64,000 nucleotides of DNA from Anaerolineales bacterium (lineage in GTDB: Bacteria; Chloroflexota; Anaerolineae; Anaerolineales; UBA4823), in assembly GCA_003105035.1 (NCBI GenBank), contig PQAL01000028.1, positions 1 through 64,000 on the forward strand, read 5' to 3'. Shown here piece after piece: positions 1 through 64,000 of this stretch. Every line of letters starts with the position of its first letter. The first letter of the stretch is position 1. The translations under genes were made by a program, and so were the position numbers. Below the pieces are notes generated by a model, which was given only the letters and a program-made list of their open reading frames with translations, ran no database searches and was not told the DNA's origin.

Positions 1-173
1 CAGAAAGAATGTTACACCAACATAATAGAACCAGGATATAAGTATCCTCTCAATTTTGAAAGGAAGTATACAAGCAAGAATCTACCTTTAAAAAGAGGAT
101 GTAATTGGAAATTGAATATATCGAACCTTACCGCCCCCGAGGTTTGGTGATTTCAGTAAAAAGTTTTGGAAAT
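1..173. other. Left edge, no supported gene
   Basis: The first 173 bases are AT-rich and lie downstream of the minus-strand thiamine-binding gene. I see no coding frame with family resemblance, no RNA gene and no convincing terminator hairpin here. Confidence 0.5.
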
Positions 174-479
174 CTATGTGACCTGTAATTTCTCCTGAAC
201 GCTTCGTACCTTATCTTCCATGGTCTGTTCACGATCCGTGCGTGTTCCCAATCGGATCGTTGAAGAGATGCGAGGTGCCCCCATCTCATGCACCCGTTCA
301 TGACAACGCTGTATCGCCTTAAACACATCTTCCCAATCACCCTCGATGTTCGTCCCGTAGGCGTGCAGCTGGGTCTTCAGCCCGGCCTCAGCCAGGATTT
401 TTTCGCATTCAGCGATATATTTCGACACAGATACCCCCACCCCTATGGGGACCAGGCAGAAATCAACAATTACTTTCAT
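174..479 (-). CDS. Thiamine-binding MTH1187/YqgV-family protein
   Basis: A 101-residue protein that resembles the MTH1187/YkoF-like small thiamine-binding family (formerly DUF77). The N-terminus MKVIVDFCLVPIGVGVSVSKY, with VS and KYI following the first strand, and the later segment HAYGTNIEGDWEDVF are typical of that fold. Family members are cytoplasmic oligomers that bind thiamine or HMP-like ligands. It is the last gene of a minus-strand run, 24 bases after the stop of E1 beta. Since both upstream E1 subunits need thiamine diphosphate, a cofactor-supply role is plausible but inferred. The family call is fairly secure; the ligand is not visible from sequence. Confidence 0.8.
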   Translation of the reverse strand: MKVIVDFCLVPIGVGVSVSKYIAECEKILAEAGLKTQLHAYGTNIEGDWEDVFKAIQRCHERVHEMGAPRISSTIRLGTRTDREQTMEDKVRSVQEKLQVT

Positions 480-503
480 ATTTAACTCTCTTTTCTTTCT
501 GTT

Positions 504-1517
504 TCAACGGCTTACCAGGTCTCTTGCCGATTGGACGATACGCTCCACGTTTGGCAAGGTCTGGTATTCCAGTGTCCTTGAAAACGGGATGGTACTCGTA
601 GTGCAAACCCGCCCATACCGGATGCTCAAACCCGCCTCACCAATAACGGCGGCCAACTCTCCGGATAGCCCAAATTCCTGGTAATCTTCATCGACGACCA
701 GCATCCGGCCGGTTTCTGACACAAAACCAATCACCAATTTTCTATCCAATGGAGAGATCGAGCGCAGGTCTATCACCTGAGCCGAAATTCCTTCTTGGTC
801 AAGCAGCTTAGCTGCTTCGATGGCCCGGTGGACTGACACACCCACAGATACGATGGTGAGATCTTCTCCGGTGCGCCGTAATGTTCCCTGACCGATGGGA
901 ATAGGCTCCCATACTTTTGGTACTGCTCCGCGTACGCCCTCTGATGGGACGTCAAACTTTACATTCTTCCGGCTGCTGCCTCCCATGGAATCCAACCAGG
1001 TTTCCGATAGCAGCTTATGCTCCAGGTAGATTACCGGTCCATCATGTGCTAAAGCAGACGCCATCAATCCGCCTGCATCAAATGGCGTGGAAGGCACCAG
1101 CACCACCAAACCGGGGATGTGTGCCAGCCAACCCCACAGGCTCTGCTCATGCTGGCCTCCGTCCCCATATCCACCTCCGCAGGCGGCGCGGATAACCAAA
1201 GGCACCTTCCACTGGCCATTGGAAAACATCCCTATCTTGGCTGCCTGGTTGAAGATCGCATCCAAGGTCACCCCAATGAAATCAATCAGCATGACTTCCA
1301 CCACCGGACGAAGACCACCCATGGCAGCTGCGACGGCTGCCCCGACGAAGGCTGATTCACTGATGGGTGTGGGCAAAACACGGTCGCGCCCAAAACGCAC
1401 CCGCAGGTTTAATCTCAAGCCTTGTACATCCTCCCCCAGGATGATGATACGATCATCTTGGGCCATCGCCTGCATCAAGGCATCTTCGATTGCATCTTCG
1501 AAGCTCATAGTCCTCAT
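504..1517 (-). CDS. 2-oxoacid dehydrogenase E1 component, beta subunit
   Basis: A 337-residue beta subunit of a thiamine-diphosphate-dependent 2-oxoacid (pyruvate/acetoin/branched-chain type) dehydrogenase. It opens with MSFEDAI and a GED segment near residue 28, and has the TPISESAFVG segment where Glu54 is the expected cofactor-activating residue. A C-terminal transketolase-like domain with VIDLRSISPLD follows. Length matches the family. Its ATG overlaps the stop of the alpha-subunit gene by four bases, which implies translational coupling and an alpha2beta2 enzyme. No E2 or E3 gene is adjacent here; one set lies near 45.8-48.6 kb. The actual oxoacid substrate cannot be told from sequence. 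Confidence 0.93.
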   Translation of the reverse strand: MRTMSFEDAIEDALMQAMAQDDRIIILGEDVQGLRLNLRVRFGRDRVLPTPISESAFVGAAVAAAMGGLRPVVEVMLIDFIGVTLDAIFNQAAKIGMFSNGQWKVPLVIRAACGGGYGDGGQHEQSLWGWLAHIPGLVVLVPSTPFDAGGLMASALAHDGPVIYLEHKLLSETWLDSMGGSSRKNVKFDVPSEGVRGAVPKVWEPIPIGQGTLRRTGEDLTIVSVGVSVHRAIEAAKLLDQEGISAQVIDLRSISPLDRKLVIGFVSETGRMLVVDEDYQEFGLSGELAAVIGEAGLSIRYGRVCTTSTIPFSRTLEYQTLPNVERIVQSARDLVSR

Positions 1518-2581
1518 TGTGCCCAGCCTCCCTTCGGCTCAACCGGGGTGCTTACCGAATCAACAATGGCTTTGATCTCAAAATGTACCTGCTGTTCGAT
1601 CACTTCTACTCTGGCAGCATCGACTTGTACCAGCTTCTTTCTCAAAGGTGGGATCGGATCCCCTGCACCTGATCGAATTTTCCCAGCATTTTCACGGATT
1701 AGGTCGAGCATTTCCCTTAATCCTGCGGTTCGCTCCCGCAGGGGTGCGCCTCGCGATTGGGTATGGGCCTTCACCAACGGCACAGCGATCTTAATTGTCT
1801 CACCGATGGAACGATGGGCATTGCGTATCAATGGATCACCCAGGAAATGTCCCTCCAGGTGGGTGCAATGTGCCAGCAGGAATATCGGCCCACCTCCTTT
1901 CCTCAGCCTGTCGATCTCCTCATAGGCGGTCGTCCATACTTCCTCAACATCACTACCATCCACTTCAACAGCCCTGAGTCCAAAGCCGATGGCACGTTCA
2001 ATCAGGTTTCCACCGGTCTGCTTGGATGTCTCGGTCATGAGCGCCAGTCCATTGTCTTTGCACACAAACAGAACAGGTAGCTTCCAGGCAGATGCCAGGT
2101 TGAACGATTCCAGCATCATTCCCTGGTTGGCTGCCCCTTCACCGAAGAAAGCCACGGAGATCTTCCCTGGTCTCAACCGCTGGTTAGCCAGCGCAAACCC
2201 CACCCCCGCTGGCCCCGATGCGCCGATGATCCCTGAAGAAGCAGCCAGGATTTCAGGGGCGAACAAGTGCATATGCCCACCCATACCACCATTGAGGCCA
2301 TTCGGATTGCCAATAAACTCATTTAGCAATAATCGGGCATCCACGCCTCTTACCAGCAACGGAGCGGTAGCGCGGTGGTCAAGGGCCATGGCATCTCCAT
2401 CCACCAGCTGGTCAACGATGCCAACCGCAATCGCCTCTTCCCCCATGCTCATATGCATCTCGCCGGAGATGATACCCTCATCCCAAACGCGTTTTACTTC
2501 GACTTCAAAGAAGCGGCAGCGTAGCATCTGTGTATAAAGGTGCCAGCTGTCAGGTTCAGGTTGTGTTCGATTCACGTCCAT
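1514..2581 (-). CDS. 2-oxoacid dehydrogenase E1 component, alpha subunit
   Basis: A 355-residue alpha subunit that pairs with the downstream beta subunit in oxidative decarboxylation of a 2-oxoacid. The thiamine-diphosphate/Mg motif is FFGEGAANQG at about residues 145-154, followed by CKDNGLA near 174-180. The first metal ligand is therefore Glu rather than the more usual Asp of GDG, a substitution that should keep the carboxylate. The GGHMHLF segment near residue 101 is also typical of acetoin/pyruvate E1 alpha. It is the first gene of a three-gene minus-strand operon (alpha, beta, thiamine-binding protein). Confidence 0.93.
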   Translation of the reverse strand: MDVNRTQPEPDSWHLYTQMLRCRFFEVEVKRVWDEGIISGEMHMSMGEEAIAVGIVDQLVDGDAMALDHRATAPLLVRGVDARLLLNEFIGNPNGLNGGMGGHMHLFAPEILAASSGIIGASGPAGVGFALANQRLRPGKISVAFFGEGAANQGMMLESFNLASAWKLPVLFVCKDNGLALMTETSKQTGGNLIERAIGFGLRAVEVDGSDVEEVWTTAYEEIDRLRKGGGPIFLLAHCTHLEGHFLGDPLIRNAHRSIGETIKIAVPLVKAHTQSRGAPLRERTAGLREMLDLIRENAGKIRSGAGDPIPPLRKKLVQVDAARVEVIEQQVHFEIKAIVDSVSTPVEPKGGWAQ

Positions 2582-2633
2582 GTCTCGTCTTTCCTCCCCA
2601 ATGAATACATTAATTCTCTTATTTTAATCCCAA

Positions 2634-2672
2634 AAGACACAAATCCTACAATTTGAGAAGGATTTGTGTCTT
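2634..2672 (-). terminator. Intrinsic terminator of the ammonia-lyase gene
   Basis: A perfect 14-bp inverted repeat (arms 2634-2647 and 2659-2672, 11-base loop) lies 26 bases past the stop of the minus-strand lyase. Read on the minus strand the stem ends in a short T run. It separates the lyase from the downstream E1 alpha gene on the same strand. Confidence 0.8.
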
Positions 2673-2697
2673 CAGCTTTGAGATTTACTGAGTAATT

Positions 2698-4221
2698 CTA
2701 CTCCAGGCTCCCGATAATTTTTTCTACTTCGTCGAGGATTTCACCTGACTTGACCAGCTCCTTCATCTTGTTATGGTCTGCATGTAACGGACGGTCTTCA
2801 TCCAGGTGGGATACGTGCCTCCTGATCACATCCCGGGCAGTCTGCACACCTTTTCCTGGGGAGAACTCCCTGAAGTCCAGCGCCTGGGCTGCCGCCATGA
2901 ATTCGATGCCCAATACACCGTAGGCATTATCCAGGATCTGCCCGTTTTTAATGGCTGTGTTCATACCCATCGAGACGAAATCTTCCTGGTCAGCTGCGGC
3001 TGGGATGGACTGGATGCTGGCTGGCATGGAGAGGATGCGCTGTTCCACGATCATGGTATCGGCCGTATATTGGCTAAGCATCATGCCCGAAAACATCCCT
3101 GCACCTTTGGTGAGGAATTCCGGCAACCCTACACTGAGCGCCGGGTTGGTCAAACGATTCAACCTTCGCTCAGATAAAACGCATATCATGGTGATGGCCG
3201 CTCCCACCATATCCATCGGCAGGCTGACTGGTGAGCCCTGGAAATTCGCTCCCGTCAGGGTCAGCCGGTATTCCGGGAGGAAAATTGGGTTATCTCCTAC
3301 GCCATTCAGCTCGATCTCCACCTGGCTCTGGGCATAATCCAGTGCGTCGTGTGCAGCACCAATCACCTGCGGTGATGAGCGCATGGAGTAAGCATCCTGG
3401 ACCTTGGTTTTCATCTTGCCAGTGGTCAGATCGCTACCCTCAATGCATTTCATGATGACCCTGGCTGTCCGGACCGCACCTTTGAAGCCACGTGCCTGGT
3501 GCAAGCGTATATCATACGGTTTGAGGTTCGCCAGCAAGGCTTCCAGGCTCATGGCACATGCAATCTCCGCCTGTTTTAGCCAGCGATTCATGTCATACAG
3601 ATGCAAGGCACTCATGGCGGTTAGCATGTTCGAGCCATTGATCGCCGCCAGGCCATCGCGTGCCTGCAGCCCAGGGATGGCAATCCCAGCCCTTTCCATG
3701 GCGATCCGCCCAGGCAGTCGCTCACCCTGGTAGAATGCTTCACCTTCACCCATGAGCAGCAAGGCGATCTGCGACATGGGTGCCAGGTCACCGCAGGCAC
3801 CCACTGAGCCTTTCTGGCAAACCACCGGCGTCACACCTTTATTCAGCATTTCCACCAGGGTCTGGGTGATCTCCAGCCGACAGCCCGAGTTACCGTGGGC
3901 ATGTACGTTGATTCTCCCGGCCATAGCCCCACGGATATTCTCCACCGGGCTAGGTTCCCCGATCCCTGCCGCGTGGTTGTAGATCAGGTAGCGCTGGAAT
4001 TGCTGAACCTGGTCATCGTCCAATACTCTCTCAGAGAATTCTCCAATGCCGGTGTTCACCCCATACATGATCTCATGTTTCTTGATCTTTTCTTCAACCA
4101 TCGCCCGGCAAGCTTTTATACGCTCCAGCGCTTGCGGGTGTAGCTCGACTTTTTCCCCCTCCCGCGCAATCTTCATCAGCTTCTCAAGAGTTAATCCTGT
4201 ACCATCCAGGGTGATTGTCAT
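2698..4221 (-). CDS. hutH: Histidine ammonia-lyase-like enzyme with Ala-Cys-Gly MIO triad
   Basis: A 507-residue aromatic amino acid lyase that would deaminate L-histidine to urocanate. The open frame extends upstream, but the start chosen at 4221 has AAAGGAG just upstream and gives the family N-terminus. Family landmarks fall at the Pseudomonas putida HutH numbers: Tyr53 in YGVNTG, His83 in NHAAG (a histidine-lyase rather than Phe/Tyr-lyase signature), and the cofactor triad at 142-144. The triad reads Ala-Cys-Gly in GSVGACGDLAPM, whereas MIO normally forms from Ala-Ser-Gly. GANFQGSP replaces the usual GNFHGEP. There are no hutU, hutI or hutG neighbours. Histidine as substrate is likely but not certain. 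Confidence 0.88.
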   Translation of the reverse strand: MTITLDGTGLTLEKLMKIAREGEKVELHPQALERIKACRAMVEEKIKKHEIMYGVNTGIGEFSERVLDDDQVQQFQRYLIYNHAAGIGEPSPVENIRGAMAGRINVHAHGNSGCRLEITQTLVEMLNKGVTPVVCQKGSVGACGDLAPMSQIALLLMGEGEAFYQGERLPGRIAMERAGIAIPGLQARDGLAAINGSNMLTAMSALHLYDMNRWLKQAEIACAMSLEALLANLKPYDIRLHQARGFKGAVRTARVIMKCIEGSDLTTGKMKTKVQDAYSMRSSPQVIGAAHDALDYAQSQVEIELNGVGDNPIFLPEYRLTLTGANFQGSPVSLPMDMVGAAITMICVLSERRLNRLTNPALSVGLPEFLTKGAGMFSGMMLSQYTADTMIVEQRILSMPASIQSIPAAADQEDFVSMGMNTAIKNGQILDNAYGVLGIEFMAAAQALDFREFSPGKGVQTARDVIRRHVSHLDEDRPLHADHNKMKELVKSGEILDEVEKIIGSLE

Positions 4222-4406
4222 AAATAACTCCTTTACTGAATATCCTGTATCCTCCCTGTTATACCGGAGAGTCGGATTATGGGCAAGTGATATTTGTCCG
4301 CAGTTGCCAGAGAGATTTCGTATTCTCATCAACCGGGTTAAGTTTTTACTTAAGATAACTTTCCTGGTACACATAGGATATCTGTCTCTACCCGGAATCT
4401 ATAACT

Positions 4407-4415
4407 TGATATAAT
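4407..4415 (+). promoter_or_regulatory. Extended -10 promoter for the ferredoxin/aor1 operon
   Basis: A TGATATAAT extended -10 element (TG at 4407-4408, TATAAT at 4410-4415) lies about 90 bases upstream of the ferredoxin start, in the divergent region between the lyase and the ferredoxin. No good -35 is visible, as is common for extended -10 promoters. This is a motif match only. Confidence 0.45.
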
Positions 4416-4506
4416 CTAATTACACCGTCTTACCACGGAGAGAATTTCATTATTTACTCCAACAACACCAATCATTATCCTGGCTGGTCCTGAAAGGAGG
4501 TCCGCT

Positions 4507-4896
4507 ATGCGGCTATATGCCGATAGTGCTAAGTGCTCGGGGTGTCGAGCCTGTATGGTGGCTTGTTCACTCAATCTCTTTCAAGAAAGTAATCCAAAAA
4601 AAGCTTCGTTGAATCTGATCCCCCATTTCCCCGCCCCAGGTGTGTATGAGATGAAAGTATGCACCCAGTGTGGCGATTGCGCCGCGGTCTGTCCAACCGA
4701 AGCCATAAAGCTGAACGAACGTGGCGCTTATTATGTGGATTTTGCCGAGTGCAATCTCTGCGAAGCTTGCGTACCCGAATGCCCTGAGGACGTCATGTTC
4801 GTTCGTGCTGAGCTGGCTAATGCCGCCTGGAAGTGTGATCTGTGCGGTGATTGCGTCAGTGTGTGCGGCACCAGCGCATTATGGATCGACAACTAG
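4507..4896 (+). CDS. Four-cluster [4Fe-4S] ferredoxin-like protein of the aldehyde oxidoreductase operon
   Basis: A 129-residue protein with sixteen cysteines in four CxxCxxCxxxC sets: Cys10/13/16/20, 52/55/58/62, 82/85/88/92 and 110/113/116/120. It should therefore hold four [4Fe-4S] clusters and act as the electron-accepting polyferredoxin of the aldehyde oxidoreductase encoded 9 bases downstream. Similar polyferredoxin subunits accompany AOR-family enzymes such as Aor and Bam complexes. A strong GAAAGGAGG ribosome-binding site precedes the ATG. There is no signal peptide, so it is cytoplasmic. The two following genes (aor1, moaD-like) complete the operon. Confidence 0.9.
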   Translation: MRLYADSAKCSGCRACMVACSLNLFQESNPKKASLNLIPHFPAPGVYEMKVCTQCGDCAAVCPTEAIKLNERGAYYVDFAECNLCEACVPECPEDVMFVRAELANAAWKCDLCGDCVSVCGTSALWIDN

Positions 4897-4905
4897 GAGG
4901 CAGAT

Positions 4906-6732
4906 ATGAATGGCTATGGCGGAACAATCCTACGTGTAAATCTTACCGATGGAAAAATCACCAAAGAGCCCACACCTGCCCAATTGGCACGCGATTTTAT
5001 CGGTGGGCGTGGTTTCGGTATATATTTCTTATTTAAAGAAGTCCCCAAACACGTTGACGCGCTTGGTCCTGAGAACAAGCTCATCATCTCCACTGGTCCT
5101 CTTTCCGGTATGCTTGCCCCTGGTGGCGGAAAATGCGATTGGACAACCAAGAGCCCCCTTACCGGAGGCTATGCCGACGCTTCCATGGGGGGTCATTTCA
5201 CTGCCGAGATGAAATATGCTGGTCTGGATACAATCATCCTGGAAGGCATCAGCCCCAAGCCAGTCTACCTGTTCATCGATAACGACAAAATCCAGCTGCT
5301 CGATGCTGCAGCCTTTTGGGGCAAGGGTGCCATTGATGTAGAGGTGGAGCTCAAGCACAAATACGGAGAGGAATATCAGGTGGCTGCCATCGGACCGGGT
5401 GGTGAAAACCAGGTCCTGTACGCTTGCATTAACCATGATTATGGTCGTCAGGCCGGGCGCGGTGGTGTGGGAGCCGTCATGGGCAGCAAGAAAGTAAAAG
5501 CCATCGTCCTGCATGGCACCAAATCAGTGGTCGTCGCAGACCCCGAGAATTACCACAAGGCTGGCCTGGCGCTCTACAAAGCCTGCAAGGATGCTGAAGG
5601 CCTGGCGGAGTGGTCACGTTATGGCACCACGGTGGTGACGAGCTGGTGCAACGAGGTGGGTGCCCTGCCAACCCGCAATTTCAGTGCTGGCTCGTTTGAG
5701 GGTATTGACCAGATCAACGGGCAGGCTATGCGCAAGGAAATCGTCATCACCGACAAGGGCTGCTTCGGATGCCCCTCCCCGTGCGGTAAGTACTCCAATA
5801 TGAAACGCTACAACACCCAGGTGGAAGGCCCCGAGTATGAGACGATTGGCTTGATGGGATCCAACCTGGGGATCGCCGATATCCAGGTCGTGGGCGAGGC
5901 GAATCGCCTGGCAGACGATATGGGGATTGATTCGATCAGTGCCGGTAGCTGTATCGCCTGGGCAATGGAATGCTACGAAAAAGGTATCCTGACCAAGGCA
6001 GATACGGATGGCCTCGAGCTTAAATTCGGGAATGCGGATGCTGTCTTTACGCTGATCAAGAAGATCGGCCATCGTGAAGGAAAGCTCGGCGAGCTGCTCG
6101 CTCTGGGAGTCAATCGTGCCTCTCAGCAGGTTGGCCAAGGCAGCGAGAAATTCGCCATCCATGTTAAAGGCATGGAACAGTCAGCCTATGCCACCCACAA
6201 CGCCACCGCCATGTTGCTGGCATATATGACCTGTGATGTAGGCGCTCACCATAACCGCTCCTGGGCCATTACCTACGACCTGCAGGTGGGGCGTGAGAAG
6301 GTGGTACCCGAGAAAGTCGCCCGCATCATCTGGTTGCAGAATTTCCGACCGATGTTTGACGTTATGGGTTCCTGCCGATTGCAATGGGTGGAGCTTGGCA
6401 TTGACCGCGACCTTTACGTCCCGCTCCTGGAAGCCATCACCGGCGTAAAGCGAACCTGGCAAGACCTGGAAGCCGTTGGGAATCGCATCTGGACCCTAAC
6501 CCGCATGTATTGGCTGCGGGAGAACGATGGCTTTGATCGTCAATGGGACCTGCCATCCCCACGCTTTTATACCGAGCCTCCCAAGACCGGTGCAACAGCT
6601 GGGCAGATCACCAAATTTGAGGATGTCCAGCGCTTACTCGATATGTATTATGAACAACGCGGCTGGGATAGCCATGGTTTGCCCACCCCAGCCACACTAG
6701 ACACACTCAACCTGACTGCCCTGGTGGCATAG
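4906..6732 (+). CDS. aor: Aldehyde:ferredoxin oxidoreductase 1 (W/Mo-pterin enzyme)
   Basis: A 608-residue tungsten- or molybdenum-bispterin oxidoreductase of the AOR family that oxidises aldehydes to acids with ferredoxin, or runs in reverse. The N-terminal AOR domain contains STGPLSG and SPLTGG near residues 62-88, and a glycine-rich pterin segment, GRGGVGAVMGSKKVK, near 184-198. The [4Fe-4S] ligands are Cys286, Cys289, Cys293 (CxxCxxxC) and Cys490, close to the Pyrococcus furiosus numbers 288/291/295/494. GGAGG in the ATGAATGG context 9 bases after the ferredoxin stop gives the start. The aldehyde substrate and the metal are not predictable from sequence. Confidence 0.93.
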   Translation: MNGYGGTILRVNLTDGKITKEPTPAQLARDFIGGRGFGIYFLFKEVPKHVDALGPENKLIISTGPLSGMLAPGGGKCDWTTKSPLTGGYADASMGGHFTAEMKYAGLDTIILEGISPKPVYLFIDNDKIQLLDAAAFWGKGAIDVEVELKHKYGEEYQVAAIGPGGENQVLYACINHDYGRQAGRGGVGAVMGSKKVKAIVLHGTKSVVVADPENYHKAGLALYKACKDAEGLAEWSRYGTTVVTSWCNEVGALPTRNFSAGSFEGIDQINGQAMRKEIVITDKGCFGCPSPCGKYSNMKRYNTQVEGPEYETIGLMGSNLGIADIQVVGEANRLADDMGIDSISAGSCIAWAMECYEKGILTKADTDGLELKFGNADAVFTLIKKIGHREGKLGELLALGVNRASQQVGQGSEKFAIHVKGMEQSAYATHNATAMLLAYMTCDVGAHHNRSWAITYDLQVGREKVVPEKVARIIWLQNFRPMFDVMGSCRLQWVELGIDRDLYVPLLEAITGVKRTWQDLEAVGNRIWTLTRMYWLRENDGFDRQWDLPSPRFYTEPPKTGATAGQITKFEDVQRLLDMYYEQRGWDSHGLPTPATLDTLNLTALVA

Positions 6733-6744
6733 TCAAATAAATCC

Positions 6745-6777
6745 GAGGTTCGAGGTCCAATAAAGACCTCGAACCTC
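6745..6777 (+). terminator. Hairpin between aor1 and the moaD-like gene
   Basis: A perfect 13-bp inverted repeat (arms 6745-6757 and 6765-6777, 7-base loop) followed by AATTTT. It sits between the aor1 stop and the moaD-like start, so it may reduce, rather than abolish, read-through to the small downstream gene or protect the aor1 3' end. Confidence 0.6.
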
Positions 6778-6791
6778 AATTTTGGGAGTTT

Positions 6792-7016
6792 ATGAGCGCA
6801 ACCATCCGTCCACTGGGCATGTTGAAGACCTACATCGGCGATCTTAAAGAGACCTCCGTCGAAGCAGGTCGGACTGTGCGCGAGACGATCCACCATATTG
6901 GTATCAACCCCGAGCTGGTAGCTGGGGTGTTTGTAAACAACGAACAACAATCCAAGGATTATGTGGTCCAGGATGGGGATGTTATCAAGCTCCTGGCAGT
7001 TATCGGTGGTGGCTAA
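6792..7016 (+). CDS. MoaD/ThiS-family sulfur carrier, associated with aor1
   Basis: A 74-residue ubiquitin-like beta-grasp protein ending in VIGGG, so it keeps the C-terminal Gly-Gly needed for adenylation and thiocarboxylate formation. MoaD proteins donate sulfur to precursor Z to make the dithiolene of molybdopterin. The position directly after aor1 suggests a dedicated role in pyranopterin supply for this W/Mo enzyme, as is often seen beside AOR genes; this is inferred. It is separated from aor1 by 59 bases holding a hairpin and is convergent, with 12 bases between stops, to the M20 peptidase gene. Confidence 0.82.
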   Translation: MSATIRPLGMLKTYIGDLKETSVEAGRTVRETIHHIGINPELVAGVFVNNEQQSKDYVVQDGDVIKLLAVIGGG

Positions 7017-7028
7017 ACCACCTGCCCC

Positions 7029-8384
7029 TTAATCACCTTTTACACAAAATTCATTAATTACATCCCACAGCACCGGTAAACCGCTTTCGATAAACGATAC
7101 CGGCATTCGTTCGTCATGCCCATGAGCTAGCTTCAGGACAGCCATCCCAGGCGGTAGGATGCCTGGAGTGAAGCCGTATACTTTGATCCCAGCTTCCTGA
7201 TACTGGCAGGCATCCGTGGCACCCGTCATCATCATCGGGATGACTAACCCCTGTGGGTCCATCTGGTGGGTGCGCTTTTCCAGCAATTTATACAATTGCG
7301 TATCTGTAGGGAATGCTGCCCCAGGGCTGGTATATACGATCTCCAGCTCAATCTTATCACCCAGGATGTGCTGAAGCTCAGCTTTTACCGTTTCTGGTGT
7401 TTGCCCTGGTACCAGTCGACAGTCTAACCCTGCCTCGGCTACCGACGGGATAACATTTACTTTGCTACCCGCCTGGAGTATGGTTGGTGAGACCGTATTG
7501 GTAACCAGAGCTCTTAGTAAGTCACCCGCTTCTCCTTTAATACGAGGTAAGAGCAAGCTGACCATCAAAGGCGAATGCAGGATCTTGATGAGAAAGCTGA
7601 CGGGGAACTTCAATTGGACTGCTGCAGCATCCAGCATCTGCAATAAAGTCGGTGTAAGATGTACAGGTAAATGTCCCACACGTTTCAATTTATCAAGCGC
7701 CTGGGCCAGGAACAACACTGCGTTATCTGAGTGTGGCACGGACCCATGACCCGGTTTACCATGGGCGATCGCCCGCAACCAGCACATTGACTTTTCTGCC
7801 ACCTGGATCGGATAGACCTTGTTTTTCCCAAAATAGACTGTCAGTGCCCCACCTTCTGTGAATCCATACTCCGCATCGATAAGATCACGGTGCTGAGTGA
7901 CCAAGAACTTTGATCCATGATCAAACCCGGCTTCCTCGTCTGCGATGGCAGCCAGGATGATATCCCGTTTCAAAGGCACCTTCTGGCGGAATAGCTCCAG
8001 GAATACCTGCAGATACATGGCTAGAAAACCCTTCATATCCAGGGCCCCACGGCCCCATACCATCCCATCGATGATCTCGCCGCCAAACGGGTCGTGGCTC
8101 CACATGTCGCGCTCAACCGGCACCACATCCACGTGCCCGCTTAATAGCAGCGGCCGCTCAGAGCCATCCCCTTTGAGACGGGCTACCAGGTTTGCCCGGT
8201 TGGGGGCTGATTCGACGATTTTATAAGCTTCTTGAGGGAACCCTTCCTTATCCAGGATATCCTTGATAATTAAGATCGCAGGAAGCTCATTCCCGGGCGG
8301 GTTTATGGTTTGTTCTCGTAAAAGCCGCACAAGATGCGAGACAGTTTCTTCCGTTGCTTTTTTCCAATTGATGGTTTCTGACAT
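7029..8384 (-). CDS. M20-family metallopeptidase (carboxypeptidase/deacylase type)
   Basis: A 451-residue M20/M25/M40 di-zinc hydrolase that resembles carboxypeptidase S/ArgE-like enzymes. The metal-binding segment LLSGHVDVVPV carries the first His and Asp, WGRGALDMKG the bridging Asp, and DEEAG the catalytic Glu pair. An inserted dimerisation (lid) domain follows with HGKPGHGSVPH. There is no signal peptide, so it is cytoplasmic. Substrate (dipeptide, N-acyl amino acid) cannot be assigned. It stands 29 bases upstream of the EamA transporter gene on the same strand. Confidence 0.9.
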   Translation of the reverse strand: MSETINWKKATEETVSHLVRLLREQTINPPGNELPAILIIKDILDKEGFPQEAYKIVESAPNRANLVARLKGDGSERPLLLSGHVDVVPVERDMWSHDPFGGEIIDGMVWGRGALDMKGFLAMYLQVFLELFRQKVPLKRDIILAAIADEEAGFDHGSKFLVTQHRDLIDAEYGFTEGGALTVYFGKNKVYPIQVAEKSMCWLRAIAHGKPGHGSVPHSDNAVLFLAQALDKLKRVGHLPVHLTPTLLQMLDAAAVQLKFPVSFLIKILHSPLMVSLLLPRIKGEAGDLLRALVTNTVSPTILQAGSKVNVIPSVAEAGLDCRLVPGQTPETVKAELQHILGDKIELEIVYTSPGAAFPTDTQLYKLLEKRTHQMDPQGLVIPMMMTGATDACQYQEAGIKVYGFTPGILPPGMAVLKLAHGHDERMPVSFIESGLPVLWDVINEFCVKGD

Positions 8385-8413
8385 GGTTTTGCCTCATTAA
8401 TTGTTTGATGGTC

Positions 8414-9337
8414 TCATTCTTTTATCACCGGTGAGTAAGCTCGCAAGGAATGGATTTGGGTCAAGATCACCGCACCCAGGATCAGCCCACAGCCGACAAG
8501 CTGCACGGGCTGCATGGACTCACCCAGGAAGATAGCTCCGAAACTGGCTGCAAAGACCGCCTCCATGCTGAGCAGGATGGTTGCATCGGTTGGCGGGGAG
8601 TATTTCTGCCCCAACCCCTGCAAGGTATAGCCTACGGCGGTGGAGAGCAGCCCGATATAAAAAATTGTCCACCATCCGGAGCCCAATTCAAATGCCGGCA
8701 CATTTGAATTTACCAATAAATTAATGGTTCCCGCGATAATGTACTGCCCGGCCGCGAAGGTGAGCAAATCCATATGGTGCACTGCCCGGCTAACCAGGAT
8801 CAGGTGTAATGCCCATAGAACTGACCCTGCCATCACCAGGGCATCCCCAAGCGCTAAGCGCAGTGTGCCACCAGTGCTGAGCAGCAGGCTTCCGATAATG
8901 GCGATGAAAGCTCCCAGCCAGGCCAGGCGGTCAATTTTTTCTTTCCAAAATATCACCAGCAGGATGGGTACCAGCACGACATACAGGGTGGTGATGAATC
9001 CCGCGTTACCTGCTGTAGTGGTTTCCAGCCCGGCTTGCTGTAGCCCGGCAGCACCAAATAATAAGATCCCTCCCAGCAGCATAAAGGCGAATGATTTCCT
9101 ATCCAGTGGGATTATGGGGGTGGATTTTTGATTTCTGTTGTATTGCCGGGATTTTTTTGCATAACGCAAGGGATTGAGCCCGCTAAAGGGTATCAGCACC
9201 AGCCCACCTAGCAAGAAACGCAATCCATTAAATGTAAATACATCAAAATACTGGGCAGCCACACGCTGTACGGCAAAGGCACTCCCCCATATCAATGCGA
9301 CCAGCAGCAGCACAAGGTCAGCGCGGAAGCGGCTCAT
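8414..9337 (-). CDS. EamA/DMT-family transporter
   Basis: A 307-residue integral membrane protein with about ten hydrophobic helices arranged as two EamA repeats, typical of drug/metabolite transporters. It begins with LVLLLVALIWGSAFAVQ, the classic EamA helix 1, and the second repeat includes ATILLSMEAVFAA near residue 250. Members export amino acids, nucleosides or other metabolites; the substrate is unknown here. It lies between PolX and the M20 peptidase, all on the minus strand, and may be co-transcribed with them. Confidence 0.9.
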   Translation of the reverse strand: MSRFRADLVLLLVALIWGSAFAVQRVAAQYFDVFTFNGLRFLLGGLVLIPFSGLNPLRYAKKSRQYNRNQKSTPIIPLDRKSFAFMLLGGILLFGAAGLQQAGLETTTAGNAGFITTLYVVLVPILLVIFWKEKIDRLAWLGAFIAIIGSLLLSTGGTLRLALGDALVMAGSVLWALHLILVSRAVHHMDLLTFAAGQYIIAGTINLLVNSNVPAFELGSGWWTIFYIGLLSTAVGYTLQGLGQKYSPPTDATILLSMEAVFAASFGAIFLGESMQPVQLVGCGLILGAVILTQIHSLRAYSPVIKE

Positions 9338-9374
9338 GGCTAAATTATCTCATGAAGCTGGTGATCTATCTGTG

Positions 9375-11096
9375 TTATCCTCGGTTTTTCAGCCAATCGA
9401 TTAAACGGGTCGGACTCCAGGTATTAATTACGTCCTCAGCAGTGACCCAGCCCCGCCGTGCCGTGGCGACTCCGAAGTGCATCATCTCCATGTCCGCTTC
9501 GCTGTGGGCATCCGTGTTAATGGTCAGCTTAATCCCCATCTCGATCGCCCGCCTGGCATGCACATCGTCCAGGTCCAAACGGGAGGGATGGGCATTGATC
9601 TCCAATGCAATGCTCGCCTCCTTGGCTGCTCCCAGCACGGCCTCCATATCCAGGTCGGCCCCCTCCCGATCGGGCAGTAGCCTGCCTGTTGGATGGGGGA
9701 TGATATCGACATTTGGATTTTGGATGGCTTTGACCATCCTTTCAGTCACCTTTTGACGTGGCTGGCGTAAGCTGGTGTGCAGTGCTGCAAATACGATATC
9801 CAGCTCAGCCAGTACTTCATCGGGATAATCCAGGCTGCCATCTGCCTTTATCTCCACTTCAGCACCACGCAGGATATGGATTTTGCCATCCAGCTCTTTT
9901 ACTGCCTCATTGATCTCCAGGCGTTGCTTCCTGACATCCTCAGCTGTCATCCCTTGCACGATACCCAGGCTGGAGGTATGGTCAGTGATGGCCAGCAGCT
10001 TGTAACCCCTTTTGATGGCAGCCTCGGCCATCTGCTTGATGGTCAGCTTTCCATCACTCCAGGTTGTGTGAATCTGGAGATCAGCTTTTATGTCATCCAG
10101 CTCGATTAACTTAGGTAGTGTACCTTTGATAGCGGCCTGTACCTCACCTCGGTCTTCACGTATCTCAGGGGGAATAAAGGGCAAACCGAGGGTCTCGTAT
10201 ACCTGCGCTTCGCGTTCACAGGTGACCTCGCTGCCGTCTTTGCGCTGCAGGGAATGTTCTGACAATGAAAAACCTTTCTTTAAGGCGTATTCGCGCAGGC
10301 GCACATTGTGATCTTTCGAGCCAGTAGCATACACCAACGCCGTACCCCAATGCTCTGGCGGATGCACCCATAGCTGGGCTTGTAAGCCGTGGGTAAACTC
10401 AACACTGGATTTCGTCTCGCCTTTGCCTAATATCCGCGCTACATCTTTTCGGCTGGTAAAGGCATCCATGATTGCCCGTGAATCATTGGCTGCAGCCAGG
10501 ATATCAATATCACCAACGGTTGCCCGCATCCTGCGCAGGCTTCCACCCAGCTCCACGGCTTTCACACCTGGGGCTTTGCGCAGGTAATCCATTAATTCCA
10601 TGGCAAACGGCCAGGCTTTGCCGATCGGGATACGGTTCGAGCGCCTCCCCAGCGCTTCAATCCCTGCCAGCACCTTGGCTTCCGATTTTTCCCCCATCCC
10701 TGGCAGGGAACGCAACTTTCCAGCACGAGCTGCCTCTTCGAGCTGGCTTAAATTGGTGATGCCCAGCTCTTTCCAAAACATGGCTACCTTTTTCGGACCC
10801 AGGTCAGGCACTTGTAGTTCCTCTGCCAGGCTGGGTGGTACTTCCACTTCCAGTTTCTCCAAAAACCCAAGATGGCCGGTAGTGAGCAGCTCATCGATTT
10901 TCTCAGCGATAGCTTTACCCACACCATCCACCTCGGTGAGTTTCCCTTGTTTCCATACTTCATTAATATCCTGTCCCAGGTTACCCAGGCTGTCTGCTGC
11001 CTTACGGTATGCCAGGATCTTATAGATATTTTCACCCTTGATTTCCAACAGGTCAGCGATTGTTCGAAATGTATTGGCGAGTTCTTGATTGGTCAT
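9375..11096 (-). CDS. polX: DNA polymerase/3'-5' exonuclease PolX
   Basis: A family X DNA polymerase of about 573 residues with a C-terminal PHP exonuclease domain, used in gap-filling base excision repair. The N-terminal helix-hairpin-helix region includes VDGVGKAIAEKI and LPGMGEKSEAKV. The polymerase metal-binding pair is in VGDIDILAA. The PHP domain shows HTTWSDG, ITDHTSS, HPTGRLL, NAHPSRLD and NTDAHSEADM, the expected metal-binding His/Asp set, so it looks active. A Met three codons upstream (11105) is an alternative start; MTNQELAN at 11096 fits the family better. Confidence 0.95.
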   Translation of the reverse strand: MTNQELANTFRTIADLLEIKGENIYKILAYRKAADSLGNLGQDINEVWKQGKLTEVDGVGKAIAEKIDELLTTGHLGFLEKLEVEVPPSLAEELQVPDLGPKKVAMFWKELGITNLSQLEEAARAGKLRSLPGMGEKSEAKVLAGIEALGRRSNRIPIGKAWPFAMELMDYLRKAPGVKAVELGGSLRRMRATVGDIDILAAANDSRAIMDAFTSRKDVARILGKGETKSSVEFTHGLQAQLWVHPPEHWGTALVYATGSKDHNVRLREYALKKGFSLSEHSLQRKDGSEVTCEREAQVYETLGLPFIPPEIREDRGEVQAAIKGTLPKLIELDDIKADLQIHTTWSDGKLTIKQMAEAAIKRGYKLLAITDHTSSLGIVQGMTAEDVRKQRLEINEAVKELDGKIHILRGAEVEIKADGSLDYPDEVLAELDIVFAALHTSLRQPRQKVTERMVKAIQNPNVDIIPHPTGRLLPDREGADLDMEAVLGAAKEASIALEINAHPSRLDLDDVHARRAIEMGIKLTINTDAHSEADMEMMHFGVATARRGWVTAEDVINTWSPTRLIDWLKNRG

Positions 11097-11256
11097 GGTT
11101 ACCATCCAAAGTGTGTGTCTCTGTATGATGGGTAGGCAGTCTGAATTCTATCGTATTGCCACTTTTCACGATTCCAGAAATATAAAATACACATAATCCA
11201 CCCCTTCTGCTAAAATTCTAATACTTTTATCAGCTTGTGGATAGGCTCAATTACGA

Positions 11257-11883
11257 ATGGAAATCAATTATCTCTTGCGGGGATTGCTGATTGGCTTTTC
11301 GATTGCTGCCCCAGTTGGTCCGATCGGTATCTTGTGTATCCATCGGACACTTGCCTATGGCAGGATGTATGGCTTTCTTTCAGGCCTGGGTGCAGCCACC
11401 GCGGATGCGCTGTACGGCTGCGTGGCTGCTTTTGGGCTGTCCATCATCTCCGGTTTTCTGGTGCAACAACAGACCTGGTTGCAATTAATCGGTGGAGGTT
11501 TCTTGTGTTTTTTGGGAATCAAGACTTATTTAAAGAAGCCAGTAAAAAATAATCTCGTTGCTGAACCAGTCAGCAAGTTGAGTGCCTATGGATCGACATT
11601 TTTTCTCACCCTAACCAATCCGGTGACGATCCTGGCCTTCGCAGCCATCTTCGCCGGCTTGGGATTGGTTGGTGCTCAGGGGAATTACGTTACAGCGGGA
11701 GTGATGGTTTTAGGTGTGTTCCTGGGTTCAACTGCCTGGTGGTTAATCCTGAGCACTATCACCAGCCTGCTGAGAGACCGTATCAGCCCAACAGGGATTT
11801 TGTGGGTAAATCGGGTTTCTGGTTTGATCATCCTGGGGTTCGGGATCGCTGCCCTGGTGAGTGCATTCTCCAGAATCCTATAA
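11257..11883 (+). CDS. LysE/RhtB-family amino acid exporter
   Basis: A 208-residue membrane protein with six predicted helices, matching LysE/RhtB exporters in length. The N-terminal helix LLIGFSIAAPVGPIGILCI contains the conserved APVGP motif, and FFLTLTNPVTILAFAAIFA holds the conserved TNP segment. It would export amino acids or related small cationic or neutral solutes; the substrate is not evident. It is a single gene, divergent from polX, with a free-standing upstream region of about 160 bases. Confidence 0.92.
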   Translation: MEINYLLRGLLIGFSIAAPVGPIGILCIHRTLAYGRMYGFLSGLGAATADALYGCVAAFGLSIISGFLVQQQTWLQLIGGGFLCFLGIKTYLKKPVKNNLVAEPVSKLSAYGSTFFLTLTNPVTILAFAAIFAGLGLVGAQGNYVTAGVMVLGVFLGSTAWWLILSTITSLLRDRISPTGILWVNRVSGLIILGFGIAALVSAFSRIL

Positions 11884-12002
11884 TCTCTTGAGATTTCTCG
11901 AGATGATTCTCGGATTACTTAACAGGTGCTTCACAGGGATTATACTTTACATAGATATTTCCCCATTCTTTGAGCATCCTGAATAGGTTGTGCTTTATCC
12001 GT

Positions 12003-12557
12003 TTATTGCAAATCTTTCTTTGTGTCTTCGCGATTCTCTTCGTCATCTCCCTGGCGTATGGATTGGTAAGTTAGTCCCAACAGCCAATCCTGCAGGTAAG
12101 TCTCGATATTCTCAAGCAGCTGAATTTTGCTGTTCAATGTGTTGATGAGCTCACGGCTGTCTGTTAAAACTTGCAGGCATCCGGACCTTGCTTCCTCTTC
12201 CACAATTTCTTGGCGGTCCATCAGCTCAACCAGCTGCCGTTCATCGATTTGTTGCAGCACCTGGTTGCTACCATATCCTTCAAGATTCAGACCATATCCC
12301 AATAAGATGATCGACAGTTGATTGATCACTTGGTTTAGGTCATCGTAGACCTGGGACTTACGCTTCATGGTTTCGCCCAAGATCTCTCGCAAGGCTTCCA
12401 GGCTCTGCGGCCCAGCAATCACCATCTCCTGGATTAATTCATGGATCGGTTCTGTCGAGCCATCCTCAATACAGCGAGTTAATACATCCCCTGCTTGTAG
12501 CCGGAAGTAAGCTTTTTCCACAATCGTATAAACGGACGATGGTGCCTTATTGCCCAT
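12003..12557 (-). CDS. Hypothetical helical protein downstream of DUF971 gene
   Basis: A 184-residue, highly charged and mostly helical soluble protein I do not recognise. It has no signal peptide or membrane segment and no cysteine clusters beyond isolated residues. The C-terminal half (LLENIETYLQDWLLGLTYQS) could form an amphipathic or coiled-coil helix, and the tail is acidic and lysine-rich. The start overlaps the end of the DUF971 gene by 11 bases, which suggests translational coupling and expression as a pair. Function unknown. Confidence 0.7.
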   Translation of the reverse strand: MGNKAPSSVYTIVEKAYFRLQAGDVLTRCIEDGSTEPIHELIQEMVIAGPQSLEALREILGETMKRKSQVYDDLNQVINQLSIILLGYGLNLEGYGSNQVLQQIDERQLVELMDRQEIVEEEARSGCLQVLTDSRELINTLNSKIQLLENIETYLQDWLLGLTYQSIRQGDDEENREDTKKDLQ

Positions 12558-12912
12558 AGATCTTCATTTCCTGGCAGATAGGGCAGGGGCATAAAGCTCT
12601 CAGGTAATGCCAGTTGTAGATACCAAATCGATGACCATCCTCCCACTTAATCGTTACCCCGTAAGACCCCACACCTTCTATTGTTGCCAGACGGGTCGCG
12701 GGTGTATCTTCTATGGGCATGTAAAAGACTTCGTTCGGAGGTTCTTCACTCATCTTGTCATGCCCACCGCGGCACACCTCACACGGGCAGGCATAGCGAA
12801 CGAGCGCAAAAGGATACACGCTGATATGGCCATCATTCCACTCAACACTGATGTGCTTGTTTTTCTTGTCAGCTGTAATCCCAACAGGGTGTAGGGAATC
12901 CATATATTCCAT
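12547..12912 (-). CDS. DUF971 domain protein
   Basis: A 121-residue protein matching DUF971, the domain also found at the N-terminus of gamma-butyrobetaine hydroxylases and in proteins tied to iron-sulfur or molybdenum cofactor systems. It shows WNDGHISVYPFALVRYACPC, CEVCRGG, WEDGHRFGIYNW and a C-terminal CPCPICQE. The paired cysteine motifs (CPCEVC and CPCPIC) could bind a metal. It is first in a two-gene unit with the overlapping hypothetical gene. The domain call is strong; its biochemical role is not established. Confidence 0.88.
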   Translation of the reverse strand: MEYMDSLHPVGITADKKNKHISVEWNDGHISVYPFALVRYACPCEVCRGGHDKMSEEPPNEVFYMPIEDTPATRLATIEGVGSYGVTIKWEDGHRFGIYNWHYLRALCPCPICQEMKIYGQ

Positions 12913-12980
12913 ATCATTATTAATATATAACGGATTTTCAATTCATGCAAATGTGTGGGATGAATCTGTTTTAATTTCTC

Positions 12981-13463
12981 TCAGGGATTTTGCACAACAG
13001 CCAGGTAATTCGCTACTCCCCATCCAGCTGCATTTTCGCTATATGGATCTTGAAGGTACCACCATATATATCCATCTGCTTCTACAGGACCATCTTTTAC
13101 TATGAAGACCTCAGATTCCAATGCAATAAAGCGTACTTTGCTGGCTACGCTTGCTGATTCGTGCAGTCGTAAGCCATCGCCACCCGTCCCGCTCACTTGC
13201 ACGTAGTTGCCAAGCGAAATATTAGCAGACGCAGTAGGCTCCAGACCGGGTGTTATAACAGATGTTGGTGTCTGCTTGGGTGCGATGGGTGTCGGCGTGG
13301 GTGCTTCGATCACCTTCAGGATTGCAGTCGCCGGGACGGGATTGCTGTCGGTCGCTTTCGCCGCCCATAGCGCGGCCACGAAGAAAGCGAACACAAGCAG
13401 GGCAAAGACGATCCCCCCCAGGATCACTTTAAGATTAAGCAAGACCCTCAATGACTTCATCAA
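12981..13463 (-). CDS. Membrane-anchored SH3b-domain protein
   Basis: A 160-residue protein with a single N-terminal transmembrane helix (about residues 13-36), a Pro/Thr-rich linker (APTPTPIAPKQTPT) and a C-terminal bacterial SH3-like domain. The domain includes YVQVSGTGGDGLRLHESAS and ends with DGYIWWYLQD and GWGVANYL, the usual SH3b terminal strands. Such domains bind peptidoglycan peptides or mediate extracellular contacts. It should face outside the membrane. It lies seven bases past the stop of the cation exchanger gene and may be co-transcribed with it. Confidence 0.85.
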   Translation of the reverse strand: MMKSLRVLLNLKVILGGIVFALLVFAFFVAALWAAKATDSNPVPATAILKVIEAPTPTPIAPKQTPTSVITPGLEPTASANISLGNYVQVSGTGGDGLRLHESASVASKVRFIALESEVFIVKDGPVEADGYIWWYLQDPYSENAAGWGVANYLAVVQNP

Positions 13464-13470
13464 GGAACCC

Positions 13471-14559
13471 TTATACAGGCATCAGGAAAAATGTCAATGC
13501 AAGGATAAGGTAGATCGCCAGAAGCTCAGCACCTTCCAGCCAGTTGGATTCACCATCTGCTGAAACGAGGGCCGCGATCAACACACCTGCAATCAAAGCG
13601 ATCAGCTCGAGCTGGTTAAAAACCAGGGTCAATGGATTATTGAGGATTAAGCTGATAAATACCAATAACGGCGCCACAAAGAGGGCAATCTGCAGGCTGG
13701 ATGCAATGGCAATCTCAACGCTGAGTGTCATCTTATTCTTAATCGCCATCTGCACTGCGACGATGTGCTCTGCAACATTGCCGATTATGGGGATGAAAAT
13801 TAATCCTATAAAAAACTCTGAAATGCCCAGGGTGCTCACCACTGGTTCAATCACGCCAACCAGTACTTCTGACATGTATGCCACCCCAACAGTCGCTACA
13901 GCCAGGATAATAATGGCGGTTCTCAGGGACCATTTCCGTGGGGCAGCCCCATGGCTGGTTTCTTCTTCGACCATGGGCCCACCAACTGTTTTATAACTGT
14001 AAATCAACCCCAGGGCATACAATAGAATCATCACCGCAGCCACGCCCAGGCTGAGGGTCTCCACTCTTGGCTCTGGGGTATCGATATTTCCCAAATAATG
14101 GCTCAACAAGGAAGGGATCAGGAGGATGATCACCGAGAGCACAAGCATGATCGCGTTACTGCTGGCTTGTTTTCGGTTGAAGGTTTGCGTACCATGTTTC
14201 AGTCCACCAAATAGCATAGACATGCCAAGTACCAACAACAAATTACCCAGGATAGAGCCCGTGATGGAGGCTTTAACCAGCTCAAGGTAACCTGCTTTTA
14301 TGGCCGTTATGGTGATGATCAGCTCAGCTGCATTTCCCAAGGTCGCATTCAGTAAGCCACCTATCCTGGGGTTGGTATGGAACGCCAGCACTTCGGTTGC
14401 TGACCCAATGTAACCTGCCAGAGGGATTATCGCAATCGCTGACAGGGCAAACACAGCAGTGGGTGACCAATGGAGTATCTCCCCAAGTACAGCAAAGGGC
14501 AATGCCAGGAGTAAGATCGCGATCGGGTTTTCTCGAATAAAGGCTGTCAGCTTTTTCAT
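13471..14559 (-). CDS. Calcium/cation:proton antiporter (CaCA family, Cax type)
   Basis: A 362-residue membrane protein with about eleven helices in two homologous halves. The signature acidic repeats are GNAAELIITITAIKAG in the first half and GNVAEHIVAVQMAIKN in the second, the c1 and c2 motifs of the Ca2+:H+ antiporter (Cax) family, with Glu residues that bind the cation. It would expel Ca2+ (or Mn2+) in exchange for protons. It is transcribed from the region shared with the lipid kinase gene and precedes the SH3b gene. Confidence 0.93.
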   Translation of the reverse strand: MKKLTAFIRENPIAILLLALPFAVLGEILHWSPTAVFALSAIAIIPLAGYIGSATEVLAFHTNPRIGGLLNATLGNAAELIITITAIKAGYLELVKASITGSILGNLLLVLGMSMLFGGLKHGTQTFNRKQASSNAIMLVLSVIILLIPSLLSHYLGNIDTPEPRVETLSLGVAAVMILLYALGLIYSYKTVGGPMVEEETSHGAAPRKWSLRTAIIILAVATVGVAYMSEVLVGVIEPVVSTLGISEFFIGLIFIPIIGNVAEHIVAVQMAIKNKMTLSVEIAIASSLQIALFVAPLLVFISLILNNPLTLVFNQLELIALIAGVLIAALVSADGESNWLEGAELLAIYLILALTFFLMPV

Positions 14560-14585
14560 ATGTCAACTACTTCTTATAGATTCGG

Positions 14586-15524
14586 TTAATTGAATAATTT
14601 CCTCGGGGTCTGTTCAGGAACCAGGATCTTCAATCGCTTCGGAATTACCTTGATCTCGACTGAATGTTCTTCACAAGCCAACGGTTCAGCATCAATCTGT
14701 ATATACATGCGCGAGTCTGACCCGATCGTCAGGGTAGTAAATGGAATATTACGCACCTTTTCAGAATCCACATGTCTTCCAGCGTACAAGTCCCATGCCC
14801 GCTGTATCGTATCGCCCAGATTATCGCCTTCGAATAACCATAGATCCATGATCCCATCATCCAACAAAGCATCTGGTGAGACTTTTGCCAACCCTCCCGC
14901 ATATAGGTGGATGTTGCTGATCAACGCTAGAAGGTAATGGCCGCTCATATTCAGGTGGTCTGCTGAGATATTTAGATTGACACCATGCCACACGCTGGCA
15001 TGCCAGGCTGCGGAAGCCGCATACATGGTGTTAGCAAATAACTTTTCTCCCCTCGGGCGGGGCTCAATATGGTGAATTGCAAATGCGTCCAGTCCGACAC
15101 CCGCCCACATTACAAACGGGATACCTGCGCACACCCCGATATCCGCTTCGCGCACGCTTGCCTTCGAAAGCCGGCGTGCACTTTCTTCCAGGGCCATCAA
15201 GCGCGTCCAGGTGATGCCAGGCAGTCCAAGTTCCTGGGCTAATACATTCGCTGTACCCGCTGGTAAAACCCCCAGTGCAGTATCACTACCAACCAGCCCG
15301 CGCATCGCCAGGTTGACTGTACCGTCACCACCAACAGCAAAAAAAGCATCCTTGCCTTCTGAGGCTGCCTGCTGTGCTAGCCTGGTGACGTGTTTAGGAC
15401 CGTCTGCCATGGTCAGATGGATGATCCAGCCATTCTCATGCAAGACTTTTATGGCACGTTCAACTAGCAATCGTGATGGAAACCGGCCTGCATTGGGATT
15501 GTAGACCATGTCGGCGAAGCGCAT
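14586..15524 (-). CDS. Diacylglycerol/lipid kinase (YegS/DgkB-like)
   Basis: A 312-residue ATP-dependent lipid kinase with the DAGK catalytic domain. The nucleotide-binding loop is AVGGDGTVNLAMRGL with GVLPAGTANVLAQELG following, and the C-terminal domain includes DDGIMDLWLFEG. It would phosphorylate diacylglycerol or a related lipid, recycling it to phosphatidic acid. It is encoded 26 bases upstream of the Cax gene on the same strand and divergent, 59 bases apart, from the Ser/Thr kinase gene. The lipid substrate is inferred from the family. Confidence 0.92.
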   Translation of the reverse strand: MRFADMVYNPNAGRFPSRLLVERAIKVLHENGWIIHLTMADGPKHVTRLAQQAASEGKDAFFAVGGDGTVNLAMRGLVGSDTALGVLPAGTANVLAQELGLPGITWTRLMALEESARRLSKASVREADIGVCAGIPFVMWAGVGLDAFAIHHIEPRPRGEKLFANTMYAASAAWHASVWHGVNLNISADHLNMSGHYLLALISNIHLYAGGLAKVSPDALLDDGIMDLWLFEGDNLGDTIQRAWDLYAGRHVDSEKVRNIPFTTLTIGSDSRMYIQIDAEPLACEEHSVEIKVIPKRLKILVPEQTPRKLFN

Positions 15525-15583
15525 CCAATCATTTTACCCGAATTTTCAATATCATTCATATTCGTGCTAGAATTATCGCCAGT

Positions 15584-16726
15584 ATGAGTAATCTTGGACT
15601 CTTAAATAATCGTTATCAAATTGAAGGGCGGATTGGCTCGGGTGGTATGGCGGAAGTCTATCGCGCTCGCGACCTCATGCTGGAGCGTGCCGTAGCCATC
15701 AAACTGCTGCGCGAAGATTTTACTCACGACCTTGCTTTTCGCGAGCGTTTCAAGCAAGAAGCCAAGGCGGCCGCCAGTCTCTCTCATCCTAACATTGTGA
15801 CCATCCATGATTTTGGGTTTGATGAACAGCAAGTATTTATCGTCATGGAATACATCCCTGGCACCGATTTGAAGTCAATCTTGGAAAGCCGGGGGATCTT
15901 GAGTGTAGAGGAAACCTTTCACCTCATCATCCAGGCCTGTGCAGGCATTGGTTATGCACATCGTGCAGGGTTAGTACACTGTGACGTAAAACCCCACAAT
16001 ATGATCGTCACACCTGACCAAAGGCTCAAAGTCACTGATTTTGGTATTGCCCGCGCCCTGGCATCCATCCAATCCCAGGAAGTGAATAATGTAGTCTGGG
16101 GATCGCCCCAGTATTTTTCTCCAGAGCAGGCAGCTGGTCGGCCGCCATCCCCTGCTTCCGACGTGTATGGGTTGGGGGTGGTCTTGTATGAAATGCTCAC
16201 TGGCCGGCTGCCTTTCACCGCGGGCACCGCAGCAGAGCTTTCACGCATGCACCGCACTGCTGCTCCCACTCCGCCGATTGAATATAATCCTCTCATCCCT
16301 CCCAGCCTGGAGCAAGCCTGCCTTAAAGTCCTCTCGAAGGAACCTTCTTCACGCTATCGCACAGCCGATCAATTTGGCAGGGTACTGATTTCTTTACGCA
16401 ATTCTCTGCAGGCATCACAGGCGGAAGTCGCGCCGACTGCAATAAATATTTCCTATGAAAGTGCACCTCAACCCGTCCTGCCTCGTAAATCGATATCAAG
16501 GACGCAGCCAACACCTGTCCCGCAACCCGATCCACAGCCTAGTTGGGAGCCTTCCTCTTCAGCATATGAGCCCACCCAAGCGCCCAAATATCCTTCAGGT
16601 ACCCGGAATGCCTTGGATATCGATTGGGGAACCTGGGCTTTGGTGGTATTAATGGTCATTAGCCTGGGAGGCCTGATTCCATTTTGGGTATGGATTTACT
16701 TTTTATATAATCCACCGGGAAAGTGA
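15584..16726 (+). CDS. Membrane Ser/Thr protein kinase (PknB-like)
   Basis: A 380-residue Hanks-type kinase. The ATG at 15584 gives a typical start (MSNLGLLNNRYQIEG); the open frame upstream is inside the divergent promoter. The glycine loop is GRIGSGGMAEVYRARD, the ATP-binding Lys is Lys40 in VAIKLL, the catalytic loop is HCDVKPHN and the metal loop DFG. The Arg before the catalytic Asp is replaced by Cys (HCD), so it is a non-RD kinase. A Pro/Ser-rich juxtamembrane stretch precedes one transmembrane helix near the C-terminus; only a few residues are outside, and there are no PASTA domains. Its stop lies six bases before the rpe ATG. Confidence 0.93.
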   Translation: MSNLGLLNNRYQIEGRIGSGGMAEVYRARDLMLERAVAIKLLREDFTHDLAFRERFKQEAKAAASLSHPNIVTIHDFGFDEQQVFIVMEYIPGTDLKSILESRGILSVEETFHLIIQACAGIGYAHRAGLVHCDVKPHNMIVTPDQRLKVTDFGIARALASIQSQEVNNVVWGSPQYFSPEQAAGRPPSPASDVYGLGVVLYEMLTGRLPFTAGTAAELSRMHRTAAPTPPIEYNPLIPPSLEQACLKVLSKEPSSRYRTADQFGRVLISLRNSLQASQAEVAPTAINISYESAPQPVLPRKSISRTQPTPVPQPDPQPSWEPSSSAYEPTQAPKYPSGTRNALDIDWGTWALVVLMVISLGGLIPFWVWIYFLYNPPGK

Positions 16727-16731
16727 TCCTC

Positions 16732-17400
16732 ATGAACCCTCCCTACCTGCTTGCGGCCTCAATCCTTTCCGCCGACTTTACCCAGCTCGGGCAGCAAATC
16801 GCACAAGCTGAACAGGCTGGTGCTGATTGGATCCATGTGGATGTGATGGATGGCCATTTCGTCCCCAACCTGACCATGGGGCCATTTATCGTAAAAGCAT
16901 GCCGTAAGGCTACTTCGCTCCCCTTGGACGTCCATCTGATGGTTGAAAATCCCGACCAGTTCCTCGAGGCATTTGCTCAGGCAGGAGCAACGAACCTCAG
17001 TGTGCATGTTGAAACCTGCCCAAACTTGCACCGTACTTTACAAGCCATCCATGAGTTGGGGTGCAAAGCAGGAGTGGTGCTTAACCCAGCCACACCTGTA
17101 AGCCTGATCGAGACAGTCCTACCGATGATCGACCTGGTTTTGGTGATGAGCGTCGATCCGGGTTACTCAGGGCAGGCATTCCTACCCGAAGTATTGCCAA
17201 AGCTGGTCAATCTGGATGAAATTCTCAGGCGGGTCAATCCAACAGCTTATCTCGAGATCGATGGTGGGATAAACGCCGATACCCTGCCCCTGGCACTGAA
17301 AGCCGGGGCCAATGTTTTTGTGGCTGCCCATGCCATCTTTGATTACCCAACAGGGATCGCGGCTGGCATCCAACGCTTACGTACCCAATTCCAGAGTTAA
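16732..17400 (+). CDS. rpe: Ribulose-phosphate 3-epimerase
   Basis: A 222-residue TIM-barrel epimerase that interconverts ribulose-5-phosphate and xylulose-5-phosphate in the pentose phosphate pathway. Signature segments are AASILSADF, HVDVMDGHFVPNLTMGP (catalytic Asp and metal-binding His), HLMVENP, VMSVDPGYSGQAF and EIDGGIN with the second catalytic Asp. A GTG nine bases upstream overlaps the kinase stop and is an alternative start. It is probably co-transcribed with the kinase. Confidence 0.96.
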   Translation: MNPPYLLAASILSADFTQLGQQIAQAEQAGADWIHVDVMDGHFVPNLTMGPFIVKACRKATSLPLDVHLMVENPDQFLEAFAQAGATNLSVHVETCPNLHRTLQAIHELGCKAGVVLNPATPVSLIETVLPMIDLVLVMSVDPGYSGQAFLPEVLPKLVNLDEILRRVNPTAYLEIDGGINADTLPLALKAGANVFVAAHAIFDYPTGIAAGIQRLRTQFQS

Positions 17401-17431
17401 AAAAAACAGTCACGGTCTGCACCGTGACTGT
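17399..17431 (-). terminator. Intrinsic terminator of rpmB
   Basis: Perfect 11-bp inverted repeat (arms 17406-17416 and 17421-17431, loop CTGC) followed, on the minus strand, by eight T residues (17399-17406). It lies between the convergent rpe and rpmB genes and terminates rpmB; the hairpin could also stop rpe transcripts. Confidence 0.88.
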
Positions 17432-17454
17432 GTAAATCAGCGATCAATAATTTT

Positions 17455-17637
17455 TCAGGATGTTTTTACCAATGTGCGCAGGCATTTAGCACATAATACT
17501 TTGCGAACTTTTCTTCCATCCTCATAAACCGTCACAGATTGCAGGTTGGGACGAAAAGAACGCCGGGTGCTTTTATTCGACCATGGACGGTTCCGTCCAA
17601 AGGTAGTTGTTTTACCGCAGTGAGCACACTTTGCCAT
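17455..17637 (-). CDS. rpmB: 50S ribosomal protein L28
   Basis: A 60-residue L28 of the short, zinc-binding type: CAHC near the N-terminus and CAKC near the C-terminus form the expected four-Cys site. The core NKSTRRSFRPNLQSVTV is diagnostic. It is a large-subunit structural protein. It stands divergent to the Asp23/fakA/recG/coaD run, an arrangement common in Chloroflexota and Firmicutes, and has its own terminator. Confidence 0.95.
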   Translation of the reverse strand: MAKCAHCGKTTTFGRNRPWSNKSTRRSFRPNLQSVTVYEDGRKVRKVLCAKCLRTLVKTS

Positions 17638-17709
17638 AGTTCACATCCTTTTCTGGTGCATTCGCCCGGGGGCCAGGTTAGGGCACTGGTCAAAAAAACT
17701 GCTTACGTA

Positions 17710-17732
17710 TATAATGAAATTCACGCTATAAT
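17710..17732 (+). promoter_or_regulatory. Tandem TATAAT hexamers upstream of the Asp23/fakA operon
   Basis: Two perfect TATAAT hexamers at 17710-17715 and 17727-17732 lie in the 204-base region between rpmB and the Asp23 gene. Neither has a good -35 at 17 bases, so assignment to one or the other gene is uncertain. Confidence 0.35.
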
Positions 17733-17841
17733 TACGTCTCAATTTAGGACTTGTCTTAAGCCCGCCAAGTTTACCACAGTTTGGATTTGATTACAAGCCA
17801 AAAAATTACCAAGATTGGGATTTTATCATATGAGGCCTGTT

Positions 17842-18198
17842 ATGACAAATGAGAATACTCCCCTGGGACGAGTCACTGTATCTACTCGCGCCATCGCCAC
17901 AATTGCCTACCAGGCTGCCAGGCAGTCTTACGGTGTTGTCGGTCTAACTTCCAAGAACCTCATGGAAGGGATCACCCAGGTCATCGTTAAAGACCCTACC
18001 CATGGGATTGAAGTAAAACACGATGATCAGAAAATCACCATTGATATCTATGTGATTATTGAATATGGCACGCGTGTGAAAGCGGTGGCAAATAGCGTCA
18101 GTAACACGATTAAATTTAATGTAGAAAAGGCCTTGGGAATGCCGGTTGACGAGGTCAACGTCCACGTACGCGGATTACGTGTCAGTGACACGGATTAG
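17842..18198 (+). CDS. Asp23/Gls24-family envelope stress protein
   Basis: A 118-residue Asp23/DUF322 protein. It shows the core GRVTVSTRAIATIAYQAA, the central VKHDDQKITIDIYVIIEYGT and the ending VDEVNVHVRGLRV, all typical of YloU/Asp23. In Firmicutes these proteins sit at the membrane and affect envelope homeostasis; YloU is encoded next to fakA, as here. I chose ATG 17842, which gives MTNENTPLGRV; upstream in-frame TTG and ATG codons exist. It is the first gene of the fatty acid kinase operon. Confidence 0.92.
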   Translation: MTNENTPLGRVTVSTRAIATIAYQAARQSYGVVGLTSKNLMEGITQVIVKDPTHGIEVKHDDQKITIDIYVIIEYGTRVKAVANSVSNTIKFNVEKALGMPVDEVNVHVRGLRVSDTD

Positions 18199-18241
18199 GT
18201 TTCCATCACTCTTATAGGTGCCATTCCCAGGAGCTCTTATT

Positions 18242-19924
18242 ATGGATCTTGACCAAGACGTCCAAATATCGAAACAAACTTACCCCAACCAAAAATATCC
18301 CGTCGATGGGCAGGTATTTAAATTATTGATCGAATCCAGCCTGGCGTGGTTACGCACGAACCAGCAGGCTGTCAACGTGTTAAATGTATTCCCGGTTCCT
18401 GATGGTGATACAGGGACAAATATGGTCCTCACCATGCAGGCTGCCTGGGATGAAATCGCCAATTCCGCCGAGCATAATATTGGAAAGCTCGCCCACCAGG
18501 TGGCGCATGGTGCTTTGATGGGCGCGCGAGGAAATTCCGGCGTCATCCTTTCACAGCTGTGGCGTGGTTTCGCTCGTGCCCTCGATAACCTTGAGACCCT
18601 GGACGGCAACTTACTGGTTGCTGCACTCCACCAGGGTCGCAATACGGCTTACAAGGGTGTTGTTCGACCTGTCGAGGGTACGATTCTGACCGTGGCAAAA
18701 GACATCACCTCTGAGGGTGAAAGATCACTCGCGGACACCCAGGATCCATACGATATCCTAGAACGGATCGTGAGTGCCGCTGACGCTTCAGTTCTCCGCA
18801 CGCCTGACTTACTGCCTGTCTTAAAGGACGCTGGAGTTGTTGATGCAGGTGGGAAAGGATTATTTATCATCCTTGAGGGCATGCTACGCTATATAAAAGG
18901 TTTACCATTGGATGTTGCCATTGCCACAGTTCAACCATTAGCCGCGATGAATTTAGAGAACACGCTGGATAGTCTTGAACCAGGCCAGGATTTTGAAGTT
19001 GTGGTGGATTTTCACCCTCACCAGGAATTAAATATCCCCAAGTTTTACGAGGATCTGCAGCAGATCGGCACATCTATCCAGCTTGGCGAAGGAGATGGCA
19101 TCTACCGTATGCACATCCATGTCCCGGCGGAAAAACTCTACGAGCCGATCGAATATACCAACTCTCTGGGCGTGGTGACGAAAGCAGCTATTGAAAATCT
19201 GCGCGCCCAGATGGATGACATTGAGCATCAACGCTCAAGCTCACTCCCGCTTACCCCGGTAGAACCCGGACAGATCGCCACTATCGCGGTTGCTCCTGGT
19301 CCGGGGATTGCCCGGGTGTTTGCTTCGCTGGGGGTTTCAGCAATTGTCGAAGGTGGCCAGACGATGAATCCCTCCACGCAGGAGATACTCAACGCTTTTG
19401 AGAATCTTCCTACCGATCAGGTCATTATCCTGCCCAATAATAAGAATATCGTCCTGGCCGCTCAAGCAGCTGCCCAGCTGACTGTGAAAAAGGTCTCTGT
19501 CATACCAAGTCGTTCAGTACCCCAAGGCATGGCAGCAATGATGCGTCTTATCCCCACGGGTGACATAAAAGACGTCACCGCTGACATGAATGCTGCATTG
19601 AATGATGTCGAGACTGGTGAGATCACCACCGCTACCCGCAGCGTGGAAATCGATGGGGTGGATGTACTGGAAGGACAAATCATCTGCTTACTTAATGGAA
19701 AATTGGTCCTTGCTGCTGATAACCTTAAGGCTGCCACGATGGGGTTATTGAAAAAAGCCCATGCGGATCATTTTGAGCTAATTACCCTGTTTTATGGGGC
19801 TGGGGTATCACGCAAGGAAGTGGATGCGATCGTTGATTCCATCCGTAAGAAGTATCCCCGGCAGGAAATCGAAGTCCAGGATGGTGGTCAGCCGCATTAC
19901 CAGTTTATCCTCTCGATCGAATAA
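18242..19924 (+). CDS. fakA: Fatty acid kinase A (DAK2/DhaL domain protein)
   Basis: A 560-residue FakA-type kinase with an N-terminal DhaL (DAK2) ATP-binding domain followed by a middle and a FakA-C domain. The Mg/ATP loop NVFPVPDGDTGTNM and the segment GARGNSGVILSQL are diagnostic. FakA phosphorylates fatty acids presented by FakB partners to make acyl-phosphates for phospholipid synthesis. AGGAG seven bases upstream supports ATG 18242; an in-frame extension starts upstream. The next two genes encode FakB-like DegV proteins, completing the system. Confidence 0.94.
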   Translation: MDLDQDVQISKQTYPNQKYPVDGQVFKLLIESSLAWLRTNQQAVNVLNVFPVPDGDTGTNMVLTMQAAWDEIANSAEHNIGKLAHQVAHGALMGARGNSGVILSQLWRGFARALDNLETLDGNLLVAALHQGRNTAYKGVVRPVEGTILTVAKDITSEGERSLADTQDPYDILERIVSAADASVLRTPDLLPVLKDAGVVDAGGKGLFIILEGMLRYIKGLPLDVAIATVQPLAAMNLENTLDSLEPGQDFEVVVDFHPHQELNIPKFYEDLQQIGTSIQLGEGDGIYRMHIHVPAEKLYEPIEYTNSLGVVTKAAIENLRAQMDDIEHQRSSSLPLTPVEPGQIATIAVAPGPGIARVFASLGVSAIVEGGQTMNPSTQEILNAFENLPTDQVIILPNNKNIVLAAQAAAQLTVKKVSVIPSRSVPQGMAAMMRLIPTGDIKDVTADMNAALNDVETGEITTATRSVEIDGVDVLEGQIICLLNGKLVLAADNLKAATMGLLKKAHADHFELITLFYGAGVSRKEVDAIVDSIRKKYPRQEIEVQDGGQPHYQFILSIE

Positions 19925-19945
19925 GCCCTGCCCGTCAATTGTTCT

Positions 19946-20800
19946 ATGCCGAGAACCTGCATCATCACCGATAGCACAGCATATTTCACTAAACCGGCGT
20001 TTGCAGGTCAGGAGCATATCACCATTCTTCCCCACCTCATTCAAGTCAACGGTCAAAGTCTGCCAGACTGCCGTGATCTGTCTATCTATCACCATTCACT
20101 GGATAGCAATCATCCTCCGGTTGCACTTCCTCCCTCCGTTGAAGTCTTCCAGGCAGCCTATAACTCTCTTGGGATGAAGTATAAAGAAATCGTGGTCATT
20201 TTACTTTCATCCCATTTGAGCCAGGCTCATATCAACGCCGGACTGGCTGCCAAAACTGCCAGGAGCCCAGCCAATATTTTCATCATTGATTCCTTGAATA
20301 CGGCCATTGGTTTAGGCATTCTCGTACAGGCAGCTGCAGAGTATACGCACCGAGGTTTTTCCGGTGTGGAAATAAATCGCCTGGTGCGGGGCATGATCAA
20401 TCATATCTACTCTGTTTTCTGCCTGCCCGATCTATTTCACCTGCATCGTTCAGGGCAGATCGATCCTGCCCAGGCTATCGTTGGGGAAATGTTGGGTGTG
20501 ATCCCATTTTTCACCCTTGAAAACGGCCGGCTGGTCCACACGCAGAAAATTCGTAGCCCACGCCACCTGGTGGATATCATGTATGAATTCGTGGCGGAAT
20601 TCGAAAACCTCAAGTACCTGGCTTTACTACAAGGCATTACTACCTACGAGCAGGAAAGTCGGAACTTGCGTGACCGCATCAGCCAAAATGTTCGCACGAC
20701 GCCCTTGTGTGAGTACAGCTTAAGTCTGGCCCTGGCTACAATTCTTGGCCCGCACGGGATAGGCCTGGTAGCCGTAGAAAACATTCCCAGGGAGTCTTGA
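19946..20800 (+). CDS. Divergent DegV-family protein (FakB-like)
   Basis: A 284-residue DegV-fold protein following fakA by 21 bases. It has the N-terminal ITDSTAYF and the YDxxNTA-type segment IIDSLNTAIGLGI of DegV proteins. Compared with the next gene it is degenerate: the fatty-acid carboxylate-binding loop reads PPVALPPSVEVF instead of TTGAPSIAAF, HRSGQI replaces YRSGRV, and the C-terminal GVHVGPN region reads ATILGPH, losing the His. It may bind another ligand or a different acyl chain. DegV membership is secure; fatty acid binding is doubtful. Confidence 0.88.
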   Translation: MPRTCIITDSTAYFTKPAFAGQEHITILPHLIQVNGQSLPDCRDLSIYHHSLDSNHPPVALPPSVEVFQAAYNSLGMKYKEIVVILLSSHLSQAHINAGLAAKTARSPANIFIIDSLNTAIGLGILVQAAAEYTHRGFSGVEINRLVRGMINHIYSVFCLPDLFHLHRSGQIDPAQAIVGEMLGVIPFFTLENGRLVHTQKIRSPRHLVDIMYEFVAEFENLKYLALLQGITTYEQESRNLRDRISQNVRTTPLCEYSLSLALATILGPHGIGLVAVENIPRES

Positions 20801-20801
20801 G

Positions 20802-21632
20802 GTGAAAATCGCCATTGTCACTGACAGCACATCCGACGTCTCTCCCCAGCTTGCTGAAGAGTATGATATCTCCGTCATCCCGGCAATATTGATGGTAAAT
20901 GGCCACAGCTATGAAGATGGCATCGGCATCTCGCGTGATGAGCTATATGATAAGCTACCTAATATGAAAACGCCTCCTACCACCGGTGCTCCATCTATTG
21001 CTGCCTTTGTACAGGTGTATGATGGCTTGCTGAACAGAGGCGCTGACCAGGTGATCTCCATCCAGGTATCAAGTACGCTGAGCAGTATGTTTAACAATGC
21101 AGTGACGGCTGCCAAAGCTTTCGGAAAGCGTGTACATGTCATCGATTCCCGCCAGGTGACACTCGGATTGGGTTTCCAGGTCTTAGCTGCGGCACAGGCT
21201 GCCAAAGCCGGCCAAACCCTGGCAGAGATACAGAAGGTGATCCTCGACATCCGCACTCGTATCCATCTGGTGGCTATGCTTGATACCCTTGAGTATGCCT
21301 ACCGCAGCGGACGCGTCTCGTGGGCACGCTCAAACATAGGCACCTTTTTTCGCATCAAACCATTCGTAAGCGTGGTGGATGGGGATGTACTGCGCATGGG
21401 TGAGACACGTACGCGCCAGAAAGGCATTGAACGATTATATAAAATGCTTTCTGACCTGGGGCCGCTGGATAGGCTAGCTGTCTTGCATACCAATGCAGAA
21501 ACAGACGCACTAGAAGCAGTCGAGCACTTTAAATCAATCGTAAAACAACACCCTCTCATCGTCAATGTCACTTCCCTGATTGGGGTGCATGTGGGTCCAA
21601 ATGGCTTAGGGTTTGTCGCTGTGACCGAATGA
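20802..21632 (+). CDS. fakB: DegV-family fatty acid-binding protein
   Basis: A 276-residue DegV protein expected to present fatty acids to FakA. It keeps the family residues: VTDSTSD at the N-terminus, TTGAPSIAAF for the carboxylate-binding loop, SIQVSSTLSSMFNNA, VIDSRQVTLGLG, YRSGRVSWA with the conserved Arg, and GVHVGPNGLGFV with the conserved His near the end. It starts at GTG 20802, one base after the stop of the divergent DegV gene, which implies coupled translation. Chain-length preference cannot be read from sequence. Confidence 0.93.
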   Translation: MKIAIVTDSTSDVSPQLAEEYDISVIPAILMVNGHSYEDGIGISRDELYDKLPNMKTPPTTGAPSIAAFVQVYDGLLNRGADQVISIQVSSTLSSMFNNAVTAAKAFGKRVHVIDSRQVTLGLGFQVLAAAQAAKAGQTLAEIQKVILDIRTRIHLVAMLDTLEYAYRSGRVSWARSNIGTFFRIKPFVSVVDGDVLRMGETRTRQKGIERLYKMLSDLGPLDRLAVLHTNAETDALEAVEHFKSIVKQHPLIVNVTSLIGVHVGPNGLGFVAVTE

Positions 21633-21654
21633 CCAGCGTTCAGAAGACCTGCTG

Positions 21655-24180
21655 ATGGTAAAATTACCATCAATGAGACCGTCCCTCCAAAAATTAAAGA
21701 AATTTATCCTGCTCGAAGCTCAGCATAATTACGATAATCGATCAGTCATCGGTGGGTTTGAGCGCATGGTGGAGCCCTGGGTTGCCGAAGCACTGGCTGA
21801 TAACCTGCCGACTGAGTTGATCACTGTTGTCCGTAATCGCCTGCACGATTATGCCAGCCTGTCCCCCAAATCACGTTATGACACCCTCTGCGGTCTTTGG
21901 AATCGGCTCCAGCGCGAGACTCAAGAGACCCTCCCAGCACTGCCTCTGCCGGTTGAGCAGTCACCTGCACCTGCCTCCGCTGAAGCTGCCAGACATTCAT
22001 TATCGCACCGGAAACCACCCCAGCTTCCCAGCCAACCAGCAGAAGTTCAGGTTTCCCCAGCGAAGCCACCTTCACAACCAGCTGCTCTTTCAGCACCCAC
22101 GACGGTTTTACCAGGTGTCGGTCCGAAGCATGCCCAAACATTGAAACGCCTCGGCTTGTACACACTTGGGGACATGTTATATAACTTTCCTCGCCGGTAT
22201 GATGACTACACGCAGCTGAAACCGATCCGCCGCCTGGTTTATGGCGAGGATGTTACTGTGATCGGAACGATCGTATCGATCAACTCCCACCCGATTCACG
22301 GTGGGCACTCTCAGATCACCGAAGCGATACTCTCCGATGGTACAGGAGCCTTACGCCTAACCTGGTTCGGCCGGTATACAGTCGCCAGCCGGCTTAATCC
22401 CGGCTCGCAGGTGGTCATCTCGGGAAAAACCGACCAGTATCTCGGACGACTGGTCATGACCAATCCTGAATGTGAGCCGCTCGAGCAGAAGAACCTACAT
22501 ACCAATCGCATTGTTCCAGTCTACTCTCTCACCGCAAATATCGCCCAGCGTTGGTTACGCCGTTTAATGTACGATGTAGTCACCTATTGGTCTCCACGGG
22601 TCGCCGATCCATTAACTGATTCCACCCGTCAGTTGGAGCAACTGCTGGACCTGCCCAGCGCCTTGTTGCAGGCCCATTTCCCCAGTACGGCAGACCAGTT
22701 AAGGGCGGCGCGTTACCGTTTAGCATTCGACGAGATCCTCATGTTACAGCTTGGTGTGCTCAGCCAGAAGCGCAATTGGCAAAACCGCTCCGCCCGGGTC
22801 TATGAGATATCCGATGCATGGCTAGAAACCCAAGTAGCATGTTTACCTTACCAGCTCACCGCTGCGCAGGAAAAAGCTCTGCTGGATGTCCGCACTGACC
22901 TTGCTTCGGGGCACCCAATGAACCGCCTGCTGCAGGGTGATGTTGGCTCAGGCAAGACAGTCATCGCAGCTTTGGGGATGGCGATCATCGCTCAGCACAG
23001 CGCACAATCCGCCATGCTTGCACCCACGAGCATCCTGGCAGAGCAGCATTACAGAAACATGCTTGGAATGCTGGCTGGAAATGGTAGACTCTCGACCGAT
23101 TCCAATAATGACATTGAATACCCCGTGAAACCAGAAGAGATTCGCCTCTTGATCGGCTCTACCCCCGAAACTGAGAAGCAGGAAATCCGTGAAGGTTTAG
23201 CTAAAGGTTCCATTAAGCTTATCGTGGGAACGCATGCCTTGTTGGAAGAACCTGTGCTATTTGCCAACTTGCAACTGGCAGTGATTGATGAGCAGCATCG
23301 CTTTGGGGTCGAGCAGCGCTCCATCCTGCGTAACAAGGGTGAAAATCCCCACCTGCTCGTAATGACCGCTACACCTATACCCCGATCACTGGCCCTGACC
23401 GTATATGGCGACCTTGATCTCACGGTACTGGACGAAATGCCACCTGGACGGTTGCCTATTGAGACACAGGTTTTTTATCCTCGCGAGCGTGAGCGTGCGT
23501 ACGTCTTCATCCGAAAACAGATCGAAGAAGGACATCAGGTCTTCATTATCTACCCTTTGGTTGAGGAAAACGAGACCAGTGAGGCTTTGGCTGCTGTTGA
23601 AGAGCAGAGCCGCTTGCAAAAGGAAGTATTCACCGATTACACCCTGGGCTTGCTGCATGGCCGGATGAAGCCGGATGAAAAAGATGACACCATGGCCAGG
23701 TTCTGCAGCGGTGAGATCCAGATATTGGTCTCCACTTCGGTCGTGGAAGTTGGGGTAGACATCCCCAATGCCACCGTGATGTTGATTGAAGGGGCCAACC
23801 GGTTTGGTCTTTCACAGCTGCACCAATTTCGAGGCCGGGTTGGTCGCAGCCAGTTCCAGTCTTTCTGTATCCTGATCCCCGATACTCCAGATGCGGCGGA
23901 GAACGAGCGCCTGGCTGCCATGGTCGAGACGAATGACGGCTTTGTGCTCGCCCAGCGTGATCTGGAGCAGCGTGGACCTGGTGAATTCCTCGGCACACGC
24001 CAATCCGGCTATTCTGAGCTGCGCTTGGCCAACCTGACCGATGTGCATCTGATCGAAAAAGCCAGGCGTTGTGCTCAGTCAATCTTCGAAAGCGACCCGG
24101 AGTTAACCAATCCAGACCACCTGCTCCTGGCCCAATCCGTAAAGCTTTTTTGGAGCCAGGGTCAAGGGGACATCAGCTAG
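21655..24180 (+). CDS. recG: ATP-dependent DNA helicase RecG
   Basis: An 841-residue RecG that remodels stalled replication forks and Holliday junctions. After a long N-terminal extension it has the wedge/OB domain (from about residue 170, VLPGVGPKHAQTL), then the helicase core. Walker A is QGDVGSGKTVIAAL, motif II is IDEQHRFG (DEQH), motif III MTATPIPRSL, motif VI QLHQFRGRVGRS, and the C-terminal DLEQRGPGEFLGTRQSG segment is typical. ATG 21655 is used; a second ATG lies 18 bases downstream. The position between fakB and coaD is conserved in relatives. Confidence 0.95.
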   Translation: MVKLPSMRPSLQKLKKFILLEAQHNYDNRSVIGGFERMVEPWVAEALADNLPTELITVVRNRLHDYASLSPKSRYDTLCGLWNRLQRETQETLPALPLPVEQSPAPASAEAARHSLSHRKPPQLPSQPAEVQVSPAKPPSQPAALSAPTTVLPGVGPKHAQTLKRLGLYTLGDMLYNFPRRYDDYTQLKPIRRLVYGEDVTVIGTIVSINSHPIHGGHSQITEAILSDGTGALRLTWFGRYTVASRLNPGSQVVISGKTDQYLGRLVMTNPECEPLEQKNLHTNRIVPVYSLTANIAQRWLRRLMYDVVTYWSPRVADPLTDSTRQLEQLLDLPSALLQAHFPSTADQLRAARYRLAFDEILMLQLGVLSQKRNWQNRSARVYEISDAWLETQVACLPYQLTAAQEKALLDVRTDLASGHPMNRLLQGDVGSGKTVIAALGMAIIAQHSAQSAMLAPTSILAEQHYRNMLGMLAGNGRLSTDSNNDIEYPVKPEEIRLLIGSTPETEKQEIREGLAKGSIKLIVGTHALLEEPVLFANLQLAVIDEQHRFGVEQRSILRNKGENPHLLVMTATPIPRSLALTVYGDLDLTVLDEMPPGRLPIETQVFYPRERERAYVFIRKQIEEGHQVFIIYPLVEENETSEALAAVEEQSRLQKEVFTDYTLGLLHGRMKPDEKDDTMARFCSGEIQILVSTSVVEVGVDIPNATVMLIEGANRFGLSQLHQFRGRVGRSQFQSFCILIPDTPDAAENERLAAMVETNDGFVLAQRDLEQRGPGEFLGTRQSGYSELRLANLTDVHLIEKARRCAQSIFESDPELTNPDHLLLAQSVKLFWSQGQGDIS

Positions 24181-24222
24181 GTAAGGTGGGCAACTCATAA
24201 TAAAGGAGAATTACTAAACCAA

Positions 24223-24750
24223 ATGTCAGTCAAAGCGTGTTTCCCAGGAACATTTGATCCCATCCACTACGGTCATTTGGATATTGCGCGCCGGGCAGCC
24301 AGACTCTTCGATGAAGTGGTGATCGCAGTCTATGACCGCCCGATGAAATCCCTGATATTCCCGCCTGAAGAGCGCATTGCCCTGGCCGCCCAGACGGTTG
24401 TGGACGACCCGAAAATTACGGTTGTGGGATACAGCGGCCTGACCGTCGATTTTTGTCACAAGATTGGAGCCCAGGTGATTGTGCGAGGGTTGCGGGTGTT
24501 CTCCGACTTCGAATATGAATTTCGCATGGCCTTAGCCAACCACCGCCTGGCACCCGATATCGAAGTAATCTCATTGATTACCAACGAAGAGCATACCTTT
24601 TTATCATCTTCCACCGTGCGGGAGATTGCTGCCTTGCACGGCGATATTAGCAGTATGGTCCCTCCCCACGTGGAAAAAGCTCTCAATCACCGTCTGCAAG
24701 AGCTGGAAGAGAATGAACAGATCTTTCCACCCACTTCGATGCGCGATTAA
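24223..24750 (+). CDS. coaD: Phosphopantetheine adenylyltransferase
   Basis: A 175-residue nucleotidyltransferase catalysing the fourth step of coenzyme A synthesis (4'-phosphopantetheine + ATP to dephospho-CoA). The HxGH motif is in FPGTFDPIHYGHLDIARRA; VRGLRVFSDFEYEF and the C-terminal FLSSSTVREIAALHGD are diagnostic. Length is slightly above the usual 160, with a polar tail. An AAGGAG lies about 14 bases before the ATG, a little distant. Confidence 0.95.
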   Translation: MSVKACFPGTFDPIHYGHLDIARRAARLFDEVVIAVYDRPMKSLIFPPEERIALAAQTVVDDPKITVVGYSGLTVDFCHKIGAQVIVRGLRVFSDFEYEFRMALANHRLAPDIEVISLITNEEHTFLSSSTVREIAALHGDISSMVPPHVEKALNHRLQELEENEQIFPPTSMRD

Positions 24751-24903
24751 TCGGGCGAAGTGCGAAGCATAGGTGAAATAGTTGACGTATTTTGGATTTC
24801 GTTGTAATCTTGTACGTAAGCAGGCAAGTATAGATATAAAAAATGGATTTATCTTCATCCCATGTGATGCACCTGAAGAATTCGGGTAAACTGGAGTAAG
24901 CGT

Positions 24904-25365
24904 ATGGATATCCTGCAAATGATCGATCGGTTGGAGGAGCTTCTCAACGAAAGCCGCCCTCTTCCTTTTACCCATAATGTAATCGTCGATGAAGACAGGA
25001 TGTTGGATCTCATCGACCAGATGCGAGTCTCCATCCCTGAAGAAGTCAAGAAAGCCCAGCAGATTATGGCCCAGCGCGATCGAATGCTGGCCCAGGCAAC
25101 TGAAGAAGCACAACGTACTGTCAACCTGGCGCGCGATAAGAGTAGTGAACTGGTCGAAAGAGATCAAGTGGTTCAGGCAGCCTATGTTCAGGCAGAACAG
25201 ATCAAAGCCCAGGCGCGTATCGAAGGCGATGCCATCCGTAAAGATGCAGATCAATATGTGCTTGAGACTCTGCGAAATCTTGAGATGGAAATGGAACGCA
25301 CGATTAACCAAATCCGGAATGGTATACGGGCTCTCCAAGAAGAACCAACTCAAGCAGAAGAGTAA
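24904..25365 (+). CDS. Coiled-coil protein downstream of coaD
   Basis: A 153-residue, almost wholly helical and charged protein with heptad-like runs (AQQIMAQRDRMLAQATEEA and EQIKAQARIEGDAIRKDA) resembling the stalk of ATP synthase subunit b or DivIVA-like scaffolds, but with no membrane helix. Similar proteins occur after coaD in other Chloroflexota and Firmicutes and are often labelled ATPase subunit-like; their role is not established. Its gene ends in a strong terminator, which closes the Asp23-to-coaD run. Confidence 0.75.
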   Translation: MDILQMIDRLEELLNESRPLPFTHNVIVDEDRMLDLIDQMRVSIPEEVKKAQQIMAQRDRMLAQATEEAQRTVNLARDKSSELVERDQVVQAAYVQAEQIKAQARIEGDAIRKDADQYVLETLRNLEMEMERTINQIRNGIRALQEEPTQAEE

Positions 25366-25381
25366 TTACCTCGAAATAAGT

Positions 25382-25420
25382 ACTAGTGAGTGGCATGGTC
25401 TGTGCCACTCACTAGTTTGT
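25382..25420 (+). terminator. Intrinsic terminator closing the fakA-recG-coaD run
   Basis: Perfect 14-bp inverted repeat (arms 25382-25395 and 25403-25416, 7-base loop) followed by TTTGTTT. It lies 16 bases past the coiled-coil gene. A second 10-bp inverted repeat (25445-25454 and 25474-25483) without a T tract follows and may act as a backup. Confidence 0.85.
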
Positions 25421-25554
25421 TTAAACCTGTTTGAACCCCCATCCCTGCCTCTCCCATAAAGCCACCCTGTATAGGAGAGGCAGAGATGTGTAGCTGACCA
25501 GCTTATCCCCTCAAGCACTGGTACAGGATTGATCTATGATCATTATAAGAATCA

Positions 25555-25585
25555 AACGTCACAAGAACGTCACGATCAACGTCAC
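25555..25585 (+). repeat. Three tandem AACGTCAC repeats, candidate activator site
   Basis: The octamer AACGTCAC occurs at 25555-25562, 25566-25573 and 25578-25585, spaced 11 and 12 bases, i.e. on one face of the helix. It ends five bases upstream of the -35 of the AfsR-like regulator gene. AfsR/SARP-type winged-helix regulators are known to bind tandem direct repeats with 11-bp spacing, so auto-activation is plausible. Confidence 0.65.
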
Positions 25586-25590
25586 ATACA

Positions 25591-25619
25591 TTGCTTTTAT
25601 CACCTTTTTTATGTAAAAT
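25591..25619 (+). promoter_or_regulatory. Sigma-70-type promoter of the AfsR-like regulator
   Basis: TTGCTT (25591-25596), 17-base spacer, TAAAAT (25614-25619). The predicted transcript would start about 12 bases before the ATG. The direct repeats end just upstream, the usual place for a class of activators that contact polymerase at the -35. Confidence 0.55.
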
Positions 25620-25637
25620 TAATCCAGGATTAATCCA
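25618..25637 (+). repeat. Direct repeat ATTAATCCA abutting the start codon
   Basis: ATTAATCCA at 25618-25626 and again at 25629-25637, an exact 11-base period, ending next to the ATG at 25638. AGGA between the two copies (25626-25629) is the likely ribosome-binding site. The repeat may be a second protein-binding site or simply chance. Confidence 0.4.
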
Positions 25638-28600
25638 ATGTCTCAACTATCACTATCCTTACTCGGGAAGCCATCCTTATTACTGAATGGACAACCCGTT
25701 AACTTACCCACCTCAAGGGGAATACCTCTCCTTGCCTATCTAGCAATGACTGATATTTATCAATCACGTGAAGCTCTGGCCTCATTACTCTGGACGGATA
25801 ATAGTCAAGGGCACGCCCTGGCGGCTTTACGGACTACACTGTGGAGGTTGAAAGGTTCGGATTTAAAGGATTGGATCGGCTGGGATCGTAACGAGGTGTG
25901 GTTGACCCAGGCTCAAAATATTAATTTTGATGTCGCCAAGTTTTATGCAGCTCTTGAGCGCTGCAATACGCACGGGCATCCTCTTTCTCAGGTTTGCTTA
26001 TTATGCACACCAGCCTTAACCGACGCCCTGGAAGTTTACAGGGGCGAATTCATGCATGGCAGTTATCTGGCAAAAGCAGGATCCTTTGAAAACTGGCGAA
26101 CTCAGCAACGCGATAACTTCGAGATGATGCATTTGGGTGCCCTCGAACGCCTGGTGAAATGTCATCGCAAATTCGGAGATTTTAATTTAGCAATTCATTA
26201 TGCTCGCATCTGGCTCGCGCATGACAGCTTGAATGAAAGCGCTAATGCCCAACTGCTGCAGCTATACGCAATCACTGAGCAGAGAACTGCTGGGATGTCA
26301 CTTTACAAACATTATAAGCAGCTACTCGAGCAAGAATTCGGCATTGCACCATCGGACGAGATCACCGCATTATACAAGCAACTCGTGAGGGGACATACCA
26401 CGCCGGTTTCAAAGAAGAAAGTTCTGTCACCCATTTTCTTGATTGCAGATATTGAAAGAGCACCCATCTATTGGGGATCTGCCGGCGATCATAAAGATGA
26501 TCTGCTAAATACATATCGCGAGATTTTCAAAGATGCTTCTCGGCGTTTCGGGGGCACTTTGATTCAAAAAACCGAAAATCGTATCACCCTGCTATTCGAA
26601 AATGGTCAGCCGCTGCATTGTGCAGTATATTTACACTTGCTATTTAAGAAAACTGATTGGGGCATGATCGGTCCGCCTAGCGTCCGCATGGTGCTCTACT
26701 CCACCGTTCTGGAAGAAGATAATCCGGGTGATTTTGCCATGCTTACCAGCGCCGCATCATCACTCTTATCAATCAGCTGGGGCGGGCAGATACTTTTCTC
26801 AGAGTCGACCCTAAAACTTCTAGATTTTCCGTCCGGTGCGAAAATCAACGACCTGGGATTTCACAGCCTGATTAATAATCAAGCACCGGTACATATATAT
26901 GAATTATGTCACCCGCATTTACCGGCAAAGGATCACCCCCCGCTACTATCCACATCTCAGCAGTTATTTAATTTTCCCATCTTTGATGTACCGTTCATTG
27001 GTCGCGAAGAGGAGCTTGGTGAATTACACAGATCAATTCTCTTACCCACCAATCGCCTGGTATCACTCACGGGTCCAGGTGGGGTTGGAAAAACTCGATT
27101 GGCAGTGCAGTTTGCTCCCAGCGCGGTTGATTTTTTCCCAGATGGGATATATTTTGTCTCGTTTGCTTCGATCGAGGATGCAGATTTTATCCCAATCCTG
27201 TTAGCTGATGCCCTAAGGTTCAACTTCTACGGGCCGACCAGCCATACTGAACAGCTCACCCAATATCTGCACCGCATGAAAGCCTTGTTAGTCATCGATA
27301 ACTTTGAGCATCTACGGCTTGAAGGAGCGAAATTCCTGGCAATTTTGCTTTCTAACACTCACTACTTGAAATTTATTGTGACCACTCGCGAGCGGATGAA
27401 CCTCATCGCAGAGACTGTGGTCGAGGTCGTTGGGTTTCCCATCCCTGATCTATTGGCAACCGATCATCCCGAAAATTTCACTGCCATTAAACTATTTATC
27501 CAAAATGCCCAAAAAAATTATCCCCGGTTCACAATACCGAATAACCTCAAGTCAATAATTCGCATCTGCGGTATGGTGGATGGTATGCCACTCGGCATCC
27601 TCCTGGCCTCAGCTTGGGTAAGGGTATTTAGCTGCCCTGAGATTGAAGCCGAAATCAGCAAGAATATCGATTTTCTCACCACCCATGCCCCCGACCTGGA
27701 CCCACGCCACCGTAGCCTGAGTGCTGTTTTTGAGAATTCCTGGAAATTGCTTCCGGAGGCTGAGCGCAGCGTCCTTGGCAGGTTGTCCATATTTAGTTCA
27801 CCTTTCACCGGCAGGGCAGCCCAGGAAATTTGTGGAGCTACACCACTTGCACTTTCTCAATTAGTCGATAAATCTCTGCTTCTTCATCAGCAGGATGGTC
27901 GTTTCTTCATGCTGAACACCATCAGTCATTTCGCTGCAGCAAAACTTGAAGAATACTCGACAGAACAAGCATCAACCATGGAAAAATATTGTGAATACTA
28001 TGCCGAGTTATGTGCACAAAAAATCCCTGAAATTAATTCACTTCTGCAACATAATGCGATTAAGGAGATGATATCTGAAATAGAAAATATCCGAAGCGCC
28101 TGGATGTGGATGATTCAGACTAATCGTTGGGATTTAATTAATAAAACAAAAGATGCGTTGCTTATCTACCATGTTCTCCTTGGCAATTATATTCATGGGA
28201 GTGAGTTGTTTACCGCTGCATTTCAAAAAATCACCTCATCAAATCAACCTGAGGTGGAAATAACTAGATATTCTCTGCGGCAATTGAGTGCGTGGATGGA
28301 TTTTAGAAAAGGTTATGTTTCTCGAGCTCTACCTGAGATTGACGAATGTCTTGAGTATTTCCGAAGCCATGATGCTAAATGGGAAACCGCAATGACTTTA
28401 TTTTATCTATCAGTCATTCACCAAGCGCTAAACCACATTCATTTGGCAAAAGACCTGATCCTGGAATCGATTGAACTGTTGGAAAGAGATGGGGGAACAA
28501 AATCTAATTACGTGCTTGCGATTATTGCTAATTGTCAAACGACTTTGGGAGGTATCTTAGTCCGACTCGATCAATATTCGCAAGCCAAATCATATCTCAA

Positions 28601-29390
28601 TATGAGCTTGACTACCCACAACAAATTAGGAACGACTTATGGAGCGCTTCATTCTCTTATGGGGCTTGGAAGACTGGCTAATCTTGAGAGTAAATACATG
28701 CAAGCGCGAGATTTATTCCTGCAGGCTTTGGAGTTAGCTGGAGGATTATTTAACCATCGTGATATGGTCAGCATCCATAACAATCTGAGCTCCGTGTATG
28801 AATCCATGGCTCATATTTCCCTGTCTTATCATCACATCCAGATTGCGCTAAAACTTTGTAAAGAATCTGGTGACCGCCGCCTGACTGCTGTGATCTTGAA
28901 TAACCTTGCATACGAGCAATTGAGATATCACAATCAGCCGACAACAGCTATTCGGACCTATCAGGAATGTCTGGAGATATTTTCTGAAGTTGGCGACCTG
29001 CGCGGGATTGCCTTCTCTTGCTATGATATTAGTAAGGCGTATCTCAAGGTCGGATTGCTGGAAGATGCCTGGAGTTATAACTTGCGCTCCATAAACACTG
29101 CCATGACATTAGACGATATTTCCCTGGTCCTCCATGCGCTGCATGGTTTTGCGAATTTCTTTGTGGAAGTTAATCTGCCTGAGCGAGGCCTGGGATTATG
29201 CTACCTGATTGAGCATCATCCCCAAGTGGACCGAGATACTCAGAAAAGGGCGATCGTTACCCGGGCTTTTGTGGAGGCTTCCCTTGATAATATAACCAAA
29301 CAATCTGTGCGTGTCTGGGGGGAAAATGCTGATTTACAAGAGACGATCAACCAAATCATGGCCGATAAGTCTTACATCCCCAGGTACTAA
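25638..29390 (+). CDS. AfsR-like regulator: winged helix, BTAD, degenerate cyclase domain, P-loop NTPase, TPRs
   Basis: A 1250-residue transcriptional regulator. Residues 1-90 look like an OmpR-type winged helix and about 95-250 like a bacterial transcriptional activation domain (BTAD), as in AfsR/SARP proteins. Residues about 263-430 resemble a class III adenylate/guanylate cyclase domain (IFLIADIERAP, IQKTENRITLLFENG, DLGFHSL) but lack the second metal Asp and the Asn-Arg pair, so it is probably non-catalytic. The STAND/NB-ARC P-loop TGPGGVGKTRLA is near residue 477, with VIDNFEHL and TTRER following. The C-terminal third is TPR-like. Expected to act as an ATP-dependent signal integrator. 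Target genes unknown; the repeats upstream suggest self-control. Confidence 0.88.
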   Translation: MSQLSLSLLGKPSLLLNGQPVNLPTSRGIPLLAYLAMTDIYQSREALASLLWTDNSQGHALAALRTTLWRLKGSDLKDWIGWDRNEVWLTQAQNINFDVAKFYAALERCNTHGHPLSQVCLLCTPALTDALEVYRGEFMHGSYLAKAGSFENWRTQQRDNFEMMHLGALERLVKCHRKFGDFNLAIHYARIWLAHDSLNESANAQLLQLYAITEQRTAGMSLYKHYKQLLEQEFGIAPSDEITALYKQLVRGHTTPVSKKKVLSPIFLIADIERAPIYWGSAGDHKDDLLNTYREIFKDASRRFGGTLIQKTENRITLLFENGQPLHCAVYLHLLFKKTDWGMIGPPSVRMVLYSTVLEEDNPGDFAMLTSAASSLLSISWGGQILFSESTLKLLDFPSGAKINDLGFHSLINNQAPVHIYELCHPHLPAKDHPPLLSTSQQLFNFPIFDVPFIGREEELGELHRSILLPTNRLVSLTGPGGVGKTRLAVQFAPSAVDFFPDGIYFVSFASIEDADFIPILLADALRFNFYGPTSHTEQLTQYLHRMKALLVIDNFEHLRLEGAKFLAILLSNTHYLKFIVTTRERMNLIAETVVEVVGFPIPDLLATDHPENFTAIKLFIQNAQKNYPRFTIPNNLKSIIRICGMVDGMPLGILLASAWVRVFSCPEIEAEISKNIDFLTTHAPDLDPRHRSLSAVFENSWKLLPEAERSVLGRLSIFSSPFTGRAAQEICGATPLALSQLVDKSLLLHQQDGRFFMLNTISHFAAAKLEEYSTEQASTMEKYCEYYAELCAQKIPEINSLLQHNAIKEMISEIENIRSAWMWMIQTNRWDLINKTKDALLIYHVLLGNYIHGSELFTAAFQKITSSNQPEVEITRYSLRQLSAWMDFRKGYVSRALPEIDECLEYFRSHDAKWETAMTLFYLSVIHQALNHIHLAKDLILESIELLERDGGTKSNYVLAIIANCQTTLGGILVRLDQYSQAKSYLNMSLTTHNKLGTTYGALHSLMGLGRLANLESKYMQARDLFLQALELAGGLFNHRDMVSIHNNLSSVYESMAHISLSYHHIQIALKLCKESGDRRLTAVILNNLAYEQLRYHNQPTTAIRTYQECLEIFSEVGDLRGIAFSCYDISKAYLKVGLLEDAWSYNLRSINTAMTLDDISLVLHALHGFANFFVEVNLPERGLGLCYLIEHHPQVDRDTQKRAIVTRAFVEASLDNITKQSVRVWGENADLQETINQIMADKSYIPRY

Positions 29391-29444
29391 TACTGTAAAT
29401 TAAAACTCAGCCTAAAACTCTAATCAAACCTGGATCAAGAATCC

Positions 29445-29473
29445 TTGACTTTTCTACTTAATTAATCTAAAAT
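29445..29473 (+). promoter_or_regulatory. Promoter of the TetR operon
   Basis: TTGACT (29445-29450), 17-base spacer, TAAAAT (29468-29473): a near-consensus sigma-70-type promoter. The TetR operator palindrome begins three bases after the -10. Confidence 0.7.
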
Positions 29474-29476
29474 CAT

Positions 29477-29490
29477 ACCGACCGGTCGGT
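29477..29490. promoter_or_regulatory. TetR operator palindrome
   Basis: A perfect 14-bp palindrome, ACCGACCGGTCGGT, covers the region from just after the -10 across the predicted transcription start. Its ACCGACCGGT core is typical of TetR/AcrR operators. Binding here would block initiation, so the operon is probably self-repressed. Confidence 0.75.
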
Positions 29491-29516
29491 TTTTGGATTT
29501 GTCAAAGGAAAATATC

Positions 29517-30113
29517 ATGCAAGTTCGCAGTGAAGAAACCCGCAGCCACATCCTGGAAGTAGCCATGCAACTTTTTTCAAAATCCGGCTATGACGCGACT
29601 GGCGTTGCTGAGATCTGCCAGGCTGCTGGAGTAAGCAAAGGTGCTTTTTATCATCATTTTCCTTCAAAACAAGCCGTCTTCCTGGAGTTGCTTAACTCTT
29701 ATCTGAATGGCATCGAATCCGGTTTCAACCTGATGCGCCAGGAAGTTCATGATGTTCCCCAGACCATCCTGCAGATGGCTGACCTGGTTGGCTCACTCTT
29801 CCAAACTGCAGATATTCATTTACCTATCTTCCTCGAATTTTGGACCCAGGCGAATCACGACCCGCGTATATGGGAAACCACCGTTGCACCATACCTGCGC
29901 TATCAGGAGTATTTTGCAGAAATGATCCAGGAAGGCATCCATGAAGGTTCAATTGAGCCCATAGACCCACAGCTGGCAGCCCGAGTATTGGTATCCCTCG
30001 CCATAGGCTTGCTGATGCAATCTCTTTTCGATCCGCAGGTCACCGATTGGCAAACCGAAGCCAGACAGAGTGTGGAATTATTGCTAAAAGGCATGGTAAG
30101 GAGACAAGCATGA
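29517..30113 (+). CDS. TetR/AcrR-family repressor
   Basis: A 198-residue TetR protein. The helix-turn-helix spans about residues 25-50 (GVAEICQAAGVSKGAFYHHF), followed by a ligand-binding helical domain with an aromatic-rich segment. The start at 29517 has AAAGGAAA upstream; a TTG further upstream is in frame but less likely. It is first in an operon with an epimerase (four-base ATGA overlap) and an SDR, and has a matching operator at its own promoter. The ligand is unknown; a fatty-acyl, sterol-like or aldehyde compound would fit the enzymes but is a guess. Confidence 0.93.
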   Translation: MQVRSEETRSHILEVAMQLFSKSGYDATGVAEICQAAGVSKGAFYHHFPSKQAVFLELLNSYLNGIESGFNLMRQEVHDVPQTILQMADLVGSLFQTADIHLPIFLEFWTQANHDPRIWETTVAPYLRYQEYFAEMIQEGIHEGSIEPIDPQLAARVLVSLAIGLLMQSLFDPQVTDWQTEARQSVELLLKGMVRRQA

Positions 30114-31123
30114 ATTTAATCACCGGTGCTACCGGGCACATAGGGAATGTATTGGTACGCATGTTTAGTGAACGTGGCGTAAAAGTTCGCGCCATGGTCA
30201 TGCCAGGAGAGGACTCTTCCCCATTGAATAGCCTGGATGTCGAAATCGTTGAATCAGACGTCCTTGATTACCAATCACTGCTCAAGGCTTTTAGTAATAT
30301 TGAAGTCGTCTATCATCTGGCCGGGATGATATCGATTCTGCCGGGTAGGGATGATTTATTACGTGCTGTAAATGTCATGGGGACACGCAATGTGATTGAG
30401 GCTGCACGTAGCAGTGGTGTCCGTCGCCTGGTTTATACCAGCTCCATTCATGCCCTTCAACGAGTTCCAGAGGGCATCCTTATCGATGAAACGGTGCCAT
30501 TTGATATTGAACACGCCATCAGCAGTTATGACTCATCCAAAGCCAGTGCTTCTTTGGATGTCTTGAACGCGGTACACGATGGTTTGGATGCAGTCATTGT
30601 ATGCCCCACGGGAGTAATCGGTCCTTATGATTTTCGAACCTCTGAAATGGGACAATTAATCCTGGATTGCGTCGAAGAAAAAACCATGTTTTATGTCGAT
30701 GGAGCCTACGATTTTGTGGATGTCCGTGATGTGGCCCAAGGCCTCATCCTGGCCGGCGAAAGAGGCCGTTGCGGTGAAAGTTATATCTTGTCCGGTGAGC
30801 GGATAGCTGTCTTTGATATTATTAAAATCGTCCAGGAAGTTATTGGCAAGCGTCTCTTCAGTCTAAAAATTCCCTTTTCATTGGCAACATTCACTGCTAA
30901 ACTCACACCTCTTTACTATCGCCTGACTCGAATTAAGCCGCGCTTTACCTCCTATTCTCTGGCTACGATTATCTCAAATTCTCATATCAGCCATAGCAAG
31001 GCCCAACGTGAGCTAGGCTACCACCCGCGCCCCTTGCGCGAATCACTTTCTGATACGGTAAAGTGGATTAAATATCAAAAACTCATCAAGAAGGCCGGTC
31101 ATAAGTACCCGGTCAGTGAGTGA
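30110..31123 (+). CDS. NAD(P)-dependent epimerase/dehydratase-like reductase
   Basis: A 337-residue extended short-chain dehydrogenase. The dinucleotide loop is ITGATGHIG at residues 4-12, and the catalytic Tyr-Lys pair is in SSYDSSKAS with the Ser in the preceding TSSIHAL. It resembles dihydroflavonol reductase/3-beta-hydroxysteroid dehydrogenase-like NAD-dependent epimerases rather than sugar epimerases, but this is a loose assignment. ATG 30110 overlaps the TetR stop; the longer frame upstream is spurious. It is in the TetR-controlled operon, followed directly by an SDR. Confidence 0.88.
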   Translation: MNLITGATGHIGNVLVRMFSERGVKVRAMVMPGEDSSPLNSLDVEIVESDVLDYQSLLKAFSNIEVVYHLAGMISILPGRDDLLRAVNVMGTRNVIEAARSSGVRRLVYTSSIHALQRVPEGILIDETVPFDIEHAISSYDSSKASASLDVLNAVHDGLDAVIVCPTGVIGPYDFRTSEMGQLILDCVEEKTMFYVDGAYDFVDVRDVAQGLILAGERGRCGESYILSGERIAVFDIIKIVQEVIGKRLFSLKIPFSLATFTAKLTPLYYRLTRIKPRFTSYSLATIISNSHISHSKAQRELGYHPRPLRESLSDTVKWIKYQKLIKKAGHKYPVSE

Positions 31124-31953
31124 TGGTGTCTACTGTGGTTAAACCGCACTTGAAGAGCTTGAACGGGAAAATTTGCTTGATCACTGGTGCGTCGAGTGGA
31201 ATTGGGGCAGCCACCGCACGAAAACTGGCTCAGCAAGGGCTGAAAGTCATCCTGGTGGCTCGTCGGACCGACCGGCTGGATGAGCTGGCTGCCGAGATAA
31301 ACCAGGCTGGTGGCCAGGCTGAAGTCATCTCTGCCGACTTATCTCAGGAATCAGAGCGCCAACAAGTGTACTCACTGGTCGAGAGTAGATATGGGCAAGT
31401 GGATATCCTGATCAACAATGCCGGGTTAGGCTGGTATGGGTATGGTACCGACATGCCCTGGACAATCGCTTCGGAAATCCTACAGGTGAATGTCGAAGCT
31501 TCGGTTCATTTCACCTTGCTATTCTTGAAGAAAATGCGCTCAATCGGATCTGGACATATCATAAATATCGGCTCGATTTCGGGCAGCTTGCCTAGCCAGG
31601 GGATTGCCCTTTACGGTGCCACGAAATCGTTCATCGACAACTTCACCACGGCCCTGTACCGTGAGCTAACCGGAACCCACTTGCATGTCAGCGTGGTGCG
31701 CGCCGGTCCGGTCCTTACCGATTTTTGTGATACCGCTGCTAACCAGGAAGGGGGTCTGCACTTACCCACTGAACGTATGGGGGTAACCGCCGAAACCATT
31801 GCTGACCATGTTTGGAATCTAATCAAGCACCCGCGCCGCGTTGTTTATGTGCCTTTTTGGTTGGGAATCACACCGTATATTGAAAGCCTGTTTGGCTGGC
31901 TCATCGATCGTCTTGGCCCGCTGCTCTTGCGCTTCCAAACCAGGCAAAAATAA
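31123..31953 (+). CDS. Short-chain dehydrogenase/reductase
   Basis: A 276-residue classical SDR. It has the cofactor motif TGASSGIGAATA, the NNAG segment LINNAGLG, the catalytic Ser in IGSISGSLP and Tyr-x-x-x-Lys in LYGATKSF. The basic residues after beta-2 (VARRTDRL) suggest NADPH preference. The C-terminal hydrophobic stretch suggests membrane association, as in DltE/YdfG-like or acyl-reducing SDRs. It starts at the overlap with the epimerase stop and ends the operon. Substrate unknown. Confidence 0.92.
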   Translation: MVSTVVKPHLKSLNGKICLITGASSGIGAATARKLAQQGLKVILVARRTDRLDELAAEINQAGGQAEVISADLSQESERQQVYSLVESRYGQVDILINNAGLGWYGYGTDMPWTIASEILQVNVEASVHFTLLFLKKMRSIGSGHIINIGSISGSLPSQGIALYGATKSFIDNFTTALYRELTGTHLHVSVVRAGPVLTDFCDTAANQEGGLHLPTERMGVTAETIADHVWNLIKHPRRVVYVPFWLGITPYIESLFGWLIDRLGPLLLRFQTRQK

Positions 31954-32297
31954 CAACTTAACAAACAATCCCAAAACAGGTTCTCTTATGTTTGCGGGTC
32001 TCAGATCTCTGACGCAGTAGATACCGGAGATCCAGTCTTTTGCATCATTTGCAGCTCTAGATAAGTATTTTTCAAAAAATCATTTTCGGATGTTCCACCA
32101 GGCATCCGGAATTTATCTCTACTTACTTCACTAATCCTGGGTCTCAATATCCTGTACTATTCGAATTCGTTCACCAAAAATATTGCATCACTAAGGATTG
32201 ATCTACTCCATACCGCGGTATACTTTAAAACAACTCGATAATCTGAAATCAGGATTTGAAGAAAAATCGAGATATCCTCAAAACCTAAATCATATCC
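31954..32297. other. 344-base region without a supported gene
   Basis: AT-rich sequence between the SDR and the small membrane protein. I see no convincing terminator with a T tract, no RNA gene and no coding resemblance. It probably contains the promoter of the following gene, but no clear -35/-10 pair is evident. Confidence 0.4.
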
Positions 32298-32705
32298 ATG
32301 ATACATCCTATCCATCTTTCTGCCATCAATGGCCCCGCATCTGGCTACCTGGTGATTGTCCTCGGTTTCCTTGCCTTGCTGGTGATCGACTTAATCATTG
32401 CCCTCGTAGAAGGTGTCAGCTTGACCCTCCTCAAATGGTATCCCTTTCGAACATCATTGCTGGTTTCCATAATCATGAATATTATCTCTGGGATCATCAA
32501 TGGTGTTTTACTCATCCTTCTCCAAAAGGCGCCAGTGATCTGGTTGCCCTGCTCTTTTCTTATTTCAATTTTGCTCGAGACTTTTATCATGACATTTTTC
32601 AAACGGGATGCCTTGCGGAAAAATAGCCTGTATGCCCTGATTGCCAACCTGATTAGTTATGTGCTGCTCATCCTGCCGGCGTATTATTTCGGTGTCAAAA
32701 CATGA
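32298..32705 (+). CDS. Hypothetical four-helix membrane protein
   Basis: A 135-residue protein with four predicted transmembrane helices (about residues 17-38, 52-75, 80-97 and 110-130) and short polar loops. I do not recognise the family. An overlapping open frame in another phase lacks hydrophobic or family character, which favours this one. The gene stands alone between the TetR operon and the acyl-CoA dehydrogenase. Function unknown. Confidence 0.65.
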   Translation: MIHPIHLSAINGPASGYLVIVLGFLALLVIDLIIALVEGVSLTLLKWYPFRTSLLVSIIMNIISGIINGVLLILLQKAPVIWLPCSFLISILLETFIMTFFKRDALRKNSLYALIANLISYVLLILPAYYFGVKT

Positions 32706-32856
32706 CCTGGTGCACTACCTGATACTCAGCCTCTGCATGGTTGTTCGGTGTACAATTATCATTACTTGATCATTAAATACTCTCGTGTTATTGGTGTCGA
32801 ATGGTTGATGATCCAATAAAACAAAATGCGTCTCAACCTGAAAGGAGATACCAGCC

Positions 32857-34002
32857 ATGGATTATGACCTGACTGATGAGCAGCGCATGTGGCGTGCAGC
32901 GGTGCACGATTTTGTTGCCCGTGAAGTAAAACCCAACGCTCATGAAGTAGATGAGAAGGCTGAATTTAATTGGCCTGCCATACGGAAGATGGGCCCTCTC
33001 GGCATGCTCGGTTTGAATATACCTGAGGAATATGGTGGTTCGGGGGTGGATGCCGTCAGTGCCGCCATCGCCATTGAAGAGCTGGGCTGGGGGTGTGGCT
33101 CCACCGCGCTTGCCATCGCCGCGCACAATGGCCTGGGCACAGCACCGATCGTCCTCTATGGCACGGAGGAGCAGAAAAGGAAATACTTGCCACTCGTCGC
33201 TTCTGGAAAGAACAAACTTGGCTCACTGGCTCTTACTGAACCTGGCGCGGGTTCAGATATCCAGGGTGGCATCCGCACCCATGCGGAGTTATACTCTGGG
33301 GAATGGGTGATCAACGGTTCTAAAGCCTGGTGTACCAACGCCAGCATTGCTGAGTACATCATTACCCTGGTACGGACGGATCCTGCCGGAGGCCCACACT
33401 CATTGAGCATGATCATCGTCCCAACCGATACCCCCGGCTTGCACATTGCACCCGCAGAGAAAAAAATGGGCCTGCGAGGCTCCCCGACGCACGCTGTGAC
33501 CTATGAAGATGTGCGCCTGCCTGAGAGTTACCTGTTAGGCAATCTTGGCCGTGGTTTACAACAAACCCTAACCACCCTCGATGGAGGGCGTATCAGTATC
33601 GGTGCCCTGTCTGTTGGTCTCGCTCAATCTGCTATGGAAGATGCCATTCGGTACGCCAAGGAACGCCAGACTTTCGGACGACCGATCGCCGAACACCAGG
33701 CCATCCAGTGGATGCTTGCCGATGCTGCCACCGAAATCCAGGCTGCTCGCCTCATGATATACTTTGCTGCCTGGCTGAAAGAACAAAAACGCTCGTTCAC
33801 CAAGGAAGCTTCCATGGCAAAGCTATTCGCCACTGAGATGGCCGAGCGGGTTTGCCGGAATGCTATCCAGATTCATGGCGGATACGGCTACAGCCGCGAG
33901 TATCCAGTCGAGCTCACTTACCGCGATGCTCGCCTGATGACCATCGGTGAAGGTACCAGTGAAGTCCAGCGTATGGTGATCGCCCGTAAGCTGCTCACTT
34001 AG
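32857..34002 (+). CDS. Acyl-CoA dehydrogenase
   Basis: A 381-residue FAD-dependent acyl-CoA dehydrogenase that introduces the alpha-beta double bond in fatty or branched-chain acyl-CoAs and passes electrons to ETF. The N-terminal helical domain opens with MDYDLTDEQRMWRAAVHDF. FAD-binding segments are ALTEPGAGSDI and the C-terminal QIHGGYGYSREYPVE; the catalytic Glu is in the IGEGTSEVQRM segment. AAAGGAG lies upstream of ATG 32857. No etfAB genes are in the window, but two EMO-type proteins that could accept ETF electrons are. Confidence 0.95.
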   Translation: MDYDLTDEQRMWRAAVHDFVAREVKPNAHEVDEKAEFNWPAIRKMGPLGMLGLNIPEEYGGSGVDAVSAAIAIEELGWGCGSTALAIAAHNGLGTAPIVLYGTEEQKRKYLPLVASGKNKLGSLALTEPGAGSDIQGGIRTHAELYSGEWVINGSKAWCTNASIAEYIITLVRTDPAGGPHSLSMIIVPTDTPGLHIAPAEKKMGLRGSPTHAVTYEDVRLPESYLLGNLGRGLQQTLTTLDGGRISIGALSVGLAQSAMEDAIRYAKERQTFGRPIAEHQAIQWMLADAATEIQAARLMIYFAAWLKEQKRSFTKEASMAKLFATEMAERVCRNAIQIHGGYGYSREYPVELTYRDARLMTIGEGTSEVQRMVIARKLLT

Positions 34003-34034
34003 CTGGGTGGAAGTATTGGGATAATTTATAACGA

Positions 34035-35405
34035 ATGATCGCTAAACTAAAGAAATTTCGTTTACCAGGCATCCTGCTGGTAGGCATTTTACTGTTGTGT
34101 TTAGGGCTCTTCTTCGTGCTCCGTAAGTCCGTGACACTGTCTGTCAATGGCGATTTGCAACGGATCACCACATACGCTCTCCGGGTTGGCGATCTATTAC
34201 GCTCTGAGGCGATTGCATTGTCATCCCAGGATAAGCTTACCCCAACTGCTGAAACCTGGCTGAAAAATGGGCAGGTGATCACTTTGACCCGGGCTGTGCC
34301 AGTTCGCATCCTGGCAGATGGAAAATGGACCTCCACAGTGAGCGCCGAGCGTACACCATCCAGGTTGTTTGCCGAAGCTGGCGTGACCGTCTATCCTGGG
34401 GACCTATTTCTTTCAAATGGTAGGCAAGTTGAACTAGATGAGCAATTCCCGGTCAGTGTCCAATCGATTCCCTTGCAGCTGGTCCGCACAATACGCTATA
34501 CCCTCACCGAAGATGGGAAAAACCTGGGGCTAACCTCAACCGCTCCCACCCTGGGCTCCGCCTTATGGGCTGCAGGTTACACGCTATTCGAAGCTGATCA
34601 GCTGACGCCGGCAGCCAATTCCCAACTTACTTCTGACCTATCTGCCCAGTTGGTCCACTCCAGTCCGCTGACCATCCAAACCCAATATGGCGAAGTGTCT
34701 CTTCGCACCTCGGCCAAATCCGTCGGGCAAGCGCTTAAAGCAGCTAACCTTTCGCCCCAGGGCCTGGACTACAGCTTGCCAACCTCAACCGAGCTCATCC
34801 CAGGGAACCGTCACATCCGCCTCATTCGTGTGACAGAGGAAGTCTTGATCGAGCAAACCCCTCTACCCTTCGAAAACGAGTACCAGGCGGTTGCGGATAT
34901 GGAGCTCGATACACAATCCGTCGTAGACCCTGGGGAATATGGCTTGAGAGCTGAACGCGTGCGTGTCCGATATGAAGATGGGCAGGAAGTCTCTCGCCAG
35001 ACTGACAGTGAGTGGACAGCCCGGGAGCCCCAAGCGCGCATCATTGGCTATGGCACCAATGTTGTGATGCAAACCACCACCGTGGATGGGGTCACCATCC
35101 AATACTGGCGCGCCGTGAGCATGTATGCCACCTCCTACCATCCATCTGAAGTCGGGGATACGACTGCCTCTGGCTTACCGCTCAAGAAAGGCGTCGTAGC
35201 AGTCGATACCAGCCTCATTCCATTCTATACCCAGCTGTATATTCCTGGCTATGGGAACGCCGTGGCAGCCGACATTGGAGGTGGGGTTATCGGTCGCTGG
35301 ATTGACCTGGGCTACAGTGATAGCGATTATGTCCCCTGGCATTCTTGGGTAACAGTATATTTCTTATGGCCTCCCCCGGATAATATTGTGTGGATCCTTC
35401 CGTGA
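34035..35405 (+). CDS. YabE-like cell-wall protein with DUF348, G5 and 3D domains
   Basis: A 456-residue secreted or membrane-anchored protein. An N-terminal hydrophobic helix (about residues 10-28) is followed by three DUF348 repeats (each with a VxxxLxxxG-like pattern, e.g. YALRVGDLLRSEA), a G5-type segment near residues 270-345, and a C-terminal 3D domain with YATSYHPSEVGDTTASG and ADIGGGVIGRWIDL, containing the three conserved Asp. It is related to the stationary-phase-survival/Rpf-like autolysins and may be a lytic transglycosylase. The order with ksgA matches the Bacillus yabE-rnmV-ksgA region. Its end overlaps ksgA by 16 bases. Confidence 0.9.
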   Translation: MIAKLKKFRLPGILLVGILLLCLGLFFVLRKSVTLSVNGDLQRITTYALRVGDLLRSEAIALSSQDKLTPTAETWLKNGQVITLTRAVPVRILADGKWTSTVSAERTPSRLFAEAGVTVYPGDLFLSNGRQVELDEQFPVSVQSIPLQLVRTIRYTLTEDGKNLGLTSTAPTLGSALWAAGYTLFEADQLTPAANSQLTSDLSAQLVHSSPLTIQTQYGEVSLRTSAKSVGQALKAANLSPQGLDYSLPTSTELIPGNRHIRLIRVTEEVLIEQTPLPFENEYQAVADMELDTQSVVDPGEYGLRAERVRVRYEDGQEVSRQTDSEWTAREPQARIIGYGTNVVMQTTTVDGVTIQYWRAVSMYATSYHPSEVGDTTASGLPLKKGVVAVDTSLIPFYTQLYIPGYGNAVAADIGGGVIGRWIDLGYSDSDYVPWHSWVTVYFLWPPPDNIVWILP

Positions 35406-36247
35406 CCCTGCCAAATTTAGATATCGCTCGTTTGCTGCGTGATTATGGCTTACACCCCAACAAATCGCTTGGGCAAAATTTCCTGGTGGATGAAAGTGCC
35501 TTGCACAAGGTGATCGAAGCCGCAGAGATACGCAACCAGGATGTTGTACTGGAAATCGGTGCAGGTTTGGGAAGCCTCACCCGTCTCCTCGCATCAGCTG
35601 CTGAAAAAGTCATCGCCGTTGAGATCGATAAGAGCCTGATACCAGCATTAAAAAACGTAGTGTGGCACTTCCCCAATGTTCAGGTGGTGGAGGGAGATAT
35701 CCTGGCGTATGACCCGGTTGAGCTCGTCTCTGGCGCTGAATATCTGGTGGTCGCTAATATCCCCTACAACATCACCTCCGCCCTTATTCGCCATCTCCTG
35801 GAATGTAGCCATCCACCTCGCCGCCTTGTATTAACCGTCCAAAGGGAGGTAGCGGAACGCATCTGTGCTGGACAAGGTGATATGAGTTTACTGGCTCTTA
35901 GCGTCCAGGTGTATGGACATCCCGTCATGGTTGCGCACATCCCGGCAGGTGCATTTTACCCGCCCCCGCGGGTGGATTCAACGGTCATTCGTATCGACCT
36001 GCATGCTGATCCTCTCATCCCGCCCGAAAAGCTCGACGTGTTTTTCCAGCTAACGAAAGCGGGGTTTAGCCAAAAACGGAAAACGCTGCGTAATGCCCTG
36101 GCAGGTGGCCTGCATCTGGCACCCTCCAGCACTGCGGCTTTGCTGACCCAAGCTAAGATTGACCCAATGCGTCGGGCTGAAACCCTGAGCATAAATGAAT
36201 GGCATCAGCTAGTGGATGAGTATTACACGATGCTGGTTGTCAGTTAA
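35390..36247 (+). CDS. rsmA: 16S rRNA dimethyladenosine transferase
   Basis: A 285-residue RsmA/KsgA that dimethylates the two adjacent adenines in the 3' hairpin of 16S rRNA. Landmarks are SLGQNFLVDES, the SAM motif VLEIGAGLGSLT, VVEGDIL, and the catalytic NIPYN in VANIPYNITS. The C-terminal domain has AGFSQKRKTLRNAL. The GTG at 35390 overlaps the YabE-like gene; GTG 35402 is an alternative. It converges on the MFS gene with only ten bases between stops. Confidence 0.96.
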   Translation: MDPSVTLPNLDIARLLRDYGLHPNKSLGQNFLVDESALHKVIEAAEIRNQDVVLEIGAGLGSLTRLLASAAEKVIAVEIDKSLIPALKNVVWHFPNVQVVEGDILAYDPVELVSGAEYLVVANIPYNITSALIRHLLECSHPPRRLVLTVQREVAERICAGQGDMSLLALSVQVYGHPVMVAHIPAGAFYPPPRVDSTVIRIDLHADPLIPPEKLDVFFQLTKAGFSQKRKTLRNALAGGLHLAPSSTAALLTQAKIDPMRRAETLSINEWHQLVDEYYTMLVVS

Positions 36248-36257
36248 AACTTTCCAA

Positions 36258-37505
36258 TTATCCCCATAACCAAAACAGTCCGGCTGCCAACAGCCGTAGG
36301 AATGCCCCCAGAAATATCGAAGGTTGCAAGCCAATTAAATCCGCGGATAGTGGTCCTAATAACGATCCAGCAAGGATGCCCAGGTTAAGCGCCATATTGT
36401 GCAGGGCCATATGCGCTGGCCGGTCATTCGAAGGCACGCGTTCCATCAAGCGATTAATCAACGCCCCACTGAGCATGGCATATACCCCACCCCCCAGCAG
36501 GCATGCCAGGTAATAATACACGGGGTCTTTTCCGATTGCAATCAACAAGGGATAGATAGGAAAAATCGCCGCGCTGGCAATCAACAGTCTGCGATGTCCG
36601 TACCGGGTGCTCGCATAACTGAGCCTGAAGGATGCCAGCATCATCGTCCCATAGAAGAGCGCAGAACCAAAACCGATCATGCCATCGGTCAGGTTCATCT
36701 GGTCGACATAGGCGATCGGAAAAAGCGGCAGGGGAAAATACTGGAATGCATAAAAGACCAGGTAGGAAAGCATGAAAATACCGAATGGACCTTTGAGCAA
36801 GTCCAGTCTGAGCAGGGATCGAGGCTTTTGTTCGATCTCTGTTTCTGATCCTGCTGGGGTAGACATCCCAACCGGTGAGTCAATGGATTCGACTGGTTTT
36901 CGAATTCTCCCAATATGGTAGCTGCTCAGTAAAGCCCCTGCTGCTCCGATCAGGAACACCACCTGGTAGTTTTGTGGAAAATCCAGCCAATCTAATATCT
37001 GGCCACTGACCAGGGTAGTGACGGTGATGCTGACGGCTAGCAGGATGTTCCTTCTCCCAACTGCTTGGGCACGCCATTCTGCAGGCAGCACTTCTGCAAA
37101 TAAGGCATTAAATGAAATCGCAAGCATTGTCCCCGCAATTGACATGACCAGGGTCGTTAATATCAACCCCCACACCTGCCCTTGCGCAGAAGGGAACATC
37201 CAGGGTAAAGCCACTAGCACCAGGTAACCCAGGCGTTGCCAGATCGCTGACCGGAAAGACACCTTGATCAGGGATTTCCCCTCCAGCCATCTGCCTGAGG
37301 GAAGGGTAAAAATTAAGCCGATGACTGCTGGCCCTGCACTGATTAATCCAATCTGAAATCCCGTAGCCCCCAGGCGCGCCGCATATACCGCTTGAAACGC
37401 GATGGTACTGCCTGCTAATACGCCAAACCACACTACGTCCCAGTAGAGCTGGCGCAGGTTCCACTTCAATATTGGTTCCGGTTTTCGGAGGACTTCGGTT
37501 GTCAT
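36258..37505 (-). CDS. Major facilitator superfamily transporter
   Basis: A 415-residue membrane protein with about twelve hydrophobic helices in two six-helix bundles separated by a polar loop at about residues 205-235. It has an MFS-like motif in the loop after helix 2 (LPSGRWLEGKSLIKV). It resembles drug or metabolite exporters of the MFS_1 class. Substrate unknown. A hairpin upstream of its start terminates the roadblock gene on the same strand, so it may have its own promoter. Confidence 0.88.
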   Translation of the reverse strand: MTTEVLRKPEPILKWNLRQLYWDVVWFGVLAGSTIAFQAVYAARLGATGFQIGLISAGPAVIGLIFTLPSGRWLEGKSLIKVSFRSAIWQRLGYLVLVALPWMFPSAQGQVWGLILTTLVMSIAGTMLAISFNALFAEVLPAEWRAQAVGRRNILLAVSITVTTLVSGQILDWLDFPQNYQVVFLIGAAGALLSSYHIGRIRKPVESIDSPVGMSTPAGSETEIEQKPRSLLRLDLLKGPFGIFMLSYLVFYAFQYFPLPLFPIAYVDQMNLTDGMIGFGSALFYGTMMLASFRLSYASTRYGHRRLLIASAAIFPIYPLLIAIGKDPVYYYLACLLGGGVYAMLSGALINRLMERVPSNDRPAHMALHNMALNLGILAGSLLGPLSADLIGLQPSIFLGAFLRLLAAGLFWLWG

Positions 37506-37510
37506 CTGCA

Positions 37511-37546
37511 GAAAAACGCGGAGGCCAATTCAGATTGGCTCTCCGC
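37511..37546 (-). terminator. Terminator of the roadblock gene
   Basis: An inverted repeat of about 12 bp with one bulge (37518-37529 and 37534-37546, four-base loop) followed on the minus strand by GTTTTT. It lies 46 bases past the roadblock gene stop and just before the MFS start. Confidence 0.7.
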
Positions 37547-37591
37547 AGAGTGGGTCTCGGGACTAATTATACTCTTAACTAAATCGATCAA

Positions 37592-37963
37592 TTAAAGCAG
37601 GCTTTTCAGTGCCTCCACAGTGCGATGCATATCCATCAGGATCAGCCCTAATTTGGCGTTTTCGTGGGCAAGCGCAGTCAAGACTGCCTCACTCCCAATG
37701 GACATCAGCAATACATACCCTCCTGCACCTTTGATGTAAACCTGCTCCAGCGCCCCACGCCCGAGCTCCATGGCAATCCGTTCACCCAGCGATAACATCG
37801 CGGCTGACATGGCTGCCACACGGTCTTCTTCAGCGTTTTGGGGTAATGCTGACGCGATGGTCAGTCCATCCACACTCACCACTGCAGACGCCTCGATATT
37901 AGGCGAGGAGGCCTGTAAATTCCGTAGAAGCTCAACCATGAGTTGCGAGCGAGTCTTGATCAT
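37592..37963 (-). CDS. Roadblock/LC7-domain protein
   Basis: A 123-residue roadblock/LC7 protein of the MglB type. The pattern VSVDGLTIASALPQNAEEDRV, then MSAAMLSLGERIAMELGRGALEQVY and a C-terminal helix is typical. Such dimers regulate small Ras-like GTPases (MglA) in polarity and signalling. No GTPase gene is adjacent here, so a partner is missing from this window. The gene is a single unit with its own terminator. Confidence 0.9.
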   Translation of the reverse strand: MIKTRSQLMVELLRNLQASSPNIEASAVVSVDGLTIASALPQNAEEDRVAAMSAAMLSLGERIAMELGRGALEQVYIKGAGGYVLLMSIGSEAVLTALAHENAKLGLILMDMHRTVEALKSLL

Positions 37964-38084
37964 GTTTACTCCTGACCTGATTAATCAACGCTTGTTTGCT
38001 CTGAACTTACTGGATGCAGCTGAAATTGAGCAATTCTGCCATCCTTTTGGTGCAATATCAATACCAGCCATCAAAATGGGTGAT

Positions 38085-38528
38085 TCACTTGGGTTTCTTT
38101 TGATCACTGTCCTGGGTCGCTTCTCCTGAATTATTTACATTGGGAAGGCTGTCGGGGTCATAATCGCCCCACTTTCCGCTAAATGATGAGGCAAACACCA
38201 TCGCATTGGTATTTTCAACCTCAAGCATGGTTTTAATCATTTGGTTTTTACGTTTTTCCGCAGCGTCAGGGGCAGGCTGCAGGGTCGCCTTAGTAACCAA
38301 TAAAATCTCAATGCTCAAAATATCGTCTTTCAGGTATGGGATGACACTGCCTGCATGCTCACCCAGGATGGCCTGGGCAAGCGGTGTATCCTCGCTGAGA
38401 AACCCTTGAGAATAATCAGCCGAACTGTCAGGGACAATCACGACTTGAAGATGGTCTTTATAACCTGCCCGGTCAACCAGCTCGAGCTCTACCTGGCAAC
38501 CCACGGTAATCGGCTCTTGTTGTGCCAT
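38085..38528 (-). CDS. GreA/GreB C-terminal domain-like protein
   Basis: A 147-residue protein whose middle resembles the GreA/GreB/Rnk C-terminal (FKBP-like) domain: a segment with FLSEDTPLAQAILGEHAGSV and LKDDILSIEILLV, in the order seen in GreA. It lacks the N-terminal coiled coil that enters the polymerase channel, so transcript cleavage is unlikely; a Rnk-like RNA polymerase-binding role is possible. The C-terminal tail is polar. ATG 38528 (MAQQEPIT) has GGG-type sequence upstream; an earlier Met is in frame. Assignment by pattern only. Confidence 0.6.
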   Translation of the reverse strand: MAQQEPITVGCQVELELVDRAGYKDHLQVVIVPDSSADYSQGFLSEDTPLAQAILGEHAGSVIPYLKDDILSIEILLVTKATLQPAPDAAEKRKNQMIKTMLEVENTNAMVFASSFSGKWGDYDPDSLPNVNNSGEATQDSDQKKPK

Positions 38529-38635
38529 GACCCTAGTATACACGGATGCTCACCTACCGAAAGGCTAATCAATTTATTAAGATATAAGCCAATGCTGGCA
38601 CATCTCCGCTGGTATAATCTTTGACGAATATTAAT

Positions 38636-39808
38636 ATGAAAAAACTACTTATCCTTATCTTAGTCTTCGTACTCGGTTTTTCTTTCCTTATTAATCCTCA
38701 GCCAATCTCCGCGCAAGGGGAAATTTCTCAACCGACTGCGGACTTATTATGCCTGCCGGGTATTTATGTTGCCGATCCACAGGATTGCCTGCCCCTCGGT
38801 CCATCCAGCTACATGACCCAATTGGCCTCTGAAGGAATCTTTCTGCCTTTAGCAAATTTACCCTCCCATTCGATCGATAGCCAGCTAGCCGAGTTACCAT
38901 TTTCCTATGCTATTTTGGGGGATGGTGCTACACCGGTATATCGCTCACTCGAAGATGCAATGTATGGGAGAAATGAGATCCGCGAGATCGCCCCAGGTAA
39001 ATTACGCTACATTTCCTATATTGATTATGCCGAAACTGATTTCGGACGCTTTTTCCAGATGGCAGACGATACCTGGGTTAGCGTCTCCAGCCGTGTCTCC
39101 GTCCCACGCAGCTATTCGGGTGGGATCGAATTTTCACAGACTCCCGCAACTTCCTTTGGCTGGATACTCCCCTTCGCATCGAGTATTGAGACCAAACTTA
39201 CACCTGGATATGGGGTGGACGATCCATCAGGCAATACTGTGACCCCTTACCAAGTTGGCCCGGTCTACTCTACCCAAACGATTGATGGACAGGAATGGGA
39301 TTTGATCGCCCCTGACCAGTGGATTGATGGTCGGTACATCGGTAAAGTACATCCCACCGCCACGCCTCCACCTGGGGTAGAAAATGGTCGTTGGATCGAG
39401 GTAAATCTATTCGAGCAAACCTTGTCAGTCTATGACCATAACAAATTGGTTTTCGCCACCCTTATTGCCAGCGGATTGGATCCGTTCTTTACCAAACCAG
39501 GCTTGTTCCAGATCCAAAATAAACTAGAATCGACAACTATGTCTGGCGCATTCGAAGCCGATCGCTCTGACTACTACTACCTGGAAAAAGTCCCCTGGAC
39601 CATGTACTACGACCATGCGCGTGCCTTACATGGCGCTTATTGGCGGACAGCTTTTGGTTATCCTCAATCGCATGGATGTGTAAACCTGTCTCCGGCAGAC
39701 TCCCACTGGTTATATGATTGGGCAAATGTAGGAGATTGGGTTTACGTGTGGGACCCATCTGGTCAGACTCCCACAGACCCAAGCTATTACAATGATGGCG
39801 GTGCTTAG
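38636..39808 (+). CDS. Secreted L,D-transpeptidase
   Basis: A 390-residue exported protein: signal peptide at residues 1-26 (KLLILILVFVLGFSFLI), a long N-terminal region with tandem SH3-like or repeat segments, and a YkuD catalytic domain at the C-terminus. The catalytic motif is SHGCVNLSPAD at about residues 345-355, with His in HGAYWRTAFG upstream. It forms 3-3 cross-links in peptidoglycan or anchors proteins to it. The TTG-initiated upstream codons are in frame but ATG 38636 gives a better signal peptide. Confidence 0.92.
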   Translation: MKKLLILILVFVLGFSFLINPQPISAQGEISQPTADLLCLPGIYVADPQDCLPLGPSSYMTQLASEGIFLPLANLPSHSIDSQLAELPFSYAILGDGATPVYRSLEDAMYGRNEIREIAPGKLRYISYIDYAETDFGRFFQMADDTWVSVSSRVSVPRSYSGGIEFSQTPATSFGWILPFASSIETKLTPGYGVDDPSGNTVTPYQVGPVYSTQTIDGQEWDLIAPDQWIDGRYIGKVHPTATPPPGVENGRWIEVNLFEQTLSVYDHNKLVFATLIASGLDPFFTKPGLFQIQNKLESTTMSGAFEADRSDYYYLEKVPWTMYYDHARALHGAYWRTAFGYPQSHGCVNLSPADSHWLYDWANVGDWVYVWDPSGQTPTDPSYYNDGGA

Positions 39809-39890
39809 CCATTAATTAATAGGCGGGATATCCGATGAGAAGAAAGACGGGAGAGCAATTTACCAGGCATGAAGCAAAGTACAATCGTCT

Positions 39891-41291
39891 ATGAAACCTG
39901 ACACTCGCCCCATTTTCCTGCTTCCCATAATTTTAGTGCTGGTATCTTGCCAGGCACTCATTCCCCGTCAGTCACCAACTCCTGAAGTAAAGTCAATAGA
40001 GCGTAATCTGATCGAGAAACCCTTGCCGGGGGCTTTATCGACCGAAACGCCTGTTCCAACTGTCACTTATTCACCAACATCAACCCAAGAGCAACCTACT
40101 GCGACTCAGAGCGTAACAGGCACCCCTACCCAGACCCAGATTCCATTATCCGAGCAGCAAAGTATCTTTGATGACTTGTGGAATGTAGTGAATGATACCT
40201 ATGTGTACCCGGATTTTAACGGAGTGGATTGGAATTCAACGAAACAAGAGATCTCGGAGAAAATTTCAGCAGGTTTATCAACAGAAGACTTCTACAGAGA
40301 GATGAAAGACCTCATCATCAGTCTCGGGGATGACCACTCTTATTACCTCGACCCTCAGGAAGTGGCTGCCCAAGACGCAGAATATGAAGGGTCACATGAT
40401 TATGTGGGTATTGGCATTTATGTCAGCGCAGTGCCTGAGCGAGCGCGAGCTGTGATCATCTCTGTATTCCCCAACAGCCCTGCTGAACAGGCTGGGTTAC
40501 AACCCCGCGACAGCATCTTGTCAGTGGATGGAACACCGATCCTGGATGAAGATGGCTACCTGCGCGATATCGTACGTGGACCGGAGGGCACTTCCATCGC
40601 CATTACTGTCCAGACTCCCGGTGAGCAACCGCGTGAGATGCGCCTGACCCGCCAGAGAATAACCAGTACCTACCCAGTCACCCACCAGGTCATCACCACC
40701 CCCGAAGGGATGCATATCGGATATGTCTTCCTGCTAACCTTCATGGATGGGACGGTGGACGAGCAGGTTGCCGATGCCCTGAAAGAAATGAACATCGATG
40801 AGCCGCTTGATGGGCTGATCATAGATAATCGCATGAATGAAGGCGGGTCAAGCCTAGTTCTGGAGCCGATGCTCGGATATTTCACCAGCGGCACTTTGGG
40901 GTATTTTGTCCGTCACTCCACTGAAACACCGTTAAAAATAAAATTAAATGACGTCAACAACTCGGCTGAGGTACCCATGGTTGTCCTGGTCGGTTCAGGA
41001 ACAGCGAGTTTTGGGGAAATTTTCTCGGGAATCCTCCAGGATACCGGCCGCGCCTACGTCATCGGTACGACCACAGATGGAAATGTCGAGATTTTATGGG
41101 GGTATGACTTTGAAGATGGATCAGAGCTATGGCTGGCGAATGAAACTTTTCGCCCAGCAAATCATACAGAGCAGGATTGGGAGCAATCAGGAATCGTCCC
41201 TGATCTTACGGTACCGGCAGGCTATGACGAGTATACCTTCCAGACTGATCCATTGATCCTGGCTGCAGTACAATATTTTTCAAATCAATAG
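39891..41291 (+). CDS. S41-family (C-terminal-processing-like) lipoprotein lacking the usual Lys
   Basis: A 466-residue lipoprotein: N-terminal hydrophobic segment with lipobox LVSC, a Pro/Thr-rich linker, a PDZ domain (YVGIGIYV to LRDIVRGPEGT) and a C-terminal S41 peptidase domain. The nucleophile Ser is in GTASFGEIF, three residues before the Glu-Ile as in Prc. The position of the general-base Lys reads Asn in TTTDGNVE (normally TFGKG). Proteolysis is therefore doubtful or needs a different base. It stands 26 bases before the EMO-type gene. Confidence 0.88.
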   Translation: MKPDTRPIFLLPIILVLVSCQALIPRQSPTPEVKSIERNLIEKPLPGALSTETPVPTVTYSPTSTQEQPTATQSVTGTPTQTQIPLSEQQSIFDDLWNVVNDTYVYPDFNGVDWNSTKQEISEKISAGLSTEDFYREMKDLIISLGDDHSYYLDPQEVAAQDAEYEGSHDYVGIGIYVSAVPERARAVIISVFPNSPAEQAGLQPRDSILSVDGTPILDEDGYLRDIVRGPEGTSIAITVQTPGEQPREMRLTRQRITSTYPVTHQVITTPEGMHIGYVFLLTFMDGTVDEQVADALKEMNIDEPLDGLIIDNRMNEGGSSLVLEPMLGYFTSGTLGYFVRHSTETPLKIKLNDVNNSAEVPMVVLVGSGTASFGEIFSGILQDTGRAYVIGTTTDGNVEILWGYDFEDGSELWLANETFRPANHTEQDWEQSGIVPDLTVPAGYDEYTFQTDPLILAAVQYFSNQ

Positions 41292-41317
41292 AACCTGAGG
41301 ACCGGAGACTTTCCTTC

Positions 41318-43336
41318 ATGCTGACCACACCAGAGAAAATTATCTTCATCCTGGCCGTCCTGTTTTCGTTGTCTCTAACCTCTTTGGCTGTCAGGCGCAT
41401 CGTCCGCATCATCCAACGCGGGCATGGACGGCCAGATTTCTCCGTGTTGCGTAAGCGATTATTATCAGTCCCACCTCGTATTATCGCTTTCCAACCTGTC
41501 TTCCGTTTCCGGCTGGTCCCCAGCCTGTTTCATGCCATGATTGGTTGGGGCTTCCTGTATTTTTTACTGGTAAATTTGGCTGATGTCCTCCAAGCGTACC
41601 TTCCCAATTACACTTTCCTGGGCACCGGGCTTATTGGGAACCTGTTTCGATTAGGGGCGGATATCAGCAGCCTCCTCGTTTTTGTTGGCATCAGCTTCAT
41701 GCTGGTGCGGCGTTTCGTTATCAGGTCAAAAGACCTCACCGCTCGATCGGATGTCTTGCTGCATCCCAAGGCACGCACTGGCATCCTGCGCGATTCGGCG
41801 ATCGTCGGTGCATTTGTTACCATGCATGTCCTGGCACGCTTTGTAGGTGAATCTTTCAAACTGGCTGAGCATGGTACAGATTCATGGCAGCCGTTTGCCT
41901 CAACAGTGTCTCGCCTCTGGTCTGGTTGGGAAGTTAGCTCCCTCGTAATTGGTTTTCACGCCTGCTTTTGGATCTCACTCGGATGGATCCTGGCCTTCCT
42001 GCCCTACTTTTTATACTCCAAACACATCCACCTCTTCTTTGCACCATTGAACTTCCTGCTTAAGCCCGCCCGCAGGTCGATTGGCGAATTATCACGCCTG
42101 GATTTCGATGATGAGAGCGTCGAAGCTTTCGGTGTATCGAAACTCGAAGATCTTGGCTGGGAACAGCTCATGGATGCATATGCCTGCATCATGTGCTACC
42201 GCTGCCAGCAGGTCTGCCCAGCCTATAACACCGGCAAGGTCTTATCACCCGCTGCCCTGGAAATTAACAAACGCTATTTTCTGAATTATTATGGGGCTGA
42301 AATTTCCGGCGGCAAGGCAAGCCCACAAACCCTGATTGAATTTGCCATTCCTGAAGAGGCTATCTGGGCTTGCACGGCTTGTGGTGCTTGTGTGGATATC
42401 TGCCCGGTGAACAACGAACCCATGCGTGATATCCTTGACATCCGCCGCGCCCTCGTTTTGAATGAAAATGCATTCCCTCAACAGCTACAGACTGCTTTCC
42501 GCGGCATGGAACGGAATGTGAACCCCTGGAACATCCCTCCCACGGAGCGCTTGAAATGGGCTGAGGGGCTTAACGTGCCCACCATAGAAGAAAATCCGAC
42601 GCCCGAGATCTTATGGTGGGTTGGTTGTGCGCCCGCGACTGACGTACGCGCCCAAAAGGTCGCACAGGCATTCGCCCATATCCTCGAGCATGCAGGTATG
42701 AATTATGCGGTCTTGGGGAAAAATGAGCAATGTACGGGTGACTCAGCTCGCAGGGCAGGCAATGAATACCTTTTTAATGAATTGGCTTCATCAAACGTGC
42801 AGATATTGAATGAAGTAAATCCGCGACGGATCGTAACCACCTGCCCGCATTGCCTGCATACCTTGAAGAACGAATATCCAGCGTTTGGTGGGAATTACAC
42901 CGTGATACACCATACGCAACTAATCCAGGAGCTTATATCGGAAGGCAAAATTCGGCTAGCTTCCCTATCGCCTGATGAGGATCCCAACAATGGGATCACT
43001 TATCACGACCCTTGTTACCTGGGCAGGCATAACCACATCATCGACGAACCTCGCACAGATATTAGCCTCCTGGGTGGGGAGTTTACAGAATTACATCGCC
43101 ATGCGTATAAGTCATTTTGCTGCGGAGCAGGAGGAGCCCAGATGTGGAAGGAGGAAGAGCATGGCCAGCAACGCGTCAATGCCAACCGTTTCGCCGAAGC
43201 TCAAGCAACCGGTGCGGACGCACTGGCAGTGGCCTGTCCCTTCTGCCTGATCATGTTGACGGATGCTCAGAAAGCTGCTAACAGCGAGCTGCGGGTTCTA
43301 GATATTGCTGAGCTGCTGGCAGCGAGATTGGAGTAA
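41318..43336 (+). CDS. EMO/FadF-type membrane iron-sulfur protein 1
   Basis: A 672-residue protein like EtfAB:menaquinone oxidoreductases (EMO, HdrD/FadF-like). The N-terminal third is a NarI-like membrane domain with about five helices and His residues suited to haem b. Then come two [4Fe-4S] sites, CIMCYRCQQVCP near residue 289 and CTACGACVDICP near 352, and two CCG domains. The first CCG has CTGD where CCGE is typical; the second (SFCCGAGG, ACPFC) is intact. It passes electrons to the quinone pool. The gene ends three bases before the E1 fusion gene, so it probably takes electrons tied to that dehydrogenase or to acyl-CoA oxidation. Confidence 0.9.
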   Translation: MLTTPEKIIFILAVLFSLSLTSLAVRRIVRIIQRGHGRPDFSVLRKRLLSVPPRIIAFQPVFRFRLVPSLFHAMIGWGFLYFLLVNLADVLQAYLPNYTFLGTGLIGNLFRLGADISSLLVFVGISFMLVRRFVIRSKDLTARSDVLLHPKARTGILRDSAIVGAFVTMHVLARFVGESFKLAEHGTDSWQPFASTVSRLWSGWEVSSLVIGFHACFWISLGWILAFLPYFLYSKHIHLFFAPLNFLLKPARRSIGELSRLDFDDESVEAFGVSKLEDLGWEQLMDAYACIMCYRCQQVCPAYNTGKVLSPAALEINKRYFLNYYGAEISGGKASPQTLIEFAIPEEAIWACTACGACVDICPVNNEPMRDILDIRRALVLNENAFPQQLQTAFRGMERNVNPWNIPPTERLKWAEGLNVPTIEENPTPEILWWVGCAPATDVRAQKVAQAFAHILEHAGMNYAVLGKNEQCTGDSARRAGNEYLFNELASSNVQILNEVNPRRIVTTCPHCLHTLKNEYPAFGGNYTVIHHTQLIQELISEGKIRLASLSPDEDPNNGITYHDPCYLGRHNHIIDEPRTDISLLGGEFTELHRHAYKSFCCGAGGAQMWKEEEHGQQRVNANRFAEAQATGADALAVACPFCLIMLTDAQKAANSELRVLDIAELLAARLE

Positions 43337-43339
43337 AAA

Positions 43340-45739
43340 GTGGAGGAAACGAAAAATTTACCCAGCGTTGAGGAGATCATTAAAGATTATCGGCTGGCCT
43401 TCCGCAGCCGGCAAGCCAGTTACATTGGCCGGCGAGAAGTATTAAGTGGCAAGGCAAAATTTGGCATCTTTGGGGATGGCAAGGAGCTGCCCCAGCTTGC
43501 CATGGCACGCGTATTTCAAAAGGGAGATTTTCGTTCCGGCTATTACCGCGATCAAACCATCACCTTCGCTTCAGGTGTGGCTACCATCCAGGAGCTATTT
43601 GCTCAACTGTATGCCACCCCGGATGTAGAAGCTGAACCATCCAGCGGTGGGCGCATGATGGATGCTCATTTCGCTTCACGAAATCTCAACCCTGATGGAA
43701 GCTGGAAAGTCTTGACCACTCAATCCAATTCAAGCGGAGATATCTCACCCACTGGGTCACACATGCCGCGTGTGGTGGGTCTGGCTTACGCCTCCAAGCT
43801 CTATCGCCAGATTCCCGCACTATCCAAATACACCCAGTTTTCAAATAACGGTAATGAAGTAGCCTTCGCAACCATCGGTAATGCCTCCTGCGCAGAAGGC
43901 ATGTTTTGGGAAACCGTGAATGCCATCGGTGTCCTGCGCTGCCCTGCGATCATCACCATTTATGATGATGGTTATGGGATCTCCGTGTCGAACGAATCGC
44001 AAATTGCCAAGGAAAATATCTCCGAATTGCTGATGGGTTTTCGGCGTCCGCCCGGCGAATGTTGTGACGGATTCGATATTTACACCGTGAAGGGCTGGGA
44101 TTATCCCACCTTGGTTGAAACCTTCCAGAAAGCATCTCAGGTGGCCCGTGATGAGCATATGCCTTCGATCATCCACGTTTCGGAGCTGACCCAGCCCCAG
44201 GGACATTCCACTTCCGGCAGCCATGAACGTTATAAATCCAAAGAACGCCTTGAGTGGGAACATGAATATGACTGTATCAAAAAGTTCCGCGAATGGATCA
44301 CCGCCCAAGGCTACGCTGCGGACGAGGAGCTGGATCGATTAGAGAAAGAAGACCAGCACACTGTCGAAGAAGATCGGAAGCGAGCCTGGGATGCCTATAT
44401 GAATCCTATTCTCAGCGAGCGCTCTCAGCTGGTAGTGTTCATCGATCAGCTCGCTGAAGGATCAGCCCATAAAGCTGCCCTGGATCAGATCAAGGAAAAG
44501 CTAGCCAATATCCAGGTCCCGTTCCGCCGCGATATCCAATCGGCTGCCATGGCGGTACTCACCGAAGTCCGGGAAGAGCAGCAGCCGGTTAAACAGCAAC
44601 TGATCGAGTGGAAAGACTCACAGGAAACACTTTACCAGGAACGCTTCGGTTCCCATCTTTACAGCCAATCCAATGAATCAGCCCTGCTGGTGCCGGAGGT
44701 TAGGCCAGTCTACTCAGAAAAATCGCCTACATTGAATGGTTATGAGATCATCAATACTTATTTCGATACCGCCTTCGCCCGTGAGCCCCGCTTGATTGCT
44801 TTCGGTGAAGACGTCGGCCGGATTGGCGATGTCAACCAGGGCATGCGCGGCCTTCAAGACAAATACGGGGTGCTGCGGGTCACCGATACCGGTATCCGTG
44901 AAGCGACCATCATCGGCCAGGCGATTGGTATGGCTTTACGCGGGTTGCGCCCCATTGCCGAGATCCAATACCTTGACTATGTGCTGGTGGCCCTGGAGCT
45001 CATGTCAGATGACCTGGCTACCCTGCACTGGCGCACACTCGGAGGGCAAAAAGCCCCGGTCATCATCCGCACGCGTGGTCACCGGCTTGAAGGAGTATGG
45101 CATTCAGGCTCGTTGATGGCAGGGCTGATCGATTTACTGCGCGGGATGTATGTTTTGGTACCACGCAATTTCGTCCAGGCTGCTGGCTTCTACAACACCA
45201 TGCTCCACTCGGACGATCCTGCCTTATTGATCGAGGTTTTGAACGCTTATCGCTATAAGGAGCGCTTACCTGACAATATCGCCGAGATCACCGTTCCCTT
45301 GGGAGTGCCGGAAGTCATCCGCCCCGGTATTGATGTCACCTTGGTGACCTATGGTGCCTGCTGTCGCGTGTCACTGGATGCGGCAGATAAACTAAGCGCG
45401 TTAGGTATCGAAACTGAAGTGGTCGATGTCCAAACCATGCTTCCTTTCGATTTACACGGGGTGATCCTTGAATCACTGAAGAAGACAGGGCATATCATCT
45501 TTATCGATGAAGACGTCCCAGGTGGCACCACGGCGTATATGCTGCAAAAGGTGATCGAAGAGCAGGGTGGCTACTCCTGGCTTGATTCTCCACCCCGCAC
45601 ACTACCGGGCGCACCTCACCGCCCAGCCTACGGCTCGGACGGTGATTACTGGTCAAAACCTAACGTTGAGACCGTGTTTAAAGCGGTGTATGAGCTGATG
45701 CATGAGGTCTCACCCGCCGATTATCCGATATTCTATTGA
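43340..45739 (+). CDS. Fused E1 alpha/beta of branched-chain-type 2-oxoacid dehydrogenase
   Basis: A 799-residue single-chain E1: residues 1-about 330 form the alpha-type thiamine-diphosphate domain, then a linker of about 130 residues, then the beta-type transketolase domains from about 470. Alpha landmarks are GRREVLSGKAKFG, GYYRDQT, IGNASCAEG and DDGYGISV; beta landmarks are GEDVG, DTGIREATIIG and VVDVQTMLPFDL. The usual cofactor-metal Asp (GDG) reads Asn (GNAS), which may be a trait of the fused subfamily. It starts at GTG with GGAG upstream and is coupled to E2. Oxoacid specificity is unknown; branched-chain is likely. Confidence 0.93.
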   Translation: MEETKNLPSVEEIIKDYRLAFRSRQASYIGRREVLSGKAKFGIFGDGKELPQLAMARVFQKGDFRSGYYRDQTITFASGVATIQELFAQLYATPDVEAEPSSGGRMMDAHFASRNLNPDGSWKVLTTQSNSSGDISPTGSHMPRVVGLAYASKLYRQIPALSKYTQFSNNGNEVAFATIGNASCAEGMFWETVNAIGVLRCPAIITIYDDGYGISVSNESQIAKENISELLMGFRRPPGECCDGFDIYTVKGWDYPTLVETFQKASQVARDEHMPSIIHVSELTQPQGHSTSGSHERYKSKERLEWEHEYDCIKKFREWITAQGYAADEELDRLEKEDQHTVEEDRKRAWDAYMNPILSERSQLVVFIDQLAEGSAHKAALDQIKEKLANIQVPFRRDIQSAAMAVLTEVREEQQPVKQQLIEWKDSQETLYQERFGSHLYSQSNESALLVPEVRPVYSEKSPTLNGYEIINTYFDTAFAREPRLIAFGEDVGRIGDVNQGMRGLQDKYGVLRVTDTGIREATIIGQAIGMALRGLRPIAEIQYLDYVLVALELMSDDLATLHWRTLGGQKAPVIIRTRGHRLEGVWHSGSLMAGLIDLLRGMYVLVPRNFVQAAGFYNTMLHSDDPALLIEVLNAYRYKERLPDNIAEITVPLGVPEVIRPGIDVTLVTYGACCRVSLDAADKLSALGIETEVVDVQTMLPFDLHGVILESLKKTGHIIFIDEDVPGGTTAYMLQKVIEEQGGYSWLDSPPRTLPGAPHRPAYGSDGDYWSKPNVETVFKAVYELMHEVSPADYPIFY

Positions 45740-45778
45740 CGCAGATGATGTAACCAGACAGGTAAAAAAGGAGGAAAC

Positions 45779-47083
45779 ATGGCTACGAAATTACTGATGC
45801 CATTATTGGGCGAGGCGGTCACCGACGCCACGATTACCAAGTGGCTTAAAAAAGTCGGCGATAAGGTGGATGAATACGAGCCGATACTCGAAGTAAACAC
45901 CGACAAGGTCGACACTGAAATCCCCAGCCCAACCTCGGGTGAGATCCTGGCAGAATACGCTGGCGAGGGGGAGGTGGTCAAAGTCGGGTCTGTTTTAGCC
46001 TGGATCGGTCAACCTGGAGAGGCTATCCCGGAAGAAGGAGCAACGCCCCCGAAACCTGCAGCAGCAGCACAACCCGTCAGCCAACCAACACCGCAGGCTG
46101 CTGTTGCTCCAGCTGCCACAGGCCAGGCTCAACCTGCTCAACCGCGTGAGCTTGGCTTTATCTCACCGGTCGTTGCCAAGATGGCAGCTGAACAAAATAT
46201 TGACCTGTCAAGAGTACCTGGAACGGGGATGGGCGGGCGTATCACCAAAAAAGATATTGAGAAATACCTGGAAACTCGTTCGCAAGAGCCTGCAGCCCCA
46301 ACAACTACTACGCAAGCGCTCCAGGCTGCACCCACCCCACCCGCTCCGAGTCCAACCATAATTACACCAGCCATCTCGAGCCTTGCCGGATCTTATACCA
46401 CCCGACCACAGACACCCATCCGCAAGGCAATTGCCGAGCACATGGTGATGAGCAAGCAGGTCGCACCGCATGTATCCACGATCATGGAAGTGGATATGAC
46501 CCGCGTCGTTGCTCACCGTGCAGCGAATAAGGAAGCCTATTCAGCCCAGGAGGTGAACCTGACCTTTACCGCCTATTTCGTTCTGGCTTCGGTGGCAGCC
46601 TTGAAAGCCTATCCCCTGGTAAATTCTTCCTGGTCGGAGGAAGGTGTCAGGCTATTTAATGATATTAATATCGGCATGGCCGTATCGATGGGCGAGGAAG
46701 GCCTGATCGTCCCGGTGATCCGTGGCGCTGATAACCTCTCCCTGCTAGGCGTCGCCAGGATCGTCAATGACCTGGCTGCCAAGGCACGGTCGCATAAGCT
46801 GCAGACCGATGAAGTAAAAGGTGGCACATTCACCATTACCAACCACGGTGTGACCGGCTCACTATTTGCCACGCCCATCATTAACCAACCGCAGTGTGCC
46901 ATCCTGGGTGTGGGCGCCATTCAGAAACACCCGGTAGTGCTCAGCCTGCCTGAGCTCGGTGATGTCATCGCCATCCGTCCGATGATGTACCTGTCGCTCA
47001 CCTTCGATCATCGCATTATCGATGGGGCAATCGCCGACTACTTCCTCGCCAGGGTAGTGGAGACTTTGCGGGATTGGGCCTGA
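45779..47083 (+). CDS. 2-oxoacid dehydrogenase E2 (dihydrolipoamide acyltransferase)
   Basis: A 434-residue E2 with an N-terminal lipoyl domain (lipoyl Lys43 in EVNTDKVDTE), an Ala/Pro-rich linker, a peripheral subunit-binding domain (ISPVVAKMAAEQNIDLSRV to GRITKKDIEKYL) and a C-terminal CAT domain. The catalytic motif is DHRIIDGAIADYF. It transfers the acyl group from E1 to CoA. A strong AAGGAGG precedes the ATG. One lipoyl domain is present, as is usual in Gram-positive-type complexes. The next gene is E3. Confidence 0.95.
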   Translation: MATKLLMPLLGEAVTDATITKWLKKVGDKVDEYEPILEVNTDKVDTEIPSPTSGEILAEYAGEGEVVKVGSVLAWIGQPGEAIPEEGATPPKPAAAAQPVSQPTPQAAVAPAATGQAQPAQPRELGFISPVVAKMAAEQNIDLSRVPGTGMGGRITKKDIEKYLETRSQEPAAPTTTTQALQAAPTPPAPSPTIITPAISSLAGSYTTRPQTPIRKAIAEHMVMSKQVAPHVSTIMEVDMTRVVAHRAANKEAYSAQEVNLTFTAYFVLASVAALKAYPLVNSSWSEEGVRLFNDINIGMAVSMGEEGLIVPVIRGADNLSLLGVARIVNDLAAKARSHKLQTDEVKGGTFTITNHGVTGSLFATPIINQPQCAILGVGAIQKHPVVLSLPELGDVIAIRPMMYLSLTFDHRIIDGAIADYFLARVVETLRDWA

Positions 47084-47160
47084 AAATATTTATCAATAAA
47101 ATGCTGATGAATAGTTGCTTATAATATCTCCATCTTCGCAATGCATTTTAAGGAGTGGTC

Positions 47161-48558
47161 ATGGAAAATTTTGATGTCGTCGTCGTTGGGGCTGGCCCCG
47201 CCGGGTATGTATGTGCCATACGTTCAGCGCAATTAGGACTAAAAACTGCCATTGTCGATAAGCAGTGGCTGGGTGGTGTGTGTTTAAATGTTGGCTGTAT
47301 CCCATCCAAGGCGTTGTTGAGGAATGCTGAAGTCGCCCATATCCTGCGCGAGCGTAGCAAAGAGTTTGGCTTTTCATTCGAGAACCTGAACCTTGATTAC
47401 AGCGTGGCGGTCAAGCGCAGCCGCCAGGTATCGGACCGCCTCACCAAGGGCGTGGGTTTTCTGATGAAGAAGAACAACATCACGGTTTATATGGGCAAGG
47501 CCAAAGTATCTTCCGCTGATATGGTTATTGTCACCGATAGTGAAGGTAAATTGTCCGAGCTCAAGGCCAAGAACATCGTTATCGCCACTGGAGCTACCAC
47601 GATGGTACCTCCCGCCTGGAAAGTAGATGGCACTAAAATCGTGACCTATCTGGAAGCAATCCTCCAGCCTACCTTACCTAAATCAGCCATCATCATCGGT
47701 GCCGGTGCCATCGGAGTTGAATTTGCCACCATTTGGAGCTCTTATGGTGTGCCGGTGACGATCGTGGAAATGCTGCCGCGCCTTGTACCTCTCGAAGACG
47801 AAGAGGTCAGTGCGGAGCTCGCCAAGGCTTTTGCCAAGCGTAAAATAAATATCCTGGTTGGGCATCGGGTTGAATCTCTGCAGGCCACCGATGCAGGCGT
47901 CACCCTGCAAGCAGCTGGTGAAAGCGGACCGGTCACCCTGCAGGCTGAGCAAGCACTGGTTGCCATTGGTTTTCGTCCAAATTCGCCTGAGCTTGGCCTG
48001 GAAGGGGTGGGCGTTAAGCTCAGCGAAAAGGGTGCGATCGAGATAGATGAACGTATGGCAACCAATATCTCCGGGATATGGGCGGTTGGCGATGTAACCG
48101 CAAAGCTGATGCTGGCTCACGTGGGATCGGCCCAAGGCATCATCTGCGCTGAGAACATCGCTGGCGCAGAGACAATCCAGTTGAACTATGAGATGATGCC
48201 ACGCGCTACCTATTGCCAACCGCAGGTAGCATCATTTGGCCTCACCGAAAGCCAAGCCAAGGAGCGTGGCTATGAAGTAAAAGTGGGGCGTTTTCCCTTC
48301 CAGGCCAATGGCAAAGCCCTGGGTTTGGGCGATTATACCGGCTGGGTGAAACTGATCATCGACGCGAAATATGGTGAGATCCTGGGTGGTCACATGATCG
48401 GCCCTGAAGTGACCGAGTTGCTGCCTGAGCTGACCATCGCTCAGATGATGGAGCTAACCACGGCTGAAATTGCCCGCAATGTCCATGCCCACCCAACCTT
48501 GAGTGAAACCCTTATGGAAGCAGCTCATGCTGCAGAAGGACACGCCATTCACATTTAG
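47161..48558 (+). CDS. lpdA: Dihydrolipoyl dehydrogenase (E3)
   Basis: A 465-residue flavoprotein disulfide reductase that re-oxidises dihydrolipoamide with NAD+. It has the FAD loop VVGAGPAGYV, the redox disulfide Cys41-Cys46 in GVCLNVGCIPSK, the NAD loop IIGAGAIGVEFA, and the His-Glu dyad in HAHPTLSETLMEA. AAGGAGTGG precedes ATG 47161; an upstream in-frame GTG is less likely. A TATAAT hexamer at about 47120 suggests partial separate expression. The gene ends with a strong terminator. Confidence 0.96.
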   Translation: MENFDVVVVGAGPAGYVCAIRSAQLGLKTAIVDKQWLGGVCLNVGCIPSKALLRNAEVAHILRERSKEFGFSFENLNLDYSVAVKRSRQVSDRLTKGVGFLMKKNNITVYMGKAKVSSADMVIVTDSEGKLSELKAKNIVIATGATTMVPPAWKVDGTKIVTYLEAILQPTLPKSAIIIGAGAIGVEFATIWSSYGVPVTIVEMLPRLVPLEDEEVSAELAKAFAKRKINILVGHRVESLQATDAGVTLQAAGESGPVTLQAEQALVAIGFRPNSPELGLEGVGVKLSEKGAIEIDERMATNISGIWAVGDVTAKLMLAHVGSAQGIICAENIAGAETIQLNYEMMPRATYCQPQVASFGLTESQAKERGYEVKVGRFPFQANGKALGLGDYTGWVKLIIDAKYGEILGGHMIGPEVTELLPELTIAQMMELTTAEIARNVHAHPTLSETLMEAAHAAEGHAIHI

Positions 48559-48576
48559 GATTTTCATAAGCACACC

Positions 48577-48612
48577 GGGGCTGTACCGATCTTCTAGGAC
48601 AGCCCCTTTTTG
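48577..48612 (+). terminator. Terminator of the EMO-E1-E2-E3 operon
   Basis: Perfect 8-bp GC-rich inverted repeat (48577-48584 and 48599-48606) with a 14-base loop, followed by TTTTTGT. It lies 18 bases past the E3 stop. Confidence 0.88.
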
Positions 48613-48722
48613 TATCTACGAAGCTGGATGATGTATACTTGGATTTGAACAACGGTTTAAATAATTCTCGTTCATACGGGAAGAAATTGATTGCTCGGAA
48701 AATCTAGAAAAACATCTCGCTC

Positions 48723-49373
48723 ATGACAAAAATCCGCACCTTACTCGCTGACGACCACACGATCTTGCGTGATGGCATCCGGATAATATTGGAAGTCCAG
48801 CCAGATATTTGTGTCGTTGGTGAAGCTCAGGATGGCCGGGAGGCGGTGAAGTTAACCAGCCAGCTCCACCCTGATGTTGTTCTGATGGATATTGCCATGC
48901 CGTTATTAAATGGATTGGAGGCCACACGTCAGATTCGGCAGGCCAATCCCCAGGTAAAAATCCTCATCCTTACCATGCATGAAAACGAAGATTATATACG
49001 CCAGGCATTGGCATATGGTGCCGTGGGGTATTTGCTCAAGGATGCGACTGCAGCTGAATTAGTAGCCGCAGTCCGCGCAGTATATAAAGGGGAGGCGGTC
49101 CTTTCTCCACCCGTGACCCGGCTGGTTGTTGAGAACTATCTGCGCTGGGGAGACCTTCAAAAGGACACCTCTAGCGATGGTTTAAGCCCGCGCGAGCGTG
49201 AAATCCTTCAGCTGATTGCTGAAGGGTATACCAATAAACAAATCTCAGATATCCTGTCTATCTCCATCAAAACCGTGCAAACCCACCGCATGAACCTGAT
49301 GTCGAAGTTGGGCTTGCATGACCGCGCAGAACTCATTAAGTACGCAATCCAACGAAAAATCATCGATATCTAA
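48723..49373 (+). CDS. NarL/LuxR-type response regulator
   Basis: A 216-residue two-component response regulator. Receiver: Asp10-Asp11, phospho-acceptor Asp56 in LMDIAMP, and Lys in YLLKDA. Output: LuxR helix-turn-helix, with LSPREREILQLIAEGYTNKQ and IKTVQTHRMNLMSKLGL, about residues 150-210. No histidine kinase lies next to it. The gene precedes the Rieske/cytochrome b cluster by 154 bases and may control it; that is inferred from position. Confidence 0.95.
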   Translation: MTKIRTLLADDHTILRDGIRIILEVQPDICVVGEAQDGREAVKLTSQLHPDVVLMDIAMPLLNGLEATRQIRQANPQVKILILTMHENEDYIRQALAYGAVGYLLKDATAAELVAAVRAVYKGEAVLSPPVTRLVVENYLRWGDLQKDTSSDGLSPREREILQLIAEGYTNKQISDILSISIKTVQTHRMNLMSKLGLHDRAELIKYAIQRKIIDI

Positions 49374-49375
49374 GC

Positions 49376-49434
49376 TTGCCTAAGGTGTATAACCCAGGTC
49401 AATTAAGGTCTTGAATTGATTGCACCTTAGGCAA
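49376..49434 (+). terminator. Inverted repeat/terminator after the response regulator
   Basis: Perfect 12-bp inverted repeat (arms 49376-49387 and 49423-49434) with a 35-base interior that contains a smaller inverted repeat (CAATT/GAATTG), then TTTC. A cruciform or terminator-like structure between the regulator and the cytochrome b gene. Confidence 0.5.
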
Positions 49435-49447
49435 TTTCAGGTATACT
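49420..49447 (+). promoter_or_regulatory. Candidate promoter of the Rieske/cytochrome b operon
   Basis: TTGCAC (49420-49425), 16-base spacer, TATACT (49442-49447), about 80 bases upstream of the cytochrome b start. The -35 overlaps the right arm of the inverted repeat, so the repeat could also serve as a regulator site. Motif match only. Confidence 0.4.
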
Positions 49448-49527
49448 ATTAATGTGCGTTTTGTCACAATAAGCAGGGGAAACCCTCCTGCTGCCCTCTA
49501 CATACCAGCTGAATAAGAGGTGGCTCC

Positions 49528-50541
49528 ATGCGATTCCTGTCTCTGAAGCGTTTTGGCATTATTTTGATGCTGGTTGTCGCGATTGGGCTTATCATCTTCA
49601 TCACATCACATGCCCAAGCGAATTCTCCTGCAGCAGGAGAAGACACGCTACCAGCCGCATCACCGGATTGGGCTTTAGCTGAAAGCATTTCAGCTGGTCC
49701 ACAGCTTGCCGTAACCCCTCCACCCCCCGCCGAAGATACCTGCCTGAGCTGCCATATCTTGGGCCAAAATAAAGGCCTGTGGACACCGCTGGGTCGCTGG
49801 ATCCTCTTTGGCGGCTTGGGCTTGGTATTCGTTTTTGGTGTTTACCGCAGCGCCAGCACCTGGGTAACCCGCTCTCCCTGGAAGCCTTTCAGCCAAAGGG
49901 CAGTGGGTTGGGTGGACGAGCGCTACCAGGTATCTGAACCCCTCACTAAAGTACTTAAAAAACCCGTTCCAAAATACGCCCTGCGCTGGTTTTACTGCCT
50001 GGGGGGGATAACAGCATTTCTCTTTGTTGTCCAGGGGATTACGGGCATCCTGCTGGCTTTCTACTATAAACCAACGCCTGAGGCAGCTTACGCTAGCATC
50101 CAGTATATCGAAACTCAGGTATATTTCGGCTCATCGATCCGGGCAATCCATCACTGGTGTGCCAATGCGATGATCGTCGTTTGCGTTGCCCATATGCTGC
50201 GTGTGTTCATCATGGGGGCATACAAAAGACCCAGGGAGCTGAATTGGGTTTCAGGCGTCCTGCTGCTGATCCTCACCCTCGTGTTTGGGTTTACCGGTTA
50301 CCTGTTGCCGTGGGATCAGCGGGCTTTTTGGGCCACGACCGTTGGATCCGAAATCGCTGGTGCCATTCCTGCCATTGGCAACCTCGCCCTGGTATACCTG
50401 AGAGTGGGATGGAACGTCACCGGAGAGACGCTCAGCCGTTTCTATGGCTTGCATGTGATCGTAGTACCGTTGGCAACCGTAGCGTTCATGTTCGCCCATT
50501 TCCTCATGATCCGCCGCCAGGGGATCGCAAAGCCCTTATAA
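49528..50541 (+). CDS. Cytochrome b6-type subunit with N-terminal haem c site
   Basis: A 337-residue cytochrome b N-terminal (b6) subunit. Residues about 9-27 form a signal-like helix, then an external loop carrying one CLSCH haem c motif (Cys72, Cys75, His76), then a second helix (about 91-106) returning to the cytoplasm and the b6 core. Haem b ligands are His208/His222 and His309/His324; the second pair is 15 apart, a b6f/menaquinone-type spacing. Cys157 in FYCLGG matches the covalent haem c-n Cys. The loop is too short for a normal cytochrome c fold and has no obvious Met ligand. It forms the quinol oxidising core with subunit IV and Rieske. Confidence 0.9.
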   Translation: MRFLSLKRFGIILMLVVAIGLIIFITSHAQANSPAAGEDTLPAASPDWALAESISAGPQLAVTPPPPAEDTCLSCHILGQNKGLWTPLGRWILFGGLGLVFVFGVYRSASTWVTRSPWKPFSQRAVGWVDERYQVSEPLTKVLKKPVPKYALRWFYCLGGITAFLFVVQGITGILLAFYYKPTPEAAYASIQYIETQVYFGSSIRAIHHWCANAMIVVCVAHMLRVFIMGAYKRPRELNWVSGVLLLILTLVFGFTGYLLPWDQRAFWATTVGSEIAGAIPAIGNLALVYLRVGWNVTGETLSRFYGLHVIVVPLATVAFMFAHFLMIRRQGIAKPL

Positions 50542-50560
50542 GTCGCTGAGGAGAACAGCC

Positions 50561-50986
50561 ATGTCTGAAATCGAACACAAACCTGAAGACACCATCCCCT
50601 TTTACCCCGATCACATCAAGACCGAATTCTACGTCGTGCTGGGGATATTAGGAGTGGTGCTGATCATCGGCCTCATTGCCCTTTTTAAGCCCGTCGGTGT
50701 CGGAGAGCCAGCCGATCCACTCAATACGCCGTTGCACGTCAAACCAGAATGGTATTTCCTCTCGCTGTACCAGATCCTTAAGAAGATCCCTCCCATCGTG
50801 CTGGGCATCCAGGGGAAGATCATTGGGGTTGTAGTACCGATCGTGTTGGTTGGCCTGATCTTTCTATGGCCATTTATTGATCGCAAACCTGACAAATCCC
50901 GCAAAATTTACCGCATCCGCATGATCTTCGCCATAGTAGCGGTCATAACCATCATTGCCCTGACCATCTGGGGAGAGGTGAGTTAG
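50561..50986 (+). CDS. Cytochrome b subunit IV-type protein
   Basis: A 141-residue membrane protein equivalent to the C-terminal part of cytochrome b (PetD-like). It has three hydrophobic helices, about residues 25-45, 88-107 and 118-137, and the quinol-site motif PEWYFLSLYQILKKIP near residues 63-78 (PEWY in place of the mitochondrial PEWY/PEFY). It assembles with the preceding b6-type subunit and Rieske protein, and all three genes are spaced by a few bases. The order b6, subunit IV, Rieske is that of split bc/b6f-type complexes. Confidence 0.92.
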   Translation: MSEIEHKPEDTIPFYPDHIKTEFYVVLGILGVVLIIGLIALFKPVGVGEPADPLNTPLHVKPEWYFLSLYQILKKIPPIVLGIQGKIIGVVVPIVLVGLIFLWPFIDRKPDKSRKIYRIRMIFAIVAVITIIALTIWGEVS

Positions 50987-50988
50987 CC

Positions 50989-51423
50989 ATGAGCCCAATC
51001 AACCGCCGCGATTTCATTAAATTGGTTGAAGGAACCCTGGTAGTCGCCGGGACCGCAGTAATTGCCGGACCCGTGGTTGCCTATTTCTATCCCAAGAATC
51101 TGCAGGAAACCCCTTCAGAACCAGTCCTGGTATGTAAGGTCAGTGAGCTGCCAGTCGGTGAAAGTAAAACCATCAATTACGGCCGTTACCCGGCAATCGT
51201 GATCAACGCCTCTGATGGGCTGCATGCCTTTTCAGCAGTGTGCACCCATTTCGCTTGCATTGTCAAATGGGAAGCCTCCAAGGGTCAGATCTACTGCCCT
51301 TGCCATGATGGATATTTCGATCCCATCGATGGTCACGTGATCGCAGGACCTCCTCCGCTAGGATTAACCCCCATCACGGTCAACGTAGTCGGTGACGAAA
51401 TATTCATTGGAGGTGCAGCATGA
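50989..51423 (+). CDS. Rieske [2Fe-2S] protein
   Basis: A 144-residue Rieske protein. An N-terminal helix (about residues 14-30, with an NRRDFIK Tat-like motif ahead) anchors it, and the cluster site is CTHFACIVKW with CPCHDGYF at about residues 84-109. The two Cys plus two His pattern is intact, and the extra disulfide Cys pair is present. Tat export is inferred from RRDFIK. It carries electrons from quinol to a c-type haem. Its stop overlaps the next start by four bases. Confidence 0.94.
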   Translation: MSPINRRDFIKLVEGTLVVAGTAVIAGPVVAYFYPKNLQETPSEPVLVCKVSELPVGESKTINYGRYPAIVINASDGLHAFSAVCTHFACIVKWEASKGQIYCPCHDGYFDPIDGHVIAGPPPLGLTPITVNVVGDEIFIGGAA

Positions 51424-53339
51424 CTGCTCAAGCCACTACACAACCCGCACCTGCCACACCAGGCACCAACCGCCTCCAGGCAGCCTGGGCGAAAGCCTCA
51501 CCTGCCATCCGTGATTTCTTTGTTCACGTCCTCGGTCAGGTGAGGATATTAAAGAAAGCCTATCCCGGAATAATGCACTTTATGATCTTCTGGGGAGTAA
51601 CCATCCAGGTTATTGGCACGGTCATCAACATCCTCAACATGCTCCTGTTCTTCCCCTGGGTGATCACCTTCCCCCGCGGCACAGCCTACCTGTACTATGA
51701 GTTGATCATGGACATCGCCGGGGTTATGATCTTACTTGGGGTGACCATGGCGTTCATCCGCCGCCTGTTCATCCGACCCAAATATCTTGAAACCCGTTGG
51801 GATGATTACTATGCTTTATCGATGCTGGCACTCATCCCCATCATCGGCTTTATTACCGAAGCGACTCGCCTGCTCTCCGCCAACCCACCCTGGAGGGCAT
51901 GGTCACCTATCGGGAACCTGGTGGCGAACCTCCTGGCAGCCATGGGGCTGACGCCTGTTGGTGCGGTTCAGCTACATGACATCTTATTTTGGACCCATGC
52001 CGGTGTAGCCCTGATCCTGGTTGCCAGCATCCCATTCACCAAGATGCGTCATCTGGTGAACACACCCCTGAATATCATTCTGCACCCGCGTCGTAAAACC
52101 GGCGAGATCGAAAAAATCAAGAACATCGATGAAGCTGAAGTGCTGGGTGTCGGAAAGGTTTCAGAATTCACCTCTCAACAGCTCCTGTCTTTTGATGCCT
52201 GCCTTAACTGCGGTCGCTGTGAAGATGCCTGTCCTTCCACTATCAGTGGGATGGATTATTCACCCCGCACGCTCATCCAGAGAACGCGCCAGCGCATGGT
52301 CGATTCCATCGGGACATCCAAACCAAAGTCCGATGAAGAGATATTCGGAGAGGTATTCACTGATTCTTACGCCTGGCAGTGCACCACCTGTGGGGCCTGT
52401 ATATTACGCTGCCCGGCGATGATCAATCCAGTGGATGAAGTGGTGGATATGCGGCGCTACCAGGCACTCACCAGCGGGAAGGTGCCTAAATCGGTCGCCG
52501 ATTCGCTGCGCAATATTGAACGCCAGGGTAATCCCTGGGGTATTCCGGCTCAAGATCGCCTGAATTGGTCTGACGGCTTGAACTTACGCGAGCTTGCCCC
52601 TGGAGATGAAGCTGATGTGCTGTATTTTGTGGGTTGCGCTTCCGCTTTCGACGATCGTAACAAAAAGGTCGCCCGCTCCTTTGTCCACCTGTTACAAAAG
52701 GCCAACGTAAACTTCGGGGTGCTGGGTTTCGACGAAACCTGCTGCGGAGAGACAGCCCGTCGCATGGGTAATGAATACCTGTTCCAGGTATTTGCTGAAC
52801 AGAACCTGGAAGCCATGAGCAAAATAAAATTCAACCGTATCGTCACCCAATGCCCCCACTGCTTTAATACGCTCAAAAACGAGTACCCCCAGTTTGGGAG
52901 TGCGTATAAAGTACAGCATTACACAGAATTCCTGCTGGAGCTGGGGCTGAACCAGTTTCTCTCACCCGACGGGAACAAGGTCGAAGGACGACTAACCTAC
53001 CATGATTCCTGCTACCTCGGCCGCTATAACCAGATTTATCAGGCGCCCCGCAGCCTGTTAAAAATGGCGGACATGACTCCCATCGAGCTACCTCGCATGG
53101 GCGAAAACAGCTTCTGCTGCGGTGGCGGCGGTGGGCAGATGTGGCTGGAGACGGATCCCAACACGCGCATTAATCACCGGCGGCTGGGCGATGCACTAGA
53201 GGTGAAGGCAGACGTGGTCGCAACCGCCTGCCCCTACTGCCTGATTATGTTCGACGATGCCATCCGTTCCAAGGGATTGGGTGAACAGTTACAGGTAATG
53301 GACATTGCAGAGGTTTTGGAGAGACGGTTGGCTGTATAG
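51420..53339 (+). CDS. EMO/FadF-type membrane iron-sulfur protein 2
   Basis: A 639-residue EtfAB:menaquinone oxidoreductase-like (HdrD/DsrK-like) protein: an N-terminal NarI-like membrane domain (about five helices), two [4Fe-4S] sites CLNCGRCEDACP (near residue 260) and CTTCGACILRCP (near 321), and two CCG domains, here both canonical (DETCCGETARR and SFCCGGGG). It is a paralogue of the protein at 41318. Its start overlaps the Rieske stop, so it is made with the Rieske/cytochrome b complex. A role in passing electrons between a soluble donor and the quinone pool or the complex is inferred. Confidence 0.92.
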   Translation: MTAQATTQPAPATPGTNRLQAAWAKASPAIRDFFVHVLGQVRILKKAYPGIMHFMIFWGVTIQVIGTVINILNMLLFFPWVITFPRGTAYLYYELIMDIAGVMILLGVTMAFIRRLFIRPKYLETRWDDYYALSMLALIPIIGFITEATRLLSANPPWRAWSPIGNLVANLLAAMGLTPVGAVQLHDILFWTHAGVALILVASIPFTKMRHLVNTPLNIILHPRRKTGEIEKIKNIDEAEVLGVGKVSEFTSQQLLSFDACLNCGRCEDACPSTISGMDYSPRTLIQRTRQRMVDSIGTSKPKSDEEIFGEVFTDSYAWQCTTCGACILRCPAMINPVDEVVDMRRYQALTSGKVPKSVADSLRNIERQGNPWGIPAQDRLNWSDGLNLRELAPGDEADVLYFVGCASAFDDRNKKVARSFVHLLQKANVNFGVLGFDETCCGETARRMGNEYLFQVFAEQNLEAMSKIKFNRIVTQCPHCFNTLKNEYPQFGSAYKVQHYTEFLLELGLNQFLSPDGNKVEGRLTYHDSCYLGRYNQIYQAPRSLLKMADMTPIELPRMGENSFCCGGGGGQMWLETDPNTRINHRRLGDALEVKADVVATACPYCLIMFDDAIRSKGLGEQLQVMDIAEVLERRLAV

Positions 53340-53373
53340 TTAGGTGATTAATGGTGAGCGAGGAGGTAATGTG

Positions 53374-54444
53374 ATGAACACCCAATGGTCACTTGATACC
53401 CATGGCGACCCGCTTGGAACCGTCAGGGAGCTGCTCATGGAAATCTGGTCCCTGGCTGACCTGGCAGGTATGTTGGTGACCATGCCCGATGGTAGAGAGT
53501 CGAGAGTTATCCCAAGGTTTATTACCGATAAAGCATCCATTGACCGGATTAATCCATTCAAGCCTCTCATGGAGATGAATATTGCCAGGTTAATACCTGG
53601 GATTCTCGACAATCATCCGCATGCATGGATTGGTGCGCTGCTACGACCCTGTGAGCTGCGCGCCTTGATCGAAATGACGAAGCATACCCAGATGAACCTG
53701 GATCATCTACTAACGATCACGGTTGACTGCCTGGGAACATTGCCAGCCGATGAATACGAGTGGCGACTCGAACGGATGGCAAAACAGCATGTATCGGGTG
53801 AGATTGATTCTCCTGATGTAAATGATGAGCTCGCCCAGGAAGCTTTGAAGTTTGCCAGGCAAGGCGGTGTCATCCCATATCGCTATCGTCCAGCCTGCCA
53901 GGTGTGTATCTCGCCGGCTGCGGGTCAGGCAGACGTAAATATTCAAGTCCTGGGGCTGCCTGTCCGCCAGCAGCTGCTGTTATCCATCTCAAAGGAAGCG
54001 TTTGCCAGCGGAATCAACCGCGGAAATATCACTCTCAAGCCTGCAGAAGGAGGGTTAATCCTGCAGCATGATCATATCGTAGAAAAGATGGTTGAGCGCC
54101 ATCAACGGACAATGGAGCGAGTTAATGAGGGTCTGGGCAGTCTGCTACCCTCCGATGTGGATGCGGTCATCGCGCAGCTGGAAGGTTGTGGAGACTGTCA
54201 GGCTTGCATGGACGTGTGTCCCATCTGTTCTGTAGATAAGCCTCACCGCGACACCAACGGACATTATGACCGAATGCAAATAATGCGCTGGCTGATCTCG
54301 TGTGCTGGCTGCGGAATGTGCGAGCAGTCTTGCCCTGATCACCTTCCAACTGCAGCCATCTTTGCCCATATCCGCCAGCAGTTGGACCTGGAGTGGCAAT
54401 ATCTGCCTGGTAGCTCAACAAACGACCCACTCCCAAATATGTAG
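53374..54444 (+). CDS. FrhB/FdhB-like electron-transfer protein with two [4Fe-4S] clusters
   Basis: A 356-residue protein. The middle (IGALLRPCELRALIEM) resembles the N-terminal F420H2-dehydrogenase/FdhB-type domain found in heterodisulfide- and formate-dehydrogenase adaptors. The C-terminal region holds two CxxCxxCxxxCP sites, GCGDCQACMDVCPIC and CAGCGMCEQSCP. ATG 53374 follows AGGAGG and overlaps no gene; the upstream GTG at 53344 is less likely. It is 34 bases after EMO-2 and may link it to the aldehyde oxidoreductase downstream. FAD or F420 binding cannot be confirmed. Confidence 0.82.
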   Translation: MNTQWSLDTHGDPLGTVRELLMEIWSLADLAGMLVTMPDGRESRVIPRFITDKASIDRINPFKPLMEMNIARLIPGILDNHPHAWIGALLRPCELRALIEMTKHTQMNLDHLLTITVDCLGTLPADEYEWRLERMAKQHVSGEIDSPDVNDELAQEALKFARQGGVIPYRYRPACQVCISPAAGQADVNIQVLGLPVRQQLLLSISKEAFASGINRGNITLKPAEGGLILQHDHIVEKMVERHQRTMERVNEGLGSLLPSDVDAVIAQLEGCGDCQACMDVCPICSVDKPHRDTNGHYDRMQIMRWLISCAGCGMCEQSCPDHLPTAAIFAHIRQQLDLEWQYLPGSSTNDPLPNM

Positions 54445-54499
54445 AGGACTATCATCATCCATTGAGTCCACTCCTCTGAATTTGCTTTTTCCAATTGTG

Positions 54500-54528
54500 T
54501 TGACAATCCATATTTAAAGTCATAGAAT
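54500..54528 (+). promoter_or_regulatory. Promoter of aldehyde oxidoreductase 2
   Basis: TTGACA (54500-54505), exactly 17 bases, TAGAAT (54523-54528): a near-consensus sigma-70-type promoter. It predicts a 5' leader of about 150 bases before the ATG at 54684, so the AOR2 gene can be expressed apart from the upstream cluster. Confidence 0.75.
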
Positions 54529-54620
54529 AGATGTAACATAACGCCCCCACGTCGATAAAAACAAATTTCTTAGCAAGAAGAATGGAGGTGCATTGGATTC
54601 CATTTAATTATTAACGACCG

Positions 54621-54643
54621 ATTTCTGTCCGGCCGCCAGAAAT
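54621..54643 (+). other. Small hairpin in the aor2 leader
   Basis: Perfect 7-bp stem (54621-54627 and 54637-54643) with a 9-base GC-rich loop, in the leader between the promoter and the aor2 start. It could affect translation or be part of a leader element, but it does not match the Moco/Tuco riboswitch consensus as far as I can judge by eye. Confidence 0.35.
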
Positions 54644-54683
54644 AGTATCAGACAAATCAGTCATTGCGTCAAAGGAGGAAGAT

Positions 54684-56447
54684 ATGTGGATTCTCCGGGT
54701 TAACATGAATGATCAGTCTTACAGGGTGGAGCAATTACCAGAAGCGTACAAGTTCTTGGCCGGGCGAGCACTCACCTCAACCATCATTGCAGAAGAAGTC
54801 CCGCCTCTCTGCCATCCATTGGGAAACAACAATAAAGTCGTTTTTTCACCTGGGATCGTTACCGGTACTCCAGCCCCCACCTCTGCCCGTATCTCTGTGG
54901 GTGCTAAATCTCCCCTCACGGGAGGAATCAAGGAATCCAATGCGGGTACAGCCTGGGGTTCTGATCTGGCAGACCTTAACATCCGGGCGTTGATCCTCGA
55001 GGGGCAACCACACCAAAATGGAGATTATTGGGGATTACATCTCTCGTATGATAAGAAATCCGCTAAACCAAAAGTAAAATTTTTCAATGCGACCAGATAT
55101 ACCAATCAACCGCTTGCCAAAGTATTTCCAAAACTTTACCAGCGCTTTGGAAAAACTGTCGCAATTGGTGGTTGTGGTATTGCCGGTGAACGCGGTTATG
55201 CAAATTCAGGCATCGTATTCAACGACCTGGCGGGACGTGCCACTCGCTATGCAGGCCGAGGCGGCATGGGAGCAGTCCTGGGAAGCAAACGCGTAAAGTT
55301 CATAATTCTTGATTGTAAAGGTGCTCCGGGAGTAAAGATGGCGAATCCTGACCTGTTCGAACAGGGCAGGAAGAAGATCACTGAATCAATCCAAACCCAT
55401 GACCTGACAAAGCCTAAGGGAGCCCTGAATACCTATGGAACAGCCGTCCTAATCAACATTCTGAATGAGGCCGGTGGCTTACCTACCCGTAATTTCACCG
55501 ATGGGCGTTTTGAAGGTGCGGCCAAGATAGCCGGTGAAGCAATTTTCGAAGGCAATAAGCAGAGACTGGGCAAGGAGCTGTACAACCACGCGTGCAGCCC
55601 CGGTTGCATCATCCAATGCTCAAACACGTGGTATAAGGCAGATGGCTCGGAGCATGTTTCCTGCGTTGAATATGAATCTGATTGGGCATTAGGCGCTGAT
55701 TGCGGCATTGACAATCTTGATGATATTGCCGAAATGGTTCGCCTGTGCAATGATTACGGCCTGGATACCATTGAGACGGGTACAACCCTGGCGGTTGCCA
55801 TGCAAGCTGGCGTGATTCCCTTTGGAGATGGAAATGGTGCCATCAAGCTCGTTAAAGAAATGGGCAAAGGCACTCCCCTCGGGCGCGTCTTAGGTAGTGG
55901 GACGGATGTCACCGGTAAAGTATATGGGTTAACCCACGTGCCTACCGTGAAAGGCCAATCTATGCCAGCTTATGAGCCGCGCGCTGTAAAGGGCATCGGC
56001 GTCACCTATGCCACTACTCCCATGGGTGCCGATCACACGGCAGGCTATACCATCGCTCCGGAAATTATCGGTGTAGCCGGAAAAGTTGATCCCCTCACCT
56101 CAGATGGCAAGGCTGAGCTCAGCCGTGCTTTCCAGGCAGCCACTGCGTTTATCGATTCTTCCGGGCATTGCCTGTTCATCGCCTTCCCGATTTTGGATAT
56201 CGTGGCTGGTTTTGAAGGCATGGTGGAAGAATGCAATGGGGTGCTTGGCACAAGCTGGACCACTGCCGATGTTGCGAAATACGGCGATGCTGTCCTTAAA
56301 AAGGAGCGCCAGTTTAACAAAGCTGCTGGTATCGGAACGGGGGCTGACCGGGTTCCTGAGTTTATGAAGACTGAGCCGCTTCCACCTCATAATCAGGTCT
56401 TCGAAGTAACTGACGAAGCATTGGATTCGGTTTTTACGAACCTTTAA
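54684..56447 (+). CDS. aor: Aldehyde:ferredoxin oxidoreductase 2
   Basis: A 587-residue AOR-family W/Mo enzyme, a diverged paralogue of aor1. It has SPLTGGIKES, the glycine-rich GRGGMGAVLGSKRVK near residues 191-205, and [4Fe-4S] ligands Cys304, Cys308, Cys312 (CxxxCxxxC spacing) with Cys496. The first spacing is one residue longer than the CxxCxxxC of aor1, which marks a separate AOR subgroup. Substrate and metal unknown. GGAGG precedes the ATG. No dedicated ferredoxin follows; the upstream two-cluster protein is a possible partner. Two MoaD-like genes follow. Confidence 0.92.
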   Translation: MWILRVNMNDQSYRVEQLPEAYKFLAGRALTSTIIAEEVPPLCHPLGNNNKVVFSPGIVTGTPAPTSARISVGAKSPLTGGIKESNAGTAWGSDLADLNIRALILEGQPHQNGDYWGLHLSYDKKSAKPKVKFFNATRYTNQPLAKVFPKLYQRFGKTVAIGGCGIAGERGYANSGIVFNDLAGRATRYAGRGGMGAVLGSKRVKFIILDCKGAPGVKMANPDLFEQGRKKITESIQTHDLTKPKGALNTYGTAVLINILNEAGGLPTRNFTDGRFEGAAKIAGEAIFEGNKQRLGKELYNHACSPGCIIQCSNTWYKADGSEHVSCVEYESDWALGADCGIDNLDDIAEMVRLCNDYGLDTIETGTTLAVAMQAGVIPFGDGNGAIKLVKEMGKGTPLGRVLGSGTDVTGKVYGLTHVPTVKGQSMPAYEPRAVKGIGVTYATTPMGADHTAGYTIAPEIIGVAGKVDPLTSDGKAELSRAFQAATAFIDSSGHCLFIAFPILDIVAGFEGMVEECNGVLGTSWTTADVAKYGDAVLKKERQFNKAAGIGTGADRVPEFMKTEPLPPHNQVFEVTDEALDSVFTNL

Positions 56448-56461
56448 GCACTTAGCTGATT

Positions 56462-56488
56462 GGGCAGGGTAGTCAGCCTACCCTGCCC
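56462..56488 (+). terminator. Hairpin downstream of aor2
   Basis: Perfect 11-bp GC-rich inverted repeat (56462-56472 and 56478-56488, 5-base loop) between aor2 and the moaD-like genes. There is no T tract, so it may stabilise the aor2 transcript end or only partly terminate. Confidence 0.55.
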
Positions 56489-56539
56489 TTGATGCAAGAA
56501 TAGATTTCTGATCTATCTCAATTGGCTCAAGGCTGTTTC

Positions 56540-56779
56540 ATGGTAATCACCATCAAACTCTTTGCCTCACTTTCTCGATTCTCGCCCGGCGGATTACCTG
56601 GTACTCCATTTGAGGTCGATATTCCTCCCTCAACGAGCTTGCGTCAATTAGCTGACCGGCTGCGTATTCCTGCGGAGGAGATGAAAGTTGCCTTCGTCAA
56701 TGGACTGATTTGCGACCTTGATCGGATCCTGCAACCAGGTGACGAGGTAGGTTTTTTCCCTCCTGTTGGTGGGGGTTAG
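56540..56779 (+). CDS. MoaD/ThiS-family sulfur carrier 2
   Basis: A 79-residue ubiquitin-like protein ending FFPPVGGG, so it has the C-terminal Gly-Gly for thiocarboxylation. It contains the family elements IKLFASLSRF and PGDEVGFFPPV. Expected to supply sulfur for the pyranopterin of AOR2. It follows aor2 by about 90 bases, and its stop overlaps none; the next MoaD-like gene starts five bases later. Distinct from the moaD-like gene after aor1. Confidence 0.85.
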   Translation: MVITIKLFASLSRFSPGGLPGTPFEVDIPPSTSLRQLADRLRIPAEEMKVAFVNGLICDLDRILQPGDEVGFFPPVGGG

Positions 56780-56783
56780 GTTG

Positions 56784-57146
56784 ATGGAAATTAAAGTTGA
56801 CACATGGCTGTATGGAGATTTATCGCAATTTAGCGGTGAAGCTAACCAGGGTAGCTATGCCAATATTCAAGTAAGCCTGAACGCGGGTAGTACAGTCAGG
56901 GATTTACTGGCAAAACTTGCCTTACCCACCGAGAAACGGGGGATCACATTTATCAATGGTAATTTGAGTGCATTACCAGGTTTACAGCCCGATTTAGATC
57001 ACGTATTACACAACGGCGATCGAGTAGCATTTTTTCATTTACGCAGCATGTGGCCCTACCAGTATCGTTCTGGCGCAGCTATGACAGGAGAACTGTCAGC
57101 TGCCATACAAGCGCGCACCGATCAGGGGATATCGCATACGACCTGA
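56784..57146 (+). CDS. MoaD/ThiS-like protein without the terminal Gly-Gly
   Basis: A 120-residue MoaD-like protein: MEIKVDTWLYGDLSQF, then a typical beta-grasp core with DLLAKLALP and NGDRVAFFHLRSMWPY. Instead of ending in Gly-Gly it continues for about 35 residues with WPYQYRSG and a basic/polar tail, so it cannot form a C-terminal thiocarboxylate in the normal way. It may be a structural MoaD, a scaffold of the pterin synthase, or a Cys-processed form. Start ATG 56784. Annotated as MoaD-like by fold pattern only. Confidence 0.7.
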   Translation: MEIKVDTWLYGDLSQFSGEANQGSYANIQVSLNAGSTVRDLLAKLALPTEKRGITFINGNLSALPGLQPDLDHVLHNGDRVAFFHLRSMWPYQYRSGAAMTGELSAAIQARTDQGISHTT

Positions 57147-57332
57147 TTAGGCTGTTAGCACGCCAATTCCTGTATTACGCTAATTCACATCCTGCCCAAG
57201 CCAGAGTGTTTGTTTAGAATTCCACATTATCACGGTTATCCATCCGGTTTTATCAGCTATAATTCCGTCACTTTTTTATTACAACCCAAGAAATTGAAGG
57301 TTTTCGTCGTCTGGCGCGTCTAATCTCTCAAG

Positions 57333-57935
57333 ATGCCCAATCATGACACTTTCCAACTGACCCATATGGCACGTATAGCCCAACAAGAGCACCTCGACAC
57401 ACAAGTACAGCTTGAGAAGCTGTTGGGTGATTATTATCCATCCATCCGCAGGTTGGCACATTCTATCCTGGACGATCTGGATGAAGCCGATGATGCTACC
57501 CAAGAGACCTTTATCGCTGCGCACCGCTCAATTTTTGATTTCCGGGGCGAATCCAATCCGAAAACCTGGTTGTTTTCGATCGCCATTAATGTCTGTCGTG
57601 GCAGGCTGCGCAAGCGTAAAGTCCAGCGCTACTTACACAATACTTTGTTGTCACTGCACTTGCTGACCGATCAGACTCCTTCACCCGAGCAATCTGCCAT
57701 CACCAAGGAGGCTAAGGAAAGTATCTGGAAAGCTGTCGATAAGCTGGATGAAAAGCACAAGCTGCCGATTATCCTGCGCTATGTGCACGAGCTAAGTGCG
57801 GCAGATATTGCAAACATGCTCCATATCAGCGAGGGTACTGTGCATTCGCGGCTTCATTATGCTCGCAATAAATTACAAACCTTGATTGGTCCAACAGCTC
57901 CTACCCAGGAGGCATTCCATGAAACTACCCGTTGA
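57333..57935 (+). CDS. ECF-type RNA polymerase sigma factor
   Basis: A 200-residue extracytoplasmic-function sigma factor with sigma-2 (from about residue 35; core DDLDEADDATQETFIAAHRSI) and sigma-4 (RYVHELSAADIANMLHISEG, helix-turn-helix about 150-175) domains, and no sigma-1 or sigma-3. It directs expression to envelope- or stress-type regulons. A TATAAT hexamer lies at 57258-57263 with a weak -35. Its last 17 bases overlap the start of the putative anti-sigma gene. Confidence 0.93.
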   Translation: MPNHDTFQLTHMARIAQQEHLDTQVQLEKLLGDYYPSIRRLAHSILDDLDEADDATQETFIAAHRSIFDFRGESNPKTWLFSIAINVCRGRLRKRKVQRYLHNTLLSLHLLTDQTPSPEQSAITKEAKESIWKAVDKLDEKHKLPIILRYVHELSAADIANMLHISEGTVHSRLHYARNKLQTLIGPTAPTQEAFHETTR

Positions 57936-60816
57936 ACTATCGCATGCCGAAGCCAGGAAACTGATCTCAAAAGCTCTGGATAGTAAACTGGACCATGCTC
58001 AAGCGGAAACACTTGAGCAGCACCTGCAAGATTGTGGTGAATGCCGGGCATACGCGGCACAGCTCGAAACGCTTGATCATAATTTAAAACATGAATTAAG
58101 GAACCGCTGGCCAGAGCAAGATTCAAGCAGCTCACGGGTGGCTGCTGTGTATGATGAAATTCAACCTGCCCTGAAGCGCAACAAGCGTAAAGATAGTCGA
58201 GCTGTCACGCTACGCAGCCTGGGATGGAGTGCCCTGGCAATTGTGCTCATCGCCAGCCTTGCCTGGACCATTAAGACCCTGGCACCCATCCCTTCCCAGG
58301 TACCAGCAGAAGAAACCACAGTTGAACCTACCTCACCTGTCCTTGAGGCGAGCCAGGTGATCACACCTACCCAAGCGGTCATCGCCAACACAGCTGAGGG
58401 TTTATTGACCGGGTCCTGGAGTGCCACTACCGATTTTGGTCAACTTATTTTCACTGTAGATGAAGCACCTGCAAGGATCACGCGCATTGATTACCTGTTT
58501 ACCAATTGGAGCTGTGGTGAGATCACTCAAACCTCGGAAATTGTGGATGCTTCGAGCTGGCTATTCACTGGCAACCAGTTTACAGCCTACTCAACCTTTG
58601 ACCGGGATGGTCAGCTGACCATGGAAATTAATGGCTCTTATGATCCTGCAAGCCAGAAATTAACGGGCACATGGCAGCAAGCCGCTCAAGGCAGTCTTTG
58701 TTCGGGGCCATGGGAGGCTTTGCCAGCCACCATCGCTGCGCCGAATCTTCCCAATGCTCCTGCCAGCCAATTCCCGAACCTGTTGATCACCTTCGCCGCC
58801 TCCCTCCCCAGCTCACCCACAAAAATGATGGTGTACCAGCAGCAACTATCAGAGGCAGTCAATGCGGAAAGCGCCCGGCAGGTTGCAAACGAGTGGGGCG
58901 TGGCGGGCGGGGTCTATTCATCACCCAGTGAAGGAATGAACGACACCATCTTTGACGTCATGGACGGGGCGCGTTTTATCCGCTTTTTGAACTTCCCCGA
59001 TCAGTTTATCTATACCGTGGGGTATGCCAGTCCAAATTATGGCAGTGCGTTAATGGATAATGGTCCCCTGCCATCCTTTGATGAACAGGTATCGATTGCT
59101 GAGAGCTTCCTGAAGCCCCTGGGTATCCTGGATATGCCTTATCGGACCGTCCCCATGGAAACCGAACGGGGTATGGTGGCCTTCATCCCTCTGCTGGATG
59201 GTTTCCCCGTGATCCAAGAAATCGGCGTGGATCGCAGCAATATTGGCTGGATAGATGTTAAAGTTAACACACCCGGTAATGTGACCATGGTACAGTACAG
59301 CGACCACGAATATCTACCAATTGGAGAATATCCCATACTCACCGCAGAGCAAGCCTGGGAGCGATTTACCGCCGATACGAGCTTCCAACACTCCCGCTAT
59401 GCGGTGCTTTCTCCGGAAGGGGAGAACTCCTACCAGACCTGGCTGCATAAATACAAGCCAGGGCAAGAGACAGAAATTTACGGCTGGGTGGAAGGTCACC
59501 AGCCAGCGGAGGTAGGCACACAGCCATTGGTGATGATCAATAACCTGCCCCTCATCGGGGACATCACCGGCCTCGTCCCCGACAATCCATATGATATTCG
59601 CTTCGTGCATGCCTGGGGACAGATTCAAGGTAGCCCCACAGATGGCGTCGCCTTGAGAGTCCAGGGCTGGGAAGACTCAACCTTGGCTGATGAATACATC
59701 ACCGGCACGCTCACCACCCAGGCAGGCCAAACTATTCTCGTCAACCCTGTCCGTACCCTTCTGTTGATCGAACCCCCGCCTGACATTCCAGATGGAATGC
59801 AGGTGGGCATCCAGGGAGTGGTCCTGATGGCCAATCAACCTGCATTGAACTGGAAATTCATCGAGACCGGGCAAATGCACTTATCTTATGGAGCTTCCAA
59901 TTCCTGTGGGGGAGGTGGAAGTGGTGGAGGTGGATCAGCCAACGCCGACTTTGGCGGCGGACGATTTTCACAGTTCAATGTTGATGGTCAGGATAGCCAG
60001 GCAACCGTTCAGGAAGACCCGCCTTATAAACCTGGCGATGCACTGGATGCTGTTGAAAGCCGGGTTTACGTGACACAACACATCTACCTGGGTGGCTCAA
60101 CCTCACTGGATGTGATCTTATCTCCTGACCCTTCGTCCTCCCCGGACCAAAACTGGGTGTATTCCCTGATTGGCGAAAACCTAAAGGGCATTGAGCAATA
60201 TAACAACCTCCCCATCCGCATCTGGGGGCAGGTAGATCGCCTGGAACCGAATACCGTGTATGTGGAAGTGAGTCGATTTGAACCTGTCTACCCTGGTGAG
60301 CAGATCCAGGCCTGGTCGGGGACTGAGCAGATCACCAACCTTGATGGGCAGGACGTAGTTTTATTCACCACTTTGGCGGGAGAAAGCTACGTGCTCAAAT
60401 CCTCGCTAGTATGGGGAGCGGAAGGTAATATCATTGGCAGGCTGGGTGACCTGATCGAAATCGAAGGCTACCTCATCCCTGACCAGCAGATGGGCGGATA
60501 CACTCTTATGCAGGACATCGCTGGTACTGCGCAGCCAGATGGTATCGTGGATAGCGCCATAGTACCCGTCCTGGATCACAGCCAGGACCTGGCTTCGAAC
60601 CCCGGTGCTGTACTGCAAGGCACACTTACCATCGAAACGGTCGAGCTGGCATATGATGCCATTAACCTTGACCGTTGTAATCCATCAGCAGCAGATGACC
60701 CTAATCTGGTGCCCTGGTTGGTGGTACAGCCCATGTGGGTTTTCAACGGGCATTTCGATGATGGCCGCAGGTTTATTGTTCAAGTCCAGGCACTGCCTGA
60801 GGAGTTTCTCAAGTAG
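57919..60816 (+). CDS. Very large zinc-finger anti-sigma/membrane protein
   Basis: A 965-residue protein with an N-terminal zf-HC2 anti-sigma zinc motif (HLQDCGECRAY, with the upstream His, at about residues 34-48), one transmembrane helix (about 95-117), and an extracytoplasmic region of about 840 residues that includes repeats of unknown fold, a Gly-rich loop (CGGGGSGGGGS near 660) and Thr/Pro-rich linkers. The start overlaps the sigma gene, the usual arrangement of ECF sigma and its anti-sigma. Normal anti-sigma proteins are far smaller, so the external part is probably a sensor or adhesin-like domain. Function of the ectodomain is unknown. Confidence 0.82.
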   Translation: MKLPVELSHAEARKLISKALDSKLDHAQAETLEQHLQDCGECRAYAAQLETLDHNLKHELRNRWPEQDSSSSRVAAVYDEIQPALKRNKRKDSRAVTLRSLGWSALAIVLIASLAWTIKTLAPIPSQVPAEETTVEPTSPVLEASQVITPTQAVIANTAEGLLTGSWSATTDFGQLIFTVDEAPARITRIDYLFTNWSCGEITQTSEIVDASSWLFTGNQFTAYSTFDRDGQLTMEINGSYDPASQKLTGTWQQAAQGSLCSGPWEALPATIAAPNLPNAPASQFPNLLITFAASLPSSPTKMMVYQQQLSEAVNAESARQVANEWGVAGGVYSSPSEGMNDTIFDVMDGARFIRFLNFPDQFIYTVGYASPNYGSALMDNGPLPSFDEQVSIAESFLKPLGILDMPYRTVPMETERGMVAFIPLLDGFPVIQEIGVDRSNIGWIDVKVNTPGNVTMVQYSDHEYLPIGEYPILTAEQAWERFTADTSFQHSRYAVLSPEGENSYQTWLHKYKPGQETEIYGWVEGHQPAEVGTQPLVMINNLPLIGDITGLVPDNPYDIRFVHAWGQIQGSPTDGVALRVQGWEDSTLADEYITGTLTTQAGQTILVNPVRTLLLIEPPPDIPDGMQVGIQGVVLMANQPALNWKFIETGQMHLSYGASNSCGGGGSGGGGSANADFGGGRFSQFNVDGQDSQATVQEDPPYKPGDALDAVESRVYVTQHIYLGGSTSLDVILSPDPSSSPDQNWVYSLIGENLKGIEQYNNLPIRIWGQVDRLEPNTVYVEVSRFEPVYPGEQIQAWSGTEQITNLDGQDVVLFTTLAGESYVLKSSLVWGAEGNIIGRLGDLIEIEGYLIPDQQMGGYTLMQDIAGTAQPDGIVDSAIVPVLDHSQDLASNPGAVLQGTLTIETVELAYDAINLDRCNPSAADDPNLVPWLVVQPMWVFNGHFDDGRRFIVQVQALPEEFLK

Positions 60817-60982
60817 CTGGCAGCCTCCCAAATTTTAATTTTTATCTGCCCTTGTATCTGACCATCCATTTCTTATCGAGGCAGTTAATGGGGAAGGCCG
60901 CGCATCATAATTAGGAAATATTTGCTATCAGTTACTAAATCCTGGATGTTGGTGCTAGAACGATTGGGAGAGAGAAGAAAGC

Positions 60983-62206
60983 TTACCGGTCAACCAATAA
61001 GAAGTTATAAAACTCGCTTGCCAGCTGCATCACACGGCCATATTCTGCCCGTTCGCGAACCACTGCCAGGTTCTTATCCGCTGCCTGCTTACGTAATTGT
61101 AAGTCAGCGATCGCCTTGAGAATTACTCCCGAGAGAGCTCGGGGATCGCCCGGATCAACCAAAAAACCATTCTCCCCTGGCGTGATCCACTCCCGCAAGG
61201 ATTCGATATCCCCGGCGATTGGGAAACATCCGCATGCCAGGGCTTCCAGCATGGTATTTGGGGTGCCATCATGGGTGGTGATGGATACCATAATTTCAGC
61301 CCGCCTGAACAGGTCTGCCATTTGCTGCTTGCTCTGCGGCGGTAGCAGCTCCACAGCCTGACAGATCTTTAGCTCAGCCATCCATTTTTCAGCCTGGGCT
61401 TCACCAGCCATTGCCGGGCAGACGAAACGGACATGCGGATGCTTTTCAAGAATCAAGGGAATGGCATTGAAGAACGTGTCATTCCTGACGTATGCCCGAA
61501 AACCGCGCGGATTAATTACCGTCAACGACATGTCGCTCGTTCTCGGTGCCTGACTGGCTGGTTCAGGTCTGGTGGCTGGATAAAAAATATCCATCTGCAC
61601 ACCTCCTCCACCGGGCAGCACGATCTTGGGCTTCGCTGCCTCAAAGCCGAACTCAACCGCCAGGCGTTGGTCACGCTGGCAATCCGTGTGCAGGGCATCC
61701 GCTGAAGCCATCGCCCGGCAGGTAAGATCATACATCGGGCGGGTCGAGCGGGCATGCAGAGTAAAATCATTGCCCCACACCGAGATTATCAAGGGTGGTT
61801 TCTTTCTCTTGCTTGTCCAATTTACGCTGCCCTGCATTGCCATAGCTGCCAGCATGCCTTCATAAGGGATACGCATGGCATGCACCAGGTCGGGTTGGAT
61901 CGAGTTGATCAACCCGACCAGGTATTCTGCTGCCCGGGGTAATGCATATGGCACAGATCGATGCCTGATCAGCGTGCGGAACTTGACCGGCAGGATCCGG
62001 CGTAACAAACGGCTGCTGGCGGTTCGATTCTTACCTTTATACATGCCTTCCATGGGCAACGGGATTGTATTGATGGATGCCAAACCAGCCACCGGCTCAC
62101 ACGGAAATGTAGACGCTAGATGCACCTCGTAACCGGGTTGGATGAAATGGTTTATCCAATTCAGGGAAATCGGCGAGCGTCCATCAGCGACAAACAGGAT
62201 TCTCAT
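60983..62206 (-). CDS. Glycosyltransferase family 4 (GT-B)
   Basis: A 407-residue GT-B glycosyltransferase. It opens with MRILFVADGRSPISLNWINHF (N-terminal Rossmann), and the C-terminal domain has the GT4 motif TPNTMLEALACGCFPIAGDI with the EAxACG catalytic Glu. It builds an exopolysaccharide, glycolipid or cell-wall glycan; donor and acceptor are not predictable. ATG 62206 is chosen; the ORF extends 36 bases upstream. Single gene on the minus strand, convergent with the anti-sigma gene. Confidence 0.9.
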   Translation of the reverse strand: MRILFVADGRSPISLNWINHFIQPGYEVHLASTFPCEPVAGLASINTIPLPMEGMYKGKNRTASSRLLRRILPVKFRTLIRHRSVPYALPRAAEYLVGLINSIQPDLVHAMRIPYEGMLAAMAMQGSVNWTSKRKKPPLIISVWGNDFTLHARSTRPMYDLTCRAMASADALHTDCQRDQRLAVEFGFEAAKPKIVLPGGGGVQMDIFYPATRPEPASQAPRTSDMSLTVINPRGFRAYVRNDTFFNAIPLILEKHPHVRFVCPAMAGEAQAEKWMAELKICQAVELLPPQSKQQMADLFRRAEIMVSITTHDGTPNTMLEALACGCFPIAGDIESLREWITPGENGFLVDPGDPRALSGVILKAIADLQLRKQAADKNLAVVRERAEYGRVMQLASEFYNFLLVDR

Positions 62207-62365
62207 CTGCCAAAGGGTACAACATTTCTGCCAGAAAAGCAATAGCCAGTGTCAAAGAGCCCAAGGCACCTGAGTGCTTGACATTGCAGGTGGAAATCCT
62301 TATCCTATCTATTATCACCTGAAGTTATCAGCATTCGATATTTCGTTCTTAAGGGAGAAAACCGT

Positions 62366-63673
62366 ATGAAATATACCACGAACATCCAGGCATTTTTAAA
62401 CTCGCCCGAAAACCTGGAAAGCCTATACCAGAGCGCCAGACAAGCTAATGAAGAAGCCGAATTCCGTACGGATTTTCAGGAAGTATTCGATAAGAGCCCG
62501 GATAATATCCTGTTAGCTGCCTGGAACGCCCGGTTTATGCAGATGCCGCTCTTAAAAGTAAAACGGACAACCAATTGGCTGCTGGCAGTGATCCTCGGCC
62601 TCGTCACGGGGGCGATCCTGTGGGCGATTTCAGACCCTAGCCTGACTATTAAAAACGGAGCGCCATACATCACCCTCCTTTGGTCACCGATCGCGACCAT
62701 CCCAACCTTGATTTTCCTGTCAGCGATATCCAAACGAAATTATCTATATACAGGTTTAATTGCCCTTGCCTTGATCGTGGCTGGCGTATACGCGCTAGTG
62801 ATGGCACCCCGTATGTCTAGCTACCCAAGCAACGATTATCTCATCCTGATGCTCTTCGTGTTACCGCTCTTATGCTGGATGGGTCTGGGAATTGCAGTGT
62901 TGAAATTTAAATCATCAACCAACAACCGATTTTCCTTCCTGATTAAATCCATCGAGGTGATCATCACTGCCGGCGTCTACCTGATCTTTGGGGTAGCGTT
63001 CGGCATGATCACCATCGCCATGTTCGCCGCCCTGAATGTCACCTTCCCAGATGTCCTCATGCGGCTAGCAGTAGCTGGTGGTTTTGGACTGATCCCTATC
63101 ATGGCTGTGGCGACGATGTACGATCCACTGTTACAACCAGAAGCTCAAGATTTCAGCCAGGGGTTGAGCAAGTTTATTTTCACCATGATGCGACTGTTGC
63201 TGCCACTCACATTGATTGTGCTGGTCATATATTTGCTGGTCATCCCGTTCAATTTCATGGCGCCTTTCCAGAACCGCAACCTGCTCATCGTTTATAACGT
63301 GATGCAGTTCGCCATCATCGGCCTACTCATCGGTGCCACACCACTAAAATTAGACGACCTGTCGGAAAAGTTGCAAACCTGGCTACGCAGGGGGATCCTG
63401 GCAGTCGCCATCCTGGCACTGGTCGTCAGCCTTTACGCCCTCTCGGCAGTAGTCTACCGGACAGTTGGTGATGTGCTCACCTTGAACAGGTTGACAATCA
63501 TTGGCTGGAATATCATCAACATTGCCATCCTGTTCGTGTTGATTTATACTCAGTTCACGAAAACAAGCCCCGCCTGGCATGAGCGCTTGCAGCATGTTTT
63601 TAGCAGGGCAACCACGGTTTATTTGATCTGGTCGGTTTTTTTGGTCCTTGCATTACCATTGATATTTAGATAG
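62366..63673 (+). CDS. DUF4153-like multi-pass membrane protein
   Basis: A 435-residue protein with a soluble N-terminal region of about 65 residues (several charged helices) and about ten transmembrane helices. The segment LNRLTIIGWNIINIAILFVL near the C-terminus resembles DUF4153 proteins, which are large membrane proteins of unknown function. It has an isolated position, with a response regulator gene starting right after its stop, so the two may form a unit. No catalytic motif is visible. Confidence 0.65.
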   Translation: MKYTTNIQAFLNSPENLESLYQSARQANEEAEFRTDFQEVFDKSPDNILLAAWNARFMQMPLLKVKRTTNWLLAVILGLVTGAILWAISDPSLTIKNGAPYITLLWSPIATIPTLIFLSAISKRNYLYTGLIALALIVAGVYALVMAPRMSSYPSNDYLILMLFVLPLLCWMGLGIAVLKFKSSTNNRFSFLIKSIEVIITAGVYLIFGVAFGMITIAMFAALNVTFPDVLMRLAVAGGFGLIPIMAVATMYDPLLQPEAQDFSQGLSKFIFTMMRLLLPLTLIVLVIYLLVIPFNFMAPFQNRNLLIVYNVMQFAIIGLLIGATPLKLDDLSEKLQTWLRRGILAVAILALVVSLYALSAVVYRTVGDVLTLNRLTIIGWNIINIAILFVLIYTQFTKTSPAWHERLQHVFSRATTVYLIWSVFLVLALPLIFR

Positions 63674-63674
63674 C

Positions 63675-64000
63675 ATGTTTTCAGTTCTGCTTGTTGAAGA
63701 TAATTTGCACCTCCGCCCCGCCCTCAAGGCGGGGCTTGAGGCTCTTCAGGATGTATCCGTCAGATACGACTGTAGCAGCGGGGAAGAAATCCTTGAATAC
63801 TGCCTGCAGACTGAGCTCGACTTGAGTTGTTCGGTGATCCTGATGGACGTGCAGCTGGCAGGCTCCCTCAATGGCATCCAGGCTGCCATCGCCATCCGTC
63901 GTGAATTTCCACGCTTCCCGGTCGTTTTTTACTCCATCCAGGATGAAGATAACTATTATCGCGAATTCAGGCTATCAGGCATCCTCTCCAATTATGCTTA
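63675..64000 (+). CDS. Response regulator, truncated by the window edge
   Basis: The first 108 codons of a two-component response regulator receiver. It shows Glu8-Asp9 and the phospho-acceptor Asp58 in LMDVQL, and the receiver continues to the edge. The output domain lies outside the window. It starts one base after the stop of the DUF4153-like gene, which suggests co-expression. Confidence 0.85.
   Translation, partial: MFSVLLVEDNLHLRPALKAGLEALQDVSVRYDCSSGEEILEYCLQTELDLSCSVILMDVQLAGSLNGIQAAIAIRREFPRFPVVFYSIQDEDNYYREFRLSGILSNYA

Follow-up and report, generated by a model that had tools for sequence, protein, structure and literature searches.

Can an ammonia-lyase build the prosthetic group MIO when the triad that should supply it reads Ala-Cys-Gly instead of Ala-Ser-Gly? 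This question is raised by a gene resembling those for histidine ammonia-lyase (HutH, or HAL) in the window, i.e. the whole stretch of 64 000 nucleotides analysed here. Cys and Ser are the two residues that readily eliminate to dehydroalanine, and the S143C mutant of Pseudomonas putida HAL was reportedly converted to active enzyme (Langer, Lieber and Retey, 1994). In passages of two papers, MIO is described as arising from Ala-Ser-Gly or X-Ser-Gly, the first residue alone varying (PMC11432326, PMC12737037), and a passage of the second states that S202A in parsley PAL abolishes cofactor formation (PMC12737037). The answer that we develop below, and that we hold to be highly probable, is that the window gene encodes a functional histidase which forms MIO from Ala-Cys-Gly and makes urocanate for the organism's own hut pathway.

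The triad itself is real, as the initial annotation had held. The minus-strand frame is open from the ATG at 4221 to the stop at 2698, the plus strand over 2698-4221 holds many stops, and the Cys143 codon TGC (plus-strand 3793-3795) falls within the motif GSVGACGDLAPM (table 1). The start at 4221 is favoured over the upstream ATG of a 558-aa ORF because of the AAAGGAG that precedes it. On the other side of the gene, the hairpin (-27.9 kcal/mol for the whole fold, z -4.1), which is absent from the list of a consensus terminator scan, is perhaps a terminator between the lyase gene and the E1 genes; accordingly, the lyase gene is perhaps not co-transcribed with these downstream genes. No hut gene adjoins the lyase gene in the window. 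Its surroundings consist of the two E1 genes with a gene for a thiamine-binding protein (PF01910) after them (174-2581 as a whole), plausibly a thiamine-linked operon, and of a gene for a ferredoxin-like 4Fe-4S protein adjoining one for an aldehyde ferredoxin oxidoreductase (AFOR) at 4507-6732.

Table 1. Features at and around the lyase gene, in window coordinates.
Feature	Position	Strand	Basis
HutH-type ammonia-lyase gene, 507 aa, PF00221, natural ACG triad	2698..4221	-	ORF and profile matches
Putative MIO-forming triad codons Ala142-Cys143-Gly144 (GCC TGC GGT)	3790..3798	-	
AAAGGAG, Shine-Dalgarno-like, ahead of ATG 4221	4228..4234	-	direct reading
Strong hairpin directly 3' of the lyase gene	2633..2673	-	fold of 101 nt
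Dehydrogenase E1 component, alpha-type (PF00676), next gene downstream of the lyase	1514..2581	-	
E1 beta-type subunit (PF02779/PF02780)	504..1517	-	

By profile matching, the protein belongs to the aromatic amino acid lyase / MIO superfamily (PF00221, 535.1 bits for a cut-off of 27.3) and exceeds the cut-off of the NCBIfam histidine ammonia-lyase model (PRK09367, 538.2 versus 524 bits), and it scores under that of the hutH equivalog (TIGR01225, 503 versus 539.15 bits). Within the clade of relatives defined below, one member (L064) obtains 521.3 bits on PRK09367, just under the cut-off, and a deeper one (L210) obtains 550 bits on TIGR01225, over the cut-off. The full HutH catalytic set (Tyr, His, Asn, Gln, Tyr, Arg, Phe, Glu) is found in the window protein. 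In the phmmer alignment, Tyr53, His83, residue 143 and Asn195 carry the same numbers as in P. putida HAL (1gkm), which bears out the shared numbering proposed initially, and Gln277, Tyr280, Arg283, Phe329 and Glu414 of the Pseudomonas enzyme, which we take to be catalytic, correspond to Gln275, Tyr278, Arg281, Phe327 and Glu413. All of these are conserved throughout the clade: Tyr53, His83, Asn195, Gln275, Tyr278, Arg281 and Phe327 are invariant in 191/191 rows, and Glu413 is found in the 190/190 rows with a residue at that column. According to a passage on HAL of G. kaustophilus, mutants Y52F, H82L, N194D and E411D of that enzyme had no activity (PMC11432326); these four positions align with Tyr53, His83, Asn195 and Glu413.

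The AlphaFold monomer model (pLDDT 80.6) has P. putida HAL as its closest match (TM 0.84; 34-35% identity in the structural alignment), and reaches 0.81 with Thermoplasma HAL. As the model is poor at 139-145, 325-327 and 364-410, no claim is made on active-site geometry. Two sequence marks of HutH are changed: the Ala-Ser-Gly of HutH and MIO enzymes is Ala-Cys-Gly, and the Ser/His couple, presented as the HAL switch pair in a passage of PMC11432326, is Asn82-His83. Because the protein has neither this Ser/His pair nor a score above the TIGR01225 cut-off, we refrain from classing it among the standard HutH enzymes; in our reading, the clade protein works like HutH.

Relatives were then aligned, as initially advised, to gauge how widespread Ala-Cys-Gly is. 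The alignment comprises 298 distinct homologues from seven protein-query genome draws, their loci and 140 extracted regions, identical proteins being collapsed and three short fragments (one of L027 and two of L176) left out before counting. Residue 143 is Cys in 137 of them and Ser in 161, with no third residue. A clade of 191 proteins with at least 53% identity to the window protein, from many phyla and mostly from MAGs, displays 136 ACG and 55 ASG triads, counts that are not frequencies in nature since the window protein was the query throughout and sampling was not random. Outside this clade (<53% identity, n=107), the triads are 88 ASG, 12 SSG, 5 TSG, 1 CSG and 1 ACG. Among the best 80 of 571 relatives from a contig scan, all at least 79% identical to the window protein, ACG and ASG are intermixed, and the phyla are Chloroflexota, Ignavibacteriota, Aminicenantes, Zixibacteria, Calditrichota, Acidobacteriota and others. 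Within an ACG/ASG pair, identity reaches 96.8% (L064/L072). Cys143 is encoded by TGC in 87 rows and TGT in 37, and Ser143 by AGY in 34 and TCN in 21, each of the two being one base from TGY.

The supposition that a natural Cys triad is unusual thus does not hold among relatives, where ACG is not rare. It is indeed common in the clade, but in searches of an open-access library we recognised no paper on a natural Ala-Cys-Gly ammonia-lyase. A sequencing or assembly error at the Cys143 codon, a suspicion that sources made up mostly of MAGs could feed, can be regarded as excluded, because separate assemblies of many genomes yield the same triad, in 136 distinct clade proteins and with both TGC and TGT in use.

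The clade also carries residues of its own around the active site. Position 82 is Asn in 176/191 clade proteins and Ser in 15/191, versus Ser in 106/107 outside; Arg188 and Gln328 stand against Lys188 and His328 (107/107 outside rows for each), Ser282 (187/191) against Cys282 (106/107), and Phe415 against His415 (91/107). These clade-specific residues (Asn82, Arg188, Ser282, Gln328 and Phe415), together with the score of the window protein under the TIGR01225 cut-off, speak for an MIO lyase acting on a substrate other than histidine, e.g. a modified histidine or another amino acid. We regard this alternative as unlikely in the light of the gene neighbourhoods and genome contents presented below.

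A second alternative concerns the thiol itself. Cys is chemically distinct from Ser, MIO in ACG proteins is predicted, and a further cysteine, Cys135, characterises the clade (184/191 rows versus 0/107 outside, where Pro135 occupies 100/107); Cys143 might then stay unconverted, the ACG proteins being inactive or their thiol serving as a redox or metal-binding switch. However, a pairing of Cys135 with Cys143 is ruled out, as Cys135 is also present in 53/53 ASG rows of the first set and is hence uncoupled from Cys143. Moreover, were MIO dispensable, one might expect Ala, Thr or Gly at position 143, and none occurs there in 298 rows. The catalytic residues are invariant, and ACG is found inside hut clusters (L007 and L320, below). 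We thus consider an unconverted Cys143 very unlikely, and conversion of this residue to MIO in a histidase stays our preferred reading.

How the two residues are distributed along the phylogeny was examined on a quick maximum-likelihood tree from which columns 142-144 and 330 were excluded. The 191 clade proteins are monophyletic (support 100), and their sister is a small TSG group (L214-L218, 42-48% identity) with Ser82, Lys188, Cys282, His328 and His415 in 5/5, one of which (L214) obtains 603 bits on TIGR01225. By parsimony, position 143 requires at least 29 changes within the clade, a number that gene-segment transfer could inflate, and residues 138-142, 144-146 and 148 require none. For the 189 rows with a codon, a Cys root costs 29 changes and a Ser root 30; with Cys at the root, 20-27 of the 29 changes run from Cys to Ser. 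On an earlier tree (201 rows, 178 clade members), position 143 took 27 changes, or 16 once branches under 95 were collapsed, and three other two-state columns toggled about equally often (26 changes for R/K77, 20 for G/A98 and 28 for I/V466), so that the C/S swap resembles a conservative replacement. Shuffled Cys/Ser labels need 39-52 changes, which indicates that the state at 143 is inherited between switches. Hence, from these sequences, the relatives appear to have swapped Cys and Ser at 143 many times, the order of the switches being a parsimony estimate on a quick tree. A coupling of residue 330 (Ser/Thr) to 143 was tried and rejected: the plain Fisher test gave p 6e-7 on 95 sequences, and the signal faded on the tree (8.3 versus 1.6 pairs, median p 0.065), also with more rows (7.3 versus 3.3 pairs, median p 0.344).

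It could be argued that repeated Cys/Ser switching in a large histidase clade, whose Cys form would expel H2S, is adaptive, for example as a thiol-based control. Indeed, an unprocessed thiol might permit redox- or sulfide-dependent control of MIO maturation, and the Cys form would then be a condition-gated enzyme. We find such an adaptive role improbable; Cys and Ser at 143 would, we infer, both yield the same cofactor.

The gene neighbourhoods of relatives bear directly on the substrate. The lyase gene of L007 (ACG, 86% identical to the window protein, genome G010) sits between a HutC-like GntR gene (179 bits for a cut-off of 220; 4-bp overlap with the lyase gene) and hutU (917 bits, 50 bp away), the lyase being upstream of hutU. 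Beside these hut genes, at 9368-10798 of the same locus, lies an ORF like trimethylamine-corrinoid methyltransferase (383 bits, under the cut-off of 525). Altogether, hutU adjoins the clade gene in seven genomes (L007, L015, L053, L065, L069, L128 and L134), in a divergent arrangement for L065 and L134, and is one gene away in an eighth (L014), where an ordinary HutH is also present; hutU was confirmed by a model in L007, L014 and L128, and by 60-66% tblastn identity in the rest. Both triads occur at these loci, ACG in L007, L014, L015 and L069, ASG in L053, L065, L128 and L134. The order at L128 is hutU-hutH(ASG)-orf-ftcD-hutI, with hutI recognised by tblastn only. A urocanase-like neighbour at L041, only 35% like hutU, was excluded from the count. 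Finally, five loci (L014, L026, L061, L068 and L139) combine the clade lyase with a non-clade HutH-like gene at a distance of a few kb at most.

The hutU genes at or near eight clade loci, the HutC-like gene at L007, and ftcD and hutI at L128 all argue against a non-histidine substrate. The idea, also raised initially, that the variant has another function or is inactive is disfavoured by these same genes near relatives, as well as by the invariant catalytic residues and the strict Cys/Ser alternation at 143. A wider neighbourhood comparison covered 104 loci, 96 of which were kept; the eight without a called main gene (L007, L032, L064, L065, L072, L127, L128 and L134) stood outside it, and hutU was found beside the gene in four of them by tblastn over all fetched loci. 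Among the 96, no general conserved neighbour emerged: the widest common cluster, hflX, covers 13 loci, and hflX and serC flank lineage-specific copies of the clade gene. At most clade loci with flanks, no hut neighbour was found. The sole ACG protein outside the clade (1/107; L222/L320, G1076:C75) is, judged by its sequence, another ACG histidase, distinct from the clade and of the ordinary HutH type, with 682 bits on TIGR01225 (cut-off 539); its gene (5980-7533 of L320) heads a hutH-hutI-ftcD-hutU cluster, and its nearest tree neighbours (L226 and L228) are ASG.

The genome from which the window comes (4.45 Mb, 43 contigs, 97% complete, 4% contamination) contains a single PF00221 match, the window gene. 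Proteins of members of its family are identical to ones from named Anaerolineales MAGs, which probably places it in Chloroflexota. It also holds one urocanase match (contig C13) and one hutI over the cut-off (contig C25), i.e. both of the pathway partners that were sought, the three genes being on separate contigs; this company likewise counts against a non-histidine substrate. Among 26 genomes of the relatives set with the clade lyase only, this one included, 24 have urocanase, 23 hutI and 22 both. Urocanase presence alone is nevertheless weak evidence, because it is also frequent in genomes that gave no lyase match (7/11 in draw 1; 11/17 in draw 5, versus 56/66 clade genomes of that draw, p 0.08).

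The clade lyase also tends to replace the ordinary one, though incompletely. The frequency of a second, non-clade lyase in clade genomes was compared with that of any lyase in other genomes: 5/31 versus 19/30 in draw 1, 0/22 versus 146/279 in draw 2, 4-5/16 versus 125/182 in draw 3, 16-20/45 versus 115/154 in draw 4 (one phylum), 0/66 versus 27/52 in draw 5, 0-5/13 versus 163/182 in draw 6 and 1/2 versus 120/294 in draw 7, where clade genomes are too few; the lower figure of a range is that among the matches listed. In draws 1-6 of the seven, the second lyase is rarer in clade genomes (Fisher p <=0.005 each, in statistics that ignore kinship and with genomes shared by draws 1 and 2), a tendency that again argues against a non-histidine substrate. 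Some genomes point the other way: a second lyase of <50% identity accompanies the clade gene in at least 16/45 clade genomes of draw 4 and at least 4/16 of draw 3, an ordinary HutH (690 bits on PRK09367) is encoded in genome G010 as well, and no urocanase match was obtained in 10/66 clade genomes of draw 5. One of these ten is G839, whose clade gene lies on a 3.4-Mb contig.

Taken together, the ACG protein is a known enzyme in a genuine variant form, which is common and apparently old; very likely, its chemistry relies on the conventional MIO, and only the residue that supplies it is unconventional. A Cys-derived MIO, first mentioned as a mere possibility, has thereby become the best reading, drawn from sequence and context; from these we infer MIO formation, histidine as the substrate and H2S as the leaving group. 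In the proposed maturation, the Gly144 nitrogen would attack the Ala142 carbonyl and water would leave; Cys143 would then lose H2S where Ser would lose H2O, yielding the same MIO electrophile. Urocanate made from histidine would feed the hut pathway encoded on separate contigs. As for its history, an old HutH-like clade would most simply have gained Cys on its stem, and many Cys/Ser switches, at position 143 alone, would have followed.

The relatives offer a series of enzymes, among them the nearly identical pair L064/L072, in which the cofactor-forming residue varies naturally; with these, MIO formation from Cys, the departure of H2S and the reason for Cys/Ser switching become testable. In practice, ACG proteins would be overlooked or misjudged wherever annotation or mining insists on ASG.

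Compared with known systems, the window protein is closest to HutH (P. putida, 1b8f/1gkm; Thermoplasma acidophilum, 7tqr; TIGR01225/PRK09367), with which it shares predicted fold, length and catalytic set, as well as hut-pathway partners in the genome, some clade relatives also adjoining hutU. It departs from HutH, which has Ser as MIO precursor and a Ser-His pair, by Cys143 and Asn82-His83, and further by Arg188, Ser282, Gln328, Phe415 and Cys135. The TSG sister group L214-L218, unlike the clade, keeps Ser at 143 and the ordinary HutH residues. The S143C mutant of P. putida HAL also has Cys in the precursor position, but as an engineered single residue, whereas the Cys described here is natural and apparently old, and prevails among the sampled clade members. 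Finally, the known natural variation of the MIO triad affects its first residue, whereas here it affects the middle one, the residue that would undergo elimination.
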